A stretch of 64,000 nt of DNA from NCBI GenBank assembly GCA_029834535.1, contig JAQMWT010000435.1, positions 124,001-188,000 on the forward strand. Reading direction: 5' to 3'. A program made the position numbers and the translations under genes. Position 1 is the first letter of the stretch. Each line of letters starts with the position of its first letter. Positions 1-64,000 of this stretch are shown piece by piece. The notes below the pieces were generated by a model. It was not told where the DNA came from. It did not search any database and saw nothing but the letters and a program-made list of their open reading frames with translations. The stretch comes from Chrysophaeum taylorii. Its lineage: Eukaryota > Sar > Pelagophyceae > Pelagomonadales > Pelagomonadaceae.

Positions 1-953
1 TCCATGTCATCACCCACACCCAGTTGGCCGTAACTGTTGTCGCCGAACGCGTAGACGACACCCGACGCGTCTATTGCCAGCGAGTGGTACTTGCCGGCCG
101 CGATATAGACGACGCCTTCGAGGTCGACGCGATGCGGCGCGCGACGATCCGTCAGCTCGACCCCTAGTCCGAGCCGACCGCTACCGCCGTGCCCCGAAGC
201 GTACAACGCACCAAGTGCAGTTGCAAAGAGCGAGTGGGACGCACCGGCGGCGATCGCCGCGCAGCGGTCCGGCAGCTGCTTGACGCGCGCGGGAGCCGAG
301 CCTCCCGGCCTGCCGAGGCGACCGTCGTCTCCGACGCCCCAGCTCCACGCATCGCCAGCTTCGTCCACAGCAAGGGCATGCGCCGCCCCCGCAGAGATAA
401 GAAAAATGCGCGTCGGAAACCTGAGCCGTTCGAGCCGCGGCGCCGCCTGGCGGCCCGAGTTTGCGGCAGGAACGCACTCGTCGTCGAGACCTCCCGCGTA
501 AACGCCGCCCGTTTCGGTGAGGACCAGCGAGAAGCCCCAACCCGCCGCCACGCAGACTGCCTGCTCGCCAAGCCTTAGATTTGCTTCCTTCTGACCTGCG
601 GGACCGCACGGCTGGTATCCCAGCGCTGAGCACGAGCCGTCGCGCCGCGCGATAAGCGAGTGCAGACTCGCGGCGATGCGACCCAAGGCTGGCCGCTCGA
701 TCTTGGCGCCCCATTCCGCGCGCGACTCGCGGGGCCGTTCGTCCCTCACCTTGCGAAGTGCGCTCGAAAACACCACGCGAGGCGAGATGCCCGCCGCCTC
801 GAGCTGATGGAGCTTGGCCAACAGCTCAGGTTGGGAACCCAGCAGACGCTCCAGCATCTCCTCACATGCTGCCCGCACTTCACCTACGAGACCCTCCATC
901 TTCGCGTGTTTTTTTACGGCTGCTCCATCTTCTCGGCGGGCTGCCTTGTCCAT
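1..953 (-). CDS. RCC1-repeat protein, N-terminal part (runs off window)
   Basis: The minus frame is open from the ATG at 953 to the window edge, giving about 317 residues with the C-terminus outside. An N-terminal helical stretch with many Glu and Leu residues is followed by RCC1-type beta-propeller blades. Telltale pieces are HALAVDEAGDAWSWGVGDDG (about residues 190-209), AGASHSLFATALGALYASG, and AGKYHSLAIDASGVVYAFGD followed by SYGQLGVG at the edge. RCC1 repeats form seven-bladed propellers used as Ran exchange factors or as protein- or lipid-binding platforms; which role applies here cannot be told. The start follows an in-frame stop about 25 bases upstream; a second Met at 899 is possible. 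Family assignment is firm, function is open. Confidence 0.85.
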   Translation of the reverse strand, partial: MDKAARREDGAAVKKHAKMEGLVGEVRAACEEMLERLLGSQPELLAKLHQLEAAGISPRVVFSSALRKVRDERPRESRAEWGAKIERPALGRIAASLHSLIARRDGSCSALGYQPCGPAGQKEANLRLGEQAVCVAAGWGFSLVLTETGGVYAGGLDDECVPAANSGRQAAPRLERLRFPTRIFLISAGAAHALAVDEAGDAWSWGVGDDGRLGRPGGSAPARVKQLPDRCAAIAAGASHSLFATALGALYASGHGGSGRLGLGVELTDRRAPHRVDLEGVVYIAAGKYHSLAIDASGVVYAFGDNSYGQLGVGDDM

Positions 954-1482
954 GCGGCCAGTTACAAGACGTGTCGGTTAAACAAAACCATACCTTCCTT
1001 TCTTCCGAACGGACTTATGTTGTTCAAGGGAACTTCACAAAGTTCGTGGTTACGAAAGAGAACTTATTACTTCTCAGAAGGCGGAGAATTTCTATCCGTG
1101 ATTAGGGAATACGCCGGCGTTAAGGAAGTTCGAAGAAGTTCAACATGCGCTGGCGCGACAAATTATCCTGGAGGCACAGAAAACATAGGGGTTAGTTACA
1201 ACGCGACGAGGAGGTCTTGGGCACCTGTTCGGGCTAGTGTGATTGATAATGGAGGGAGGGGGGTCGTCGCTGGTTCAAAAAGAGGAAAATGCTGCGCGAT
1301 GGGCCTCCTCGTTAACACACGCCGCGAAAATTACGAAAACCACATGTGTCGGAAACCCGCCTCTTCTTCTTCTTCTTCTTCTTCTTCTTTTTTAGACTAG
1401 GGGGTGCCTCGCTCGCACGCTCGGACTCGGGAAGAGAGACGCGCGGCGGTATTGTTTACTACTACTACTACTACTCCTATAG
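954..1482. other. Intergenic stretch with two microsatellites
   Basis: No gene recognised. It holds a TTC/CTT tract at about 1,368-1,390 and an ACT tract at about 1,456-1,475, just downstream of the stop of the next minus-strand gene. It contains the 5' flank of the RCC1 gene and the 3' flank of the cyclophilin-like gene. Confidence 0.6.
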
Positions 1483-2512
1483 CTACGCCGGGTCGTAGTT
1501 AAGAATGTCGACACCGAGAATGTTGATATATTCCTTGGAGTCGTGCACAAAGCCGAGGCCGGGCGGCGCAGGCTGGCGGCGCATGCGCTCGACGACGTCG
1601 AAGCCCTCAACGATCTTGGCGAAGCAGGAGTCGGCTTCGGTCTTGCTGCCTTGGGAGCCAGGGCCGTGGTTCCTACGGTGGTTCAGCAAAATAAACAAAT
1701 AAATAAATGCGTGCACGATGTTCCTCGAAGGAAGGAAGGTCGTACCTCGTGTTGTCGAGGGTCGAGATGTAAAACTCCGGGCCGCCGGGGCGGCCGGCAA
1801 AACCTGAAGAATTACGTAAGCGCGTCCAAGAGGGCTGCGGACCGAGGGTATACTTCTCGTGGGGGAAGGCGGGGTCATACTCCTGGTACGCGAGGCCCTT
1901 GACCTCGGGCGTGCGCACGAAGGCCTGGAGGACGTGGCCAGCGTTGCGGTGAAAGGCCGCCGTCCACTGTTCTTCCGGTCGAAGTCGCATCGCGACGCAA
2001 GCATCGAGGAAAACGTGTATAGCGTGCGGCACGACGTCGATCGGCGCCGTCTCGATTACGAGAGTTGCGGGGCCGCCGCCCATCGAGGCGGGAAAAGCGA
2101 GGCGGATGGCGAGGCGATACGTTGGGCCCTTGCCGTACCTCGTCTCGAGGAGTCGCTTCGTCGCGTTCCGGAGCTCGCTCGTCGCGGCGAGCGCGACCGG
2201 GTCCGTCTCCATCACGACGCCCGATCGTCGCATCTCGCTCACGGTTCGGCGATGCCGCGCGACGAGGGCATCGAGATCCTCGGGGGGTCGGCGGAGTCGC
2301 GTCACCGGCGCGTCTGTGTTTGTGGGGGTGGGGCGACGGCCTTTCTCGAATCGGAGTCCGGCGACGACGAGCGCGACGAGGACGAGCGAGAAGCACGTGT
2401 GCACGCCGAGCGCGCGGAAGAACGACCGCGACGCGGGCGTTTCGTCGACAGCCTCGTCGCAATTCCTCTCCGCCTTGCCCCTCGACGCCTCGACGACGCG
2501 TCCACGACGCAT
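1483..2512 (-). CDS. Membrane-anchored cyclophilin-like peptidyl-prolyl isomerase domain protein
   Basis: Two exons, 2512-1746 and 1672-1483, are joined across a 73-nt GT..AG intron (1745-1673). The splice restores DNTR + NHGPGSQGSKTEADSCFAK, a cyclophilin-type strand and loop. The product is 318 aa. A basic N-terminus precedes one hydrophobic segment at about residues 36-54, suggesting a type II anchor. A coil-like region follows, then a cyclophilin-like fold from about residue 145 to the end, with EFYISTLDN and FAKIVEGFDVVERM. The classical catalytic Arg and Trp positions are not clear, so isomerase activity is uncertain. Such single-pass cyclophilin-like proteins are common in stramenopile endomembranes. 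The ATG at 2512 is the only sensible start, and the next gene starts only 19 bases away on the other strand. Confidence 0.7.
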
Positions 2513-2530
2513 GGATGATGGAGACCTTCA

Positions 2531-4063
2531 ATGTATCTTAGTATCTCTCTGACGTCATCCTATCCAACGATGGCCCTGCGTCCGACGCTCTGGGGCCAAA
2601 GGAGGCCCGAAATACCAACGGCGATCACGAGCGGCAAAGACCTCAAGAGTAGCGGGGTTGTTGGCAACGACAACGAGCCACCACCATCTCCTCCAAAGAA
2701 GCCTCCAAAGAAGCCTCCTCGACTTATTCTCGCCAAGTCGTCGTCGCTGCCGGCAATTCAAAGGGAGAAATTCTTGCCTGCCATCGTCCGAACGACAGAA
2801 AAGCAGCGACCGGCGACGTGTTCGCTGAAACTGCGGCGCACGGCACGCAAGAAGTCGTGTTCTTCGGCGTCGCCGACCCGAGACGACACCCCCGACGTTC
2901 CGGAATGCCAAAAACTCGAGGGTCTGTCGATGGGCGGGGCCTTTGCGGATGGCGAGTGGGAGAACGAGCTCGCCCGGCATATTCTTATCCTCTACGGCTC
3001 GGCGATGAAGAGCGGAGAAGACATCCGCGGCGCCGACGTCGACTTTGCCGTCGACGCCGACGCCGTCGCCGCGTACGAGACCAACCTCGACGTCAGCGCG
3101 GCGCAGCACGAGGTCAACAACGTGATACGAAAAAAAAACGCATCATTCTCCAAGCGAAAGAAGAAGCTTCCCCCTCAGACGGACGACGAACCCGGCAAGC
3201 GCGTCTTCAAGGCTGCGCCCGTCCAAGCGTCCAGGGTCCACCCGATCTGGTTCCTCGGCAGCGGCTCGCTTTGTGCCGAGTGGAGCGCCCTAGGTGAGGA
3301 CGAACCTTTTTTGATGAGGCTCGGAGCCCTCGAGGAGGCGGGCCAGTACCTGGTGTACGTCGACGCCGTGCAAGCGTCCTTGAGCAACTATGCCCAGCAG
3401 CTCGACGAACGACCTGGCGAGCTCTTCAGTCGACTCTGGCGCCAACTCGTCGTCACGGCCAACGTCTTTGGTATCAAGTGCGTCGATCAACGCCGCCACG
3501 CCGACGCCCTCGAACTCCTCAAGCGAGCCCAGCTTCTTTCGGCTGCCCCGGAGCACCTCACCCGAGCGGAAATGGCCGAGCTCCACGCGTTCATCGACGA
3601 CTCCCACGCCTACTACTACTACAAGCGCGCAAAGCCCAACGCCGCGCTAATGTTCGCGACGCGCGCGATGCGCGTCCACGTCAAACTCGCCCAGTGGCCC
3701 CACGTCTGCAAGGCGCATCTGCACTCGGCCACAATCCTCTCGCGGATGCGCCGCCATCCCGAGGCTGTGCGCTGTCTGGGCCAGGTCCTCTACCTCGTCA
3801 GAACCGGCAAGCTTGACCTCGGCGGCGGCGCTCCCCACAAGCTCTGCATGGTTGCCGTCTGCTATCATAACCTCGCAGTCGAGCAGCTGTTGTTAAACCA
3901 TGTCGCCGAGGCCGCAGTCTCGGCCCAGAACGCCCGCCGCCTCGCCCGCCTATGCCTCAGCTATTCGAATCGCTGGCTCCACAACTTTGAAACCACGCAC
4001 CAGTGTGCGACAGAGCAGCTCGCTGCGATGGGCCGCACACTCGGCGCTGCGCCACCGCGATAA
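2531..4063 (+). CDS. TPR-like helical repeat protein
   Basis: An intronless ORF of 510 aa, or 496 aa if translation begins at the second ATG (2573). The first 120 residues are low-complexity, Pro/Lys-rich (PPSPPKKPPKKPP) and probably disordered. From about residue 290 the protein is alpha-helical, with repeated helix pairs of TPR character: HADALELLKRAQ, KPNAALMFATRAMRVH, HPEAVRCLGQVLYLV and VAEAAVSAQNARRLARL. This suggests a scaffold or adaptor role. Similar architectures occur in axonemal and basal-body proteins of protists, but there is no decisive motif. It is divergent from the cyclophilin-like gene with an 18-bp gap between start codons, so the promoters must overlap or one true start lies further downstream. 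Confidence 0.65.
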   Translation: MYLSISLTSSYPTMALRPTLWGQRRPEIPTAITSGKDLKSSGVVGNDNEPPPSPPKKPPKKPPRLILAKSSSLPAIQREKFLPAIVRTTEKQRPATCSLKLRRTARKKSCSSASPTRDDTPDVPECQKLEGLSMGGAFADGEWENELARHILILYGSAMKSGEDIRGADVDFAVDADAVAAYETNLDVSAAQHEVNNVIRKKNASFSKRKKKLPPQTDDEPGKRVFKAAPVQASRVHPIWFLGSGSLCAEWSALGEDEPFLMRLGALEEAGQYLVYVDAVQASLSNYAQQLDERPGELFSRLWRQLVVTANVFGIKCVDQRRHADALELLKRAQLLSAAPEHLTRAEMAELHAFIDDSHAYYYYKRAKPNAALMFATRAMRVHVKLAQWPHVCKAHLHSATILSRMRRHPEAVRCLGQVLYLVRTGKLDLGGGAPHKLCMVAVCYHNLAVEQLLLNHVAEAAVSAQNARRLARLCLSYSNRWLHNFETTHQCATEQLAAMGRTLGAAPPR

Positions 4064-4942
4064 TTATTATCTCAAGCGATAAGATGCTGTCCAGCGGAAT
4101 CGACTACTAGCTTCAAAGAGAACTTGCTCCTATGTGTCCTTCCGGCTGAGCACCACTACCGCGTTCACCAATTCGAAACCAAGCTTCGAATCGAAGACCG
4201 TATTCGGTGGTTTGTGGTACGAATTATTCGAAAATTAGTATAGGAGATTGCGAATGAGGGGTAGGTAACCCGGTTAGGAAGGATCACGACGTAAGGGTAA
4301 GGTAAGAAAAATAGCGTAAGGAATATAGATGATGAGTTATCGCCACACAGACTTTAAAGGAGGAGAGGTACCCTCTTAGCGTTGGCGGCGGTGCGACTGC
4401 TTGCGGGGTCGGCGCGGCTTGCTGCTGCGCCTTGCGCGGTGCCTTGGTGCGCTTTCGTTGTTGCTTGCGTTCTTGCTGCGCGATACGGGCGAGAAAATCC
4501 TTGACACGTTCAACGATAGGAGGTGGACCGTGTCTTCGATGAAGCTGGGATCTAGGGATCAGGATGATGATCTCGTCGGGTGCAGAGACGGTGACAATTG
4601 GATTTTATATGTCCACTCCGAAGAGGGGCAGGGCTGCAGGGCTGAGGGTTTGTTTGGAGATGCCCGATTCTTCTGGTGATTATTGGAGTGAAAATAAAAA
4701 CACACCGGATCTATCAACAATGCAGAAAATGAAGTCCATTCTGTTCTCTTCGGCGAGGCTTGGTTGAAGGGACAGGAACTCTTCAGACACGGCAAGTATA
4801 TATTTTTTTTCGTGTAGAAATATTATATGCAGAAGGAATGACATTGTGTCCTTTCCCTAAATATTGCGCGACATTTTGACTTTGCTCAACACAACAACAG
4901 ATCGGCTTCATCAAGGTAGAGTCCCGAGCGCGGTGGTGAACG
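4064..4942. other. Low-complexity intergenic region with possible minus-strand coding relic
   Basis: No confident gene. On the minus strand around 4,600-4,380 one frame is open and reads as a Lys/Gln/Ala-rich segment (IVERVKDFLARIAQQERK then KAQQQAAPTPQAVAPPP). That composition looks protein-like rather than random, but no start, family or partner exon could be assigned. The remainder is AT-richer than neighbouring genes. Confidence 0.35.
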
Positions 4943-5689
4943 ATGTTGAGTTGGCGGGCGAGACGGTCGATCTCCTCAGTGGAGATGCGTGACGAGGTGG
5001 TGACGCACATGACGGTGTGCAAAGGCTATCCAATATCACAACGAAACAAGATACCGTTCGCGTCGCTCGTGCTGAAAGTTAGCGACGCCTACCCGCACGT
5101 ACCGGCGGAGGACATCGCCGATGCGTTTCGAAGAATGGCGGGCAGGATGCAAGAGACCTCGACGACGTCGAACGGCGACCCGTGGCGCGACGCCTGGTCC
5201 GACGGGCGTCGAACATTCGGAAATGCAAGAGAGGCATTCGTCGCGTGGCACTACGAGGAACACTGGAACAGCGCGAGGTTCCAGAACGACCTCAATCTCG
5301 CGCTGGGTCGAGACGTGATCATTCGTGAACGGCATCCGAACAAGGGCAGGGGATACGCGCGATCAAATACTGTTGGCAACGGTTCTCAGCGGGAAGCGCC
5401 AAACTCGGGGAGAATTGATCCACTCGCCAGCCACAGCAAAATCCCATCGTACAGGTACTGCCTGCCTGTTCCCCCTCAGCTGCCTGCCATCATAAAGGGA
5501 GGCAGCTCGTGTGTGCTTGCGATCATGGTCCTTCCTTCGTGCCACGTTTGTTTGCGTCATCAACGTCGTGTTTACTGTGTGTGCACCGCGTGTCATGATA
5601 TGTTGTGTTCCATCATCAGCTGCCAACCTTATTCAAATGGAGAACAGTTTGTGCATTGTTTTAAGCCAAAGACGCGCGAGTCGAGTTGA
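4943..5689 (+). CDS. Unrecognised ORF
   Basis: An ATG-initiated ORF of 248 aa. Its first 140 residues look coding-like, with the acidic/aromatic run VPAEDIADAFRRMAGRM and FVAWHYEEHWNSARFQNDL. The last 80 residues are Cys/His-rich and irregular and may be read-through into non-coding DNA. No domain was recognised. It lies in a region richer in AT and poorer in recognisable genes than the surroundings. It could be a single exon of a spliced gene, a degenerate mobile-element fragment, or chance. Confidence 0.3.
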   Translation: MLSWRARRSISSVEMRDEVVTHMTVCKGYPISQRNKIPFASLVLKVSDAYPHVPAEDIADAFRRMAGRMQETSTTSNGDPWRDAWSDGRRTFGNAREAFVAWHYEEHWNSARFQNDLNLALGRDVIIRERHPNKGRGYARSNTVGNGSQREAPNSGRIDPLASHSKIPSYRYCLPVPPQLPAIIKGGSSCVLAIMVLPSCHVCLRHQRRVYCVCTACHDMLCSIISCQPYSNGEQFVHCFKPKTRESS

Positions 5690-5791
5690 TGCCATGCTGT
5701 CCCATTAGCGCGCGGGCACCGCGCGTGCGTTGTTGTCGCGTCGTGACATCACGTACGTCTCATCAGCTTCCTGCCTAGGTGGAAGGCCTCG

Positions 5792-6811
5792 ATGAAGCAA
5801 GAACTCATGCTCTTGGCGTACGGGTTCGACGTCCTCAGTTCCAAACTTGGCGGCGTGCAGCGATACCGCGATTTCTTGCGCAATACCGCATCAAAGTCGC
5901 AAAGCGTCCCCTCGCCGCTGCTCGAGATCTGCGGGAGTGACGGGTTGGCACTTGCACTCGCCGAGGCCGGTCTCGAGGCCTTGAGCACCGACACGTCGAT
6001 GGGATCCTTTGTGGCGACGACGTCGACAACAATGAATAAAATGAAGAAACCGACCCCAACGCACGGGACCATCGGCGAGGTGCAAGTCTATCACTTGGAT
6101 GCCACCGACCTTCGGCATCTCCATGTGACAAAAATGCGTGATGCCAGCAACGACTCGAAAGCCTCGCGAATTTATTGCTGGGGTGGTATTCGGCTCGCCA
6201 CCCTCGTCGCCACCTTCCCCATCTACCTGCCCGGAGGCACGTTCGATCCCAAAATCGACCTCACCAAGGCGGCGTCCGTCGAGGAGCAGAGGGTGCAGCA
6301 GCCCGAGCGGGCACTACGCGGATCAAAAGGAGTATCCGAGAGTAAACGCCGCAGATCGGATCGTGGATCCCCGAGTACGTTTCCGAGTCTTTCGGCCGAG
6401 GTAAAAGCAGGGATCGCACACGACGTGCTCAAGGGCCTCGAGGCCAAGATGGCGGCGACCTCAGCCTCGCGATTTGACCGAAAAGAAACCGCATTAGCTC
6501 CTGACGATGCACCGATCCGGAAGAAGCTTGCTCCCAAGCAAAGGAAGAGGCGCATTGACAAACCCAAAATTATGTTGGCATGGTCCAAGCGCGATTCGAA
6601 ATACAACGAAGAACAAAAGAAAGCAAACGAGCTTCGCGCGTACCAAGTTTCGGTTGCAATGGCAACCGAAGCCGAAGGCAAAAGCGACACGAAAGGCCGG
6701 TTCTTCGCATGTGGAGGATGCCTTTCGTCGAAGGTCGTCTCCGCCCAGTGCTGTGACGACGACACCGCAGCGCGCGAGGTCTTAAGTACGACGTCGTGGG
6801 AATTTTTTTAG
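5792..6811 (+). CDS. Unrecognised protein with weak methyltransferase-like N-terminus
   Basis: An ATG-initiated ORF of 339 aa. Near residue 42 it reads LLEICGSDGLALALAEAGLE and, after a linker, VYHLDATDLRHL. This spacing resembles motif I and motif II/IV of class I SAM-dependent methyltransferases (Gly-rich loop, acidic residue, then a D-containing strand). The second half is basic and low-complexity (KKLAPKQRKRRIDKPK) with a terminal Cys cluster (FFACGGC, QCC). No family could be named. The region may be a lineage-specific gene or a decayed mobile gene. Confidence 0.4.
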   Translation: MKQELMLLAYGFDVLSSKLGGVQRYRDFLRNTASKSQSVPSPLLEICGSDGLALALAEAGLEALSTDTSMGSFVATTSTTMNKMKKPTPTHGTIGEVQVYHLDATDLRHLHVTKMRDASNDSKASRIYCWGGIRLATLVATFPIYLPGGTFDPKIDLTKAASVEEQRVQQPERALRGSKGVSESKRRRSDRGSPSTFPSLSAEVKAGIAHDVLKGLEAKMAATSASRFDRKETALAPDDAPIRKKLAPKQRKRRIDKPKIMLAWSKRDSKYNEEQKKANELRAYQVSVAMATEAEGKSDTKGRFFACGGCLSSKVVSAQCCDDDTAAREVLSTTSWEFF

Positions 6812-6968
6812 TATGCTACCGCGTCGACGTTATTATGCAAGCAAGCAAGCAAACAAACAAAAACATATCCCCCAAGCCAAAAAAAGCCGGACTTTCACAC
6901 ACGACGCATGATGGTGATATCCATCATGCGTCGGACGCCAACGCTATTTGTTTAATTGATAGAAAAAA

Positions 6969-8171
6969 TCATGCAGCCCTCTCCCTCGGCGTCGGGTCTG
7001 CTGAGAAAGCGAGAACAGTGCCGGAAGTTCGGGCGACAAACGGGACCTCGATGTGGCTGTTGAAGAGGGAGGTAGTGTCAGATTGAGGGAAGGAGGAGGC
7101 GTGGGTCGCACAGGGCTCTGGCGCGGCGAGGAGCGCGCCGACGGACGGCGAGCTCAGGAGCTTCGGATCGGCAACGAGAGCCGCGTCGGCGAGTCTCCAG
7201 CACCGCACGCGGCCGTCGGCGCCGCCGGCGAGGCAGTAGGCGCCATGAATGACGTCAAAGCCCGAGGAGACGGCGGGGGCCGGGACGTGGCCTCGAAGCC
7301 GGGCGAGCGGACGGCCAGAAAATCTCGCGTCGAACAGGTCTAGAGCCCCCGCGCGGTCGGCAACGAGGTACGCGTAGGCGCCGACGCGTGCGAGGTCGTC
7401 GACTGCGGCAGTCATGTGCGCGAGGAGCGACTGGCCACGCCGGACGTCCTTGAGGTAAACGCCGCCGTCGCGGACGCCGACGGCGAGGGTCGAGGCGTCG
7501 TGGAACGAGACGGCGAGGCAGTCCGAGCCGAGGCGCAAACGTCCGGCCGCACCGTGATCCATGTCGTAGAGGCAGCAGTTCTTGCGTTCGCCGCCAATAA
7601 CAACCGAGCGCCCGCGCACGGCAAAGGTCCACACGGCAAAGTCGAGTTCGTAACGCGTTCCCTTGACGTGCACTCGCCCGCCCCTGCCCTGCCCGAGCTC
7701 GGCGACGGCGAGACTTCCATCGGAACAGAACGCGACCTTGGAGACCGGCGACGCGTAGCTGAGCTCGCAGTTCCCCTTGACAACGCGCCCGTAGCCGCCC
7801 ACGGCGACGACGCCGTCGCGCCGCGCCGCGGTCGTCGCGTGCCTCACGCCGCTCTCGGCCGAGCGTCGTACCCGGCACCGCGCGCGTCCGATCGCGCGCT
7901 CGGCCTCCCGTCGCCACTCGCACGACAGACCCGCCGTCACGCACCGTACCACGCTCGGTCCCGACAATTCCTCGCTTCTTTCGTTCTTGAGGACGCCACC
8001 ACCGCCATCACCGGGGAAGTACCGGCGCTTTTCGCGGTCCCATTTGAAGCCCTTCAACGCGAGCGGCGGCTTGGGGGGCTCCTCGCGCTCGGGGGGCTGT
8101 TGTTCGCGCATCCGCGCCAGCGCCGCCTCGACTGCGGCCATCTTCTTCGGCACCGCTGGACGACGGCCCAT
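6969..8171 (-). CDS. WD40-repeat protein, DCAF4-like
   Basis: Translation from the ATG at 8171 gives 400 aa. A short basic N-terminus carries an alpha-helix and then LKGFKWDREKRRYFPGDG, a segment like the GFYYDPEKNRYF box at the start of DCAF4 proteins (CUL4-DDB1 substrate receptors). A WD40 propeller follows: SKVAFCSDGSLAVAELG, VSFHDASTLAVGVRDGGVYL, AVDDLARVGAYAYLVADRAG and GAYCLAGGADGRVRCWR. The DARF and RCWR blade ends fit WDXR-type blades that contact DDB1. The role in ubiquitin-ligase substrate recognition is inferred. A longer GTG-started version is possible but unneeded. It is divergent from the micro-ORF that starts 68 bp away. Confidence 0.6.
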   Translation of the reverse strand: MGRRPAVPKKMAAVEAALARMREQQPPEREEPPKPPLALKGFKWDREKRRYFPGDGGGGVLKNERSEELSGPSVVRCVTAGLSCEWRREAERAIGRARCRVRRSAESGVRHATTAARRDGVVAVGGYGRVVKGNCELSYASPVSKVAFCSDGSLAVAELGQGRGGRVHVKGTRYELDFAVWTFAVRGRSVVIGGERKNCCLYDMDHGAAGRLRLGSDCLAVSFHDASTLAVGVRDGGVYLKDVRRGQSLLAHMTAAVDDLARVGAYAYLVADRAGALDLFDARFSGRPLARLRGHVPAPAVSSGFDVIHGAYCLAGGADGRVRCWRLADAALVADPKLLSSPSVGALLAAPEPCATHASSFPQSDTTSLFNSHIEVPFVARTSGTVLAFSADPTPRERAA

Positions 8172-8239
8172 AATGTGCCTATGTATTGTAAGGGTAAGGT
8201 ATTTTCGCAGGGGCTGCCGCTGCCTTCGGCGACACATCG

Positions 8240-8383
8240 ATGTTTGTCCTCAAGAAGAAGAACACGCAAAAGTCCATGGCCGAGCTCATGAAAATCAAAA
8301 AGTCTTTCCTCTACCTCGGCTGCTACTTCGTTGCCATCAGGGCAATCTACCTCATCGTCAACCGCAAAGCTCTCAGATATTGA
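8240..8383 (+). CDS. 47-aa small membrane protein (micro-ORF)
   Basis: ATG at 8240, TGA at 8381-8383. The product has a strongly basic N-terminal half (MFVLKKKNTQK...KIKKS) and then one hydrophobic, membrane-spanning stretch (FLYLGCYFVAIRAIYLIV) ending NRKALRY. Codon usage is G/C-ending and regular, and no other frame here makes sense. Size and layout (short basic head, single tail anchor) resemble small outer-mitochondrial-membrane subunits such as TOM5, or ER/mitochondrial microproteins; no motif proves this. A TTTTCGCAG sequence 28-36 bases upstream could be a 3' splice site, so an upstream exon is conceivable. Confidence 0.45.
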   Translation: MFVLKKKNTQKSMAELMKIKKSFLYLGCYFVAIRAIYLIVNRKALRY

Positions 8384-8829
8384 CGGACCAACCGACCGAC
8401 CGACCGACCGACCGACGAGATGCGCTCTCGGACGACGAGGACGTTGCGGGTACGGCCGAGACGCCGGCCTCGCGCTGCTCGCTCGTTACTCGTGGGACGG
8501 GTCGCTGTAGTTCCGCACGACGACGACGACGACGATAAGCGCGTGGCCAAGCACCTCGTGCGTGGGCGTCTCGCACACTTCGTATAGTTTATAAAGCACG
8601 TAGGATTATTAGGTGAGTACTGTTGTTTGCCTATCTGCGGTTGTCACGAGAGGGGTGGCGCTGCTTCCGCGCCGGGGGAGGTGGGGGGGGGGCTTCTTTG
8701 AGGTAGCGAGGGCGGCGGCGGCGGCGATGGTGTGTCTGCCTGTCTAGCTTCCCGTTCCTTCCCATACACAACAAGGTTCTGATTATTCAACGGACGCGAA
8801 TCTGCGCATTCTAGTTCTTGAACAAAACG
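8384..8829. other. Intergenic region with (CCGA)n tract
   Basis: No gene seen. An ACCG/CCGA tetranucleotide tract lies at about 8,388-8,417, a GACGAC tract at about 8,519-8,537 and a GGCGGC run at about 8,712-8,727. It contains the promoter of the FKBP gene. Confidence 0.6.
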
Positions 8830-9396
8830 ATGCGTATCGGCGTCCTCGCCGCAGCGTGCGTCTTAGCACACGGGTATCGAGTGCCGGTGGGCATCCAGCC
8901 GGCAGCGCACTGCTCGCGCCAAGCCTTTCTCGGCGCGGCGAGCGCAGCTGTCGCCCAGGCTGCGCACGCGACGCAAACAATCGATGCTGTTGACGTGAAG
9001 ACGACCCTCGGTGGCGTCAAGTACGTCATCACCAAGGAGGGCTCGTGCCCCACCGCCGACCCGACGGGCCTTGCTGGCTCCTGTTTTCCTCAGGATGGTT
9101 CATTTTGCATTATCGACTACACTGGTTTTCTACCGAACGGCAAGGTCTTCGACACGACCGAGCGCAAAGGGGGCAAGCCGCTTGCGTTCCGCCTCGGCGA
9201 GAAGCAGGTCATCGTCGGTATCGAGCAGGTCGTCTCGCAAATGAAGCCCGGCGAGGAAGTCCAGGCTCTCATGCCGGCGAGCCTCGCGTACGGCGACAAG
9301 GGCGTCTGCACCGACGACGGCGAATGTCTGATCCCGCCAAAAACAAATCTCAAGTACTTCATTCGACTCATCCGCACAGCTCCGGCTGCCGGTTAA
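8830..9396 (+). CDS. FKBP-type peptidyl-prolyl isomerase, predicted thylakoid lumen
   Basis: 188 aa from the ATG at 8830. A signal peptide (MRIGVLAAACVLAHG) is followed by a short transit-like segment. A second hydrophobic stretch, SRQAFLGAASAAVAQAAHA, resembles a Tat-type lumen signal with a processing site after AHA. The FKBP domain spans about residues 55-185: IDYTGFLPNGKVFDTT, PLAFRLGEKQVIVGIEQ, VSQMKPGEEVQALMPASLAYG and LKYFIRLIR. The family accelerates prolyl cis-trans isomerisation and serves as a chaperone in photosystem assembly. A Cys pair around CPTADPTGLAGSC and another at VCTDDGEC may form redox-active disulfides, as in plant lumen FKBPs. The tripartite leader supports a complex, secondary plastid. 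Confidence 0.9.
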   Translation: MRIGVLAAACVLAHGYRVPVGIQPAAHCSRQAFLGAASAAVAQAAHATQTIDAVDVKTTLGGVKYVITKEGSCPTADPTGLAGSCFPQDGSFCIIDYTGFLPNGKVFDTTERKGGKPLAFRLGEKQVIVGIEQVVSQMKPGEEVQALMPASLAYGDKGVCTDDGECLIPPKTNLKYFIRLIRTAPAAG

Positions 9397-9447
9397 TCAA
9401 TTGAATCCATAATTTGAATAATTGTGGAGGAATAGTGCCACGTCATC

Positions 9448-10893
9448 CTACGGAGGAACTGACGCGAAGCGCACCGCCTCGCCGGCCGCGCCGCGCCTGA
9501 GGCTGCTAAACCGCGCGGCGCCGTGGCTGGTCTTCGGGCGCGGGGGTCGCTCCTTGACTACGCCGCGGCACGGCAGCGCCGCGGTCGACGGGCGCGCGGC
9601 CGCGGGCGATGCGGAATGCGGGCGACGGGACGAGCGAGGTTGCTTCCGGATTTTTTTTTTTTTGTTGCCGTCGTCCTCGTCATACTCCTCCTCCTCCTCC
9701 TCCTCCTCATCGGGAAACGTGAGGTGTGCGAGCCGGGTAACGACGCGGAGCTGGAGGTCAAAGTCGCGGAGGGCTGGTTCGTGCCATGCCGCGCTTTTTT
9801 TGGGCGGTGGTTGCCACGCTCCTCGGGTCTGATCGCGGTCACCACCACCAGCAGCGCGACGACCGCCTATGGCCGAGGCGAAGTCCCAAAACTCGAGCGG
9901 GGCCGGGGGGTCCCCTTTTCTCGTCGTCACGGATGTGGGTCTCTTGAGGACGGGCGCGCTCAGCGGACGCGCCTTGCGGCAGCGGCGCTCGTCGAGGCGC
10001 GCGCGGAGGCATTTGATATACAACCTCAGAAGCTCTCGCAAATCGGTCGAGGACCTCAAGCCGGCGGCGTAGTCCTGTTTGCACGCAAAGAGCGTCGCGC
10101 GCTCCTCTTCGATAGCACGCCTGAGCCGCGTAACTTCCGGGGGTACGAGAGGCGGACGGCGAGGCTTGTTGTCAATGCCGCGAGCTCGACGCGTCGACGA
10201 CGGGCCGTGCTCTTCTCCTTCCGGCTCCTCGTCGTCGAGACGTGCGATCTCCTCCCGGAGAGCCAACGCGCGCTTCTTTGAGAGCACGAGGTCGTTGATG
10301 AGGAGCTTGCGGTCCTCGGAGGCGCGCGCCGCTTTCTTGCGCAAGTCCTTGTTTTCGAGCCCGAGTCTCTCGCGGTTGCGCTCGAGCGCCTCGCGCGTCT
10401 CCTTCGCGTACGCCGCGTCGGCCTCGAGGCCTCGGACTTTTTTTATCCACGACGAGGCCTTCTGGTCGCGAACCGTCCTCGCAGCCCAGAGCTCCTGATG
10501 CCGGTCAAACAGCCGCGCCTTGAAGGCGCGCAACATGTCCCGCTCCCGCGCGACGAGGAGATCGTCGATTCGTCCAAACGCCTTGTCGAAATTTTCTCGG
10601 ATTTCCGCGTTCATCGTCGATAGCGTGGCGAAACAGGAAGACGGCTCCTTCTCTGGCTCGGGGGGGGGCGCCTTCTTGAGCGCCGCCACGGCGCTTTCGA
10701 GGGCCGCGATCTCCGCGTCTTGCCGCGCCCATTCGGCAGCATTCCTGCCTTCGGCGGCGGCGACCGCGCTCTCGGCCTTCGCGATCTTCTCGCGCCACTC
10801 GTCCCCGCTCCCGAGGCTTGCCCAAGACGACGACGACGTCTGCCTCGTGCAGCACGACGTCGGGGAAATCGTCGTCGTTGGGGGGGGCATCAT
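9448..10893 (-). CDS. Coiled-coil protein, unknown role
   Basis: 481 aa from the ATG at 10893; a second ATG follows directly. Residues 30-290 are heptad-rich and charged (EKIAKAESAVAAAEGRNAAE, ETREALERNRERLGLENKD, ALALREEIARLDDEEPE), predicting long coiled coils. The C-terminal third is disordered, with an acidic Glu tract (about residue 395) and a basic RPHSASPAAARPSTAA segment. Its make-up is like basal-body or flagellar coiled-coil proteins, but nothing is diagnostic. The start is 26 bp from the ATG of the divergent neighbour. Confidence 0.6.
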   Translation of the reverse strand: MMPPPTTTISPTSCCTRQTSSSSWASLGSGDEWREKIAKAESAVAAAEGRNAAEWARQDAEIAALESAVAALKKAPPPEPEKEPSSCFATLSTMNAEIRENFDKAFGRIDDLLVARERDMLRAFKARLFDRHQELWAARTVRDQKASSWIKKVRGLEADAAYAKETREALERNRERLGLENKDLRKKAARASEDRKLLINDLVLSKKRALALREEIARLDDEEPEGEEHGPSSTRRARGIDNKPRRPPLVPPEVTRLRRAIEEERATLFACKQDYAAGLRSSTDLRELLRLYIKCLRARLDERRCRKARPLSAPVLKRPTSVTTRKGDPPAPLEFWDFASAIGGRRAAGGGDRDQTRGAWQPPPKKSAAWHEPALRDFDLQLRVVTRLAHLTFPDEEEEEEEEYDEDDGNKKKKIRKQPRSSRRPHSASPAAARPSTAALPCRGVVKERPPRPKTSHGAARFSSLRRGAAGEAVRFASVPP

Positions 10894-10919
10894 CGTATCC
10901 GCGTCGTATCTGCCACGTC

Positions 10920-11720
10920 ATGCCGATTCGAAGACGATGCGTGGGTCTATTGACCAAATTCCGAGTTCCCGAATTTGGCATGAATGACTTCGAGCCCTTG
11001 TCCTGGGCGAGCGCGACGCTCATCGCCGCGGGGGACAGCGCCTTTCCGCGAAGGGCGCACGTCCTTGCTAACGGACATGTCGTGACGCCCTGGCGATACA
11101 TCAACCTTTATCCCAAGGACCAAGCCGATTGGCTCAAGCACGTCGAACAGCGCCACTGCAAGTACGAGCTTCAGGTCGTCGACGAGGATGGCGGCGTCGT
11201 GGCGACCGCGGAACTTAACAGCAACGCCCCCCCCTTTGCTCACCAGACCAGAGATCTCGCCGCGCTCTACGCGCGCGACGACGACGACCTCGCCGACGCC
11301 GCCGCGGCGAAGGGCATCGAGGTCGCCGCGATTTCCCTCGCCGACCGGGCTCCGCGCGAGGGCGAGACCCTCGACGTCACCGGCCACACAATTGCCGACG
11401 ACGGCGACTACGGCAGAATCCTTCTGCCGGTCCTCGTCGAGGCGCGCCTCGCGTGTATAACCGACCGCCAGACCTTCCTCGAGACGGCCTGTCCCCTCGA
11501 GCAGGGTATGTGTGGCGCGCCGGCCATCTTCCAAGACGACGCCACCTGCGCCGGCATTATCGACGGCATTGTCTCGCCCGTCGTCGGCGAAGACGCCCCC
11601 GAGATCCGCCGCCACCTCGCCGGCGCCGCCTCCCTCATTCCCGCGGACGAGCTCCTTGAATTCTTAAGCTTCGCCGAGATCGACCCGGCTCTCAAACGCG
11701 CCCTCACGACGTCCGGATGA
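10920..11720 (+). CDS. Trypsin-fold (PA clan)-like protein with GMCGAP motif
   Basis: 266 aa from the ATG at 10920 (246 aa if the ATG at 10980 is used). The basic start MPIRRRCVGLLTKFR would suit organelle import. The body looks like a trypsin-type double beta barrel: TLIAAGDSAFPRRAHVLANG, HVVTPWRYI where the His loop should lie, and late in the protein CPLEQGMCGAPAIFQDD followed by CAGIIDGIVSP. That matches the GxSGGP nucleophile loop and the following strand of chymotrypsin-like proteases, but with Cys in place of Ser (GxCGxP), as in 3C-like viral cysteine proteases. A terminal helix follows (ASLIPADELLEFL). Catalysis is unproven, because the His/Asp partners are not obvious. Confidence 0.55.
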   Translation: MPIRRRCVGLLTKFRVPEFGMNDFEPLSWASATLIAAGDSAFPRRAHVLANGHVVTPWRYINLYPKDQADWLKHVEQRHCKYELQVVDEDGGVVATAELNSNAPPFAHQTRDLAALYARDDDDLADAAAAKGIEVAAISLADRAPREGETLDVTGHTIADDGDYGRILLPVLVEARLACITDRQTFLETACPLEQGMCGAPAIFQDDATCAGIIDGIVSPVVGEDAPEIRRHLAGAASLIPADELLEFLSFAEIDPALKRALTTSG

Positions 11721-11987
11721 CCTACTATGGGAGGGGTGGTACTTTAAACAGTGGAGAGGGGTACAAGGCCGCCGGAAGCCTCGTGGGTCGCCTGGGTTTC
11801 GTTTCGTTTCGTTTCGTTTCGTGCTAAGAGAGGATAGAGTTCGCCCGCATGACGCACGCGTCTTGCGGCAGTACGACTGACCAACAACGGGGTGACGAGA
11901 GCAGGCGCGCAGCGATTTCGATGCCCCACGTCGTCGGTGCCCGTCCGTCCGTTGGGATACCTAACGTGTTCTTCTTCTGACTCAGCG

Positions 11988-13082
11988 ATGCTGCTGTCGT
12001 TGACTTTGCTGGCGGCCTCGACGACGGCGCTGTCCGGCGTGACGCGGCGGCAATTGGGACAGGGCGTGATCGGGGGTGCTGCTGCTCCGGTGAAGGACGC
12101 AGTTGCCGCAACGCCCGACGAAGTGTTTTTGCCGGAGCCTGGGTCGCTCAAGGGGAAAGTTGTCCTCATCACTGGCGCTAACACGGGCCTCGGGCTCGAA
12201 TCAGCGAAGCGATTGGCTTCCGGCGGCGCGACCGTGATTGGAACGGCTCGGAGCGAAGCCAAGGCCGAGGCGTTGGAGGCGCAAGTCCGAGACGCCGTCC
12301 CGGACGCGGAGGTGCGCGGAGTTGTCGTAGACCTCGCATCTCTCGAGTCTATTCGGAGCTTTCCGCGCCTGCTAGATGTCGACGCGATCGACGTCTTGAT
12401 GAACAACGCGGGCGTCATGGCGATCCCCGAGCGGCGCTCGACGGTTGACGGCTTCGAGCGCCAGATCGGCGTCAATTTTCTCGGCCATTTCGCGCTCACG
12501 GCCGTCTTGCTTCCGCTCCTCAAGAAGCGAAGCACCTTCAGGATCATCAACGTGAGCTCCTCGGCGAACTTTGGGGCGTCGCGCGGTGCGATGCGCGAGG
12601 CCCTCGAGTCGCCGTCCCTCGAGCCAAACGAGTACAGCCAGTGGGGCACGTACTGTCTCTCGAAAGCTATGAACATCATGTTTTCGACCGAGCTGCAAAG
12701 ACGCCTCGACGATCAAAAAATTAAAGCCTCGGTCGTCTCCTTGCATCCCGGCGCCGTCGCGACCGATCTCGCGCGGTACCTCGTCGGCGGTGCCGACGCC
12801 GCCTCGACCAAGGACGCCGTCGCTTCTGCCGGGCCTTTCCTGGAATTTTTTTTAAAGGCACTCTCCTTTGCCGTCCTACCCGTTGATAGAGGCGCGAACA
12901 CGCAAGTCTTCTTGGCGGCCAACGCCGATAATGCGCCGAATCCCGACGATTTCTCACTTCACGGCGGCCTCTACTACGATTCGATGAAACCGACCAAGCC
13001 AAACGACATCACGCGAGATCCCGTGCTCGTCGCCACCTTGTGGCGTCGCGCCACCGAGCTTACCGGATTTACTATGATGTGA
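11988..13082 (+). CDS. Short-chain dehydrogenase/reductase with plastid/secretory leader
   Basis: 364 aa from the ATG at 11988. The signal peptide MLLSLTLLAASTTA is followed by SGVTRRQLGQGVIGGAAAP, a twin-Arg/hydrophobic element like a lumen or plastid leader. Classical SDR motifs are in order: TGANTGLG cofactor loop (about residues 62-69), DLAS adenine site, NNAGVM (about 137-142), VNFLGHF, INVSSSANF with the catalytic Ser, and YCLSK with the catalytic Tyr/Lys. HPGAVATDLARY is also present. The layout is typical of the retinol-dehydrogenase/WWOX/protochlorophyllide-reductase-like group acting on NADP(H) and a hydrophobic alcohol or ketone. The substrate cannot be deduced. Confidence 0.85.
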   Translation: MLLSLTLLAASTTALSGVTRRQLGQGVIGGAAAPVKDAVAATPDEVFLPEPGSLKGKVVLITGANTGLGLESAKRLASGGATVIGTARSEAKAEALEAQVRDAVPDAEVRGVVVDLASLESIRSFPRLLDVDAIDVLMNNAGVMAIPERRSTVDGFERQIGVNFLGHFALTAVLLPLLKKRSTFRIINVSSSANFGASRGAMREALESPSLEPNEYSQWGTYCLSKAMNIMFSTELQRRLDDQKIKASVVSLHPGAVATDLARYLVGGADAASTKDAVASAGPFLEFFLKALSFAVLPVDRGANTQVFLAANADNAPNPDDFSLHGGLYYDSMKPTKPNDITRDPVLVATLWRRATELTGFTMM

Positions 13083-13532
13083 GGAAGCTGGTGGTGGTTT
13101 CCTCTCCGGAAGTGTGCCTGCCGCAGTCTTAGGAAGTATCTAATATTTTATAGTTCAAGAGTTTAGAACTCAAGAAGAAGAAGAAGAAGAAGAAGAAGGA
13201 GGAGACTCCATTTGGTTGGTTGGTCGGTCCCTCGGACGTCGCCACACGAAACAACTACCAAAGTGGATTGAGTCTACAAAGCAATGGCAGTGACGCAGCG
13301 CCGAAGCGCGGTGCCTACTACGTACGAAGAAAGTCGAGCGACGTGCGTGCGCGCGCACGCGAACGGGGCGGTGATGCACGCACAAAAGAGGGATGGTATG
13401 ACGAGAGACTGCACAATATACTTCGATCCAAACGATCGAGCCAACAAGACGAGCGTACACACACACATACGAGGACAAAATTCTAACGCGCTCAGCGCGT
13501 GACAGAATAAGGGGTGACAACGAGCATAAAGT
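13083..13532. other. Convergent intergenic region with (AAG)n tract
   Basis: 3' flanks of the SDR (plus) and DEAD helicase (minus) genes. An AAG tract lies at about 13,171-13,198. No gene is recognised; the ORFs here are short and compositionally random. Confidence 0.6.
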
Positions 13533-15329
13533 CTACGCACGGGCGCGTCGCGAACCACCTCCAGAGAAAGAGCCACTACCTCCGCCGCGAGGCGCGGATC
13601 CTCGTCCGCGTCCCGCACCGCGGCCCCCGCGACGGTCGGCGTACCCGTTCTCTGCCATCTTCACGAGGCCCGGGGTTCCCTTGAGGCCCATTTTGCCGAT
13701 GGTCGCGGGCTTGAGCGGCGGAGGCGACGCGCGGCCGCAGACCTGAGCCGCCCATTCGTTGGCCTCCGCGACGAGGTGCTCCTTGGACCACTTGAGCTTG
13801 CGGAGATTCGAGTTGTGGTACCCGAGCCAGGCCTGGTACGCCTGGCCCACCGTGTCTTCCGGGAGGCGGCATGCGGCGGCGTCGAGCGCGGCCTCGACGA
13901 CGCTCCCGGCGTCGACGAGCGGAGATTCGCGCGCGATGGGCAGCGCCGCGACGGCAGGATCCGCGAGGAAGTACTGCTCAAAGGACGCGAGGACGAGGCA
14001 GCCCGTGCCGCACTTTCCGGTGGCGCGACCTGTACGGCCGATGCGATGACAATACTGCGCGGCGTCCGCGGGCGCGCCGAACTGGACAACCGACGAAACG
14101 TCGGGGTAGTCCATGCCGCGCGCCGAGACGTCCGACGTGAGGAGCGTGACGCCGCCCGTCGCCTCGCGGAAGCGCTGGGAGACCTTGTCGCGGTGGGACT
14201 GCGACTTGCGCGAGTGTATCTCCAGAAAGGTCGTCTTGGCAGCGTAGCCCTCGCGCTGCGCGCTAGTCAGGAGCTCGTAGTAGAGCTGCGTGAGCCTCGC
14301 CGTCGTGAAGAAGACGATGATCTTGTGGCCCGCAGGGTCCGAGGCGACGGCGCGCTGGACGCGGAGCGCGAGATCGACCGAGTGCTGGCGCTTACCCTCG
14401 CATATCGAAACGGCTTGCTCGACGTCGGCGTGCGTCTGCTCGTCGACGACCGTGTCTACGAACGCGTAGTCTCGCCGCATCGCGAGACGCGCGATCGCGT
14501 TCACGTCCGAAGGCAGCGTCGCCGAGAACAGGAGGGTCTGGCGGGTCGCGGCCGTCGGCTTGATCGCATTCAGCAACCGCTCGATCGCAGGCCGGAACCC
14601 CATGTCCAGGAGCTGGTCGGCTTCGTCGAAGACGAGCGCGACGAGGCGGCGCTTAAGACGGTCGGCGAAACCGGGCGTGTTCTCGACGTGGTCGTTGAGC
14701 CTGCCGGGCGTCGCGACCAGGACGTCGCAGCCCTGCGCGAGGGCCGCGTGGTCCTTTTTGATCGGGACGCCTCCCACGACGCACACGAGCTTGAAGCTCG
14801 GCGGAAAGAACCGGCTCAGAAGCCGGCCTTCCTCGTACGTCTGTTGCGCGAGCTCTCGCGTTGGAGACAAGACGAGAGCGCCCACCCCGTCGCCCGGCGC
14901 CGCGACCGTCCTTTCGAGCGCCGGGATCATAAAAGCGAGCGTTTTCCCCGTGCCCGTCTTGGCCTTGGCGACCACGTCGCGCCCGTCGCAGCAAATCGGA
15001 AGCGTCTCGACCTGAACGGTCGTCATCATCTCGTAGCCGAGGACCTCGGAGATAGCCCGGAGCGTCGAGTCGGAGACCGTGCCACGAAGCGAGTCGAACC
15101 GCGTCGTGGTCATGTGCGCGCGCGTCGTCGAAGACGTCCTCGACCCGGCGTGCGCCGCGCGCGCTTTGGCAGGTGGCGCGCCGCCTCCGCGGCCCGATCG
15201 CTTGCTCCCGCGTCGCTCCTCCCCCTCGCCGGCGGCCTGCGGCTCCTTGGTGTCGCGACCGCGTCGCCGGTTCCGCGACCGCTTGCGCGGCTGCTGCACT
15301 TCGTCGTCCGTCCGCGGGGCCTCGTCCAT
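13533..15329 (-). CDS. DEAD-box ATP-dependent RNA helicase, Mss116-like
   Basis: 598 aa from the ATG at 15329; the upstream open frame has only GTG. A Lys/Arg-rich N-terminal 90 residues precede a complete helicase core: Q-like segment, AKAKTGTGKT (motif I), PTRELAQQ (Ia), TPGRL (Ib), DEAD with DEADQLLDMGF (II), SAT (III), TSDVSARGMDYPDV (V) and HRIGRTGRATG (VI). A C-terminal extension (QAWLGYHNSNLRKLKWSKE) resembles the Mss116/DDX18-side extension. An RGG-rich tail (GGRGAGRGRGSAPRGGG) provides unspecific RNA binding. It probably remodels structured RNA in mitochondria or nucleus; the N-terminus does not settle location. Confidence 0.9.
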   Translation of the reverse strand: MDEAPRTDDEVQQPRKRSRNRRRGRDTKEPQAAGEGEERRGSKRSGRGGGAPPAKARAAHAGSRTSSTTRAHMTTTRFDSLRGTVSDSTLRAISEVLGYEMMTTVQVETLPICCDGRDVVAKAKTGTGKTLAFMIPALERTVAAPGDGVGALVLSPTRELAQQTYEEGRLLSRFFPPSFKLVCVVGGVPIKKDHAALAQGCDVLVATPGRLNDHVENTPGFADRLKRRLVALVFDEADQLLDMGFRPAIERLLNAIKPTAATRQTLLFSATLPSDVNAIARLAMRRDYAFVDTVVDEQTHADVEQAVSICEGKRQHSVDLALRVQRAVASDPAGHKIIVFFTTARLTQLYYELLTSAQREGYAAKTTFLEIHSRKSQSHRDKVSQRFREATGGVTLLTSDVSARGMDYPDVSSVVQFGAPADAAQYCHRIGRTGRATGKCGTGCLVLASFEQYFLADPAVAALPIARESPLVDAGSVVEAALDAAACRLPEDTVGQAYQAWLGYHNSNLRKLKWSKEHLVAEANEWAAQVCGRASPPPLKPATIGKMGLKGTPGLVKMAENGYADRRGGRGAGRGRGSAPRGGGSGSFSGGGSRRARA

Positions 15330-15642
15330 AAAAACTAGAATTTCGTCTCCCGAAAAACCGGCGATGATGATGTGACGTTGCCGCACTTTACTAGTAGGAA
15401 AAAGTTGATGATGTATGGGAGTCAGTCACGTTGGATTGTCTTAAACAACAACCTGCGATGTGTGAGTGTGAGCACCGTGTCCGAAACGCGACTCCACGAC
15501 ACAAACAGAGAGAGTGCGATGTAATTCTAATCGGGTGCGGATCGTTTCTTGCACCTTTAGTTCCCGCGCACGATGTCCACCGACGCGAGTTTGATAGGTG
15601 CGCACACGCAACAACAACAACAACAACATCGCCTATAACCTA
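15330..15642. other. Intergenic, nothing recognised
   Basis: Upstream of the helicase and downstream of the cytochrome b5-like gene. It holds a short AAC/CAA tract near 15,608-15,628 and no other structure. Confidence 0.5.
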
Positions 15643-16197
15643 CTACTCGTCGAGAGCCGCGAGGATGGCGTCGATGGGATCGTCGACGAGCGTACCGACA
15701 AACGTGTACTTGTCGTGCGTCTCGTACAACTCAATCCATCGGTCGATCTCCTTGAGCTGGGCCTCGTTGAGACCGTCGGTCGACGAGGAGATGCAGCGAG
15801 GTGCCGTGCAGCCGAGCGCGAAGGCTCGCGTGGCGTCGCGGCCGACGAACGCGTTGTAGGGTCTCCCCTCGCCATAAAACGCCCGTCCGGCAGTGACGTC
15901 GTAGACGCGGCCGCGGATTGACAGATACGCCGGTGCGCCGTCCTCGCCGGTGGCAGATTCGAGCTCGGCCAGCGTCACCGTCGGGCTCCCCCGGTCGTCG
16001 GCCGGCGCGATGGGCTCGTCGTTACCGAGCATAATGTTCACCAACGCATACTCGTTGCCGTAGAGTCGCCGCCTCGCCTTTGAGCGCGACACGTCCCGAA
16101 AGAATCGGCCGAGGGCGAGCTCGACGTGGCTCCAGCCCAGCAGCACCCCGACAACCGCCGCGCCGACCGCGCCAACAAGTACTCGAAGAACAAGCAT
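15643..16197 (-). CDS. Cytochrome b5-like heme/steroid-binding (MAPR-type) membrane protein
   Basis: 184 aa from the ATG at 16197, chosen because it starts a clean signal-anchor (MLVLRVLVGAVGAAVVGVLLG); an upstream ATG at 16248 adds 17 polar residues. The domain at about residues 70-170 has the MAPR pattern: VTLAELESATGEDG, AYLSIRGRVYDVTAGRAFYG, GRPYNAFVGRDATRAFALGC and LKEIDRWIELYETHDKYTFVGTL. MAPR proteins (PGRMC, neudesin) bind heme through Tyr residues instead of the His pair of true cytochrome b5 and modulate sterol or P450 metabolism at the ER. The conserved YDVT..F and GRDATRAF boxes are present. Confidence 0.85.
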   Translation of the reverse strand: MLVLRVLVGAVGAAVVGVLLGWSHVELALGRFFRDVSRSKARRRLYGNEYALVNIMLGNDEPIAPADDRGSPTVTLAELESATGEDGAPAYLSIRGRVYDVTAGRAFYGEGRPYNAFVGRDATRAFALGCTAPRCISSSTDGLNEAQLKEIDRWIELYETHDKYTFVGTLVDDPIDAILAALDE

Positions 16198-17908
16198 CCT
16201 TACACTGGCGTACAGTATTTTAACCCTAGGACTCTGAGTCACATACATACTGCCTGTTTTCTATTGTACACAGAGACCGACCGTGTGTGGAGACTGTCCG
16301 AGGGAGTACTTAGCCCAGAAAGCTACTGGCGACGCGTACTTCCGCCCCCAGGGTCGAGAGCGCCCTGCCATGGTAACTAGCATTCTCGACATGGGCACGG
16401 CGAGAGGCCAGCTCGGTGCGGTCGCGTTCCATCGGGTCAAGGCGTGGGACCGACAGAGCACATGCGAGTACGGAAGGTTTTGTCCTACGCACAACGGCGA
16501 GGGTCACCTACTGTGGCCGAAAGGTAGGACTTCATCCATCGATGCGGCTGAGAAGTGAGGCCTGACTTGGCAACAAGCGGCCTCCTCCGAGGAGTTCGAC
16601 CAGATGCAAAAAGACTACTCAGAGGGCACAACTTGCAATTGCACATCGCAACTTATAGGCCATGTCCCAGTTTCGCGCTAAACTAAGGAGAGATCTGGTC
16701 AGGGACGTGCACGGGCTGCTGGCGATCGCCTCTGGTTCGATAGTGATAGTCGGTTAAGTGTCGGCCGCTTAAGTGTCGGCCGGCTTGAGCGGGCGCAGGC
16801 AGATCAAGCTGCCGTAGCTTCCTATAGTTTAAAACACTCGCGGACACGCCGCAACACGTTCTTCGGCGGCGGTGGTAGCGGAGTATGCTGGCGCGCCACT
16901 GGCGATGGCGGCAGCTGTGGCTGTGGAGTTGACTCGTCGGTCGGCAAGTCCCGGACTTCGTCGAACTATTTTGCTTTGACAGTCTTCGTTGTTACAAACC
17001 GCAACCCTCTTCGTTTCAGCCGTCAGAGTCATCATGGCCAAGGTCGACGATGACTCGAGCCACTTAAGCGGCGATGACAACGGCTGTTCAGGTCTTGATC
17101 ATCATCTGGGAGAATGATATCTCTTCGATTCGAGGAGTCATCCTTGGACCCGTCGCCAGCCGTTATTGGTGCTCTTTATTCGTTCTTGTCGTGTCGAGAA
17201 ACCGCAGACTTCTCCTGTTTCCACTTTCATCGAGTTGCTGGTAAAAATGTGTATCGTCGCCGCAACGTCGACGTAATCTGTGACTCACGGTCCTCTGTAT
17301 ACCAGACCCGCGGGCTCCGGCGGCACGTAGAACCAGTTGCCGCCATTGAACTCGCCTTGACTCGGACACGTCTCGCGGCCTACTCTCATGGCGTTGAGGG
17401 CGGCCCTCAACGCGGCCACGCTATGGGCTTTCCAGAGGCCAGGGTCGACACCTAGGACTGATTGCCGCGTAGAAGTTGTCTGCATCGCCGATGAACCCCT
17501 CGCTCGGTTGCCTGGAGCATAACAACCGCCCGAATCGCTGCCGTAGTACCGTCGCGAGCTTCGCGACGGCCTCCTGTTGCGGCATCGGCACCTGAGGCCA
17601 GCGACCCGGTCTGTGTGGCTAGAATGGGTATCGAACTGGTCTTGGAGAACGCGATCCGATGCCATTTTAATGAGTAGCTAAAAATCGCAAGGACCCTTTC
17701 GAAAAAGATCACTCGCGCGACGCCGCCCAAACCTAAATCGGCAAAACCCCGTCCCCGCGATGCTTGGCTTGGCGGCTGTATCAGAGATCCGGGCCAGCCC
17801 CCTCCGACGAACTCAACAGGCTCCCGCACCTTAGATCGCTTCCGTAGCTAATCCTTAATCCGAGTGTAGGCTTCTGAACCGAAATTGGGCCATCTTCGGG
17901 TTGTCTGC
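16198..17908. other. 1.7 kb without recognisable gene
   Basis: Both strands carry only short or compositionally random ORFs; the longest, on minus at 17,452-17,829 and 17,285-17,665, match no family I know. A short direct repeat (TTAAGTGTCGGCCG) occurs near 16,753-16,781. It may be decayed mobile DNA or long regulatory DNA; no tRNA-like box pair was seen. Confidence 0.5.
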
Positions 17909-20387
17909 ATGTGCCGCCTCATCCTCGTCGTCTCCGAGCAGCCCGTCGTCTTGAGCGAGGTGGTGCAGGCCAAGGAGGTCCACAACAAGAACGGCAAGCG
18001 TAAGGCTTTGTTTTCCGTCGGTCGGGACGAAAAGGTCCACGGTTTCGGCATCGCCTGGCATGCTTCGGCTCACCGAACCGGCGTCCTCGTCACGCTCAAC
18101 GCACCTCTCCTCGACATCAACGTGCGCCGCGTCTGCGACGGAGTCGTAGCCCGCGTCGCCCTCGCCCACCTCCGCTGCTGCGCCTGCGACGCGTGCCCGG
18201 CGACCACCTATTGCGGTAGGACTCTAAGCGGCGAGGGACGGACGGACCAAGCGCGCAGGGCCGCATTACCTCAACACGCAGCCGCTCGTGTACCGACGTC
18301 CGTCTTTGTGGTGGTATACACCGTGACCTCGAGCCCTCGCAGACGCGCGCGGCGACGTCACGTTCGCGCACGTGGGCATTCTGGGGCACCACCTCGCGCT
18401 CGAGCGCGGCGATGGCCCGGCCGCGCGCCGCGCGCGGTCGGTCGAGGTGCCCGACTCGAACAACTCAGACACGGCATTTTTGTTCCGGATTGTCTTGTCG
18501 TTTTACGACGACCCGGTTGAGGACGACGTGCCAAGGCTGGCGCGCGCGATCGCGCGAGCGATCGACGTCGCGTCCGCCGACGATTCGCCGCCGTGCTCGC
18601 TAAACGTCGCGGCGGCAGACGCCGAGTGCGTCGTCGTGTGCCGGTACAGGTCGCCTGGCGACGACAAACCCCCGCCACCACTCTGGTGGCGCGCGGGGGC
18701 GGGCGGTACCATCGTCGCGTCGGCGCCCGTCTCGCTCTCGCGCGACGACGGCAACGGTCGCGAACGCTGGTACGCGCTCGACGCCGGCAGCGTCGTGGCC
18801 GTGTCGCGGCGCCGGGACGTGACGCACGCCTGGCGGCTCGAGCAGCTCGATGATGGCGACGGGAGGCTGAGGCTGGTGCGGGATGCCAAGCTCGCGACGG
18901 CGTTCGCGGCGACGGGCGCGCGCGAGGCCGCGTCCTCCCCGACGCCGGAGCCGCGCTATATAATCCCCCCTCGGACGACGCGCGCCCCGAGTCGCGCAAA
19001 AAAAGAGGCACCCCCGCCCGAGGATCGTCGGGAAGAGGACGCTGCGGTGTGGACGCGCGCAGCCGACGCCGAACTTCGGACAGTCGTGCGAGACGTCTTC
19101 GAGCGACACGCGTCGTCGAAGAACTCGAAGAAGACGCTCGGGCGCGCGGCCGCCGAGGCGCGCAAACATGTCTTCGGCGACCTGAAGCGCAGCCTGTGTC
19201 GCGTTTCATCGCGGGACGAGGGCGAGCAGCAGATCGCGGCGGCGCGCCGACGGCTCGAGGCGGCGTGCTCGGCTATTATCTACGACGACGCGTGCGGCGA
19301 CGGCGCCGACGGCGACCTCGCGCGAGAAATATTATCGCGCGGACGCGGCTGCTCGAGGCTCGAGGCCCTCGCGACGGTCCAAGCGAGGCTCTACGACGCG
19401 CGCTTCGAAGACGCCGCCGTCGGCGAGGCGGGCTCGGCCGACAAAGCGGGCGTCGAGGAGGTTAAGGACGTCATGGTCTCGGAAGCGAGCGCCTTTCGCG
19501 CGGGACTCCGCCTCGCACGCTCGCGCCGCGATCGCGCGAGCGTGGTCGACTTTGGCTGCGGCGACGGCCGATTCGTCCAAGAGTTCACCCGCGCCGCCGA
19601 GGTCGAACTCGAACCCGGTGCCACGCTCTTCGTCCTCGCCTACGACGTCTCTCCGGGAGCGCTGAAAGCGTGCCGGCGACGCTGCGTGCGCGACCTCGGC
19701 TTTGCCAACGACCGCGACGGCGTCTCCAAGGTCCTCGCCGACGATCGCCGCGTCGAGATCGAATTTGCGGAAGGCGACGCCACGGCACCACCTCGCGCCG
19801 TCGAGGACATCCTCCGCCGACGCAACGACGGCCGCGACTACGACGTCGTGCTCTCGGGCTGGGGCTCGACGTCGGCCATACCCGACCTCGTCGAGGTCGA
19901 CGCCGACGAGGATAATTCAAACGCGTCGCCTTCCAACCGACAGACTGCCTTCATCCAGGCCTTTGCGAGACTTGCGCCCGTCCTAGTCCAGGTCGTGTCT
20001 TCTGCGAACAACTTCGCCGGCCCCGCGAAGCAATATGCCGACCTTCGCGCCGCGCGCCGCGCGGCGACGACGAGAGCCGAGCGGCGCCAACTCGACGCCC
20101 AGATCCGCCTCGCCGCGAGGCCCGGCCAGTTTTACTACCGCGTCGCCGACCACGATTACTTCTATTCGGCCGTCGACCCGACCGAGGAGACGAGGCGACT
20201 CGGCGTCGCTGGCTTCGGCTCCGTCCACGTTCGAGCCTGCAACGTCGCGTCTTTCCGAGACATTCTCGCCTCGCCCAAGCTTGCCAAGCTCGAGAAAGTC
20301 GCCCTCGCCTTGGTCGACGCCAACCGGCACCAGGATCTCGAGAGATTTCTTCTACGAGCCGTCGCCAAGGCGACGAGACGACCGTGA
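17909..20387 (+). CDS. Class II glutamine amidotransferase (EgtC/Dug3-like) fused to a class I methyltransferase
   Basis: Proposed exons are 17909-18215, 18259-18297 and 18343-20387 (796 aa), with introns of 43 and 45 nt that keep phase. A single 127-nt intron removing the 39-nt exon is also in phase. Translation starts MCRLI, putting the nucleophile Cys at position 2 as in EgtC, YafJ and Dug3. Then come HGFGIAWHA, LLDINVRRV, VALAHLR, a micro-exon with NTQPLVYR (family: NxHPFxxG), TFAHVGILG (family: FxHNG), DSNNSDTAFLF (family: TDSE) and SLNVAAADAECVVVCRY. After a linker of about 150 residues, SVVDFGCGDGRFVQEFT near residue 500 begins a Rossmann methyltransferase. Family members hydrolyse gamma-glutamyl amides (ergothioneine synthesis or glutathione breakdown). 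The substrate of the methyltransferase half is unknown. I am sure of both domains, less of the small exon. Confidence 0.75.
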
Positions 20388-20731
20388 GTATTATTTTCTA
20401 GTTAGTTGTTTGACGGAAAGAACGCCTCGTCGCAGACTCGCATCACTCCGCTCGTCGCCAATCTTCAATCCCGACAGACCGCTCATCGACCAGCTTTCTC
20501 GATATATCATTTCCATCTCGCTAAGAACCTCCTCGGTGCAACGAGAACCGCCTCGTGCCGACGACGAGCAACAACAAAAGCAAAAGCAACGTAGACCCGA
20601 TCTCCCCGACGGCCTGCCATCATCATCATCATCATCATCATTTTGAACATCATGATGATGATGATGCTGCTGCTGCTGCCGATACTGCTGCAGCAGCTCG
20701 CGAATGGCGATCGGCACCGCTCATCTCGAGG

Positions 20732-20781
<50 letters not shown>

Positions 20782-20957
20782 AGGAGCCCGCGGGCGGGCG
20801 GGCGGCCTATAAATATTCGGCAGTAGCGTAAAATATGTTGTAATATAAATCAACGCGCGTCTCCTCGCCACGGTGAGGATGATGCGCGCTGCCCCAAAAC
20901 GGCCGGTCGCTACTACTTCGAAAACAACTACTACTACTACTACTACAACTACTACTA
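20388..20957. repeat. Convergent 3' region dense in simple repeats
   Basis: Between two convergent stop codons. It holds CAT repeats at about 20,620-20,642, an ATG/CTG mix at about 20,650-20,690, a (CT)n tract of about 44 bp at about 20,735-20,778, and an ACT tract at about 20,911-20,960 that runs up to the stop codon of the next minus gene. No gene seen. Confidence 0.75.
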
Positions 20958-21978
20958 CTAATGAGTCACGTGGCTCGGGTGCCGGCGCTCCGCGCGGCCC
21001 GCGAGACGCGCGAAGAGGCCGCGCAACGCGCGAAACGAAGCCCGACTCCAGTGGGCAATGCGCTGCGCCGGGGTCCTGTACGGGAAGCCGAGGCCGAACG
21101 GATCCGCCGACACCTTCTTGACGCCATCCGCGGTGACGAGCCTGCCCTCTTTGTCCAGGATGAGAAGCGTCGGGAATCCCACGACCTGGAAGGCCTTCTG
21201 CAACGCGGCCGAACGCTTGGGATCGAAGGGCATCGCGGGCCACGGCATCTCGGAGTGATAAGCGCGAAAGGCGCCCGCGTCCCTCGAGCCGCTGACCCAG
21301 ACGACTTCGAGCCGGTCGCCGTTCCTCCGGCGTACGCGGTCGTAGACCTTTGCCAACTTGGGTACGAATTGCCGACACGGCCCGCACCAGTCTGCGGCAA
21401 AAAGAATGGCAACAAATTGCTTTGAACCCAGGAGGCCGTCGACGGGCGCGCTCGCCGCTGAAACCGACGGCGCCAGCTCGGACCCAAACAGCTTCTCCCA
21501 GAGACTCATCTTCTCGAGCTTGTGGTTGCGTATGGCAGCGGCCACAATCGTGTTCGCGCACTGAGGCACGTCGTCGGCGAGGACGTACTGGGCGCAGAAC
21601 GCCGTCGCCTACGCGTACGTCAACGAGAGTAGTCCGCGTAAACCGTCTCACCTCGACCCGCGCGTCGTACCCCGCCCTATGCTCGAACTTGGCCACCGTT
21701 CCGTCGGCGTCCACCTGCACGTCCAGCACGACGGGCGGCAGTCGTCGTTCCTCTTCGACGAGCTCGATCTGCTGAACCATCGCCTTGCGGCACTGCTCGA
21801 CAAAGCTCGAGTTGACGTACTTGTCGCAGAACTCGTGCACCGTCTGCGTCACGTCCGAACCCTCGGGAAGCACGAATCGCGCCGTCGTGCCCTCGGTGTC
21901 GACGATGGCCTCGAAACTGATCTCCGATCCCATGGCTACCACCGCGAGGAGCACAACCGCGTGCTTAGCGAGCGCCAT
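20958..21978 (-). CDS. Secretory-pathway thioredoxin-like protein with duplicated Cys module
   Basis: Exons 21978-21652 and 21608-20958 flank a 43-nt GT..AG intron (21651-21609); the product is 325 aa. A signal peptide (MALAKHAVVLLAVVAMGS) leads. Two similar modules follow, each a beta-hairpin and a helix with spaced Cys: HEFCDKYVNSSFVEQC and, completed only after splicing, FCAQYVLADDVPQC. That agreement supports the intron. The C-terminal half is a thioredoxin fold of the nucleoredoxin/tryparedoxin type, with FAADWCGPCRQFVPKL (redox CGPC) and VVGFPTLLILDKEG including the cis-Pro. It is probably an oxidoreductase in the ER or an extracytoplasmic space. There is no KDEL; the end is Arg/His-rich. 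Confidence 0.85.
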
Positions 21979-22287
21979 CGTTGTTTCAACAACCCAGATA
22001 TTAGGGTTTCGGCGACGAAGAAGGGTCAACGCGAGCTGTCGGGGGTGCTCGATGCAGAACTTGCGTTGTCTCGGCCGCCTCCTAAAGACGCCAAATGCAC
22101 CCAGAAGAAGCTTGTCTTGGCTCTTATTGCGTCCCTGACTTCTGTCCGAGTGGGGCAAGCTTCCAGTACCGAGCTCGTCGCATTTCGCTCGGTACCTCTC
22201 TGCACTACTTTCCCTCCTCGGCAGCTATACTACTACTACAAAGGGTCGTAGCTTCTGACGAACACCAGAAAACTCGTCGTCTCTCGT
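21979..22287. other. Intergenic, nothing specific
   Basis: About 310 bases between the thioredoxin-like start and the ankyrin-like stop (both minus). No repeat or ORF of note. An ACT tract of five units near 22,230 is the only structure. Confidence 0.5.
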
Positions 22288-25185
22288 TCACAACGGAATT
22301 CGAGGCACAGAGAGCCGCTCTTGTCGTCGTCGTTGCCTAGAAACAGCAGCTGATCCAACAAGCTGCTGGCCATATTTCTCGCGCTCAACTTTGCGGCGAG
22401 CGCGCGTGCGGTGGAGGAGAAGCGCGCGGCGTTTGGTCTCTTCGCTTTCTCGCCTCGCATTCTCAGCAAGAGTCTGATGATGGGCTTGCATGACAGCGTA
22501 CCTTTCGGCCTCAGAAGCGCGCTCGAGCCGCGCCCGCTTCTTTTCCAACATCGACGCCTCGGCTTCGCTCGACACCAAGTTCGAGTCCTCTTCGACGCTC
22601 GGCGGCGAACACGGGAGCGAAGGAAATTGTTCTTGCGCGTTCAACGGGGGATGTTCGTTGGCAGCAAAGTCCTGTTCGTCGAGCGACGATGATGTTCTGG
22701 GCGTGCTGTTGCTGCAAGAGTCTGTCGCGAGGTCGACACCCGGGAACTCCAACGACACACATCGCGTCGAGTCTTCTCGCTGGAGGGAGTCCAGTCCGTA
22801 GCCAGAGGCTCTATGCGGCGTGCCGACACGAGGGAGCGTTCTGTCGATGCCAAATACGAGCTCTCTCTCGCCAAAATCCGACAACGGGCTCTCCGGGCGG
22901 GAGGTCTCTGGCGTCGTAAACCGGGGGGTTGAGGGACTCAGACTCTCCACAAGACTTTGAGTTCCTTCTTCGCTCCGCGGCGTTTGCGTGCTCGCAAGGT
23001 GCGTCACCAGCGCGGCGGCTTGTGGGGGGGGTGATTTTGTCGTCGCGCTCGTTCGCGAAGAAGAAATAATAGGCGTCGCGGGTGGCGCGCTCGGTCGAGG
23101 AAAACAGACCCCGCGGAAGACGTCAAAGTAAGGGGCGTTTGGTATCAAATCGCAAGGCTTCTTTCCCCTAGCGTCGAGCATGTCACAGGCTCCAGGCGCG
23201 GCGCGCACGAGCGTCATCATGAACGAAACCAGGCGGCTGTCAAAGGCCTCGCGGCTTTCGCCAGTGGACGGTTCAACCTGGTGGTTGTGGCGAGACAACA
23301 TGGTACATAGAACGTGGAGCGGGCTCGCGAGTTTCCGCTTGCCGCCTCCAGCGCGGTAGGCGGCGACGCCGTGCGCTTTTAAAAGGCAAGCGAGGATCGA
23401 CGACACCCCGGCGGCAGGGTCGGACGCGGCGCGTTTGCACAGGAGATGCGCGCAGTACCAGCCCTGTGTACTCTCGACGGTCGCAGCTTGAGGATCGGCA
23501 TTGAGCACAGTAAGGAAGAGCTCCTTGCCTACGGGCTGTTCTCTCTGGAGCAGCCGGTGGAGGAAGGTGTCGCCGTTGCGTTCGATATCTTCCAAATCCG
23601 GGGGATAGGAGCCTAATAATAGCGAGCTCTTTCTCACGAGATTTGCGAGTTCCTCGTCATTGCGATTCTCGAGAGCCGAGGCGATCGTGAGTTGTTCCGA
23701 GGAATTTGCCTCCGTTTTTTGATCGGGCAGCACCACCACCAAAGACTTGGTGCGTGTTTCTTGGCACTGAAAAAAATTGAGAAAGATTTCGCGCAGCTCG
23801 ACCGGCGCCAGCTGCGCGGGCGTCCGACCGTTTCCATCCGGGATGTTCCAGGCGCTTGGATAGGCCTCGAGGAGTTTCGACACTAGCGCGCAAGGTTGTG
23901 TTGAGTCCCAAGGCTCCTTGCGAGGAACGACAATGTCATTCTTATCGTTTTCTTCGTCGTCTCCACCTCGTTCGTCTCGCGAGCCGACGAAAGCGCGATA
24001 CTCCTCGTCCTTTATGAGCTTGTAGCTCGACGCGGTCCGGCTAAAAATGTGGACAGGGAGATTGCCGGCGTCGTCTTTGACGCGTGCGGCGCGCTTGCCG
24101 TCGTAACTCGCGCGGAGGAGTTCGACGAGCACCGAGAGCGCGGCGGGTCCGTCGGGGTCTCTGGCTGCCCAGATATGCAGCGGCAGCCAACCGCGGGGGC
24201 CCTTATGGAGGCACGCGGCCGGATGAGCATCGACGAGATGTTTGACCATGTCGCCGGTCAATAGCTGGGAGTCGCAGGACGCCAGTAGCACGTGGAGTGG
24301 GAGCATGCCGTTCGCGTCCGGCAGGAACGCGGCAGTCGGCGACGCCGCGAGGAGCGAGCTGACGGCGGGCTGCGTCAGCGACATTGCGCATCGTTCGAAG
24401 CAGCGGTGCAGCAAGACTCGGCCGCCGAGCGGTTCGACAACGTCCGTGATGCCAGCGAATTCGCCGTCTGCCGCCAAGAGCGCGTCACAGACGCCGGCGA
24501 TGTCGTCGCGGTCGGCCGAAAGCTCCGCGCGGCGCAGGACCGTCGCCGCGTGACTTTCCTTCTTGTCGGCCGCGGCTTTTTCCGTCGCGCAACAGACGTC
24601 GTCCGATTCTTCGTCGAGGACGGCGAGGCACTCGTCTCGACCTGGAAACACGACTTTTGGGAAGAGCATCGCCGGCGTCCTCGCGCCTCGCGTCTTTTTG
24701 TCGGCGAGAGACTCTGACGCGGCGGCCGGGTACACCGCTCGCATGGCCCGGAGCAGGTCGGGCGTAACGCGCGGCCGGCTCTCGCCGCGCGCTATTGCGT
24801 TTGCACAAAAGAGATGAAGCGGAAGCCACCCCGCGACGCCGCGCGTCGCGGCTGCCTCGGGATTGACTTTCGCGAGCTCGCGGATCATTGTCACTGTCGG
24901 CCACGCCGTGTAGATGGACATGAGGTGAAGCGGGTACAAGCCAACGTGGTCCGGGCGACCCGCCGCCCCGGGGTCCACCCGCAATACGGCCAGCAGCTGC
25001 GACTCGGTGATGTTTCGGTGTCGAAGGCAGTTGTGCAACAGCATCTCGGGACACTCGATCCGTCGCTTTCCGGGGGTCATGATGCACCGCAGCACATACT
25101 GCATGTCACCTCGCCGCGCCGCATGGAGCAACTGAGCCTCGCGGTTCTGGCGGCGTTCGTCTTTTCTGTTTGGTGCTGCTTCCAT
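22288..25185 (-). CDS. Large ankyrin-like (LPLH-repeat) protein with C-terminal coiled coil
   Basis: 965 aa, no intron seen; the ATG at 25185 follows a TATATATATA run that may be its TATA-like element. The first 720 residues contain degenerate ankyrin-type units recognised by GLYPLHLM, GWLPLHLFC, GMLPLHVLLAS, GWLPLHIWAARD, GNLPVHIFSR, NGRTPAQLAP and GDTFLHRLL. In stramenopiles such repeats form long families of unknown partners. Residues about 720-880 are Ser/Pro-rich and disordered (SSRTSATTKSPPPQAA). The last 80 are a charged helix (KKRARLERASEAERYAVMQ) ending in a basic tail. It is likely a cytoplasmic or nuclear scaffold. Confidence 0.75.
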   Translation of the reverse strand: MEAAPNRKDERRQNREAQLLHAARRGDMQYVLRCIMTPGKRRIECPEMLLHNCLRHRNITESQLLAVLRVDPGAAGRPDHVGLYPLHLMSIYTAWPTVTMIRELAKVNPEAAATRGVAGWLPLHLFCANAIARGESRPRVTPDLLRAMRAVYPAAASESLADKKTRGARTPAMLFPKVVFPGRDECLAVLDEESDDVCCATEKAAADKKESHAATVLRRAELSADRDDIAGVCDALLAADGEFAGITDVVEPLGGRVLLHRCFERCAMSLTQPAVSSLLAASPTAAFLPDANGMLPLHVLLASCDSQLLTGDMVKHLVDAHPAACLHKGPRGWLPLHIWAARDPDGPAALSVLVELLRASYDGKRAARVKDDAGNLPVHIFSRTASSYKLIKDEEYRAFVGSRDERGGDDEENDKNDIVVPRKEPWDSTQPCALVSKLLEAYPSAWNIPDGNGRTPAQLAPVELREIFLNFFQCQETRTKSLVVVLPDQKTEANSSEQLTIASALENRNDEELANLVRKSSLLLGSYPPDLEDIERNGDTFLHRLLQREQPVGKELFLTVLNADPQAATVESTQGWYCAHLLCKRAASDPAAGVSSILACLLKAHGVAAYRAGGGKRKLASPLHVLCTMLSRHNHQVEPSTGESREAFDSRLVSFMMTLVRAAPGACDMLDARGKKPCDLIPNAPYFDVFRGVCFPRPSAPPATPIISSSRTSATTKSPPPQAAALVTHLASTQTPRSEEGTQSLVESLSPSTPRFTTPETSRPESPLSDFGERELVFGIDRTLPRVGTPHRASGYGLDSLQREDSTRCVSLEFPGVDLATDSCSNSTPRTSSSLDEQDFAANEHPPLNAQEQFPSLPCSPPSVEEDSNLVSSEAEASMLEKKRARLERASEAERYAVMQAHHQTLAENARRESEETKRRALLLHRTRARRKVEREKYGQQLVGSAAVSRQRRRQERLSVPRIPL

Positions 25186-25395
25186 ATATATATATGAATC
25201 ACGTATCTTACGAGACCCAACGAGTGAGGGTAATTATTACGTTATCACGAGGTTGTGATGGTAACGAGCGTCCTTGGTTGTTAGAGAGCGCGCGCGCGCG
25301 TGTACATGCGGGCGGCGCGCGAGGTAGCGAGGCGACGCGGAGAGAGCGAGATATCATCATCATCATCATCATCACGCGTCGCGCTACATCTGGAG

Positions 25396-26613
25396 ATGGG
25401 CAGCGACGACGGCAAGAAGCGGCGCGTCGAGTTGTCTCTTTATCCATGGGTGAGCGCGGCGGTGGTCGTGGTCGTACTCTTGGCGCTCGTGCAGTATCGC
25501 AAGCGAGTTGTCGAACCGATTCGACGAGGTGACGTCACGGCACCGCGCACGTCGTCGAAGCCGGCGCCCGAGCCGTCGAAGCCGGCGTCGGAGGGGGCGC
25601 TCAAGGCTCTATTGCTCGAGATCGCGGCGATGCCGGCCCGCGAGGCCTTGGCGGCGCTCGACCGCGACCCGCTGGGCGTCGAGGCTGTTCAGAACGCGAG
25701 CGAGTGGGCGTGTCCGACAAGGGAGAGGTTAGTCGCGCGCGTGCCGAACGTCGATGCGGAGCGGGGACTGCGGTTCCGGCGCGAGGGCGCCTTCCTGTGG
25801 TTCGAGCACCTCTCCAAGGCGGGCGGGACCTCGTTCTGCGCCTTTGCGCGGAAGAACGTCGGCGCCCGGCGCACACCGCCGTACTACTGCATGCCGTCGG
25901 ACGGCGCGAAGATCGCCGGTACCGACGGCCGGGTCGGGCGGTGGAAGTCGGCCCAGCTGCGCGAGTACGTGCGGCGCACCAAGCATGCGATCGTCGCCAA
26001 CGAGTGGGATGCCTTTCCGGGCCTCGATGACCTCCGCGACGACGCCGTGCTCGCGACGGTCGTGAGGGACCCGGTCGACAGACTCGTGTCGGCGTACAAG
26101 TTCTGGGGTCGACTCCACAACCCGAACAAGAAGAACCCGCGCTCCGCACAGGATTGGCTCGGAATGAAGGACCGCGCGGCACGCCAGCGTCCCCACCGAC
26201 GTTTTCCAGACGACTTTCTCTCCCAAGTCGGTAGGAACAACTTTGCCGTCTGGAAGTTCGCTTCGGGTGGTGGAAACGATAAATTTGAAGACTGCGGCGA
26301 CAACGCTACGTGCGACCGCGAAGCGCTCCTCGTTGCGATCGACCGCCTCGAGGCCTTCCATGTCGCAGCCCCCATGCTCTGGCAGCACGCCGCAGCCCCG
26401 CTCTATCGCCGCCTAGGCTGGACAGACACCGCGCCCGTCCACCGGGTACCCACCGGCACGATCCAAAACTCAGACGCCAAGCTCGAACTCGGCCAGGACT
26501 ACGAACGCTTCCGCGAGGCCAATGTCTTCGACTACGTTCTCTGGACCTGGCTCCGCCGCGCCTTCCTCGAGCGCGTTCGCTGCCCGCGACCACCTATCGA
26601 CGACCCACCCTAG
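25396..26613 (+). CDS. Golgi-type sulfotransferase family protein
   Basis: 405 aa from the ATG at 25396. Type II topology: a short basic cytosolic tail, one membrane segment (AAVVVVVLLALV, about residues 18-32), a Pro/Ser stem, then a luminal domain. The PAPS-binding elements are visible: FEHLSKAGGTSFC (5'-phosphosulfate loop) and VLATVVRDPVDRLVSAYKFW (3'-phosphate site). DDFLSQVGRNNFAVWKF and late helices fit the sulfotransferase_2/HS2ST-like group, which transfers sulfate from PAPS to glycans or proteins. It is likely to act on cell-surface polysaccharides. The preceding 210 bp are shared with the divergent ankyrin-like gene and contain CG and CAT tracts. Confidence 0.85.
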   Translation: MGSDDGKKRRVELSLYPWVSAAVVVVVLLALVQYRKRVVEPIRRGDVTAPRTSSKPAPEPSKPASEGALKALLLEIAAMPAREALAALDRDPLGVEAVQNASEWACPTRERLVARVPNVDAERGLRFRREGAFLWFEHLSKAGGTSFCAFARKNVGARRTPPYYCMPSDGAKIAGTDGRVGRWKSAQLREYVRRTKHAIVANEWDAFPGLDDLRDDAVLATVVRDPVDRLVSAYKFWGRLHNPNKKNPRSAQDWLGMKDRAARQRPHRRFPDDFLSQVGRNNFAVWKFASGGGNDKFEDCGDNATCDREALLVAIDRLEAFHVAAPMLWQHAAAPLYRRLGWTDTAPVHRVPTGTIQNSDAKLELGQDYERFREANVFDYVLWTWLRRAFLERVRCPRPPIDDPP

Positions 26614-27158
26614 TACGTACTCTCGTCCTGTTTGGGGTTTAAAGAAAGAATCTCGCTACTATAATGAGCATGCCACGAAACACCATCGTGCATCGCTTAG
26701 TGTTTTACCGATAGGGAGCTTCGTGCGTGGATCCCATCGCAGGGCGCGCCGCGCTCCTGCTTTCGAGCCTTCGTTCGACCGCCTCGGATGTGTATCTGCA
26801 CGCCCGAACCACATCTACACGCCGTGCGACGCTAGGGCCGGTCTCAACCTTGCTTGCTTGCATAAGGGCCCTAGCTTCCGAGATTCGCGCTCCACTGGAG
26901 CTGCACTTTCTACCTTCGTTCGTTCGTTCGTTCGTTCGTTCGATCGTCTCGGGACCAAGGTCTGATCAGTCTCTAGCAGCCTTCCGGGCGGGCGGGCGGG
27001 CGGGCTCAGCCTGGGATGATGGATTGTTAGTCAGATACTGGCAGCGTGTAGTAGTCACTGCTTTTCCACCCTGTTTTTTTTTTTCCCCCTATTTCCCCAA
27101 GACTAAACAACGGCGGCGGGTTCGAACTAGCGTGGTGGTCCTGCGCGAGAGCACGTCG
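26614..27158. other. Intergenic with (TTCG)n and (GGGC)n tracts
   Basis: Promoter region of the SNF2 gene. A TTCG tetranucleotide tract of about seven units lies near 26,915-26,944 and a GGGC tract near 26,986-27,003. No gene seen. Confidence 0.6.
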
Positions 27159-29784
27159 ATGGCGTTGGAGGACTCGCTGTTGTTCAGCGACGAGGAGAAG
27201 GAGGTTGGGAGCAGCAGCAGTAGCGACGACGGCGACGATGAGGATGTCAAGTTGATTCCTCGGCCGTCCGGGAAGCCGAGATTGGCGCCGAGGGTGAGGC
27301 CATTGGCGATGGTGACGCAGCAGCAGCAGGGGCCGCAGGGGCCGCAGATCCCCAAGAAGAACCGGTTCGAGATGTACTCGTACAAGGAGGCCGACAAGGC
27401 GAGCGGGTGGCTGGCGCCCGTGCGGGACGAGAATCAGATCGCGAAGAACCGGAAGAAGGCGGTCGAGGCGAGGAAGGCGGAACTGGCTTCAAAGCGCAAA
27501 AAGACGACGGCCGCGGCGCGAAAGAAGACGAGCACCGAGTGGGGGAATAGCGACGAGGAGGATGAGATCGGCGACACGGATTCGTCGTCGTCGTCGGACG
27601 AAGCACCGGCGACGTCGAAGATGGTCGAGGCGCGCAACAGGCTCAATAATCTCGTAGCTCGTCGCAAGGAGCAGGCGCCGACGCGGCGCAACGGTCGGCG
27701 AGAGGCGAAGAGGCGGCGCGTGATCGACTTGGTCGAGTCGGACGATGCGGCCGACGAGGACGTGGCGCCAGCGGCGAACCGAGGAAGCGTAGGGTCGTCG
27801 GACGAAGACGAGGGGACGGGTCAGGACTTTGGCAGCCGGGACGCGGCGTCGCGGCTGCTCAAGGCGTGTGCCAATTGCTCGGGGCGCATTCAGGCGCGCG
27901 TCGACGAGCGGCTGGCTAGCGAGGCGGAGATTCGCGAGGCGTGCTGCGAAACGCTGCGGCTCCGGCCGCACCAGCAGGTCGGCGTGAACTGGCTGCTGCT
28001 GCTCGAGGAGGTCGGGGTGAACGGAGTGCTCGCCGACGAGATGGGCCTCGGAAAGACCGTCCAGGTGAGCGAGACGCGTGCTTTTATTTGATGGTGTTGT
28101 CGTCCAGGCGATCGCGTACCTGTCGATGGCGCGGAAGCGGCGGAAGCGACGGGGGCTCGACGCGAAGGATCTCGTCGTCGCGCCGGCGTCGACGGTGGAC
28201 AACTGGGCGTCGGAATTCTCGAGATTTTCGCCGAGGACAAAGGTGTGCGTGTACCGCGGGTCGACGGAGGAGCGCGCGGTGATGCGCCAGGAGTTCGACG
28301 GTTCGGCGGACGTCGTTATCACGACCTACACTTGGTGGGAGCGCGACGCGTGCGAGAACGATCGCTCGTTCTTCCGACGAGGGTTCGCGCACCTCGTGCT
28401 CGACGAGGGACACAGCCTAAAGAACCCCGAGGCGAAACGGTCGAAACGGCTGCGCGAGCTCGGGCGACGGTGCGAGCACCGGACAATCTTGTCGGGGACG
28501 CCTATCCAAAACGCCCCCCTCGATCTCCTCGGGCTCCTCGCGTTCTTGATGCCTTCGCTCTTCGACGGCGACCTCGACGCGCTCTCGAGGAAGCTCGACC
28601 TCGACAAGCTCAAGACGACGCTCGTGCCGTTCGTGTTGCGGCGTCTCAAGCGCGACGTCCTCGCGTCGCTTCCCCCAAAAACTACCACCCTCGTGAGCGT
28701 GTATCTCGACGACGCTCAACGAGCGTTGTACGATTCTCGAATCTCCCGACAACTCGATGACGAGAAGAACAATAAGCGCAAGGACGACGCGCTCTTCACC
28801 GAGCTTCGCAAGGCAGCCAACCACCCCATGCTCGTCCGGACCTCCGCATACGAGGGCAAGGTCTTCAATGCCATCGTCGACGCGGCCTTCCGGCGCCAGC
28901 ACTTTGGCGAATCGGTTCACAAATCAAAGATCCGCGCCGAGCTCGAGACTTACTCCGACTTCGACCTCCACCAGCTCTGCCTCGAGTACGAGGAACTCAG
29001 GGACTACGGCCTCAAGAGGGACGCGCTCCTGCAGTCGGCGAAATGCCGCCAACTGCGAATCCTCCTCCCCCAACTCCGGGCGCAGAACCGTCGAGTTCTC
29101 CTCTTCTCGCAGTGGGTCCGCATCCTCGACCTCCTCGGCCTACTCTGCGAGGAGGATCTCGACATGCGCGTCTGTAGGCTCGACGGCAGTACCGACGTCA
29201 CCGAGCGACATCGCTTGATCAAAAAATTCAACAACGGCGACTACGACGTCTTCTTGCTCTCGACGCGCGCGGGCGGCCTCGGGATTAACCTCACCGCCGC
29301 CGACGCCGTTATCCTCCACGACGTCGACTTCAACCCCGAAGTCGACCGCCAGGCCGAGGACCGCGCCCACCGCATCGGCCAGACCAAGCCCGTCACGGTC
29401 TATCGCCTCGTCGCCAAGGACACGGTCGACGAGGTCATCAACGACATCGCCACCAAAAAACGTCGCCTCATCGACGAGGTCATGGCCGACGCCGACGACA
29501 GCCCCGCCAGCAACAACCAAGACTACCGCACGGCGGTCGCCACGGCGATCGAGAGAGTGCTCCGCGACTACCACGCAAAGCACCCCCACCACCACCACCA
29601 CAAGCCCTCCGCGCCGCTGCCGCCGCTTCGAGAAAAGAAGTCTCGAGAAGCGCCCGCCGAGGCGACGACGACCACCTCCTCCTCTTCCAACGGGCCGCCC
29701 GCCCTACCCACGTGCCGCCCGCTGTCCTCCTCCTCCTCATCCTCGTCCTCGTCGTCCACGTTGTCGCCTATCGTCATCTCTTGA
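27159..29784 (+). CDS. SNF2-family chromatin-remodelling ATPase, Fun30/SMARCAD1-like
   Basis: Two exons, 27159-28064 and 28108-29784, around a 43-nt intron (28065-28107) that splits directly after motif I; the product is 860 aa. An acidic/Ser-rich and Lys/Arg-rich N-terminus of 250 residues precedes [25 protein letters not shown] (motif I), [19 protein letters not shown] (II), LSGTPIQN (III), [26 protein letters not shown] (IV), [18 protein letters not shown] (V) and [13 protein letters not shown] (VI). The order and the DEGHSLKN and QWVRILDLL forms suit the Fun30/SMARCAD1 branch, which slides or edits nucleosomes in heterochromatin and DNA-end resection. No CUE domain was evident. A His/Ser/Pro-rich tail closes the protein. 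Confidence 0.9.
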
Positions 29785-30119
29785 GTGGGATGCGCCGCGT
29801 CGTCGTCGTCGTCGAGAGCCTCGCGCCCGCGTGTTCTTTTCTCCCGGGCACGCAGGCCGCCGTCCCTGCTTGTTGCTTGTTGCTGCGGACGACGTTCTTC
29901 ATCATTTTCTCCGGAAGTGACGAGTGGGCTTTGCGTCTCTTTGTTTGGTGTTGTCTGGCGCCGAATCGATGGCATCGTGTAGTTAGTTCATATAGCTAGC
30001 AAGGCGCGAGTCCGATAATTAAGTAAGTAATTAATTACTAAAAAAAAAGAGTCGATAAACCACCCACCCACTCACTCGCCACAAAGCGGAAGCTTCATGC
30101 ATAACCCTCCGTCGGTCGG
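29785..30119. other. Convergent intergenic, nothing recognised
   Basis: 3' flanks of the SNF2 gene and the SPRING-like gene. Contains short TAATTAAGTAAGTAATTAATTA-type AT-rich sequence near 30,015-30,040, followed by a poly-A/GA stretch, possibly a termination or polyadenylation zone. Confidence 0.4.
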
Positions 30120-31216
30120 CTACCAATGCGAGAAGAGGCGCCGCCGACTCTTGTTGTTCTGCTTCCTTTCCGCGTCCTTCGAAGTCGCTTTCGTCTTCTT
30201 TTTTCTCGGCTTTGGCGGCTTCGGTTTCGGCGCCGCCGCCTCTCGCAAGAGGGAGCGGTCCTGCTCGGGCGCGGCGCAGCCCTCGACGCGACACGGAAAG
30301 GTAAACCGCTTCGCACTGGGACCTCGGCCCGCGACGTACGGGTCGGCGCGATCGACGTCGATGCCGTCGGGTTTAAGGTCGGGGTCGACCGAGTTCACCG
30401 ACATCGACGGGTCGAGGACCGCGCGATGCAGACCGAAGCAGTGCTTGAATTTTGACCGAAACGAGTTCTGGTGCAGCACCGAGCCGCTGTTGGTGAGACA
30501 CCGGAAGCGGCAAAGGTCAAAATCGTCGTCGGCAAACGCGAGGAGCGCGTGGCTCGCCCGACGTCGCACCGCCTGGAGCACAGCCGCGTCCGCGCTGACC
30601 TGCGGCAAGTGGGACCACGCGACGCACCGCGACGCACGCAACTGGCGACGCAGTGCTCGTAGATCGCGCAGCACTGTTGCTCGAAAGAGCATTCGTCGCG
30701 CGACGCGCCGCCCGACTCGCCGCCGCAACACCCGGTCTCCTCCTGCGCGACTCGTCGCCTTTGTCTCATCCAAAACGTCTCACGAGCTCCGTGATTCCGC
30801 ACACGTGGCCCCGCGAGTCGGCGACGAGCGTCGCCTGCGTCGGAGCGTCCAGGAGAAGAAACAGAAGACGCGCCGAGCTGCCCCACGTATTCTCGCAGGT
30901 CCCGTCGCCCGTCGAGGTCAACGGCCGCCCCTTCAACGACGGCGGGGCGGGCGGCTTGGTGCCAAGCTGCACCGGCGGCAAACCTGTCGTCGTCGACGAC
31001 TCATCGTGCGCGCGGGAAACCCCGCCTACTCATCGCCTTGTAGTGAACAAACAGGATCCCGCCGCTGCTGAGCGCGGCCTGCCACCACCACCGTTCTATC
31101 GTCGTCGTCGTCGTGACGCATTGCAACAACAACAACCGGCGCACCAATCCGATTGCAGCTACTCGCGTCCGTCGTCGGCGTGGACGGCGCATGGTGCGAC
31201 GCGACGACGCATTCAT
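30120..31216 (-). CDS. SPRING (C12orf49/UPF0454) homologue
   Basis: Four exons are proposed: 31216-31030, 30983-30784, 30742-30638 and 30599-30120, with introns of 46, 41 and 38 nt, all GT..AG and in phase (323 aa). An Arg-rich N-terminus precedes a hydrophobic segment (QAALSSGGILFVHY), then the Cys-rich luminal core of the family: DSRGHVCGITEL, EETGCCGGES, CSFEQQCCAIYEHCVASC, and in the last exon FDLCRFRCLTNSGSVLHQN followed by KHCFGL. Human SPRING has the same series (CCxxYExCVSCC, FxLCxxxCRTSSxSVxHEN, KYCYG). In animals it is a Golgi membrane glycoprotein that licenses site-1 protease and SREBP processing. Here a very basic tail (KPKPPKPRKKKTKATSKD) is added. The start could also be the ATG at 31192. 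Confidence 0.8.
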
Positions 31217-31323
31217 ACATCCAGACACATGATCAAGCCCTTTTTTTGGGGGGGTCCCCGAGTCCTGTCTTTCTTTCCAACGGACGCGAGGTGCTGGCAG
31301 TTGACGATTTTATCATAAGCGCG

Positions 31324-31899
31324 ATGGGTGGCGTCGTCCCCGCCGAGGAGGTCAACGCACGGAAGCGCGCGCGGCGCGCCATCGGGACCGAGGAACTGAG
31401 CGCGCACACGGTCGAAAGCTATTTGACGCTCCAGCGCGACAAGCTAGTCCAGGAAATGGACGCCTTGACCGGAGCATTGGTCCAGGAATTGCACGAGGCG
31501 TGCACCAAGGCCAAGGCGTCGCTCCGTGCGGAATTCGGGCCCGAGGCGCAGGTCGAATCACCCGAGACCTACACGCTCACGATGACAACGACAGCCGGGC
31601 CACACGTTGGTGCCAAGTTCACGCTGAGCGTGGGTCCCGAGTCGTGCTTCATCGGTCGCTCCTCGGGAAAGAAGTTCCGACTCAAGGGCGTCAGTCTCCC
31701 AAAAGACAACGAGGTTTCGACAACGCATGCCAAGATCGAGCTCCAACGCGGTCAGCTCGTCATCGTCGACGTCGGCAGCACGAACGGCACGATCCTCGAC
31801 GGCGTCGAGCTCGACGAGGCCAAACCCTACCCGCTCGAGAAAGGGACCACGATCCACATCGGCTCCTCAAAATTCCACGTTGACGACATTAAAAAGTGA
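31324..31899 (+). CDS. FHA-domain protein
   Basis: 191 aa from the ATG at 31324. The first 75 residues form a charged helix (ESYLTLQRDKLVQEMDALTG), likely a coiled coil. The C-terminal FHA domain (about residues 85-190) has its signature loops: CFIGRSSGKKFRL (GR), VSTTHAKIEL (SxxHxxI, here STTHAKI) and VDVGSTNGTILDG (NG). FHA domains bind phosphothreonine peptides in DNA-damage, splicing and kinase scaffolds. A simple coil plus FHA layout does not reveal the partner. It is divergent from the SPRING homologue. Confidence 0.9.
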   Translation: MGGVVPAEEVNARKRARRAIGTEELSAHTVESYLTLQRDKLVQEMDALTGALVQELHEACTKAKASLRAEFGPEAQVESPETYTLTMTTTAGPHVGAKFTLSVGPESCFIGRSSGKKFRLKGVSLPKDNEVSTTHAKIELQRGQLVIVDVGSTNGTILDGVELDEAKPYPLEKGTTIHIGSSKFHVDDIKK

Positions 31900-32319
31900 T
31901 CATCGGGCCTCCCGCTTTTCACGCGTAGCTCTCTTCTCTAGCTCCGGCGGGCACCCCCGTTGTCGTCGACGCTCTGGCTGGCTGTCGCGTGGACGCGAGC
32001 GGACGCCCTATCTGCTCTCTCACGCACGTCTTTTTTCTTGACGCGCGCGCCCAGGTTCGAAACTCGAGCAGCAGGCAGACAAAGACACGACTCGTATATG
32101 AATATAAGTACACCACCAACGGTAGCACGTATGCACGCAACGAAAGGAGAAGAAGGGCGCGAAGCCCGCCACACGCACGGGGTCCGACCGACCGACCGAC
32201 AGACCGACCGACCTACCTTGGAAAATAGAAAATCAAAGATGCCCCTGCCTGGGGAGAAGACCTTAATAAGGAAGAGGAAGCAGGGAGTGATCGACGGGCG
32301 GTACGAAAGGAGCACCGAC
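31900..32319. other. Intergenic with (GACC)n tract
   Basis: Convergent 3' region. A CCGA/GACC tract lies at about 32,186-32,216. No coding signal. Confidence 0.6.
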
Positions 32320-32787
32320 TCATGACAACATCGGTGGGTGGGCCTTGAGGTATTCTTGGTAGATGACGAACGCCGTGAAGAGGACCGAGACGACCGCGAT
32401 GGCGATTTTCTGGCGTTTCTTCTGGTTCTCCTCGATGGTCGCCTGGCGCTCGTCCCACGCATCCTGGCCGTACTCCGTGATGAACATTTCCTCGAACGTC
32501 GAGTAGCCGCGCTCCTTGAGCTGCTCTTGCATTTTGACGAGCGCATAGCCATTCGGATCGTAAAGGTAGTTATTGTAGCGTTCGACCGCTTCCTCGCGCG
32601 AGCACTGCTCGCGGGTCATGGTTTCGGCGACGATCGACTCGTACTCGTCACTGTTCAAGGTCTTCTGAATGAAGCCGCTCATCGCCGGCGAGAGGAACCC
32701 GGCTGGCGAAACGCGATGGCGGTGCACGAGCGTTGTGGGCGTCGTGAAAGCATGGCAAACAGCGGCGACCAATGCGACCGCTCTCAT
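32320..32787 (-). CDS. Small plastid-targeted membrane protein, unknown
   Basis: 155 aa from the ATG at 32787. A signal peptide (MRAVALVAAVCHA) is followed directly by F (FTTPTTLVHRHRVSP), the heterokont ASAFAP-type cleavage context, so plastid import is likely. The mature part has a helical, charged middle (SIVAETMTREQCSREEAVER, YDPNGYALVKMQEQ). It ends in one transmembrane helix (IAIAVVSVLFTAFVIYQEYL) with a short tail. No named family. It could be an assembly or thylakoid-anchoring factor. Start codons of this gene and the kinase on the other strand are about 20 bp apart. Confidence 0.65.
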   Translation of the reverse strand: MRAVALVAAVCHAFTTPTTLVHRHRVSPAGFLSPAMSGFIQKTLNSDEYESIVAETMTREQCSREEAVERYNNYLYDPNGYALVKMQEQLKERGYSTFEEMFITEYGQDAWDERQATIEENQKKRQKIAIAVVSVLFTAFVIYQEYLKAHPPMLS

Positions 32788-32807
32788 TGTTCTGCAAAAC
32801 TTCAAAA

Positions 32808-33895
32808 ATGATCCTGTGGCTGGTGGTTGCGCGATGTGGAAGTGTTTTGTTCGCCGGGACCATGCAGCGGACGTACGAGACCCTCGCCGACCGCGCCATC
32901 GGGGAGGGGCAGCGGTGGATCGGGATCGCGGGAGGGCCTGGCGCGGGCAAGTCGACCGTGGCGAACGCCGTCGCCGCGACCTGCCTGTCGCGGGGGGTCG
33001 AGGCCGTCGTGCTGCCGATGGACGGCTTTCACTATTCGCGCGCCAGGTTGAAGGAACTGGACCCGCCCGAGGCGGCATCCTTGCTGCCGAGGCGAGGGGC
33101 ACCGCCCACCTTTGATGCCGAGGGGTTTGTGGACGCGCTCGTCGCCGCCAAGCGACGAGGCGCGGCGTCCCTCCCAGCATACTCGAGGGCATTGTCCGAT
33201 CCCGTGCCCGACGCGGTGTGCCTCGAGCCTTCGCACCGCGTCGTCTTGGTCGAGGGAAATTACCTTTTTCTCGGCTTCCTCGACGACGACGACGACGACG
33301 AGATGAGAAGATGGCGCGGCCTTTGTCCTCTCTTCGACGATCGCTGGTTTGTCTCTCCCCGAGGCGGCGTGAAAGAACAGCGCGCGAGACTCGTCCGGCG
33401 CCACCTCGAGACGTGGTCCGACGCCAAGACCAAGCGAGTAGTGTTGTTGTTTCGAGGCATCCTAACGTTGCCGCAGGGCCTGGGCCGGTAAACTTAAACT
33501 GCGCAACTTCCTATCACTCACCGTCCCTCGCAGCTTCTTCGCCGGAGGAGGTATGCCGTCTTGTTGCTTCACGACGGAAAAGCGAGGTGCGCCAGGGCGC
33601 TGCCAAGCGAACTGACTTCAACGACGTCCCCAACGTCGAGACACCCGGCGTTTGGACTTTGTTTCCATTTCACCGTGCTTTCATCAGGCCTGGCTCGTCG
33701 AAAGGACGCGCCCATTTGCCGATCTCCAGGTCGAGACCTTTTAGCCGCCGGGCAGCAATGCGGCCCTCGCGTCTTTGGATTCTTACGTGTGCGGTTTTGG
33801 CAACCGAAAAAAGCCTCGTCTGCGCTAAGCTTGTTGTTGCCGCCGCGCGCTATTGTTTTGTTCGTTGCTGTCCGCCGGCTACAGTCTGGGGCTAG
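32808..33895 (+). CDS. Uridine-kinase/pantothenate-kinase-like P-loop kinase
   Basis: Exon 1 is 32808-33437. The hydrophobic start MILWLVVARCGSVLFAG may be a leader; the ATG at 32862 is an alternative. Motifs: GIAGGPGAGKSTVA (Walker A), LPMDGFHYSRARL (substrate Asp and base contacts), VPDAVCLEPSHRVVLVEGNYL (Walker B region), DDRWFV and RLVRRHLETWSDAKT. This is the YFH7/FrcK-like P-loop kinase group; the phosphorylated substrate is unclear. The expected family ending (KRTDFNDVPNVE) appears in another frame from about 33,587, so an intron of roughly 149 nt (33438-33586) is proposed with weak borders. The residues after PNVE look non-family-like, and the true 3' end may be earlier. Confidence 0.7.
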
Positions 33896-34149
33896 AGAAG
33901 TGTGGTTGCGGTGTGGATGGGGCGTCTACGAGGAGCAAATCCTCCGCGGTTGGCGTCACTCTCCCCTTCCCTCGCGCGAAACGCGACCCAAATAGTTTCT
34001 GCACAATCGAGAGATATCATCGCTAACCCCGAAAGTCTGGCCTTACCCTTAGAGTTTGCTTATTATCACTTACCCCTTAGAAAATCTGTTGTTGTGTGTG
34101 GATATCTCGTGTTAGGATATATGTAGCAGCGCAACTTCTTGATGAGCAA

Positions 34150-37100
34150 ATGGGGACCTCCTCGCGATTGAAAGCGATCAAACAGCGGCGTGTCGTCAAC
34201 CCGACTCACTTTTCAAGCTCGAATGCAAAACGCTTCAGCAATGAGCTCGCCGCACAGCATCGTATCGTCGTTCGCGTCCTCGCTGCAAAAAGGCTGCTGG
34301 CGTCTGATCCCGTCAGCGGGACGAGCGATGCGTGTGCGGCTGTGTGGTGCAGTCGCCTCGACGACACACGAAGCGGGCGAGCCGAGATGCAGCGATCCGC
34401 AGCTTGCCCCGGAAGCGTCGATCCACGCTGGGAATCAGGAAACGAATTTTGTTTCGCGGTCGCTATCGACGCGCCCGAGGACATCAACGAAGGCTGTGTC
34501 GTCGTGTCGCTGCGCGACGAACAGGTATATGTCGCCGAAGCCGTCGACGCGAGTCGTCAGGAAGATGCGATTTACGAACTCGGAGAAGCTGTGCTTCCAT
34601 TCCGCGATCTTTTTTACCGCGGCAAGGCGATGGCCGGCACGCGTACTGTCCAGTTGACGGCACAATGGCTCCAGCTGCGTCGTGCTCCTGGTATGGTCCG
34701 CGTTGCTGGTCAGGTTTTGGTTTCGGCGGTCTTCTTTTTTGCTCGCGGAACCTCCCGTCAGGCTTTTGAAACCGATATCGCGCGCATTTCGGGTACTGAA
34801 AATCTCGTCGAAGATGAGATTCCGGAGGACCGCGCGACCACACCTAAGACACCGCACGTCTTCGAACTGCCTAATACGCCCGTTTTCGACATTCGCGGAC
34901 TCGCTCCATCTCTTGACTTGGGTGAGATGCTGAGGACGCCGCGACGAAAGCCGAGCGATACGACGACTGTTTCACCTCGCGCGCATCTACAACGCCTGCG
35001 CAGAGCGGCGAACCACGCCGAAAAATCGTTGTTGCGCTCAAGCCCGTTGGCGCGAGAGACAATGCAAACGTCGCTACGCGACAGAATCAGAGACGCCTTG
35101 GTCGGTTTGCGAGAACGCGACTCTCGTGCCGCGTCCGCCGGCGCTCTTTGGGCCGAGTTACGGAACGCCGACGATCAGCGCGCCCTGATCTTCATCGACG
35201 AAATCCTCGGACTCCGACAAACCGCTACTGCTGGAGGCATCGCTTCCGGCGTGTTGACCGACGAACTGGCGCCCGTTTCCGCTCGACGGCAGACCCTTGC
35301 GTTGCTCGCGGCCGTCGCGGTCTCGCATCCGCGAGCTTGCGTGCCTCGACTCCGCGCGGCTCTTCGCACGGTGGCGCTGGCGTCGCAGAGCGGTGGCGGC
35401 CCTACGTCGGTTTTTTCGCTCGAGTGCGCCCAGGTTGCTGGTGGTTTAGCACGCGCCGTCTTTCCGCACGCCGCTGTCGCGCGCGGCAGTTGCGTCGCTG
35501 GAGATGCCGACTTCGTCGTGGGAGCACTCATCACCCCGTTCACGCTCATGCTATCAAGGCCTCGGGCGCGAGGACGCCGCTCCGTGGCCGCCTGCGTTGC
35601 CGCGGTCATAGGAGCGTCGTCTGGACCTTGTACGGTGTGGCTTGAACGCTCGGCGGCAAAGCGACCATCGCGCACGCGACCAGCCAGCGTAGTCGAGGAC
35701 TTGAGACGACACTTAGCATCTCGGGGCATCTCGCTTGTGGGAAACGCCATGACCCCCCTGCCAAATTGCACTGGCATGGTGATACATTGTGGGGAAAGCG
35801 AGATGGCCCGCGACCTTTTGAGTGCATTAGAATTTCGCGACGCCTTGCCGCACGATTGGCATCTCGACGCTGACATGATGCTGCGTTTTGAGAACGACGG
35901 CGACGCACAGAACCAAGGGCAGCTTCGCCGAGGTCTGTCGGACGAGCACGAGAGCCTTGCCGCATTCATACTTGCCGTTTGGAGTCCAGTGTCCTTGGAA
36001 TGAATGTTTTTTTTTGCTTTAAAACCACTGTCGTTTCGTTCGAGGACCGTCGCCGTAGGTCTCGCCCGGCGCGGCGGCCATTGCTGCATGGATCGAGGAA
36101 GCGTGTAGGCGACATACGGATGCCCTAGAGCCGTTCTTCGACGCCGCCCAGGCTCTGATCGTTCTCTACCGCACCGCGGCAAGCATGTCCGATGATGCGG
36201 CTGCAAGAAATATCCCAAAAGTCAACGACTCGCAACAACATATCATGGTGCGCGTGGCACAAACGATTGCGGCCGCCATCGCGGAGGCGGCGCCACTCTT
36301 CGCTCGGCACGCCGCTCGCTGCATTGACGGCGAGATTACCGTTGGCATTGTGAATGATTCGGTTGGGTGGCGAGATCGCGTCGCGGCTTTAGAGCTCGTG
36401 GAAATGCTTGCCACGTCGGATTGTTGCTGTGACGCGACCAGTCACCTCTGCGTACCTCTCCTGGAAGCCGCCAACAGAGCGAGACATGATTCTGTACGCG
36501 CTGTGCGGGAGGCGGCACATCGCGCCGTGCTTGCGCTCGAGGCACTTCGCACATCGTCCAAACGTCGTGAGGCGTCCGCTGGAAATCGACGACACGACTC
36601 GCAACACCTCAGCATGATACTCGGCTCGCGGTTCCAGAACAAATTCTTGTCGTCGTCCTGTGAGGCTCCTGCTCCGGCATTCATCAACGCCACCACCGAT
36701 TTGAATCGCTCGAAAAGCTCAGATCTGGTACCGATTCAAGAGGGAATGCCGCCTATCGCGGAACCACCCCGTGCAAACGAGCCGACGAGGCGGATGCTAT
36801 CTGGTGAACTCTCACGTTCCCCCAGTGCGGGCTTGCGTTCGATCGGAATTGGCTCGCAAACATCTCGCTGCTCGTCCGTAAGAAGACGAGAGCTGCCTCA
36901 AGAAAAACCAGACCTCGTCGCACATCCCGTAGTGCGAGAAGGAAGGTGTGACGACGACTTAATAAGCAATGCCGCACATCAAAAGTTCAGTTCCAATCCG
37001 ACGATGGCCGCAATTCGTCAAGAAGTCAGGTCATTGCGGCAGCGCGTAAATAATATCGCAGATCGGTGCGGCGAGTTCCAGTCGATGCTCGCTCGCGGTC

Positions 37101-37627
37101 CCGAACAAGGTTCCTGCCACGAGGCCGAGACCTCCCCAAGATATGCTGATGCGGGGCCTCAGCTGATGATTGACCCAACATGCCGAGACCTAGTGAATCT
37201 GTTAAGAGGTGGTCACGTCGACGAGGCATTTAATCGCGCCTTGTCGAGCGCTGCTCGCGGTCCACTGCGGCACATCCTGAAAGTCGCTTCCCCAACGACA
37301 GACTATTACGCCTTGGATAGCAAGGCCACTCGACCGAAAGTGTTGATGAAGTTGGCAACGCTACTGGTGAGTGATCCAGACGCGCACGTCGATCAGCTGT
37401 TGGTTTGGCTAACTGTCGATCTGGCAGAAGTGGCTGGCACCCTTTCTTCGCACCCTGCTCTAGCCAACGACGTCTTTCACAGAGTAAGAATGCTCGCCTG
37501 CGAGCCTTCTGAGCGTGGCGTCATGGCGTCAGCATTGTTGTTTTCGCTGGAAAATATTTACACGTGTCAACCCGAACATAGTCCGCTCGCAAGGACGACC
37601 ACCACCTGTACTCTGTCGCGCGCGTAA
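34150..37627 (+). CDS. C2-domain plus HEAT-repeat protein, TORTIFOLIA1/SPIRAL2-like C-terminus
   Basis: Exons 34150-35988 and 36059-37627 flank a 70-nt GT..AG intron in phase 0 (1,135 aa). The start is the ATG at 34150. A C2 domain occupies about residues 35-190 (RIVVRVLAAKRLLASDP, CAAVWCSRLDDT, DPRWESGNEFCFAV), which often binds lipids with Ca2+. A helical middle with alpha-solenoid character follows (QTLALLAAVAVSHPRACVPR, RVAALELVEMLATSD, HDSVRAVREAAHRAVLALEA). Then come a Ser-rich linker, a short coiled coil (IRQEVRSLRQRVNNIAD) and a final helical domain (HVDEAFNRALSSAARGPLRH). The order HEAT, coil, helical C-domain recalls plant SPIRAL2/TORTIFOLIA1 microtubule proteins, but the N-terminal C2 does not belong to that family. 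Confidence 0.65.
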
Positions 37628-37999
37628 AGCCCGTCGACGACGCGGCGCATTCCAGCATGTCGTGCTTTGATTTCTAGAAATGAAGTGACTCGCATGGCAC
37701 TATATCCTATGATTAGCTCTTGAATTTCATAGGACCCATAACACGCTGATGACAAGCTTTCCTCGGGCATGTCACGCTAAATGAGAGACGCATATATTAT
37801 AGGAAGCGTGACCTATAGATTGTTGCAGCCCGGCCAGAGGAGGGGGTAGAACTCATAGAGTATAATCCTGCAATGCCGCAAGAAGAAGAAGCACAATAAT
37901 ACACCGCGACTATCAACTCCGGTATGGTGCGTCGCGTCGTCAGCGATGAGAGAGGCGGAACATAGGGATCGTACGTCTACTACATAAAAGCCACTCCCC
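37628..37999. other. Convergent intergenic, nothing recognised
   Basis: AT-richer than neighbours. It separates the C2/HEAT stop (plus) from the acyltransferase stop (minus). No repeat or ORF of note. Confidence 0.5.
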
Positions 38000-39466
38000 C
38001 TACTGCGCAAGGGTCGAAGAAGCTGTCCTTGTCTCGATACGGTCGCGCCGGTCGTCGTTCGTGCCATGGTCCCTACTACCGCCCCCCTCGCGGCAGCTGG
38101 AGCTCGGGTGGTGGCGGAGGGATTTCGCAAAGCGCAAGAGCGAAGGCTCGACGCGAGAAGCGAAGAAGGCTGCGAGCGGGTAGGTCAGCGCAACGGTAAT
38201 TGCGAACAACGAGAGCCCGATCCGCACGGATACGACACGAGGCTTGGGTAAAAAACGGACGACTTCGAAAAGAATAGGCCAGTGAAGGACGTACAACCAG
38301 GACGACGTGCGAGCAATCGAGCGAAAGATAGGACTCGACATAAACGTGGCAGTTCGAGGGGCATGCTGTGGGTGGGAGGCGGGTAGGATGGCGTAATAGG
38401 TGATAGTGGCCACGGCCATGCTGAAGATGGTCATCCCAAAAATTTCAAAGGCGACGACGACGGGCTTTGGCGGGAGGTTGTCCACGTCGATGGGTGCGAG
38501 GAGGACGCAGTGCACAAAAATGATCGATAGTGCGAACCAGGGCAGCACGCGCTTCGTTTTTTTTTCTTTGGAAGGCATGAACTCGCTTCGAAAACGGTGA
38601 GCGTGGTAGTTGCAGGCCATGATGGCGCCCACGAAGAAGGGCGTGATGCGGGCGTGCGTCGGGAGGTACGTGCTTACGAGCACGTGCTGACCGTCGGGAG
38701 CGGCGAGGGGGCAGCCGAGGGGCGCGGGCTGCGTCGAATAATCCTGATGGAAGGGATAATGCAACACGGTCGTCGCGAAGTGGTGCGTGACTTTTGGCGC
38801 CATCATAAAAATATTGATCGGGTGCCAGTCGGGAAAGTGAAAGATGGAGCACGAGCACTCGGGCGGATGACGCAAGACCATCAGCGCTCGCGCGGCCGTA
38901 AAGCCGACGAGAAGCACGACGAAGGCTCGAGCTTTGAGCGCGATGGTACGGTGCCTCAAGGCCGCAAGCACTACAATCAAGACCATAGAGCTCTGAAAAT
39001 CGACGGCTAGCGACCAGCACGGCACGAGGGAGGGGTCGATCATCCACTCGACGGGACGAGTCCCGTAATTCCCGGTGAGCGTCACCCATCCAACAAATCG
39101 CCAAAACCCCCAGTACGCGCGATATCGCACGAGGCTATGAAGAATTGCCGGGAGCACGAGCGCCGCGAGCCTCACGAACCTCGAGAGAACGAGTCGTACC
39201 GCGGAAATTGGCGCGCCTTGTTCGAGAAGAGGGAGCGTTGTCAGGAATCCGCTCATCATGAAAAACACGGGGACAGCGTATAGTCCAGTCAAGCACAAAA
39301 AAGGAACGGCCCGACCGCGTACAAATGCTGCCCAATCGGGGTCATGCGCGAGCTTGTTTGTCGACCACGTTCCCAGCGCAAACAGGATGTGGTACGAGAC
39401 GATGCCCACGGAAAAGTACGCGCGCAGGAAGTAGAAAGGAGCGAATGCCCGGTTGTTCCTGCCCAT
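38000..39466 (-). CDS. Acyltransferase family 3 (OafA/NRF-6-like) membrane protein
   Basis: 488 aa from the ATG at 39466; an upstream GTG is not needed. It has about ten hydrophobic segments. The first contains RAYFSVGIVSYHILFALG (family: R.....LVV..H), and FMMSGFLTTLPLLEQG follows (family: FFxLSGFL). VPCWSLAVDFQSSMVL matches the W-S-L-x-x-E/D-x-Q signature, and the late TM pair contains SSWLYVLHWPILFEV. The family moves acyl groups, often acetyl, across or at membranes onto sugars or lipids. A hydrophilic, Arg/His-rich tail of 50 residues ends the protein. The substrate is unknown; cell-surface polysaccharide O-acylation is a reasonable guess. Confidence 0.85.
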   Translation of the reverse strand: MGRNNRAFAPFYFLRAYFSVGIVSYHILFALGTWSTNKLAHDPDWAAFVRGRAVPFLCLTGLYAVPVFFMMSGFLTTLPLLEQGAPISAVRLVLSRFVRLAALVLPAILHSLVRYRAYWGFWRFVGWVTLTGNYGTRPVEWMIDPSLVPCWSLAVDFQSSMVLIVVLAALRHRTIALKARAFVVLLVGFTAARALMVLRHPPECSCSIFHFPDWHPINIFMMAPKVTHHFATTVLHYPFHQDYSTQPAPLGCPLAAPDGQHVLVSTYLPTHARITPFFVGAIMACNYHAHRFRSEFMPSKEKKTKRVLPWFALSIIFVHCVLLAPIDVDNLPPKPVVVAFEIFGMTIFSMAVATITYYAILPASHPQHAPRTATFMSSPIFRSIARTSSWLYVLHWPILFEVVRFLPKPRVVSVRIGLSLFAITVALTYPLAAFFASRVEPSLLRFAKSLRHHPSSSCREGGGSRDHGTNDDRRDRIETRTASSTLAQ

Positions 39467-39624
39467 TGTTTGTCCTCTTCGTGCGTGCACTTTGTTGTTG
39501 GTTGGTCGTCCGTCCTCCCACGAATTCGTTCTGGTGACGTGGCGCCACCACCTTTCCTACTAGAGGTTCGTTCGTTCTTCTTCCCCAACGGATAGCACTT
39601 GTTCCGGCACCGAATTTTGATGAG

Positions 39625-40321
39625 ATGATGGCTGTCGACGACGACGACGGTGTCGAGCGTGAGGATATTAAGCTGGACGAGGACGAGAAGGTGGATGACG
39701 AGGAGGTTGGGACGGAGAACGATGAGAAAGTCGCTCGCGAGTTGGCGAAGCAGCTTGAGGCCGAGCTGGCCCTCGAGGAGCAGCAGGACGAGGCGCTGGC
39801 GCAATCAATGGCGGAAGAAGACGTGGTCGTCCTGACCGCCAACGTGCACTGTATCTCCGACCTCGAGCCTCCGCACTCAAACGACCTGTTTGGCGCCCAG
39901 CCCTTGCGCGTCCGCGTGGCCGCGGCGGTCGCCTCGAACGGCGAGCTCATCGCGAGCGAGAGCACGGATCTCGTCGACGTAGATCCCAAAGCGAAGAGCG
40001 CGAATTGGACCTCGAGCCGCGGCGATTCGATCCAGTTTACGTTATCCAAGTCATCCCTATTGCACAAGCCGGCGACCCTTTGCTTCACCTTGTTTTTGTC
40101 TCGAGAAGATCAGCTCGGGTGCTGCGCCCCTTGTTTTCCTGCGACAGACGCGCAGCCCTTTGCCGCGACCGGCGTCCTTCCGCTCTGTTCGCGCGACGGT
40201 CTTGCCGCCGACTGGCTCGACTCGGCCCCGCGCGACCACATCCTCGACGACGGCGCGGTCCTCACGGTGAGCTCCTCCCTCGCGGTGCCTCCCTCGCTAG
40301 CAGCAGCAGGGCCCGCTGTCG

Positions 40322-40360
<39 letters not shown>

Positions 40361-40368
40361 AGGCGTGA
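39625..40368 (+). CDS. Acidic N-terminal protein of unknown function
   Basis: 247 aa. Residues 1-65 are highly acidic and helical (EREDIKLDEDEKVDDEEVG, then VARELAKQLEAELALEEQQD with UIM-like spacing ALAQSMAEED). The middle (about 70-220) alternates hydrophobic strands and looks like a beta-sandwich (VVVLTANVHCISDLEP, QPLRVRVAAAVASNGE, ATLCFTLFLSRED), possibly C2-like. The protein ends in a Thr run encoded by an ACG tract (about 40,325-40,360). No family named. The start is 158 bp from the divergent acyltransferase start. Confidence 0.5.
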
Positions 40369-40563
40369 TCCAAACTCTAGCGCCGCCGGCCTGCGCCTTT
40401 CCCAAAAAGAAGAAGGATGGTGGCCCTTGTAGGATGTAGATGTAAGTGTTTTCTTCCATTGCGCAATCAATAAATAACGGTGATCGAGAGCACGAGCCTC
40501 GGTCCACGAAACAAAATACCAAAGTACCCCAAAAAGAAGAAAGAAGAGGGCGTGGATCATCAA

Positions 40564-43119
40564 TCAGCCAAGAAGGAAACAGGCTCGGATTTTGTCGGCG
40601 AGGCCGGGCTCGATGCCGTCATGGACGACAGTGGCCTGGACATGCGCGGGGTCGAAGACGCGCGGGAGCGGTCGCGACGGCGAGGAGCGGCGGGTGGCTT
40701 CGAGGCAGGCGCGGCGCGCGCGGTCGTAGCGGGCGGCGAGATCGCGGATGACCGAGAGTGCCGCGGCCGACCACGCGACCGCCGTATCGTCGTCGTCGTC
40801 GTCGTCGTCCATGCGGTCGTCGTCGTTAATTTTTGCGGTAGCGTAGGCGTCGAGCTTGGCGACGAGGCGAGCAAAAATCTCGAGGCAAACCTCCTTGGCC
40901 TCGTCGAGCTGGTCGGCAACCAATTCCGAGCTTTCCGGGGGTTGGTCCGGCTCGGTTTGCTCGGCAGCGCGGAGCGCGGCGGCGACGAGGTCGAGGCTGC
41001 GGTCGACGGCGAGGTCGATGATCTCGAGGGGCGCGGTCGATGCGACGATGTTTGCGGCGGCCCAGCGCGTGTCGTTGTCTTCCCGGAGGACCCAGGCGGC
41101 GAGGGCGCGCGGGCGAAGGATTCCGCGGCGGACCATCGCGTCGGCGAAGAGGGCCACGTGGAAGGTCGAGTTGGCCCAGACGGAGGCGAGCGCGTCGAGA
41201 CAGGTCGCCTCGCAGTTTTCGTCGCCGCGCGCGAGGTCGCCGAGGGGCGCGGCGATGGCGTCGAGGGCGGCCATCGCGTGCGAGACCGAGGCGCGGCCGA
41301 CGAGGAGCGCAGCGCGCGCGGCCGCGCCGCAACGCTCGACCGAGTCCCCAAGGGCCCGGAAGGCCGCGGAAAGGGGGGTTGGCTCTCCAAGCTGCTGCTG
41401 GTCGTTTTCGTGGTTGTCTTCCTCGAGCGCGGCCGTCATCGCGTCTCCAAAGCCGGGGCCCGCGGCTTGGATTGCGAGGGCGACGGCGTTTTCGGCGTCG
41501 GTAGCCGGCTCGGCCGGCGTCGGGTCGCGCGGAAGGTAGGGATGGAGGGCTTCGGGGAAGCCGTCGGCGCACTTGATGCGGTCGACGTAGCTGAGGCGCA
41601 CGAGGGCCTCGAAGAGGTTGCAGAGAAAGCGACGCTGGGGGTCGGCGACGGGCGCGTCGTCGACGGCCGTCGCCCAGTAGCCCCAATAGGGCCACTTGAG
41701 GTCCGTGTTGTTGAGGAAGTGCGCGAACCAGACGGCGAGGCGGGCCGCACAGCAGTAGTCGATCTCGTCGATGTCTCGGAACACGAGCTCGATCCGCGCC
41801 GCGAGTCGCACCGCGAACGACGGCGACTCGCGGCAGAGCTCTAGAGAAACGTGGAGCGCGTCGAGGCACGCGTCGCCCGCGCGCGAAGCCCCCGTCAGCG
41901 AGCCGTCGCTCGTCTCTCCCGAGGCAGCGATCCCCAAGACGACGCCCGCGACGAGATCCTCGATTTCGCCGCGGCGCGCATCACGAAATATCTCGGGGAT
42001 GCCGAGGAGCTGCTTGGCGACCTGCGACCGGTCGCCGACGACGATTCCGTCCCAGCGCGCGCCCGGCCGAAACGCCGCACACACTTCCTTGGCGAGCTCG
42101 CTCGCGACGAACCGCTCGACGGGGGTCAAGGGCGTTCCCCCCTCCTCGCCCCCGACGCCCGAGGCGTCGCCGGGGATTTTCGGCAGGACGTACGCCGACG
42201 CGAACCGCGCGACGCTTTCGCGAACCGTGACGGCGTCCGTCCCAAATCCTCCTTCTTCTTCTTCTTCTTCTTCGTCTTTTTCTTCCTCGAACCCCGCGAG
42301 CGCCTCCTCGAGGGTCTCGAGATTGGGCGCGAGGTCGCTTTCCGCCATCAGCGCCTCGACGCCCGCGACCAGCGAGTCGGCGCGCCGGCCGGCGACAAAC
42401 CTCGCGAGTTCCGCGACGAGCTCTCGGCGGTCGTCGAGCGCGATCGTCCGCGACACGGCGAGGCACAGCGCCAGCATCGCGGCCCCGGCCTCGGTCATGT
42501 CGGTAGCGAGCGCGCGGAAGAAAGCGTGGGGCGCGGGGCACGCGCCCGCGTTCGCGAGCTCGCACAACCACCGCGCGGCGAGCCGCGCGTCGACGTGCCG
42601 TCCGCTCGCGAGCGCGTCGCCCAACGCCGTCTCCGCGGCCGCCCGCACCGCCGCGCGCGCGCCCCTGCGGCACAGCAGGGCCCCGAGAACCCCAAAGGCC
42701 CGCACGCCCAACGGCGAGCTCCGCGCGACGAGCCCCACGAGCTTGGCCACCCGCTCGGCATCTCCCGCGATTTCGCCTTCCGCCGCCTCTGCCAAAGCCG
42801 CGAGGTTCTCGCACAGAGAGGACCCCGCGTCCGTCGTCGCGCGCGCGTGCACGTCGGCCACGCGCACCAGCAGCTGCACCAGCCGCAGCGACGCCACCCC
42901 GCCCACGACCGACATCCGCTCGTCCCCGCCTTCGACGCGACGCCGCTTGTGGCTACTCCCGTGCCGCGGGGACCTGTCGTTCGTCCGCCGCCGATCCCCG
43001 CGCCCGAATCGACCGCGCCGCCGGTCCCCGCCGCCCCGCCACCCCTCCCGATCACCCTGCTGCCGCCCGCGCCGCCCCCCCGCGTGATGGTACCCGCGCT
43101 GTCGCTCGTGGTACGGCAT
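40564..43119 (-). CDS. NCBP1: Nuclear cap-binding protein subunit 1 (CBP80)
   Basis: 851 aa from the ATG at 43119, one exon. An Arg/Gly-rich basic N-terminus carries a bipartite nuclear signal-like cluster (HKRRRVEGG). Three MIF4G-like helical domains follow, with an acidic insertion EEEKDEEEEEEEGG. The CBP80 hallmark lies in the middle domain: AHFLNNTDLKWPYWGYWATA, the alga's version of the HxLSNFxxxWxWxxW segment. Other family-like pieces are RLAARIELVFRDIDEIDYC upstream and the C-terminal VFADAMVRRGIL-like helix (read VALFADAMVRRGILRPRA). With CBP20 it binds the m7G cap of nascent RNA and couples splicing, export and decay. Length fits the family (about 800-870). Confidence 0.85.
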   Translation of the reverse strand: MPYHERQRGYHHAGGRRGRQQGDREGWRGGGDRRRGRFGRGDRRRTNDRSPRHGSSHKRRRVEGGDERMSVVGGVASLRLVQLLVRVADVHARATTDAGSSLCENLAALAEAAEGEIAGDAERVAKLVGLVARSSPLGVRAFGVLGALLCRRGARAAVRAAAETALGDALASGRHVDARLAARWLCELANAGACPAPHAFFRALATDMTEAGAAMLALCLAVSRTIALDDRRELVAELARFVAGRRADSLVAGVEALMAESDLAPNLETLEEALAGFEEEKDEEEEEEEGGFGTDAVTVRESVARFASAYVLPKIPGDASGVGGEEGGTPLTPVERFVASELAKEVCAAFRPGARWDGIVVGDRSQVAKQLLGIPEIFRDARRGEIEDLVAGVVLGIAASGETSDGSLTGASRAGDACLDALHVSLELCRESPSFAVRLAARIELVFRDIDEIDYCCAARLAVWFAHFLNNTDLKWPYWGYWATAVDDAPVADPQRRFLCNLFEALVRLSYVDRIKCADGFPEALHPYLPRDPTPAEPATDAENAVALAIQAAGPGFGDAMTAALEEDNHENDQQQLGEPTPLSAAFRALGDSVERCGAAARAALLVGRASVSHAMAALDAIAAPLGDLARGDENCEATCLDALASVWANSTFHVALFADAMVRRGILRPRALAAWVLREDNDTRWAAANIVASTAPLEIIDLAVDRSLDLVAAALRAAEQTEPDQPPESSELVADQLDEAKEVCLEIFARLVAKLDAYATAKINDDDRMDDDDDDDDTAVAWSAAALSVIRDLAARYDRARRACLEATRRSSPSRPLPRVFDPAHVQATVVHDGIEPGLADKIRACFLLG

Positions 43120-43149
43120 TCCTATGCCACCTCGTCAAAAAAGAGTAAC

Positions 43150-43485
43150 ACCGAGTGCAGCCCCAGTAAGTTCACCTAGTCCCAATCTCTAACCCCAGTA
43201 AGTAAGTTCACCTGGTCCCAGTAAGTTTTTTCATATAAGTTCACCTGGTCAGTAAGTTCACCTAGCTCACACCCACTCCTTTTTTCAGCTCGTCGCTCTC
43301 AACCCCCCCAACCCAAGCTGCTTTGATCCGCACGCGCCGCCGACCTTTGAGTTTACTCTAAAAAACCCAGTAAGTTCACCTGGTCCCAGTAAGTTCACGT
43401 GGTCACTCAGTTCACCTAGTCCCAATCTCGAACCCCAGAAAGTGCACCTGGTCCCAGTTATAGTTCACCTACAGTGCGCGTGTAG
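43150..43485. repeat. Degenerate ~20-bp tandem repeat at the end of mobile copy A
   Basis: About ten imperfect copies of AGTAAGTTCACCTGGTCCC, some with the longer form CACCTAGTCCCAATCTCTAA, spaced irregularly and interrupted near 43,270-43,365. The same motif family occurs inverted at 50,805-51,118 at the matching end of copy B, so it belongs to the element rather than the host locus. Confidence 0.85.
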
Positions 43486-43499
43486 ACGCCGGGAGGGGG

Positions 43500-44095
43500 C
43501 TTATCGGTATTGCGCAGCGCGTGTGGGGTAGGGTGGAGTCGTCGACTCAGAAGAGCATATCCTCGGGGTTGCCGATCGATCGACAGAGAGCCACGTAGAG
43601 CTGGACGTGACAGAAGACGACGGGCTTGTGGGCAAGAGGACGCGGACCTCGCGGGGCGTCTGGCCCTGGCTCTTGTTGATCGTTTGGCGTCGGCGGGCCT
43701 TAAGGGATACAGGTTGGAGGAGCCTCGGTGACACGACACGATCGATCATGTATCTGGTACCGTTGCAGTGGCCGTGCGACGGGTCGAGGTTGCGAAGACT
43801 TTAAGCTCGCGATCAAAGTCAGCATGCCGTTGGTTGTCAGGGAGTTGAAAACTCGACTGTAAAGAGCGAGGCGTCGTCTTCCGACCCAACCTAGTCGGCC
43901 GAAAAGAACTCCGACGCCTCGTCTCCGGGAAAAAAAGGCCGCGGTCATGCGCGCGTTGTCAGCATCGACAACATCGTTTCGACGGGGCGTGAGAACGCTG
44001 AAAGAGCCGCCGCGGGTCGTGGAAATAGTCTGCGAGGTCGCCGTAGACGGCTTCGGAGGATCAACGGCTGGCTCGCGGGCCTACATGATCCTTAC
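43500..44095 (-). pseudogene. PIF1/Helitron-type helicase C-terminal remnant (copy A)
   Basis: Read on minus, short frames spell the end of a PIF1-family helicase: YGDLADYFHDPRRLF, LTPRRNDVVDADNARM, NSLTTNGM, LDPSHG.CDGTRYMIDR and INKSQGQTPREVRVLLP followed by QLYVAL-like sequence. The pieces lie in different frames and the reading is interrupted, so this is a decayed C-terminal third. Copy B preserves some segments better (for example QRAILTPRRNDVV). Confidence 0.7.
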
Positions 44096-44163
44096 CCTAA
44101 ATCGAGGGACAAGCGGCCCAGGCCCTCCCACACCTCGTCGACCTTCGCGATCCTACGGGTGCC

Positions 44164-45588
44164 GTGGAGGTCCCTGGCTACCTCCCCCGCCTCGCCTCGG
44201 TCCTGGGTGCCACTTCTTTTCGCACAGGTAACGAGTTGCACCGTTGGCACCACCTCCTCGCATCCGGTTGCCGCCTGGGGCGAGCACTCGAGACTGCGTG
44301 GGACGGACTTCGGGCTGATCTCAATACCACGCTGGCTTCCCACGGCGGCGCTGGTTCCGGCGACCCCGCCAACGTTCATCTCGTCGACGGTCCTCTCTCC
44401 CACGAATTCGTCTCCATGGGCGTCCTCGTCGACCCCACCATCTCGACACCCGTGCTCATACCCCAACTCCAGCGTGCTCTAACCTCCCAGCGCGAGACAG
44501 CTCGGGCCACTGCACTCCAGCGCCTTGCGGCCACCCTTCCCATCACCGATGCACTTCGAGTAGCGGCGTCCTCATGGGATCGCTTCTCGACCACGTTCAT
44601 CAGCTCGTGGCCCAGCTCTGCCCTTCAAATCCCCAACCGCTGCTGGGCTGAGATGTGTGCCCAGTACTTTGGCTACCCCTCTCCAGCTTGTTCGGGCCTC
44701 GTGGGCACTCGCATTCTGGGCACTGACGTCGTTCTCGACGCTCGCTGCAAGGTGCTTCTCACGCGGGCCAACCTTGTCAACCTCGGCGGAGCGCGGACCA
44801 CTTGGCACGACAGCTTGCTCGATTGCGCCCTCTCCACCATCAAAGAGGCCGGCATCCCAGCCCTGTCCGATGTTTTCGGCATCTTTGCTGACGTCGTCGC
44901 CCCTACCATTCGCACGCGCCTCTACGGCCGGTACCAAGGCAATCTCGCCCGACGCCAAGTCGTCCCAGACATCCTCACCACGCTCGACAACAAGGAGCAA
45001 CTCTACGACATCAAAACCCTCGCTTGGGGTTCGTTGTACACCGCCCACGCCCTCCATCCCTCCCACCCGTCGCCTGTCGATCGGCGCGCAGCGCAAGTCC
45101 ACTCCGAATACCTCGCTCACGCCCACGGCATCGACGCCATCATCCCCCAGCCGGGCACAGCACCACCGCCTGGCTTCTTGGGCCCTGTCGAACAGCGGCT
45201 ATGTAGCTACGGCACCGTCGCCGGCCTCGTCTTTGGTGCCTTCGGTGAGGCCAGCGCGGCGTGCCAGGCTCTCGCCCAAACATGCGCAGAGCGCATCGCT
45301 GCGCGAACCTGGGTGACAAGCGGCTGCGCCAACTTCACAGAGGCAAAGGCAGCCCAAACTCGCCGCATCTACCGTGAGTGGGGGATCGCCAACGCATTAG
45401 GCCGGGCTCGCTGTGCCCTCACCGCCCTCACCCCTGTCGCCGCCTCGGGGAACCCCACCCAGGCCGCCCGATCCCAGCAGGACGTCACCCTTCGTCGCAC
45501 ATACGTCCGGCGGCAGCATGCGTACGACCTACGGGCGGGGCCCGTCCTCTCTTCGCCTGCCCCGCGCCTCGGCGATGACCCCGCCTAG
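44164..45588 (+). CDS. Mobile-element ORF with PD-(D/E)xK-like nuclease segment
   Basis: Open for 474 codons but with no ATG at its 5' end; the first in-frame Met is about residue 84, so it is likely the 3' part of a longer element ORF. A helical first half (PITDALRVAASSWDRFSTTF) leads to SGLVGTRILGTDVVLDARCK and then VVPDILTTL...QLYDIKTLAWGS. The PD, D-x-K spacing fits PD-(D/E)xK nucleases, as seen in retroelement- and transposon-borne endonucleases. RRAAQVHSEYLAHAHGIDA and LRSYGTVAGLVFGAFGEAS-type motifs follow, which I have seen in algal and oomycete mobile proteins without a settled name. The tail is Pro/Ala/Arg-rich. Activity is inferred only. Confidence 0.5.
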   Translation: MEVPGYLPRLASVLGATSFRTGNELHRWHHLLASGCRLGRALETAWDGLRADLNTTLASHGGAGSGDPANVHLVDGPLSHEFVSMGVLVDPTISTPVLIPQLQRALTSQRETARATALQRLAATLPITDALRVAASSWDRFSTTFISSWPSSALQIPNRCWAEMCAQYFGYPSPACSGLVGTRILGTDVVLDARCKVLLTRANLVNLGGARTTWHDSLLDCALSTIKEAGIPALSDVFGIFADVVAPTIRTRLYGRYQGNLARRQVVPDILTTLDNKEQLYDIKTLAWGSLYTAHALHPSHPSPVDRRAAQVHSEYLAHAHGIDAIIPQPGTAPPPGFLGPVEQRLCSYGTVAGLVFGAFGEASAACQALAQTCAERIAARTWVTSGCANFTEAKAAQTRRIYREWGIANALGRARCALTALTPVAASGNPTQAARSQQDVTLRRTYVRRQHAYDLRAGPVLSSPAPRLGDDPA

Positions 45589-46304
45589 GTCCCGCGTACT
45601 TATCTCTGCCCGTCAGGCACATCCCTCATACCCCACAATCCTCACCACGCTCGACAACAAGGAGCAACTCTACGACATCAAAACCCTCGCTTGGGGTTCG
45701 TTGTACACCGCCCACGCCCTCCATCCCTCCCACCCGTCGCCTGTCGATCGGCGCGCAGCGCAAGTCCACTCCGAATACCTCGCTCACGCCCGCGGCATCG
45801 ACGCCATCATCCCCCCGCCGGGCACAGCACCACCGCCTGGCTTCTTGGGCCCTGTCGAACAGCGGCTACGTAGCTACGGCACCGTCGCCGGCCTCGTCTT
45901 TGGTGCCTTCGGTGAGGCCAGCGCGGCGTGCCACGCTCTCGCCCAAACATGCGCAGAGCGCATCGCTGCGCGAACCTGGGTGACAAGCGGCTGCGCCAAC
46001 TTCACAGAGGCAAAGGCGGCCCAAACTCGCCGCATCTACCGTGAGTGGGGGATCGCCAACGCATTAGGCCGGGCTCGCTGTGCCCTCACCGCCCTCACCC
46101 CTGTCGCCGCCTCGGGGAACCCCGCCCAGGCCGCCCGATCCCAGCAGGACGTCACCCTTCGTCGCACATACGTCCGGCGGCAGCACGCGTACGACCTACG
46201 GGCGGGGCCCGTCCTCTCTTCGCCTGCCCCACGCCTCGGCGATGACCCCGACTAGGTCCCGCGTACTTATCTCCGCCCGTCAGGCACATCCCTCATACCC
46301 CACA
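44971..46304 (+). repeat. 667-bp tandem duplication inside copy A
   Basis: Unit 1 is about 44,971-45,637 and unit 2 about 45,638-46,304, both starting ATCCTCACCACGCTCGACAA. They are nearly identical, differing at a handful of bases (for example CCCAGCCG against CCCCGCCG in the same place). Unit 2 repeats the nuclease-like C-terminal coding region, including YDIKTLAWGS, up to the stop at 46,255, but without its N-terminal part. The duplication is recent. Confidence 0.85.
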
Positions 46305-46434
46305 AACCCACCCACATCCTTCATGCTCCCCACACACACCCCCCTCTTAGCAGTCGACATTTAAAGACAAACCCACCCACATCCTTCATGCTCCCCACAC
46401 ACACCCCCCTCTTAGCAGTCGACATTTAAAGACA
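46304..46434 (+). repeat. Two tandem copies of the element's ~64-bp end
   Basis: CCCACCCACATCCTTCATGC through CAGTCGACATTTAAAGACAAA occurs twice in a row (about 46,306-46,371 and 46,373-46,434). Copy B has it once. Confidence 0.8.
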
Positions 46435-46435
46435 A

Positions 46436-46531
46436 ACCAAACAAACAAACAAACAAACAAACAAACAAACAAACAAACAAACAAACAAACAAACAAACAA
46501 ACAAACAAACAAACAAACAAACAAACAAACA
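46436..46531. repeat. (CAAA)n microsatellite
   Basis: About 24 perfect CAAA units directly adjoining the right end of copy A. Confidence 0.95.
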
Positions 46532-46570
46532 TCTGTCGATTAGTAGTTAGGACAAGGGTTTCGAAAATGT

Positions 46571-46770
46571 GTTTCCGGTAGGTTTCCGGTAGGTTTCCAG
46601 TAGGTTTCCGGTACGTTTCCGGTAGGTTTCCGGTAGGTTTCCAGTAGGTTTCCGGTAGGTTTCCGGTAGGTTTCCGGTAGGTTTCCGGTAGGTTTCCGGT
46701 AGGTTTCCGGTAGGTTTCCGGTAGGTTTCCGATGGGTTTCCGATGGGTTTCCGGTAGGTTTCCGGTAGGT
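46571..46770. repeat. 11-bp minisatellite GGTTTCCGGTA, about 18 units
   Basis: A near-perfect array of GTTTCCGGTAG units with a few variants (CCAGTA, CCGGTAC, CCGATGG). It ends about 17 bp before the Rab start codon, so it forms the immediate promoter or 5' UTR. Because 11 is not a multiple of three, the antisense strand stays open and yields a spurious repeat protein. Confidence 0.95.
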
Positions 46771-46786
46771 AGGGAGTCTACATAAA

Positions 46787-47434
46787 ATGGAGGACAACAA
46801 GACCAAGCCGACGCTGCTCAAGTGCGTGGTGCTCGGGTCGTCGAACGTTGGTAAAACGTCGCTGTTGACAAAGTTTGTCCACGGAAAGTTCAGCGAGGAA
46901 CGACGGGCGACGACGGGCGCGGACTTCGCGTCCAAGGTGCTCAAGCTGGGCGACGGCAACGAGGTGCGGCTCGTTATCTGGGACACGGCGGGCCAGGAGC
47001 GGTTCCACCACGGGACGCTGGGCGCCGCGTTTTACCGCGGTGCCGACGGCGCGCTCCTCGTTTACGACACCACCGACATTCGCACATTTGAACAGATCGA
47101 GATGTGGCGGGGCGAACTTTTGCAACGGGTAGAAGCTCCCGGCGACTTTCCTGTTGTCGTGGTCGGCAACAAGATCGACCTCCCGAGCGAGACGCGCGAC
47201 CAGGAGCAGACGGCCGTCATGACCTGGTGCCGCGATCTTGGCATCGGCCTCGTGAACACCTCGGCCAAGGATGGCACGGGCGTCGACGCCGCGATGGAGG
47301 CCATCGCCGCCCTCGCCCTCGAGAATCGTCGTCGGCGAGACGCCCGGGCAAGCCAAGCGCCGAGGGAACCCTCGGCCTTTACGCTCGATACCCTCGACCG
47401 CCGGGACTCCACCTCCTCCTCCTGTTGCAAGTAA
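46787..47434 (+). CDS. Rab-family small GTPase
   Basis: 215 aa. G motifs in order: VLGSSNVGKTSLL (P-loop), ATTGADF (switch I Thr), VIWDTAGQERFHHGTLGAAF (switch II), VVGNKIDLP (NKxD) and VNTSAKDGTG (SAK). FYRGADGALLVYD and the WDTAGQERF box are Rab-typical. The C-terminal variable region ends SSSCCK, a double-Cys site for geranylgeranylation. The sequence is nearest Rab7-type members (GADF, TFEQIEMWRGELL), suggesting late endosome or vacuole traffic, but the subclass is uncertain. An 11-bp minisatellite lies directly upstream, and the gene is bracketed with the next two genes by inverted mobile-element copies. Confidence 0.9.
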   Translation: MEDNKTKPTLLKCVVLGSSNVGKTSLLTKFVHGKFSEERRATTGADFASKVLKLGDGNEVRLVIWDTAGQERFHHGTLGAAFYRGADGALLVYDTTDIRTFEQIEMWRGELLQRVEAPGDFPVVVVGNKIDLPSETRDQEQTAVMTWCRDLGIGLVNTSAKDGTGVDAAMEAIAALALENRRRRDARASQAPREPSAFTLDTLDRRDSTSSSCCK

Positions 47435-47658
47435 CGTCTAAGTCGCTTCTAAAATACGAACTAACTAACTACCTAACTCCCCACCACCACCACCACGGCT
47501 TTCTTTTGTAGTAATAATAAGCATATTCCCCTTCCGAGTGAGTAATAAACGACGAAAAACCTTGCTTCGGTCTTCTCCGCCGGACCATCATTCTGTCGAG
47601 ATAAAGATTATTATAGCTTTTCGTACGAGGCAGGTCAGGTGGGTACGTCCGGGCGGGC

Positions 47659-48342
47659 CTAAGCTGCTGCTGCGACGAGGACGTCGTTGGTGCGCTTGTT
47701 GAGGTAGACGCACGAGCCGCCGGCGTCTTCGATCGCCTTCTTCGCCGTGGCCGTGAAAGCGTGGGCCTTGACGGTGAGACCATTCGGCACCGTGACGTCG
47801 GACTTGGCGCCGACGACCTTGTAGATGGGAAACTTGGTCTTGGTGATGTCGCCGGAGGTGAGGAGGGAGTCGTAATCGACCTCTGATTTCTCGGGGACAT
47901 CGGCGAGCTTGTCGAGCGTAATGAGCGAGAAGATCTCGCGCTTGTGGCCGGGGCCCATGGGCCGGCCGACTAATTTGGGGAGCCGCCGGTAGAGGGGCGT
48001 CTGGCCGCCCTCGAATCCCGGGCGCGCGGGTCGGCCAGATCGCGACTTTTGGCCGCGCATTCCGAACCCACAGGAGCGGCCCTTGCCGGAGCCTCGGCCC
48101 CGACCTTTACGAATCTTGCGGTGTTTGGACCCCGGCGCCCCGTGGATGTTCGTCACGCGGAACTCTTGGGAGTCCACGCGTATGAGCGCGCTCTCGTCGA
48201 CCTCGCGCCGTTTCCAGTCGAAGATCTTCATCGAGATCGCGGCGGTCGTACTCCGCCGCACCGCCGCCTGCGGTCCAGCCCGCGGGACCAACCCGAACGC
48301 CCCCATGGCAACGCAGAGGGTGACGACAACCCTCATCATCAT
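47659..48342 (-). CDS. rpl15: Plastid ribosomal protein uL15, nucleus-encoded
   Basis: 227 aa from the first of three consecutive Met codons at 48342. A signal peptide (MMMRVVVTLCVAMGA) precedes FGLVPRAG, with F at the predicted +1 as in heterokont plastid leaders, then a transit segment ending near AISMKIFDWKR. The mature protein has bacterial-type L15 marks: IHGAPGSKHRKIRKGRGRGS, GRGSGKGRSCGFGMRGQKSR, RPGFEGGQTPLYRRLPK and, at the end, TVKAHAFTATAKKAIEDAGG. It assembles into the large subunit of the plastid ribosome. This is the best evidence in the window for a secondary plastid. Confidence 0.93.
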   Translation of the reverse strand: MMMRVVVTLCVAMGAFGLVPRAGPQAAVRRSTTAAISMKIFDWKRREVDESALIRVDSQEFRVTNIHGAPGSKHRKIRKGRGRGSGKGRSCGFGMRGQKSRSGRPARPGFEGGQTPLYRRLPKLVGRPMGPGHKREIFSLITLDKLADVPEKSEVDYDSLLTSGDITKTKFPIYKVVGAKSDVTVPNGLTVKAHAFTATAKKAIEDAGGSCVYLNKRTNDVLVAAAA

Positions 48343-48558
48343 CGCTACAGGACGGACGTCCGTCACAGCAACCTCAACCACCTCCTTCGAAAAACTTACC
48401 CTCGTCGTGATGGACGCCCGCCCGAAGAAGCCTGCCTCCCTCCTCGTCGACGAAAAGCGACTTCTTGAGGCGAGCTCCCGCCGCCGCCTCCTCCCAATTA
48501 TTTCGTCCGAGGAGGCAACGCAACAAACACTCGCGCCGACTTTCGTTTCGCGCGACCG

Positions 48559-49614
48559 TCATCCAAAAAATTTCCGGCGTGCCTCGGATATTCTTCTGAC
48601 CTCGTGTTTGACGAGGCCCAGGACGCTCGGCGGGAGGAAGATTGGGAGCAGGTGGGCGTTGGCCGCGGCGTCCTCGATGAGCGTTTCGACGTCGCGGTGC
48701 GCGGGACCCGGAAGTGGCCAGAGGTCCATAAAGCGCGTCGCTCCGAGCACGAAACTCTGAAAGGAAAAGTGGGGCGCGCGCGGCCTGTACCCGCCGACGA
48801 TCTGGGCGCAGCGACCTATCCGGAGGTGACGCGGGCCAATAAAACCATTCCCAGCCGCGGCGGGTCTCGAGGGGCGATCGCAGGCGCAGGCGCCGTCGCG
48901 CGCGGAGCAGTTTGTCGCCGCGTCGTGCATGGCCGACTCGTGCGCTCCGAGCGGACTCGGCCCGAGCGGCAGCGGGTGGACGGAGAGCAACGACGCGTCA
49001 TCGGCCAAGAGCACGGCGGCCTCGCGGACCCAATCAACGCGGGCTCTGTCGACCTGGACCAAGGCGCCTTCGATCGTGACGACTCGGAGCTCGCTTCCCG
49101 GATACCCGAGCGCCGGAAGCAACTCGACGTCTTCGTCGACGTGCACGATGACCTCGACCACCTGGGCGAGACGGGCGATCCCCCACATGTAGGCGATGGT
49201 GTTTTTGAATAATAACAAACGAGTCTCGCTGCTGTTCAAGACACGGCGCCGTAGTTCGAGCCCGTAGCACGACTCGCCGTCGATTACGTCGACGGCCACT
49301 CTTATTCGCGGATCAAAGAGCGACGCGACGTCGCCGAGATCCTCGTGACGCCGCAAGGAGAGTTTCTTTTTGTCGCGGCTGTCGACGGCGACCATCACGC
49401 CCGCAGGGACCATCCCGCTCGTCGCCGCGAGCTGAGCGGCCACGCGCTCGACGGCGCCCTTCACCGCACGCCCCGGGCTCGTCTCCGTCGACCACAACGC
49501 GACGTTGACCAGCCACCCGACACCATTTCGAGGCCCCTCCCAAAGACGTTCGTGTCGAGGCGCATCGACGCAGGCCACTGCTGCTGCGACCGGGACGAGA
49601 AAGAAAATGGTCAT
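48559..49614 (-). CDS. Secreted or endomembrane protein, possibly glycosyltransferase-like
   Basis: 351 aa with a signal peptide (MTIFFLVPVAAAVACVDA). The body has alternating hydrophobic strands and helices. VEVIVHVDEDVELLPALGYP contains a DxD-type acidic motif (DED) at the end of a strand, and NTIAYMWGIARLAQ precedes it, a layout like GT-A glycosyltransferases of stramenopiles. GNGFIGPRHLRIG and FVLGATRFMDLWPLPG come later. Cys residues in NCSARDGACACD suggest disulfides. No family can be named with confidence. The C-terminus is basic. Confidence 0.5.
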   Translation of the reverse strand: MTIFFLVPVAAAVACVDAPRHERLWEGPRNGVGWLVNVALWSTETSPGRAVKGAVERVAAQLAATSGMVPAGVMVAVDSRDKKKLSLRRHEDLGDVASLFDPRIRVAVDVIDGESCYGLELRRRVLNSSETRLLLFKNTIAYMWGIARLAQVVEVIVHVDEDVELLPALGYPGSELRVVTIEGALVQVDRARVDWVREAAVLLADDASLLSVHPLPLGPSPLGAHESAMHDAATNCSARDGACACDRPSRPAAAGNGFIGPRHLRIGRCAQIVGGYRPRAPHFSFQSFVLGATRFMDLWPLPGPAHRDVETLIEDAAANAHLLPIFLPPSVLGLVKHEVRRISEARRKFFG

Positions 49615-49679
49615 GGTGCGCGTTGTGATTGATTATTAGCGTTAATTAATTACCCTGCTGGGGGGTAGGTGTTTGTCTT

Positions 49680-50172
49680 TAAATGTCGACTGCTAAGAGG
49701 GGGGGTGTGTGTGGGGAGCATGAAGGACGTGGGTGGGTTTGTGGGGCAGGAGGGATGTGCCTGACGGGCGGAGATAAGTACGCGGGACCTAGGCGGGGTC
49801 ATCGCCGAGGCGCGGGGCAGGCGAAGAGAGGACCAAGGGCCCCGCCTTGGTAGGTCGTACGCATGCTGCCGCCGGACGTATGTGCGACGAAGGGTGACGT
49901 CCTGCTGGGATCGGGCGGCCTGGGTGGGGTTCCCCGAGGCGGCGACATGGGTGAGGGCGGTGAGGGCACAGCGAGCCCGGCCTAATGCGTTGGCGATCCC
50001 CCACTCACGGTAGATGCGGCGAGTTTGGGCCGCCTTTGCCTCTGTGAAGTTGGCGCAGCCGCTTGCCACCCAGGTTCGCGCAGCGATGCGCTCTGCGCAT
50101 GTTTGGGCGAGAGCGTGGCACGCCGCGCTGGCCTCACCGAAGGCACCAAAGACGAGGCCGGCGACGGTGTCC
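49680..50172 (-). pseudogene. Fragment of the nuclease-like element ORF (copy B)
   Basis: The minus frames carry SGCANFTEAKAAQTRRIYRE and IANALGRARCALTALTHVAA, the C-terminal part of the copy A ORF, without the PD-(D/E)xK-like segment. The end of the reading frame differs from copy A. Confidence 0.7.
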
Positions 50173-50214
50173 CCCGTTCAGGGTAAGGATCAGGTAGGCG
50201 TGCGAGCGAGGCAG

Positions 50215-50790
50215 TGATCCTCCAAGCCGTCTACGGCGACCTCGCAGATTATTTCCACGACCCGCGGCGGCTCTTTCAGCGCGCCATTCTCACGCCCCGT
50301 CGAAACGATGTTGTCGATGCTGACAACGCGCGCATGACCGCGGCCTTTTTTTCCCAAAGACGAGGCGTCGGAGTTCTTTTCGGCTGACTAGGCTGGGTCA
50401 GAAGACGACGCCTCGCTCTTTACAGTAGAGTTTTCAACTCCCTGACAACCAACGGCATGCTGACTTTGAGCGCGAGCTTAAGGTCTTCGCAACCTCGACC
50501 CGTCGCACGGCCACTGCGACGGTACCAGATACATGATCGATCGTGTCGTTGTCACCGAGGCTCCTCCAACCTGTATCCCTTAAGGCCCGCCTACGCCAGA
50601 CGATCAGCAAGAGCCAGGGCCAGACGCCCTGCGAGGTCGGCGTCCTCTTGCCCAAGCCCGTCTTCTGCCACGTCCAGCTCTATGTGGCTCCCTGTCGATC
50701 GGCAACCCCGAGGATATCCTCTTCTGGGTCGACGACTCCACGCTACCCCACACGTGCTACGCAATACCGATAAGCCCCCTCCCGGCGCCT
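50215..50790 (+). pseudogene. PIF1/Helitron-type helicase C-terminal remnant (copy B)
   Basis: LQAVYGDLADYFHDPRRLFQ and RAILTPRRNDVVDADNARMT are in one frame. Then, in others, FNSLTTNGM, LRNLDPSHGHCDGTRYMIDR, and RQTISKSQGQTPCEVGVLLP followed by KPVFCHVQLYVA. These correspond to the late motifs of PIF1-like helicases (ILTPxNxDVxxIN, LRNLxPxxGLCNGTR, TINKSQGQT, FSHGQLYVALSR). At least two frame changes separate them, so it is not functional. Confidence 0.75.
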
Positions 50791-51346
50791 ACACGCGCAC
50801 TGTAGGTGGACTTACTGGGCCAGGTGTGCGTACTGGGGTTAGAGATTGGGACTAGGTGAATTTAGTGACCAGGTGAACTTATTGAGACCAGGTGAACTTA
50901 CGGAGGCTTTTAGAGTAAACTCAAAGCTTAGCGGCGTTGCGGATCAAAGCAGCTTAGATTGGCGGGGGTGAGAGCGACGAGCTCAAAAGGAGAGTGGGGC
51001 GAGAGTGCGTGTGGGTTTACGCCGAATTTACTGCGGCTAGAGATTGGGACTAGGTGAACTTAACGGGAACAGGTGAACTTGCTGGGGTTAGAGATTGGGA
51101 CTAGGTGAACTTACTGGCCTGCACTTGTCCTATCCAATCCAATCCAATCCAATCAGTAGGCGACCAATAATTCGAAGCAGAACGCGTGGTCACGACCGCT
51201 TTCGGCCGGGCAGAAGATGCCAAGCACGACGACGAAAGGTCCTTTCTAAAAAAGTATTACCGACTAGAGAAGAGGAGCCGCTCGTGGCGTAGACGCGGAG
51301 CGGCGGCGGACGAGGGTTTATTGGGTCTTTGGGCTCGGCGGCGGCA

Positions 51347-52666
51347 TCAGAGCGCAGTCGTGTCGTTGTCTTCCTCCTCCTCGGGAGAAGACGGCGGGTT
51401 CTCGGACGGAGGGGAATCGCCGGGCGGAGGCGGTCGGTCGTCGTCGAGGGGCTGGGGTTCGGCGTTGGCGGCGCGATCGGCGGCGGGGGCAACGGTCGCG
51501 GCGCGGAGCGCGGCCTCGTCGATGAGGGCGAAGACGCGGTCGGCCGGCACGACGGCGTCGCGGTCGAGGGTGCTGGGCAGGACGGCGAGGGGTACGTAGC
51601 GGACGTCGGTGTTGGCGTCGCCGTCGAGAGCGACCGGATTGGCCTCGAGGGCCGCGGGGGGGCTGAGGTGTCCGGGATTGGAGGAGGGGAAGAGGGTCGA
51701 GGATTGCACGGGAAACAAGTCCAGAGCGTTGAGCTTGCGGCGGGGGTCGGGTTGCGTCGCGGAAATAAAACGGCGCAGCTCGGTTGCGGGGTCGACGTCG
51801 TCGAGGACGCGCGCGAGGGTTTGGAGGTCGTAGTGGCGGTTCGAGAGAGCGCTAGATTCGAAGACGCAGAGTTTGCGGAGCGCGTCGCGGAGCTCGCAGA
51901 CGGCTGTTTCTTCGAGCCGCTGGTACTCGGTGAGGACGCGTTGCGCTTCGAGCATCGCGGCCCGCGCTTCGCCGGCGAGCTCGTCCCAGAGTCCGTCCGC
52001 CGCGATTCTCGCGCGATCGGCCGATTCGGCGGCCGTCGCCGACAAGTGCTCGCGGTCAACCTTCTTCGACGGCGCCGACGCGGCCGCCAACGCGCTCGTA
52101 AACCGCCCCGTCCAGCTGCTGCTGCTGCTGCTGCTGCTGTGAGGCGCATCCTCCTCCTTGAAACGGTGGCGAGGGTCCTCGCCGTCGCGCGCGGCGTCGG
52201 CGATCGTCGCCGACTCGGTCAGCAGGTGACGGTACCGCGCCGCCGCCTTGCGGTACTTTTCCTCGGCGCCCTTGACTTGCTTGGAGGCCGCCGCACACCG
52301 CGCCGCGAGGGCCTTGGCGGAGGCCTGGGCCTCGGACTTGGCGGCGACGAGCGGAGAAACGACGTCGGCCGCGACGCTCGCCGCGAGCTGCGTGTGGATT
52401 TCAGAGGAGTGGTGGAGGTTGGATCGGAGGGAGGCGAGGCCGTCGAGGACTCCCACGAAATCGTCCTCGCGCTTCGCCTGGAGGTGGTTCGCGACGCGCC
52501 GCAGACCCTTGCTGTAGCTTTCTTCGACAACCGCGAGCTCCTTCATCGCGCGCACGAGGTCGCCGTACTCGGCCTGCGTCGTCGAGGACCGCTTCCGCAC
52601 GCGCTCCATGTCGCCGCAGAGCTCGGTCGCGAAAGAGAGGCCGGGACTGCGCACCTCCTCGTCCAT
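51347..52666 (-). CDS. F-BAR domain protein
   Basis: 439 aa from the ATG at 52666. The N-terminal 290 residues form a helical F-BAR-type module: FATELCGDMERVRKRSSTTQ, YGDLVRAMKELAVVEESYSK, LHHSSEIHTQLAASVAADVV, KQVKGAEEKYRKAAARY and, after a Ser-tract loop, EAQRVLTEYQRLEETAVCEL. F-BAR dimers bind and bend membranes in endocytosis and cytokinesis. The C-terminal third is disordered and rich in Pro, Asp and Glu, without an SH3 domain. The start is 33 bp from the ATG of the divergent TrhO-like gene. Confidence 0.8.
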   Translation of the reverse strand: MDEEVRSPGLSFATELCGDMERVRKRSSTTQAEYGDLVRAMKELAVVEESYSKGLRRVANHLQAKREDDFVGVLDGLASLRSNLHHSSEIHTQLAASVAADVVSPLVAAKSEAQASAKALAARCAAASKQVKGAEEKYRKAAARYRHLLTESATIADAARDGEDPRHRFKEEDAPHSSSSSSSSWTGRFTSALAAASAPSKKVDREHLSATAAESADRARIAADGLWDELAGEARAAMLEAQRVLTEYQRLEETAVCELRDALRKLCVFESSALSNRHYDLQTLARVLDDVDPATELRRFISATQPDPRRKLNALDLFPVQSSTLFPSSNPGHLSPPAALEANPVALDGDANTDVRYVPLAVLPSTLDRDAVVPADRVFALIDEAALRAATVAPAADRAANAEPQPLDDDRPPPPGDSPPSENPPSSPEEEEDNDTTAL

Positions 52667-52699
52667 TTTCTAGTATTGGGGTCTTTCTTATTAGTAGCG

Positions 52700-53806
52700 A
52701 TGGAGGAGGTCGTGTCTTTCTATGCGTACTGTGCCGTCGATCCCGAGCCCCACGCTGTGTGGCAGCGCGAGTTTGGCGCCAAGCTCGGGCTCCTCGGGCG
52801 CGTGGTTGTGGCGGCCGAGGGAATCAGCGGCACCCTCAGCGGGCGCCCGGCGGCCATCGACGAGTACGCAAAGGCCGTCGCGGCGCGGCTGCGACCGCTT
52901 GATCTCAGGCGCGCGCCCCTGGGGGTCCGAGCGTTCCCCGACCTCTACGTCAAGACGAGTCGCGAAATCGTCGGCACCGGCCTGCCCGCGGGCGAGCCGG
53001 GCGAGCACCTCGAGCCTCGCGAGTTCAAGCGAAGACTCGTCGACGACGCGATCGTACTGGACGTGCGCAATGGCTTCGAGTACGACGTCGGGCACTTCCG
53101 CGGTGCCGTCCGCGCGCCGATCCGGACGATGGCCGAGTGGGCGCGGTGGGTCGATCGCGAGGGTATCGTCGAAAAGTGCCGGAACCGAGACGCGCTCCTC
53201 TACTGCACGGGCGGGGTGCGGTGCGAGAAAGCGTCCGCCTTTCTCAAGGCGCGCGGCGTCAGGAGCGTCGCTCAGCTCGAGGGCGGCATCCACCGCTTCC
53301 TCGACGAGCTGGGGGACGATGACCTCTGGCACGGGAGAAATTTTTGCTTCGACGCGAGAGAGGTCGCGCCGGCGCCTTCGCGCGTCGTCGTCGGCCGCTG
53401 CGCCGACTGCGGCGCCCCCTGGGAGACGCACTCGGGCCGCAACGTTTGCACCGTCTGCGAGACCCTCGTCCTCGTGTGTCCGGCCTGCGCTCGCGAAAAT
53501 CACGAACACTACTGCGACGTCCACGCCTATTTACGCTCCGCCTACTGTCACTTCCTCGACAGGTATTCCGACGCCGAGCTCCAGGTCCAGGCTGACAACC
53601 TCCACGCCATCCTTCGAGACTCGGACAGGGCGCGCGAGAGCCCTAACGTCCGGCGCGCCCTCCGGAGACAGATCGACCGGATTTCTGCGAGGGCGCGAAA
53701 AGACACCCCCGCCTACGACGGCCCCCCGCGCTGCCGGTCCTGCGGCCAAGCCAGCTGCGTGGGCGCCTGCTGGGGGTTCTGGAAAGCCGCCGCCGCCCCG
53801 CTTTAA
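52700..53806 (+). CDS. TrhO/TSTD2-type rhodanese protein (tRNA uridine hydroxylase family)
   Basis: 368 aa from the ATG at 52700; longer readings of this frame upstream are antisense to the F-BAR gene. The N-terminal ferredoxin-like domain reads SFYAYCAVDPEPHAVWQREF and VVVAAEGISGTLSGRPAAID. Then comes a rhodanese domain with VLDVRNGFEYDVGHFRGAVR and the active loop LLYCTGGVRCEKASAFLK (catalytic Cys in CTGGVRC). A Cys-rich tail follows (CADCGAPW, CTVCETLVLVCPAC, CRSCGQASCVGAC), which may bind zinc. Bacterial TrhO (YceA) makes 5-hydroxyuridine at tRNA position 34; TSTD2 is the eukaryotic relative. The role is inferred from family. Confidence 0.88.
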   Translation: MEEVVSFYAYCAVDPEPHAVWQREFGAKLGLLGRVVVAAEGISGTLSGRPAAIDEYAKAVAARLRPLDLRRAPLGVRAFPDLYVKTSREIVGTGLPAGEPGEHLEPREFKRRLVDDAIVLDVRNGFEYDVGHFRGAVRAPIRTMAEWARWVDREGIVEKCRNRDALLYCTGGVRCEKASAFLKARGVRSVAQLEGGIHRFLDELGDDDLWHGRNFCFDAREVAPAPSRVVVGRCADCGAPWETHSGRNVCTVCETLVLVCPACARENHEHYCDVHAYLRSAYCHFLDRYSDAELQVQADNLHAILRDSDRARESPNVRRALRRQIDRISARARKDTPAYDGPPRCRSCGQASCVGACWGFWKAAAAPL

Positions 53807-53849
53807 TTATATTAGGAGGAATCACGGGCCCTTTCTTCTTCCAACGTCG

Positions 53850-54920
53850 TCAGAGGAGGTCGATGCCCCGCGGGGGCCTCGTGGGCGGGCCGGGCCGGGG
53901 CGGCTGCTGCTGCGGGGGCATGCCGCCGCCGCCGCCGCCGCCGCCATAGGGAGGAGCTGCGCAGGAGGGAGGCGTGTGACCGCACAACAACAAAAAAAAA
54001 ACCGAGGAGAAATTCTCCTCGCTCACAAACTCACCGCGGGAAAACTTGTCGCGGAGCATCTCGATCTTCGCGCGGCGATCGGGAGGAAGCTGGGCAAGCT
54101 GCTGAGGCGAAAGGGCGAGGGCCTCCTTGACGAGCTCGGGCGGCGGGACCTGGGGCTGCTGCTGGGATGGTCCCGGTTGGTAAAAGCCGCGCGGCGGTCC
54201 GCGGGGGTCGGCATAGGCGGGAGGAGGTCGCGCGGGCTGGGGCTGGGAAAAGTGCGGCGGACCGGGAACGCCGCCGCGCGGAGGGGGAGCGCCCGACCTG
54301 GGCGCGAACTGCTGCGGCGGGTGGGTGTAGGGCCTCGGGGGCGGGGTGAAGCGACTCGGCGCCGGCGCGGGCTCGAGGGGCCTTGCCTCGGGCGGAGGCT
54401 CTTTGATCATGCCGAGCACGAGCATGGCATGAACGAGGCCGTCCACGAGCGCCGAGTTTTCCTCGAGGAGCCGCCGGAGGCGCGCGCGGTCGGCGTCGGC
54501 GACATCTTTCGCATCCTTGACCACCTCCCAGACCTCGCGCTTCGACATGCTCTCGACCACCGACTGCGCCGTTCGCTCGGGCTTAGTCGCGGGCCCCGAG
54601 TCGCCCACCGACTGCGCGTAGTCGACGAGATTCGAGTTGTTCGAGAAATTCACGCGCAGCGGACGACCGTTGATCTCGCGATTGTTCAAGTTACGGATCG
54701 CCGACAGCGCCGTCGCTGCGTCCTCGTACTCGACGAAGCAATACCCGCGCGACTTGCCGCTCTCTGCGTGGGTCGCGAGCCGCACGGCTACCACTCGCCC
54801 CACTTCGCTAAAGATCCGTTTCAGGTCTTCCTCGCTCGTCCCGAACGCGATGTTTCCAACGAACACGTCATTCCGACCGTGCCCGCCGCCGCGGGGATTC
54901 CCACCAACGTCGCGCTTCAT
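53850..54920 (-). CDS. CSTF2: Cleavage stimulation factor subunit 2 (CstF64)
   Basis: The ATG at 54920 gives MKRDVGGNPRGGGHGRNDVF. The RRM is at about residues 15-100, with VFVGNIAFGTSEEDL (RNP2) and KSRGYCFVEYEDA (RNP1). The hinge that binds CstF77/symplekin follows (TAQSVVESMSKREVWEVVKD...ALVDGLVHAMLVLGMI). After a Pro/Gln-rich linker, the C-terminal three-helix domain reads VKEALALSPQQLAQLPPDRR. A 78-nt in-frame intron (54034-53957; GTGAGT...GCGCAG) probably splits that domain from the Gly-rich end; if retained, the frame stays open. The spliced product is 330 aa. It recognises U/GU-rich RNA for mRNA 3' processing. Confidence 0.88.
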   Translation of the reverse strand: MKRDVGGNPRGGGHGRNDVFVGNIAFGTSEEDLKRIFSEVGRVVAVRLATHAESGKSRGYCFVEYEDAATALSAIRNLNNREINGRPLRVNFSNNSNLVDYAQSVGDSGPATKPERTAQSVVESMSKREVWEVVKDAKDVADADRARLRRLLEENSALVDGLVHAMLVLGMIKEPPPEARPLEPAPAPSRFTPPPRPYTHPPQQFAPRSGAPPPRGGVPGPPHFSQPQPARPPPAYADPRGPPRGFYQPGPSQQQPQVPPPELVKEALALSPQQLAQLPPDRRAKIEMLRDKFSRGEFVSEENFSSVFFLLLCGHTPPSCAAPPYGGGGGGGGMPPQQQPPRPGPPTRPPRGIDLL

Positions 54921-56780
54921 CGAGACATCGCGACGATTTTTGCCTTCGAACAATACCCGCCCTTAACCCTAGCCGTGCCCTCGTCGCCTCCACCACGCAC
55001 CGCCCCGAGGCGATAGCACGAAGGTTTCCGATCCTCTCGAAACTCTCGCGAGCGAGCATCGCCGACAATTTCCTCGCCCTGTCATTCTGGCTGCTCCTGG
55101 GCGACCCAAACTTTGTCTGTCACCTGAAGAAGCCACACATCACAAGATGATCATCCTCTGAAGGCCAGCAAGACGCCCTCGCGATTGTCGGCCACGCACC
55201 CAACGGCGAGGCTTCCCACGACGAGCTCCGACGATTTTACTCCCTCGCGAAAACCTGACACCAAACGAAACAGCATCTTTTCCTTTCGTTCAGCGACTAA
55301 CGACTAATTCTCGGACTCTGCTTACGTAATCGCGCACCGCGAGCTCTGCAGCACACTCGCGGACGATCGGCCCATCTTCGATGCAGAGTTAACGATATTC
55401 CTCGCAGGCATCCACCCCAAAAGCGCTGGCGAGGAACTCAACTCCGACGTCTGGCCTCGATCAACGACTTCTGCCGTAGTAATGCCGCGCGTCGGCCTAG
55501 CCGCGGCGCCACGGCTGTCAAAGCGCGTCGGGTGAACACCCGCCGACGGATTACTTCAAGGATGTCCACCACGCTATGAATAAGGAGGTCCGCCCAGGGA
55601 TCCACAGCAACGATGTCGTCGACGAGTTCGACGCGCGCCGGCCGCGTTACCCCGTCTCTGCGATTCGTTCAGACCGTCTGGCGCTGCCTCCAACTGAGCA
55701 GAAGCCCCAGTTCGGTCTTGACCTGGTCTTGACCGCTAATTTTATCCGTTGCTGCAGTTGTCTGATACCTACGATGCCTCGGACGCCAACAACAAGGATG
55801 TCATCGCCGTTGCCCCCCGCGGAAAGACAAGTAGGGCACCTCCTCGCCAGTCGAGGCGTGGAAGTTTCACTCACGCGGAGTACTTTCTCAGTGACTTTCG
55901 TGGTCGTTGAGCAGTCCCAATGATGAATGGCGCATCGTCGCCGACGCGGCCTCGATAAGAAGAAGCGACGTGTCGTCGCGCCCGACAATCAAAGAATACG
56001 ACGACGACGTAGCGCTTAGCGCCGCCCAGAGCGAACGTGACACCAAGGGTGTCGACTTTTGCATCTGTATGGTCCTCGAGGCCGCCAAGCAAACCGATAA
56101 AACTCTCGGCGTCAGAAAAGGCCGCAACGGCTGGAACAACAGCGCGACGGACGAGTGGCACTTCGAAGTCCGCTGGTTCAGCGAATACGCTGATTTTCGG
56201 AGTTTGCGACTGGGAAGACACCCAGCTCCTCGGGCTGGGCAACCGCCGCTTCCTGTTGGGGGTAGGGGCGCGCGAGAACACCACGACCCCCCCCCCCCCC
56301 AGCACGAAAGTTTCGCGCTGGGTGGTCGGTACGAAAGTTTCTCGCTGGATGGTCGGTGCCTTTCCCGTATCGCCGGGGGGTTGATGACCCCTCCCCGGAC
56401 GACGGGCATTGCAGCACCAGAGTGGCTCTAAAAGAACCAATGTAGGCTACAGATAAGCAGGGCAAATGGAGTCCGAGGGGGGTGAGCAGCGGCGCTGGAT
56501 GGGCCGTAAGGAATGCGGCGGCCTCGTGGTAGTATGCGGCGCCTCGGAGGTCCTTGAGGTAGTCGTGGAGGTTCTCTTCGGGGGCGGGGCTCTCCTCCTC
56601 CTCCTCGGAAGCGTGGTCGTCGAGTCGACAGAGTCTGGCTCATTGGCCTCGTCAATGTTCTCCTGGGACGGAGAACATGGACGGTTCGTTGTCGTCATCG
56701 TCGTCGTCTTGAGAACAGGACGTATACAGAACCTCGTCAATTTTTACGGCCCGGGGTTGTGACAGTCAAATCCTTAAGTA
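54921..56780. other. 1.9 kb of unassigned, probably decayed mobile DNA
   Basis: Several short frames look protein-like (plus: IKEYDDDVALSAAQSERDTK and NGWNNSATDEWHFEVRWFSE at about 55,990-56,190; HAEYFLSDFRGR near 55,862-55,898) but shift frame and lack a start. This resembles a decayed transposon gene that I could not name. A short C-homopolymer lies near 56,289-56,301. Nothing else is recognisable. Confidence 0.4.
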
Positions 56781-57153
56781 GCGAAAATGAAATGGGAATG
56801 GGAAATCAGGCAGATCCGGTGAGGCCATCAATTTTTACTGCTACAGGAGTCGCGCGTATGGCCACGGCACTATGATCTCCCTGCTGCAGCGCTCCCTCTG
56901 GTCCTATTCTTCAAAGCCTATGCCTGCGAAGATCGCGAGGATAGTAGAAGCGCCCCTTCCCGGTCGAGTCGCCGGCACCCAGTCCGCGGCCGTCCGTAGG
57001 TCTATAGCCCTGCTAGCCGACTGGGCGCCTGGCGAGCAAGGAAGGCAAGCCTCTTGTTTTTAGGCTTCTTCTGGCGTGCGCGCGCGCCCCTCCTACCATG
57101 AAGCTTTTGTGCTGGGGGGTCACAGCCCCCGCCCCCACCTTCAGCGCTGGGGG
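56781..57153. other. Unassigned stretch before the nested repeats
   Basis: No coding signal recognised; it leads into an inverted LTR fragment. Confidence 0.4.
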
Positions 57154-57297
57154 GCGTAGTGGTTTTCTCAGATACCCGCCCCTCCTGGCCGGACCAGGGG
57201 CTTCAACAACCCTTTCTCCCAACCCGAACCGCGGGTGAAACCACCACACGCCCGATCTCAGCGTAATACCTCACGCCATCACGAAATCGGACAATCA
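57154..57297 (-). mobile_element. Inverted partial LTR of the same gypsy-like family (older)
   Basis: The reverse complement matches the second half of the LTRs at 57,352-57,683 and 63,065-63,394 (GCGTGAGGTATTACGCTGAG; ATCGGGCGTGTGGTGGTTTC), with scattered differences, so it is older than the intact pair. Together with the inverted internal fragment at 63,744-63,991 it looks like a minus-strand relative into which other elements inserted. Confidence 0.8.
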
Positions 57298-57351
57298 CTA
57301 ACTAACTAACTAACTAACTAACTTCGGACCTCTCCCAGGCATGGGAGCCAG

Positions 57352-57683
57352 TGTGGCAGTAATGCCCATTTCCCCCACTTGCCTGCCTGCCACCTGACTT
57401 ACCCTGATTGTTGCCCTGGTATTGACCTTGCATTTAGGGGGGGGTGTCATCTTGACACCTTCACCTGCGTTTCCACTGGACCCAATGTACCGGGCATTTG
57501 TATTGCTTTCTTGCTGTCTTCTTGATATTACCCTCTTTTGATTGTTCGATTTCGTGATGGCGTGAGGTATTACGCTGAGATCGGGCGTGTGGTGGTTTCA
57601 CCCGTGGTTCGGGTAGGGAGAAAGGGCTGTTGAGGCCCCCGGTCCGGCCAGGAGGGGCGGGTATCTGAGAAAAAAACACTACA
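57352..57683 (+). repeat. 5' LTR
   Basis: 332 bp, TG...CA ends, matching the 3' LTR almost throughout. Confidence 0.9.
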
Positions 57684-57745
57684 GTGGTCTCAGAAACGGG
57701 AATCGATAGTCTAACTCCCGGACTATCGATCTCCTGTTTCTCGGC
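57684..57745 (+). promoter_or_regulatory. Primer-binding-like site and hairpin after the 5' LTR
   Basis: One base after the LTR comes TGGTCTCAGAAACGGGAA, which starts TGG as tRNA-complementary primer sites do. It is followed by a perfect inverted repeat ATCGATAGTC / GACTATCGAT with a short loop, a likely leader RNA hairpin. The tRNA was not identified. Confidence 0.5.
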
Positions 57746-58188
57746 GGCGAGTCGGTTCGTAACGGTCGAGTGAGTGCGAAGCCGACGCATTTGTGGGTGA
57801 AGATCCAGAGGATCACGGGTACCTCCGCGGGGTTCATTTCATTTTACGTGATTCGGATCGAACGGGGAGCGGAGTCACTACGACTCATTTTGCATACTTT
57901 TGCATATCGACTCATTTTGCATACTTTTGCATATCGATCGTCATACTGTAAGGCATTGTTGTAAGACCTAACTAGCTCGTGCGAGGCAGACCACCTCCCT
58001 GACGGCGAGCGACTACACCGGGAAGGCCGTCCATAGTCTTCACGCGCAAGGCAAATGCTTCCGTAAGACCAGCGCACCGGTACAGCGCGCAGTAGTCAGA
58101 CGGCTGCCGGCAATTGTCGTCTGACGAAAAGAATACAAGTGAGCTGTGAACATCCGGAACAAACATATTATCCGGGCAAATCGCGATC

Positions 58189-59300
58189 ATGGCAGAGAGG
58201 CCAATGACAGAACCATCGCAGTGGTTTCGGGACGCACAGGGGCGTCTGCAACGATTCAGTGCAGGGACTCCGTTTGCGTCTATTGGAAGAACACCGTTCA
58301 GTACGCCCTTTCAAGGACAGGAAGCCGAGGAAAGCGGCATCGGAAGAGAGGCCAGATCATATGATAGCCTCGACAGCCCCCCGAGCGTGGTCATCCTTCC
58401 GGATCCACGCGGCGACGAAGGGGGAGATACGGTTGCGCCAGACGCAACTTCAAGACAAGGGGAGCCTACGTTCCCGTACGCACAACCCTACGAACGTGCG
58501 ATGAATACTACGGAGTCATCTCGAGCGGAACCCGAACCGTTTACGGCGATGCGTGGACCAGAGGAGAGTGCACCTCCTAGGCCACCATCTGTGAATACGA
58601 GAGCGACAGATTTTCGCGGGGATGTCGACCCCGAGGTTCTGCAGACCATCAACGAACGATTCGAGATGTACCCGTCGCAGATGGAGCAAATCATACGTGA
58701 ACTTGAGAACACCCGCCGCGACGCTCAACAACAACGTTCAGAAGTGGAGCGACAGCGGATCGACAACGATCGACTTCGGCGAATGATGGAGGAATCCATG
58801 CGGGCGCATGCTCGAGAGGCACGGCCAACCTCTCCGAATGCTACGCGTGTTACGCCCGACGACGATGAGGACGCTGTATCGGCACTGACCGACGATCCGC
58901 CACCGCGAAGTCGACCGGAGCCTACCCCGCACTATCATACTGACCCCTGTTCGGCGCGTCCTCGTGACGAAGAAGAAATACTTCGTGTCAGGAAGGGAGC
59001 TGCTGGTATGACACGTATCACATTCTCGAATCTCACGGGGCAAATTACCAAGGACCGTGATGAGGTGGACGCGTGGTGGATGCAATTGCGGCGTATGATG
59101 GAAGGCGGGATCATACCGCATGAAGGATGTGTCAACATGCAGCTAGAAGCCACTGATGACGTGTGTCATGCCACTCTTACGGCTGCTGTTGACGACGACG
59201 AAGTCGAGGAGGATGTCCTGAGTGACAGACCTCCTCCTGAGCCACCTCCAGATGAAGAAGTGAAAAAAACACCAGAAATGGAGATGGAGGCGACTGTTAA
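58189..59300 (+). mobile_element. gag-like region of the LTR element
   Basis: A polar, Pro/Glu-rich product with a coiled-coil stretch (EQIIRELENTRRDAQQQRSE) and TRITFSNLTGQITKDRDEVD. It has no recognisable zinc knuckle. Position after the leader and before the enzymatic region supports a gag role. Confidence 0.55.
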
Positions 59301-59329
59301 GGAGCTGCTATCTAAGCACGCCTCCTTGG

Positions 59330-60250
59330 TTTGGATACCCATCACCGACACCTTCGTCGTCGTCTATTTTGCTGGCGCTGGAGGATCAACGTTGGGTATC
59401 CGGCGATGCAATGAGCTATATGGCAGTTCATTTCGCATTGTCCTGGCTTTGGATGCTTGTCCTCAAGCCCGAGCCACCTTTGAACTCATTTTTCCGAAGA
59501 TTCCCTATGTTTTGCATGAGTTGGGGAAATCTCATCGTCGTACATAAGACCTGGTGTTGTCGTATTTGCATTCAGATTTTTGGAAGCACTCTTATTTTCA
59601 CGCCAGTCCGCCGTGTATCTATGGATCGACTGCCAATTTGCACTACAGGGACGCACGCAAGGGCGCTACTATTACTTCTTGGGTCCTGCGTCATTTCCGC
59701 AACGCACCTTATGTGATTGGACGATGGACACTCGAGCAGGAACCATCAGTGATCCCTTTTGTGCATCACCAATTTTATGTGCCGCGTATTGTTGATTTCT
59801 ATAGTATCACGCCAGAGCTGCCGTGCTCGCGCACGCGCCTACTTGCTTGCAATGTTCGCTTGGAACTGCCGTTATTATCGCGTGTACCACCGAATTTACG
59901 GGACCGTTTTGGCCCAGCATTGGGATTTACAGGTGGTCACCCGCTCATTATAGTGAACAGTTTCTCATCTACGCGCCCGGCTATCGGCCCTGCCTTCACG
60001 GTGACGCGCAATAAGCTCCGCTTAGGACCTCATTTCTCGAACACCCATCCACTCACGTTGCAGATGCACCAGGAAATTATGACCGTTCCTGCTACGTGGC
60101 AATGGGGTGAGACAGTTTCAGAGACAGCAGCTATGAAGATGCTTGGCAGTATGGTGCCACCCGCGACTATGACGCGGATTGCGCTAGCAGTGCACAATTC
60201 GTTTGACCCTTCACTTCGAATTTTGGGTAAGTTGCGGAATATTGCGACGA
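59330..60250 (+). mobile_element. Cytosine-C5 DNA methyltransferase-like region of the LTR element
   Basis: Motifs in the order of C5 methyltransferases: YFAGAGGSTLGIRR (motif I FxGxGG) with ALDACPQARATFELIFP, then HASPPC (motif IV, catalytic Pro-Cys), and a late EIMTVPATWQW with MLGSMVPPATMTRIALA, like motifs IX-X (GNxVPP). It lies between the gag-like and reverse transcriptase parts. Confidence 0.65.
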
Positions 60251-60639
60251 CTACGCTAGCCCAACCTGATCACCATATTCTACGGTTTTCACCTTTTGCT
60301 GTAGAGTCGCGCATTCCAACGCTCGACCCTGCCACTCGAAGTGTATCATGGATTGCGCCCGATGAACTCTACTCTTCTGCGAGTCCTGCACCATCCGCTG
60401 CTGCCACCACCACCCCGCCACCACCTTCAGTTGCATCGCCTGGGACGGCTTCATCTTTTGCAGGGGGCACCGTCGCCACTGCTGTTATGCAGAGCAACCA
60501 AGTTGATAACCAGCCCTCCGCAACTGCTGAAGAAGAAGGCACCGCGAAAGAGCGACCAGCGTATTTCAATACGTGCGACGTTCCGTGGGCGGACGCGCCT
60601 CACGACGAACATGGTCAACCCTCACCGGTGATGCCTCCT

Positions 60640-62340
60640 CATTTAGCGGATCAGGAGAGCATGCAGGTCATCCCTCCGACCGTCGCGCAGGTCGAAATGG
60701 TGATGACTGAGTTGGGTATTACAGAGCATCCTGCCTTAGATGATGACGAGAAGCTGATGATGAAGCATTTAATCTCGTATTCGTGGGCATTCTTCGATGA
60801 TGTGATGAGACCTGTTGATTCACCTGAAGTGACGCTCCGGTTCAAAGAAGAGAACCCGACTCCCGTCAAACTCTCGCCATATCGGTTGTCGAAAGAAAAG
60901 ACTGAGTGTTTGCGGATGCAGATTGAAGCGTGGACCCGAGACGGAGTTATTCGTCCCGCGAATTCTCCATGGGGGTTCCCTATTTTGATGTTGCCTAAGA
61001 AAGGTGCTGAGCCTGGCATTTCCAATGCTTACAGAGCAGCTGTTGACCTACGGCGCCTCAATGCATTGCTCAAGGATGATAGCTGGCCGAGTGTGAGCAT
61101 GGCTGACACGTTGATGTTTCTCATTGACAAGTTTTGTCGTTCCAGTTTGGATATTCATTGGGGTTATCACAATTTACGATTGTCGCTGGATGCACAATAT
61201 GTGGTCACCTTCACTAGTCCTCTGGGAGCGTACAGCTACATGCGTCTACCTTTGGGAGTCAAACCAGCCGGAAGTTTGTTTTGCAAGCAGTTGAACACTG
61301 ACTTATCGCAATGGCTATATCGTGATCTCGTGGCATATATCGACGATATTCTCGCCGGTCACGCAGATACAAAGAATCACTTGCAGTGCCTTGTGCAAGT
61401 TATTCCCCATCTCGCCTTGAAGGGGTACAGTGCCAAGATCAAGAAGATTCATTTTATGCAAGAAGTCATTGAGTTTTTGGGTCATTTATCTACCCCGAAC
61501 GGACTTCTTCCATCACCAAGATCTTTAGAAGCCATCAGACACATGCCAATCCCTGGCACTTTGTCGGATGCTGACCCTAAGAAGCAAGTGCGATCTTTCC
61601 TTGGAATGGGGGGCTTTTGCCGGCGTTATGTAAGGAATTTTGCGAAAGTTGCAGGGCCATTAAGACAACTGACGTTGCCGGACGTGAAATTCACGTGGAC
61701 GAAAGAGTGTCAGGAAGCTTGGGATGCCATTATCGAGGCTATTGTCACGTCGAAGGGCGTCTACCATCCTGATTACTCGTTGCCTTTTTACATTCGAACT
61801 GATGCTTCCGCGCATGGGTTGGGTGCTTACCTATTTCAAAAAGTACCAGTCGTTGACGACGATGGAAGAGAAAGAATCGAAGAGAGAGTTATCGAGTACT
61901 GGAGTCGAACCGTGCCTAAGTCGATGAGGAAGTATGATCCTCGGCGCTTGGAACTCCTCGCAGTACTCTCTGCTCTCGAAAATTTCCGATTTTATATCGA
62001 AGGTCATCAGACAAAGTTAGAGACGGATCATCGTAACTTAACGTTTCTGCGGGATTCGAATCATACGTCTGGACAGTTAGCACGATGGGCTATGCGGCTT
62101 GCTGCGTTCGACCGGGAGCTAGGATACAAGCCTGGAAGCTCCCCTGGCATGCGTATTCCGGATTGTCTGTCGCGCAACCCTATCGACAAATTGATCGAAA
62201 AAGATGAAGACGGGGAACCGATCAATGAAGCTTTTTTTGATTTTCCAAGAAATCCCCACCGATATCCCTGGCACCGCTTGTTTTACCTTCTCTTCGGTGA
62301 CGATGCCTATGCTGACGGACAGCGGACCCACCGCAGCTAT
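60640..62340 (+). mobile_element. Reverse transcriptase and RNase H region of the LTR element
   Basis: RT motifs: DGVIRPANSPWGFPILMLPK, YRAAVDLRRLNALL, YSYMRLPLGVKPAGSLFCKQ, and LVAYIDDILAGH with the YIDD active-site box near 61,337. A connection region with RSFLGMGGFCRRYVRNFAKV follows, then RNase H with FYIRTDASAHGLGAYL and LETDHRNLTFL. The motif set places the element in Ty3/gypsy. Confidence 0.9.
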
Positions 62341-63064
62341 GGTAGCAGTTAGTACGCGACAGAACGTACAACCGCCTCAATTCTCGTACGAGTCTGAGCC
62401 AATTGACTCCGTCGAACGTCTCCCTTTTGCGGATCAAGCGGAGGATGAGATCACTCTCGATGAGATAGCGAAAGAACAAGCTGGCGGATTACTACTCGAA
62501 CGTCGAGCGGATTTTTGTGCGTCTCAAGACAAAAAAGCGAGCCCAGGAGACCACCCACAGTCTCCGAAAAGAGGCAGAAAGAAGACCGGAGAGACCAACC
62601 ATAGTCTCTGAGACCAACCATAGTCTCTGGCGAGGCAAAAGGCTTGTGCCGTGTAAGTCCGTCGCACCGGTCAACCGCGCGAGTCGAACAGTAGCCGGCA
62701 AATTTTGCTGCTCGACGAGAAGTTTTGGTGTTCGAGATAGCCGTTGATATCCGAGAGAAACCGCACCATGGAAACTAGAGGAGACTGACGTTTGTTCTGC
62801 GACCGCTTCTGCTGAAGAACGACGCTTAAGACCAGAAGACAAAGACGGAGGTAGCTTCACATGCCTACGACCCAACATGGCGGGCTGTGAACCCTGTGTG
62901 ACTGATTTTCGCACGGATGAAATCGATGTCCTCGTCACTAACTTCGGTCTCCATAGCAACAAAGTTCCTGCTGATGTAGCTGAACGAGCTTATCGTACCA
63001 TTCGTGAGCGTGACCTTCGTCACCCTTGAAGTCGAGGACGACTTCATCTCAAGTAGGGGGCTCC

Positions 63065-63394
63065 TGTGGCAGTAATGCCCATTCCCCCACTTGCCTGCCT
63101 GCCACCTGACTTACCCTGATTGTTGCCGTGGTATTGACCTTGCATTTAGGGGGGGGTGTCATCTTGACACCTTCACCTGCGCTTCCACTGGACCCAATGT
63201 ACCGGGCATTTGTATTGCTTTCTTGCTGTCTTCTTGATATTACCCTCTTTTGATTGTTCGATTTCGTGATGGCGTGAGGTATTACGCTGAGATCGGGCGT
63301 GTGGTGGTTTCACCCGTGGTTCGGGTAGGGAGAAAGGGTTGTTGAGGCCCCCGGTCCGGCCAGGAGGGGCGGGTATCTGAGAAAAACCACTACA
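63065..63394 (+). repeat. 3' LTR
   Basis: 330 bp, preceded by a purine-rich AAGTAGGGGG tract (polypurine-like) at about 63,050-63,060. Confidence 0.9.
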
Positions 63395-63743
63395 CCAGGC
63401 TGGGCCGGCAGTAACCGGTCCAGGATCACAGAGCAAAAATCACACAGTTGGGGTAGAGGCGTAGGTTGGCACCTATTCGCCTCCCGGGCGGGCCGGTTGG
63501 CAGCCGGAACGTTCGCAGTGGGACGGGGTATGGCCGGGGGGCGAAGACGGGAGGTTATCGACGAGTTGGTTGTCAGTCACATCGCGAACTCCTCGTCGCA
63601 TGGCGACAAGCTTGATGGTCACTCTCCGCCGACCGACCTTTCGGCGCTCCTCGTCTACAGGCCCGTGATTCCGGACTGGCTCCTGTCGGTCCGGCCTGGC
63701 TCCCATGCTCGGGGGAGGTCTGAAGTTAGTTAGTTAGTTAGTG

Positions 63744-63991
63744 GGGTAGAGGCGAGGGATGAAAGGGCGTGGATGGCGGACCGCCACTGCGCGCGGTCTT
63801 GTGCGAGGTCGTGTGACGAGAACATCGATTTCATCCGGGCGAAAATCAGTCACACAGGGTTCACAGCCCTCCATGTTTGGTCGTAGGCGTGTGAAGCTAC
63901 CTCCGTCAGGATCTTTGTATTCTGGTCTTAAGCGTCGCTCAGCCAGAGGCTTAGTAGGATCAAAGACGCGAGGATCATCGCGCGGTCCCAA
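63744..63991 (-). mobile_element. Inverted internal fragment of the same LTR family
   Basis: On minus it matches the element's 3' internal region at about 62,811-62,940 (RRLRPE, SFTRLRPN, GCEPCVTDF, DEIDVLVT). It is the older, minus-strand relative of the intact copy and continues beyond the window. Confidence 0.8.
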
Positions 63992-64000
63992 ATCGGTATA

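Follow-up and report, generated by a model that had tools for sequence, protein, structure and literature searches.

The locus described here makes a long-standing question testable: why does a transposon encode an enzyme that belongs to the very pathway by which it is usually silenced? The window, by which we mean the whole stretch of DNA analysed (64,000 nucleotides of a contig of Chrysophaeum taylorii), contains an LTR retrotransposon in which, according to the original prediction, a cytosine-C5 DNA methyltransferase (MTase)-like domain lies between the gag-like and the reverse transcriptase (RT) parts. Is this domain a genuine MTase, has selection kept it, which known enzymes does it resemble, and on what could it act?

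Structure of the window element

The element occupies positions 57352-63394 and is a Ty3/gypsy-type LTR retrotransposon, as had been proposed; this placement is based on the domain order and on Pfam models, and the window copy has the LTR pair, the target site duplication (TSD), and an RNase H after RT (Table 1). The two LTRs showed 4 mismatches in 330 aligned positions, a divergence of 1.2%, which bears out the suggestion of a young element. For the probable primer binding site no tRNA match was found, and a tRNA scan of the window gave no tRNAs. The first open frame extends from stop to stop over 58150-59547, and the TAA at its end (59545-59547) divides the MTase domain in frame.

Table 1 Features of the window element (positions in the window).
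Feature	Position	Strand	Basis or remark
TSD CCAG, left copy (4 bp)	57348-57351		Reading of the sequence; identical to 63395-63398
5' LTR (TGTGGCAG...ACACTACA), 332 bp	57352-57683	+	Alignment to 3' LTR
Probable primer binding site	57685-57702	+	Position and TGG start only, one base past the LTR
First open frame: remaining gag N-terminal part and MTase N-terminus (motifs I-II), fused in frame	58189-59547	+	First Met at 58189
Junction of the internal deletion (approximately 2.6 kb)	59101-59106	+	6-nt microhomology GAAGGC
C5 cytosine MTase domain, diverged, split by TAA	59356-60198	+	PF00145, phrog_116, phage HMM, profile-profile match
Second open frame, in phase with the first: MTase C-terminal part, linker, RT, RNase H	59548-62352	+	
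Motif IV SPPC, catalytic Cys at 59614-59616	59605-59616	+	Cys in 30/30 copies
Motif VI-like LEQEP	59731-59745	+	Glu in 28/30 copies
Motif VIII CSRTR	59824-59838	+	Both Arg in 30/30 copies
Motif X GSMVPP	60145-60162	+	First Pro in 30/30 copies
Reverse transcriptase PF00078	60994-61485	+	51 bits
RNase H PF17917	61771-62109	+	90 bits
Segment (333 bp) where L034 has integrase	62484-62816	+	Comparison of loci
3' LTR, 330 bp	63065-63394	+	Alignment to 5' LTR
TSD CCAG, right copy (4 bp)	63395-63398		Reading of the sequence; identical to 57348-57351

Comparison with five longer loci indicated that approximately 2.6 kb present in L031, L038, and L032 is absent from the window copy, and this deletion accounts for the mismatch between loci upstream of the junction. 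The lost part corresponds to most of gag and the zinc-knuckle-like and protease-like region of the full-length relatives; in L031, CLSCGRHGSFNHDNGVCP zinc-knuckle-like and retropepsin-like stretches were recognised there by reading the sequence. Pfam gave only a weak Retrotrans_gag match (E = 0.015) on the upstream part of L031 and no match on its protease-like stretch or on the copia counterpart described below, so that both protease labels come from reading the sequence. Eight of 30 aligned loci (L001, which is the window copy, L002, L003, L004, L008, L010, L019, and L028) run across the junction without a break; the deleted form has therefore multiplied.

Integrase was also absent from the window copy in the comparison with the longer loci. 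In place of the 333-bp segment near its 3' end (Table 1), L034 and L035 have approximately 1.4 kb of other sequence, of the same length in both, within which the integrase of L034 lies; the integrase of L031 is located in its second frame. The H2C2 integrase zinc-binding domain exceeded its cut-off in L031 (60.0 bits) and L034 (64.6 bits), and rve was just below its cut-off of 32.6 (28.3 and 32.3 bits, respectively). L032 and L041 share the 333-bp segment, in which a 'agaccaaccatagtctctg' unit is repeated and approximately 50 nt are similar to the 5' leader of the element itself; the segment perhaps originated by a template switch.

Thus the window copy reads LTR - gag N-terminal part - interrupted MTase - RT - RNase H - LTR, with no recognisable protease or integrase, and the full-length relatives have the order gag - (protease-like) - MTase - RT - RNase H - integrase. 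With both this deletion and a stop within its MTase, the window copy is a broken derivative that cannot make the enzyme.

Several features were observed around the element. An inverted LTR-like fragment (57163-57297), 96% complementary to the LTR, lies directly upstream. At the other side, window positions 63813-63999 match the reverse complement of the 3' part of the element in three of the five longer loci (L038, L034, and L035) and partly in L032, and a copy of the same family in opposite orientation (C435:191541-192323, minus strand) lies 3.5 kb past the window end; the two elements may be arranged tail to tail. Farther upstream, a 370-aa open frame on the minus strand (53850-54962) reads by eye like an RNA-recognition-motif protein.

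Identification of the methyltransferase domain

The three motifs on which the original prediction was built were found in their expected place: FAGAGG, of the motif I type, starts at 59368, and SPPC and GSMVPP follow as motifs IV and X. Together with the Glu of motif VI and with motif VIII, the order of a C5-MTase (I, IV with its Cys, VI with its Glu, VIII, X) is kept. In what we take to be motif VI the domain reads EQ instead of the presumably usual ENV, and the region that we assume to be motif IX aligns without the presumably usual RE. The stretch between motifs VIII and IX, usually the target-recognition domain, is short.

The proposed check against PF00145 gave a divided result. The two pieces of the window domain matched the profile in order (profile positions 7-46 and 260-321) at 12.7-15.9 bits, below the cut-off of 22, whereas naturally open copies exceeded it (L031, 30.7; L038, 33.0; L039, 27.4; L048, 32.4 bits). 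The 1319-aa frame of L032, which contains only the start of the domain, had no PF00145 match at E <= 1. A second profile, phrog_116 ('DNA methyltransferase'), matched L031 at E = 6.9e-10 and matched 6/6 members of alignment A3.

We also built a phage HMM from 14 phage MTases out of 20 candidates (L055 and 19 further loci, with L057, L065, and L071-L074 left out). It matched three open MTase domains at E = 5.2e-14 to 2.6e-12 and the two window pieces at E = 3.7e-4 and 0.045, and gave no match on reversed proteins. When 880 ORFs from the window and the fetched loci were searched with it, 55 were matched at E <= 10, and all 55 were MTase ORFs by blastp. Finally, alignment by hhalign of a profile of two gypsy families (the second is described below) with the 14 phage MTases gave Prob 97.9 and E = 4.5e-13 over 255 columns, from motif I to motif X.

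Structural searches were less informative. A PDB sequence search with the gypsy MTase was weak (E = 0.3); with profile A3 it gave two weak matches (E = 0.15 and 0.57), each carrying the title 'Cytosine-specific methyltransferase' and neither of them a DNMT3 chain. The AlphaFold2 model of the window C-terminal piece alone (59548-60330) had a mean pLDDT of 32.9, so that its fold was useless.

That the motifs had arisen by chance in a linker, with no MTase involved, would fit the low scores of the window pieces by themselves. However, the open copies and a second gypsy family pass PF00145, phrog_116 and the phage HMM recognise the domain, and the 55 background ORFs were MTases without exception; we regard this explanation as having practically no chance of being right. 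It is already refuted by the profile-profile match across 255 columns. The prediction that a C5-MTase domain lies between gag and RT is thus upheld, by PF00145 in open copies and by the phage profile match.

Copies of the window family in the genome

The genome comprises 70.8 Mb in 697 contigs. Of the host, predicted to be ochrophyte-like, it can be said that it is an alga: contig C697 carries psaB, and a frame of an LHC gene with a plastid-targeting-like leader adjoins the Dnmt2 gene on C634. From the ranking of PDB matches we read it as red-lineage; the ochrophyte part of the prediction is only compatible with these data. Contig C696 has at least eight PF00078 matches over the cut-off and may represent an organelle genome with many group II introns.

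A DNA search with positions 59266-60250 gave 167 candidates, the best 40 of which, including the window, were 95-100% identical. A protein search with the MTase C-terminal piece gave at least 153 matches in the genome, some of which are two pieces of one copy. Among 30 aligned loci, similarity over the region from approximately 59166 to 61750 was 92-100% in almost every 200-base bin, L025 (84%, first bin) and L019 (73%, last bin) falling below this range, and upstream of approximately 59166 some loci were window-like and others were not. In all 30 aligned copies RT sequence follows the MTase. All copies examined carry the MTase domain, but they were found by searching for that domain, and its presence is consequently silent on domain-less members.

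The TAA at 59545-59547 occurs in three of the 30 copies (L001, L002, and L008), the other 27 having a sense codon. A stop within the MTase domain was found in nine of the 30 loci, window included, and four further loci (L004, L012, L026, and L027) were broken into two pieces by tblastn; these stops and breaks are as expected for decaying insertions. If the TAA common to three copies has a single origin, its presence in all three suggests that full-length relatives can provide the proteins.

A second gypsy family with the same domain

A region of contig C310 (L075), picked for an RT match resembling that of the window family, also has an MTase upstream of RT. This MTase is 40% identical to that of L031 (tblastn, E = 4.5e-71), passes PF00145 at 25.9 bits, and gave at least 109 matches among 1095 candidates when used as the query. 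The matches form two groups, of approximately 85-100% and 76-80% identity. Two members lie at C5:548353-549468 and C5:524295-525410; the open frames that contain them, 3063 and 3067 aa long, respectively, are possibly whole one-frame polyproteins.

When three domains from each gypsy family were aligned, the identity between families was 38-39%. The stretches PITY..VV..F.G.GGS.LG, VLALD, ASPPC, W..EQ, R.RLL, TVTR, and S.VPP were invariant, and in this six-domain alignment the invariant residues sit on MTase motifs. This conservation between families is better evidence than that within the window family, because the 30 copies are close relatives.

Selection on the enzyme

The ratio dN/dS was calculated by the method of Nei and Gojobori; because dS above 1 is near saturation, the ratios are approximate. 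Between L031 and L048, the value was 0.075 for the MTase (dS 1.43), 0.091 for RT, and 0.19 for the upstream part (439 codons). Twelve copies each compared with L048, in comparisons that are not independent, gave 0.067-0.086, and inside the subfamily the value was 0.23. In the tested pair L031/L048 the MTase is therefore under strong purifying selection, at least as strong as that on RT. At least two element families have retained the enzyme under selection.

These values bear on two other explanations of the domain. It might be a passenger or decaying relic, that is, a captured gene fragment without function, and the stop in the window copy and in nine of the 30 loci in all is what a relic would show. 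The ratio of 0.075 between diverged subfamilies largely refutes this idea, and many stop-free matches were found in three element families; we consider it very improbable. Alternatively, the domain might have a non-catalytic role in nucleic-acid binding, as a structural part of Gag-Pol, or in SAM sensing. The short region between motifs VIII and IX speaks for such a role, as do the deviations in motifs VI and IX from what we take to be the textbook forms. Yet families that are only 38-39% identical have the catalytic Cys, the Glu of motif VI, and motifs I, VIII, and X in common, and purifying selection was at least that on RT in the tested pair, which makes a non-catalytic role unlikely.

A different methyltransferase in copia elements

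A PF00145 search of the genome gave 57 matches over the cut-off, including two host genes on C634 and C621. By comparison of both match tables, 48 of the other 55 overlap matches of a copia-borne domain (L046), and four more match L046 at 67-89%; C64, C216, and C683:59821 were left out. The first stage of the PF00145 search is limited in reach: none of the places matched by the window-family MTase appeared in its result, though single copies pass the model.

The L046 domain had 125 matches in the genome at 65-100% identity. In one copia element (C96), the MTase is followed downstream by rve (E = 0.003, 18.2 bits, below the cut-off) and then by RVT_2 (E = 3.6e-39). The order MTase - rve - RVT_2 is the copia order, with RVT_2 seen in this one element only. 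Upstream of the MTase, LIDGGAS is protease-like by eye. A PF07727 search of the genome gave at least 150 high-scoring copia matches.

The copia MTase has motifs including FTLPCQHLS and VENV, and no motif X was seen in it. Its pairs gave dN/dS of 0.09-0.12. It showed no direct similarity to the gypsy MTase (hhalign Prob 0.1, second gypsy family included), and its match to the phage set (E = 1.2e-4) was confined to motifs II-VIII. Against PDB sequences, a single copia-type domain had one weak, unrelated match; with the copia MTase profile, bacterial MTases appeared at E = 0.04 and above. In plasmids, tblastn gave many weak matches with a best E of 0.03.

Relation to phage, bacterial, and host enzymes

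The two host genes recognised by PF00145 are a DNMT5-like gene on C621 (PF00145 and SNF2) and a full-length 360-aa enzyme on C634, which we take to be Dnmt2 from its CFTK...GTGS signature. On C634, the Dnmt2-like frame of L043 (C634:8300-10400; frame 522-1601, plus strand) overlaps a frame on the minus strand (3-1340) that encodes in its C-terminal part a chlorophyll a/b-binding protein (PF00504); as the frames overlap, the two genes are very close together.

An HMM of the two gypsy families hit 14 of 14 phage enzymes (E = 1.9e-6 to 7e-3), compared with E = 3.5 for the host Dnmt2 and no match at E <= 10 for the host DNMT5. In the reverse direction, the phage HMM reached DNMT5 (E = 5.1e-5) and Dnmt2 (E = 0.0035), less well than the gypsy domains. 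By these profile comparisons, the gypsy-borne enzyme appears to resemble phage and bacterial MTases rather than the two host enzymes, and since its HMM matches the phage enzymes far better, capture from C621 or C634 is unsupported. The narrow alignment A1, which is shallow, matched Dnmt2, DNMT5, and the copia alignment only weakly by hhalign; the copia and phage comparisons were redone with the second gypsy family added.

Closer relatives were sought in other sequence collections. In phages, tblastn with the gypsy MTase gave a best E of 0.01 over 28% of the query, and in plasmids E = 2 or worse. Pattern searches of viral_contigs and prokaryote genome_contigs gave 6, 77, 21, and 51 matches for the gypsy MTase, none of which was confirmed by tblastn; four matches for the host Dnmt2 in viral_contigs were not confirmed either.

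Possible function of the enzyme

Methylated cytosines that decay should leave C-to-T changes among the copies. No excess of CG-to-TG/CA changes was found among them (3.8% at CpG versus 3.6% at CH), and a C-to-T test over 165 contexts gave a smallest p of 0.0055, within chance for 165 tests. The CpG observed/expected ratio was approximately 1.07 for the element and 1.32 for the window, with no depletion. Because there is no deamination footprint, lasting methylation of integrated copies is unsupported, and modification of cDNA or RNA in the particle would be favoured over self-methylation of the genome. Transient or RNA modification is compatible with the absent footprint.

With moderate confidence, we favour a gypsy-family Gag-Pol that carries a phage/bacterial-type C5-MTase before RT and that would act on the element's own nucleic acid. 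The MTase would be translated in frame with RT inside Gag-Pol, and for that reason would probably enter the virus-like particle with RT. There it would methylate cytosines of the element's new cDNA, or of the RNA or the tRNA primer, during retrotransposition; action on cDNA or RNA is our best guess, and the element could benefit by evading a host reaction against foreign DNA that lacks the modification.

The original prediction had also considered host chromatin as the target, in which case the many copies would methylate the genome or target sites and so steer silencing or integration. The very large number of copies in a genome of this size fits such a role, and the DNMT5-like host gene could maintain marks once set. 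Against it stand the CpG ratio of the window and the lack of excess CpG decay in element copies, and a Gag-Pol domain would be expected mainly in particles. We judge action on host chromatin to be rather improbable, and modification of the element's own nucleic acid remains the preferred reading.

A wider proposal is that gypsy and copia elements of this one genome separately recruited phage/bacterial-type C5-MTases into their polyproteins and kept them active as particle-borne modification enzymes. Judged from the sequence comparisons, this is possible but doubtful. If true, it would parallel in a eukaryote the self-modification by which phages counter restriction, and would imply that the host has a defence able to sense cDNA or RNA without the modification.

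Comparison with known systems

Retrotransposons bearing DNMTs have been described from Symbiodinium (LINE and DIRS) and Klebsormidium (gypsy) (PMC5890265). In the parts of the literature available to us, the C5-DNMTs reported from retrotransposons come from dinoflagellates and charophytes and are of the Dnmt3 or an orphan dinoflagellate type (PMC5890265, PMC12344493). The closest in architecture is KnitGypsy-Dnmt3 of Klebsormidium nitens (de Mendoza et al. 2018, PMC5890265), which likewise has a C5-MTase in a gypsy Pol polyprotein, with conserved catalytic residues and purifying selection. However, it is Dnmt3-derived with a DIRS-like repeat structure, whereas the Chrysophaeum enzyme is phage-like by profile and the LTRs of its element are plain. 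A further difference is that here MTases occur in gypsy as well as in copia elements of the same genome.

SymbioDIRS-Dnmt3 and SymbioLINE-Dnmt resemble the present elements in reaching hundreds of copies in one algal genome under purifying selection, but are DIRS (with tyrosine recombinase) and LINE elements rather than LTR gypsy/copia elements; SymbioLINE-Dnmt elements are CpG-depleted, unlike those described here (PMC5890265). A 2025 paper, which cites the 2018 work, describes DNMT3 in 'LTR Copia' and DIRS elements of streptophytes and dinoflagellates (PMC12344493). Its 'LTR Copia' case shares with ours a DNMT in an LTR element; in Chrysophaeum, the copia MTase has no detectable tie to the gypsy MTase. 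Among titles and beginnings of abstracts, mostly of non-subscription papers, no phage-like C5-MTase in gypsy or copia elements was found, which is weak evidence of absence.

Phage C5-MTases (phrog_116; Aphanizomenon phage CL131 gp003, which is L055) are similar over the full-length profile match (E = 4.5e-13), but are free-standing, have extra sequence in the target-recognition region, and share 25% identity in the profile alignment. The host DNMT5-like (C621) and Dnmt2-like (C634) proteins are PF00145 members too, but are not matched well by the gypsy HMM. Retrotransposon-borne MTases are of a kind already known; what appears to be new here is a phage-like enzyme in two gypsy families together with another MTase in copia elements, all in one algal genome.
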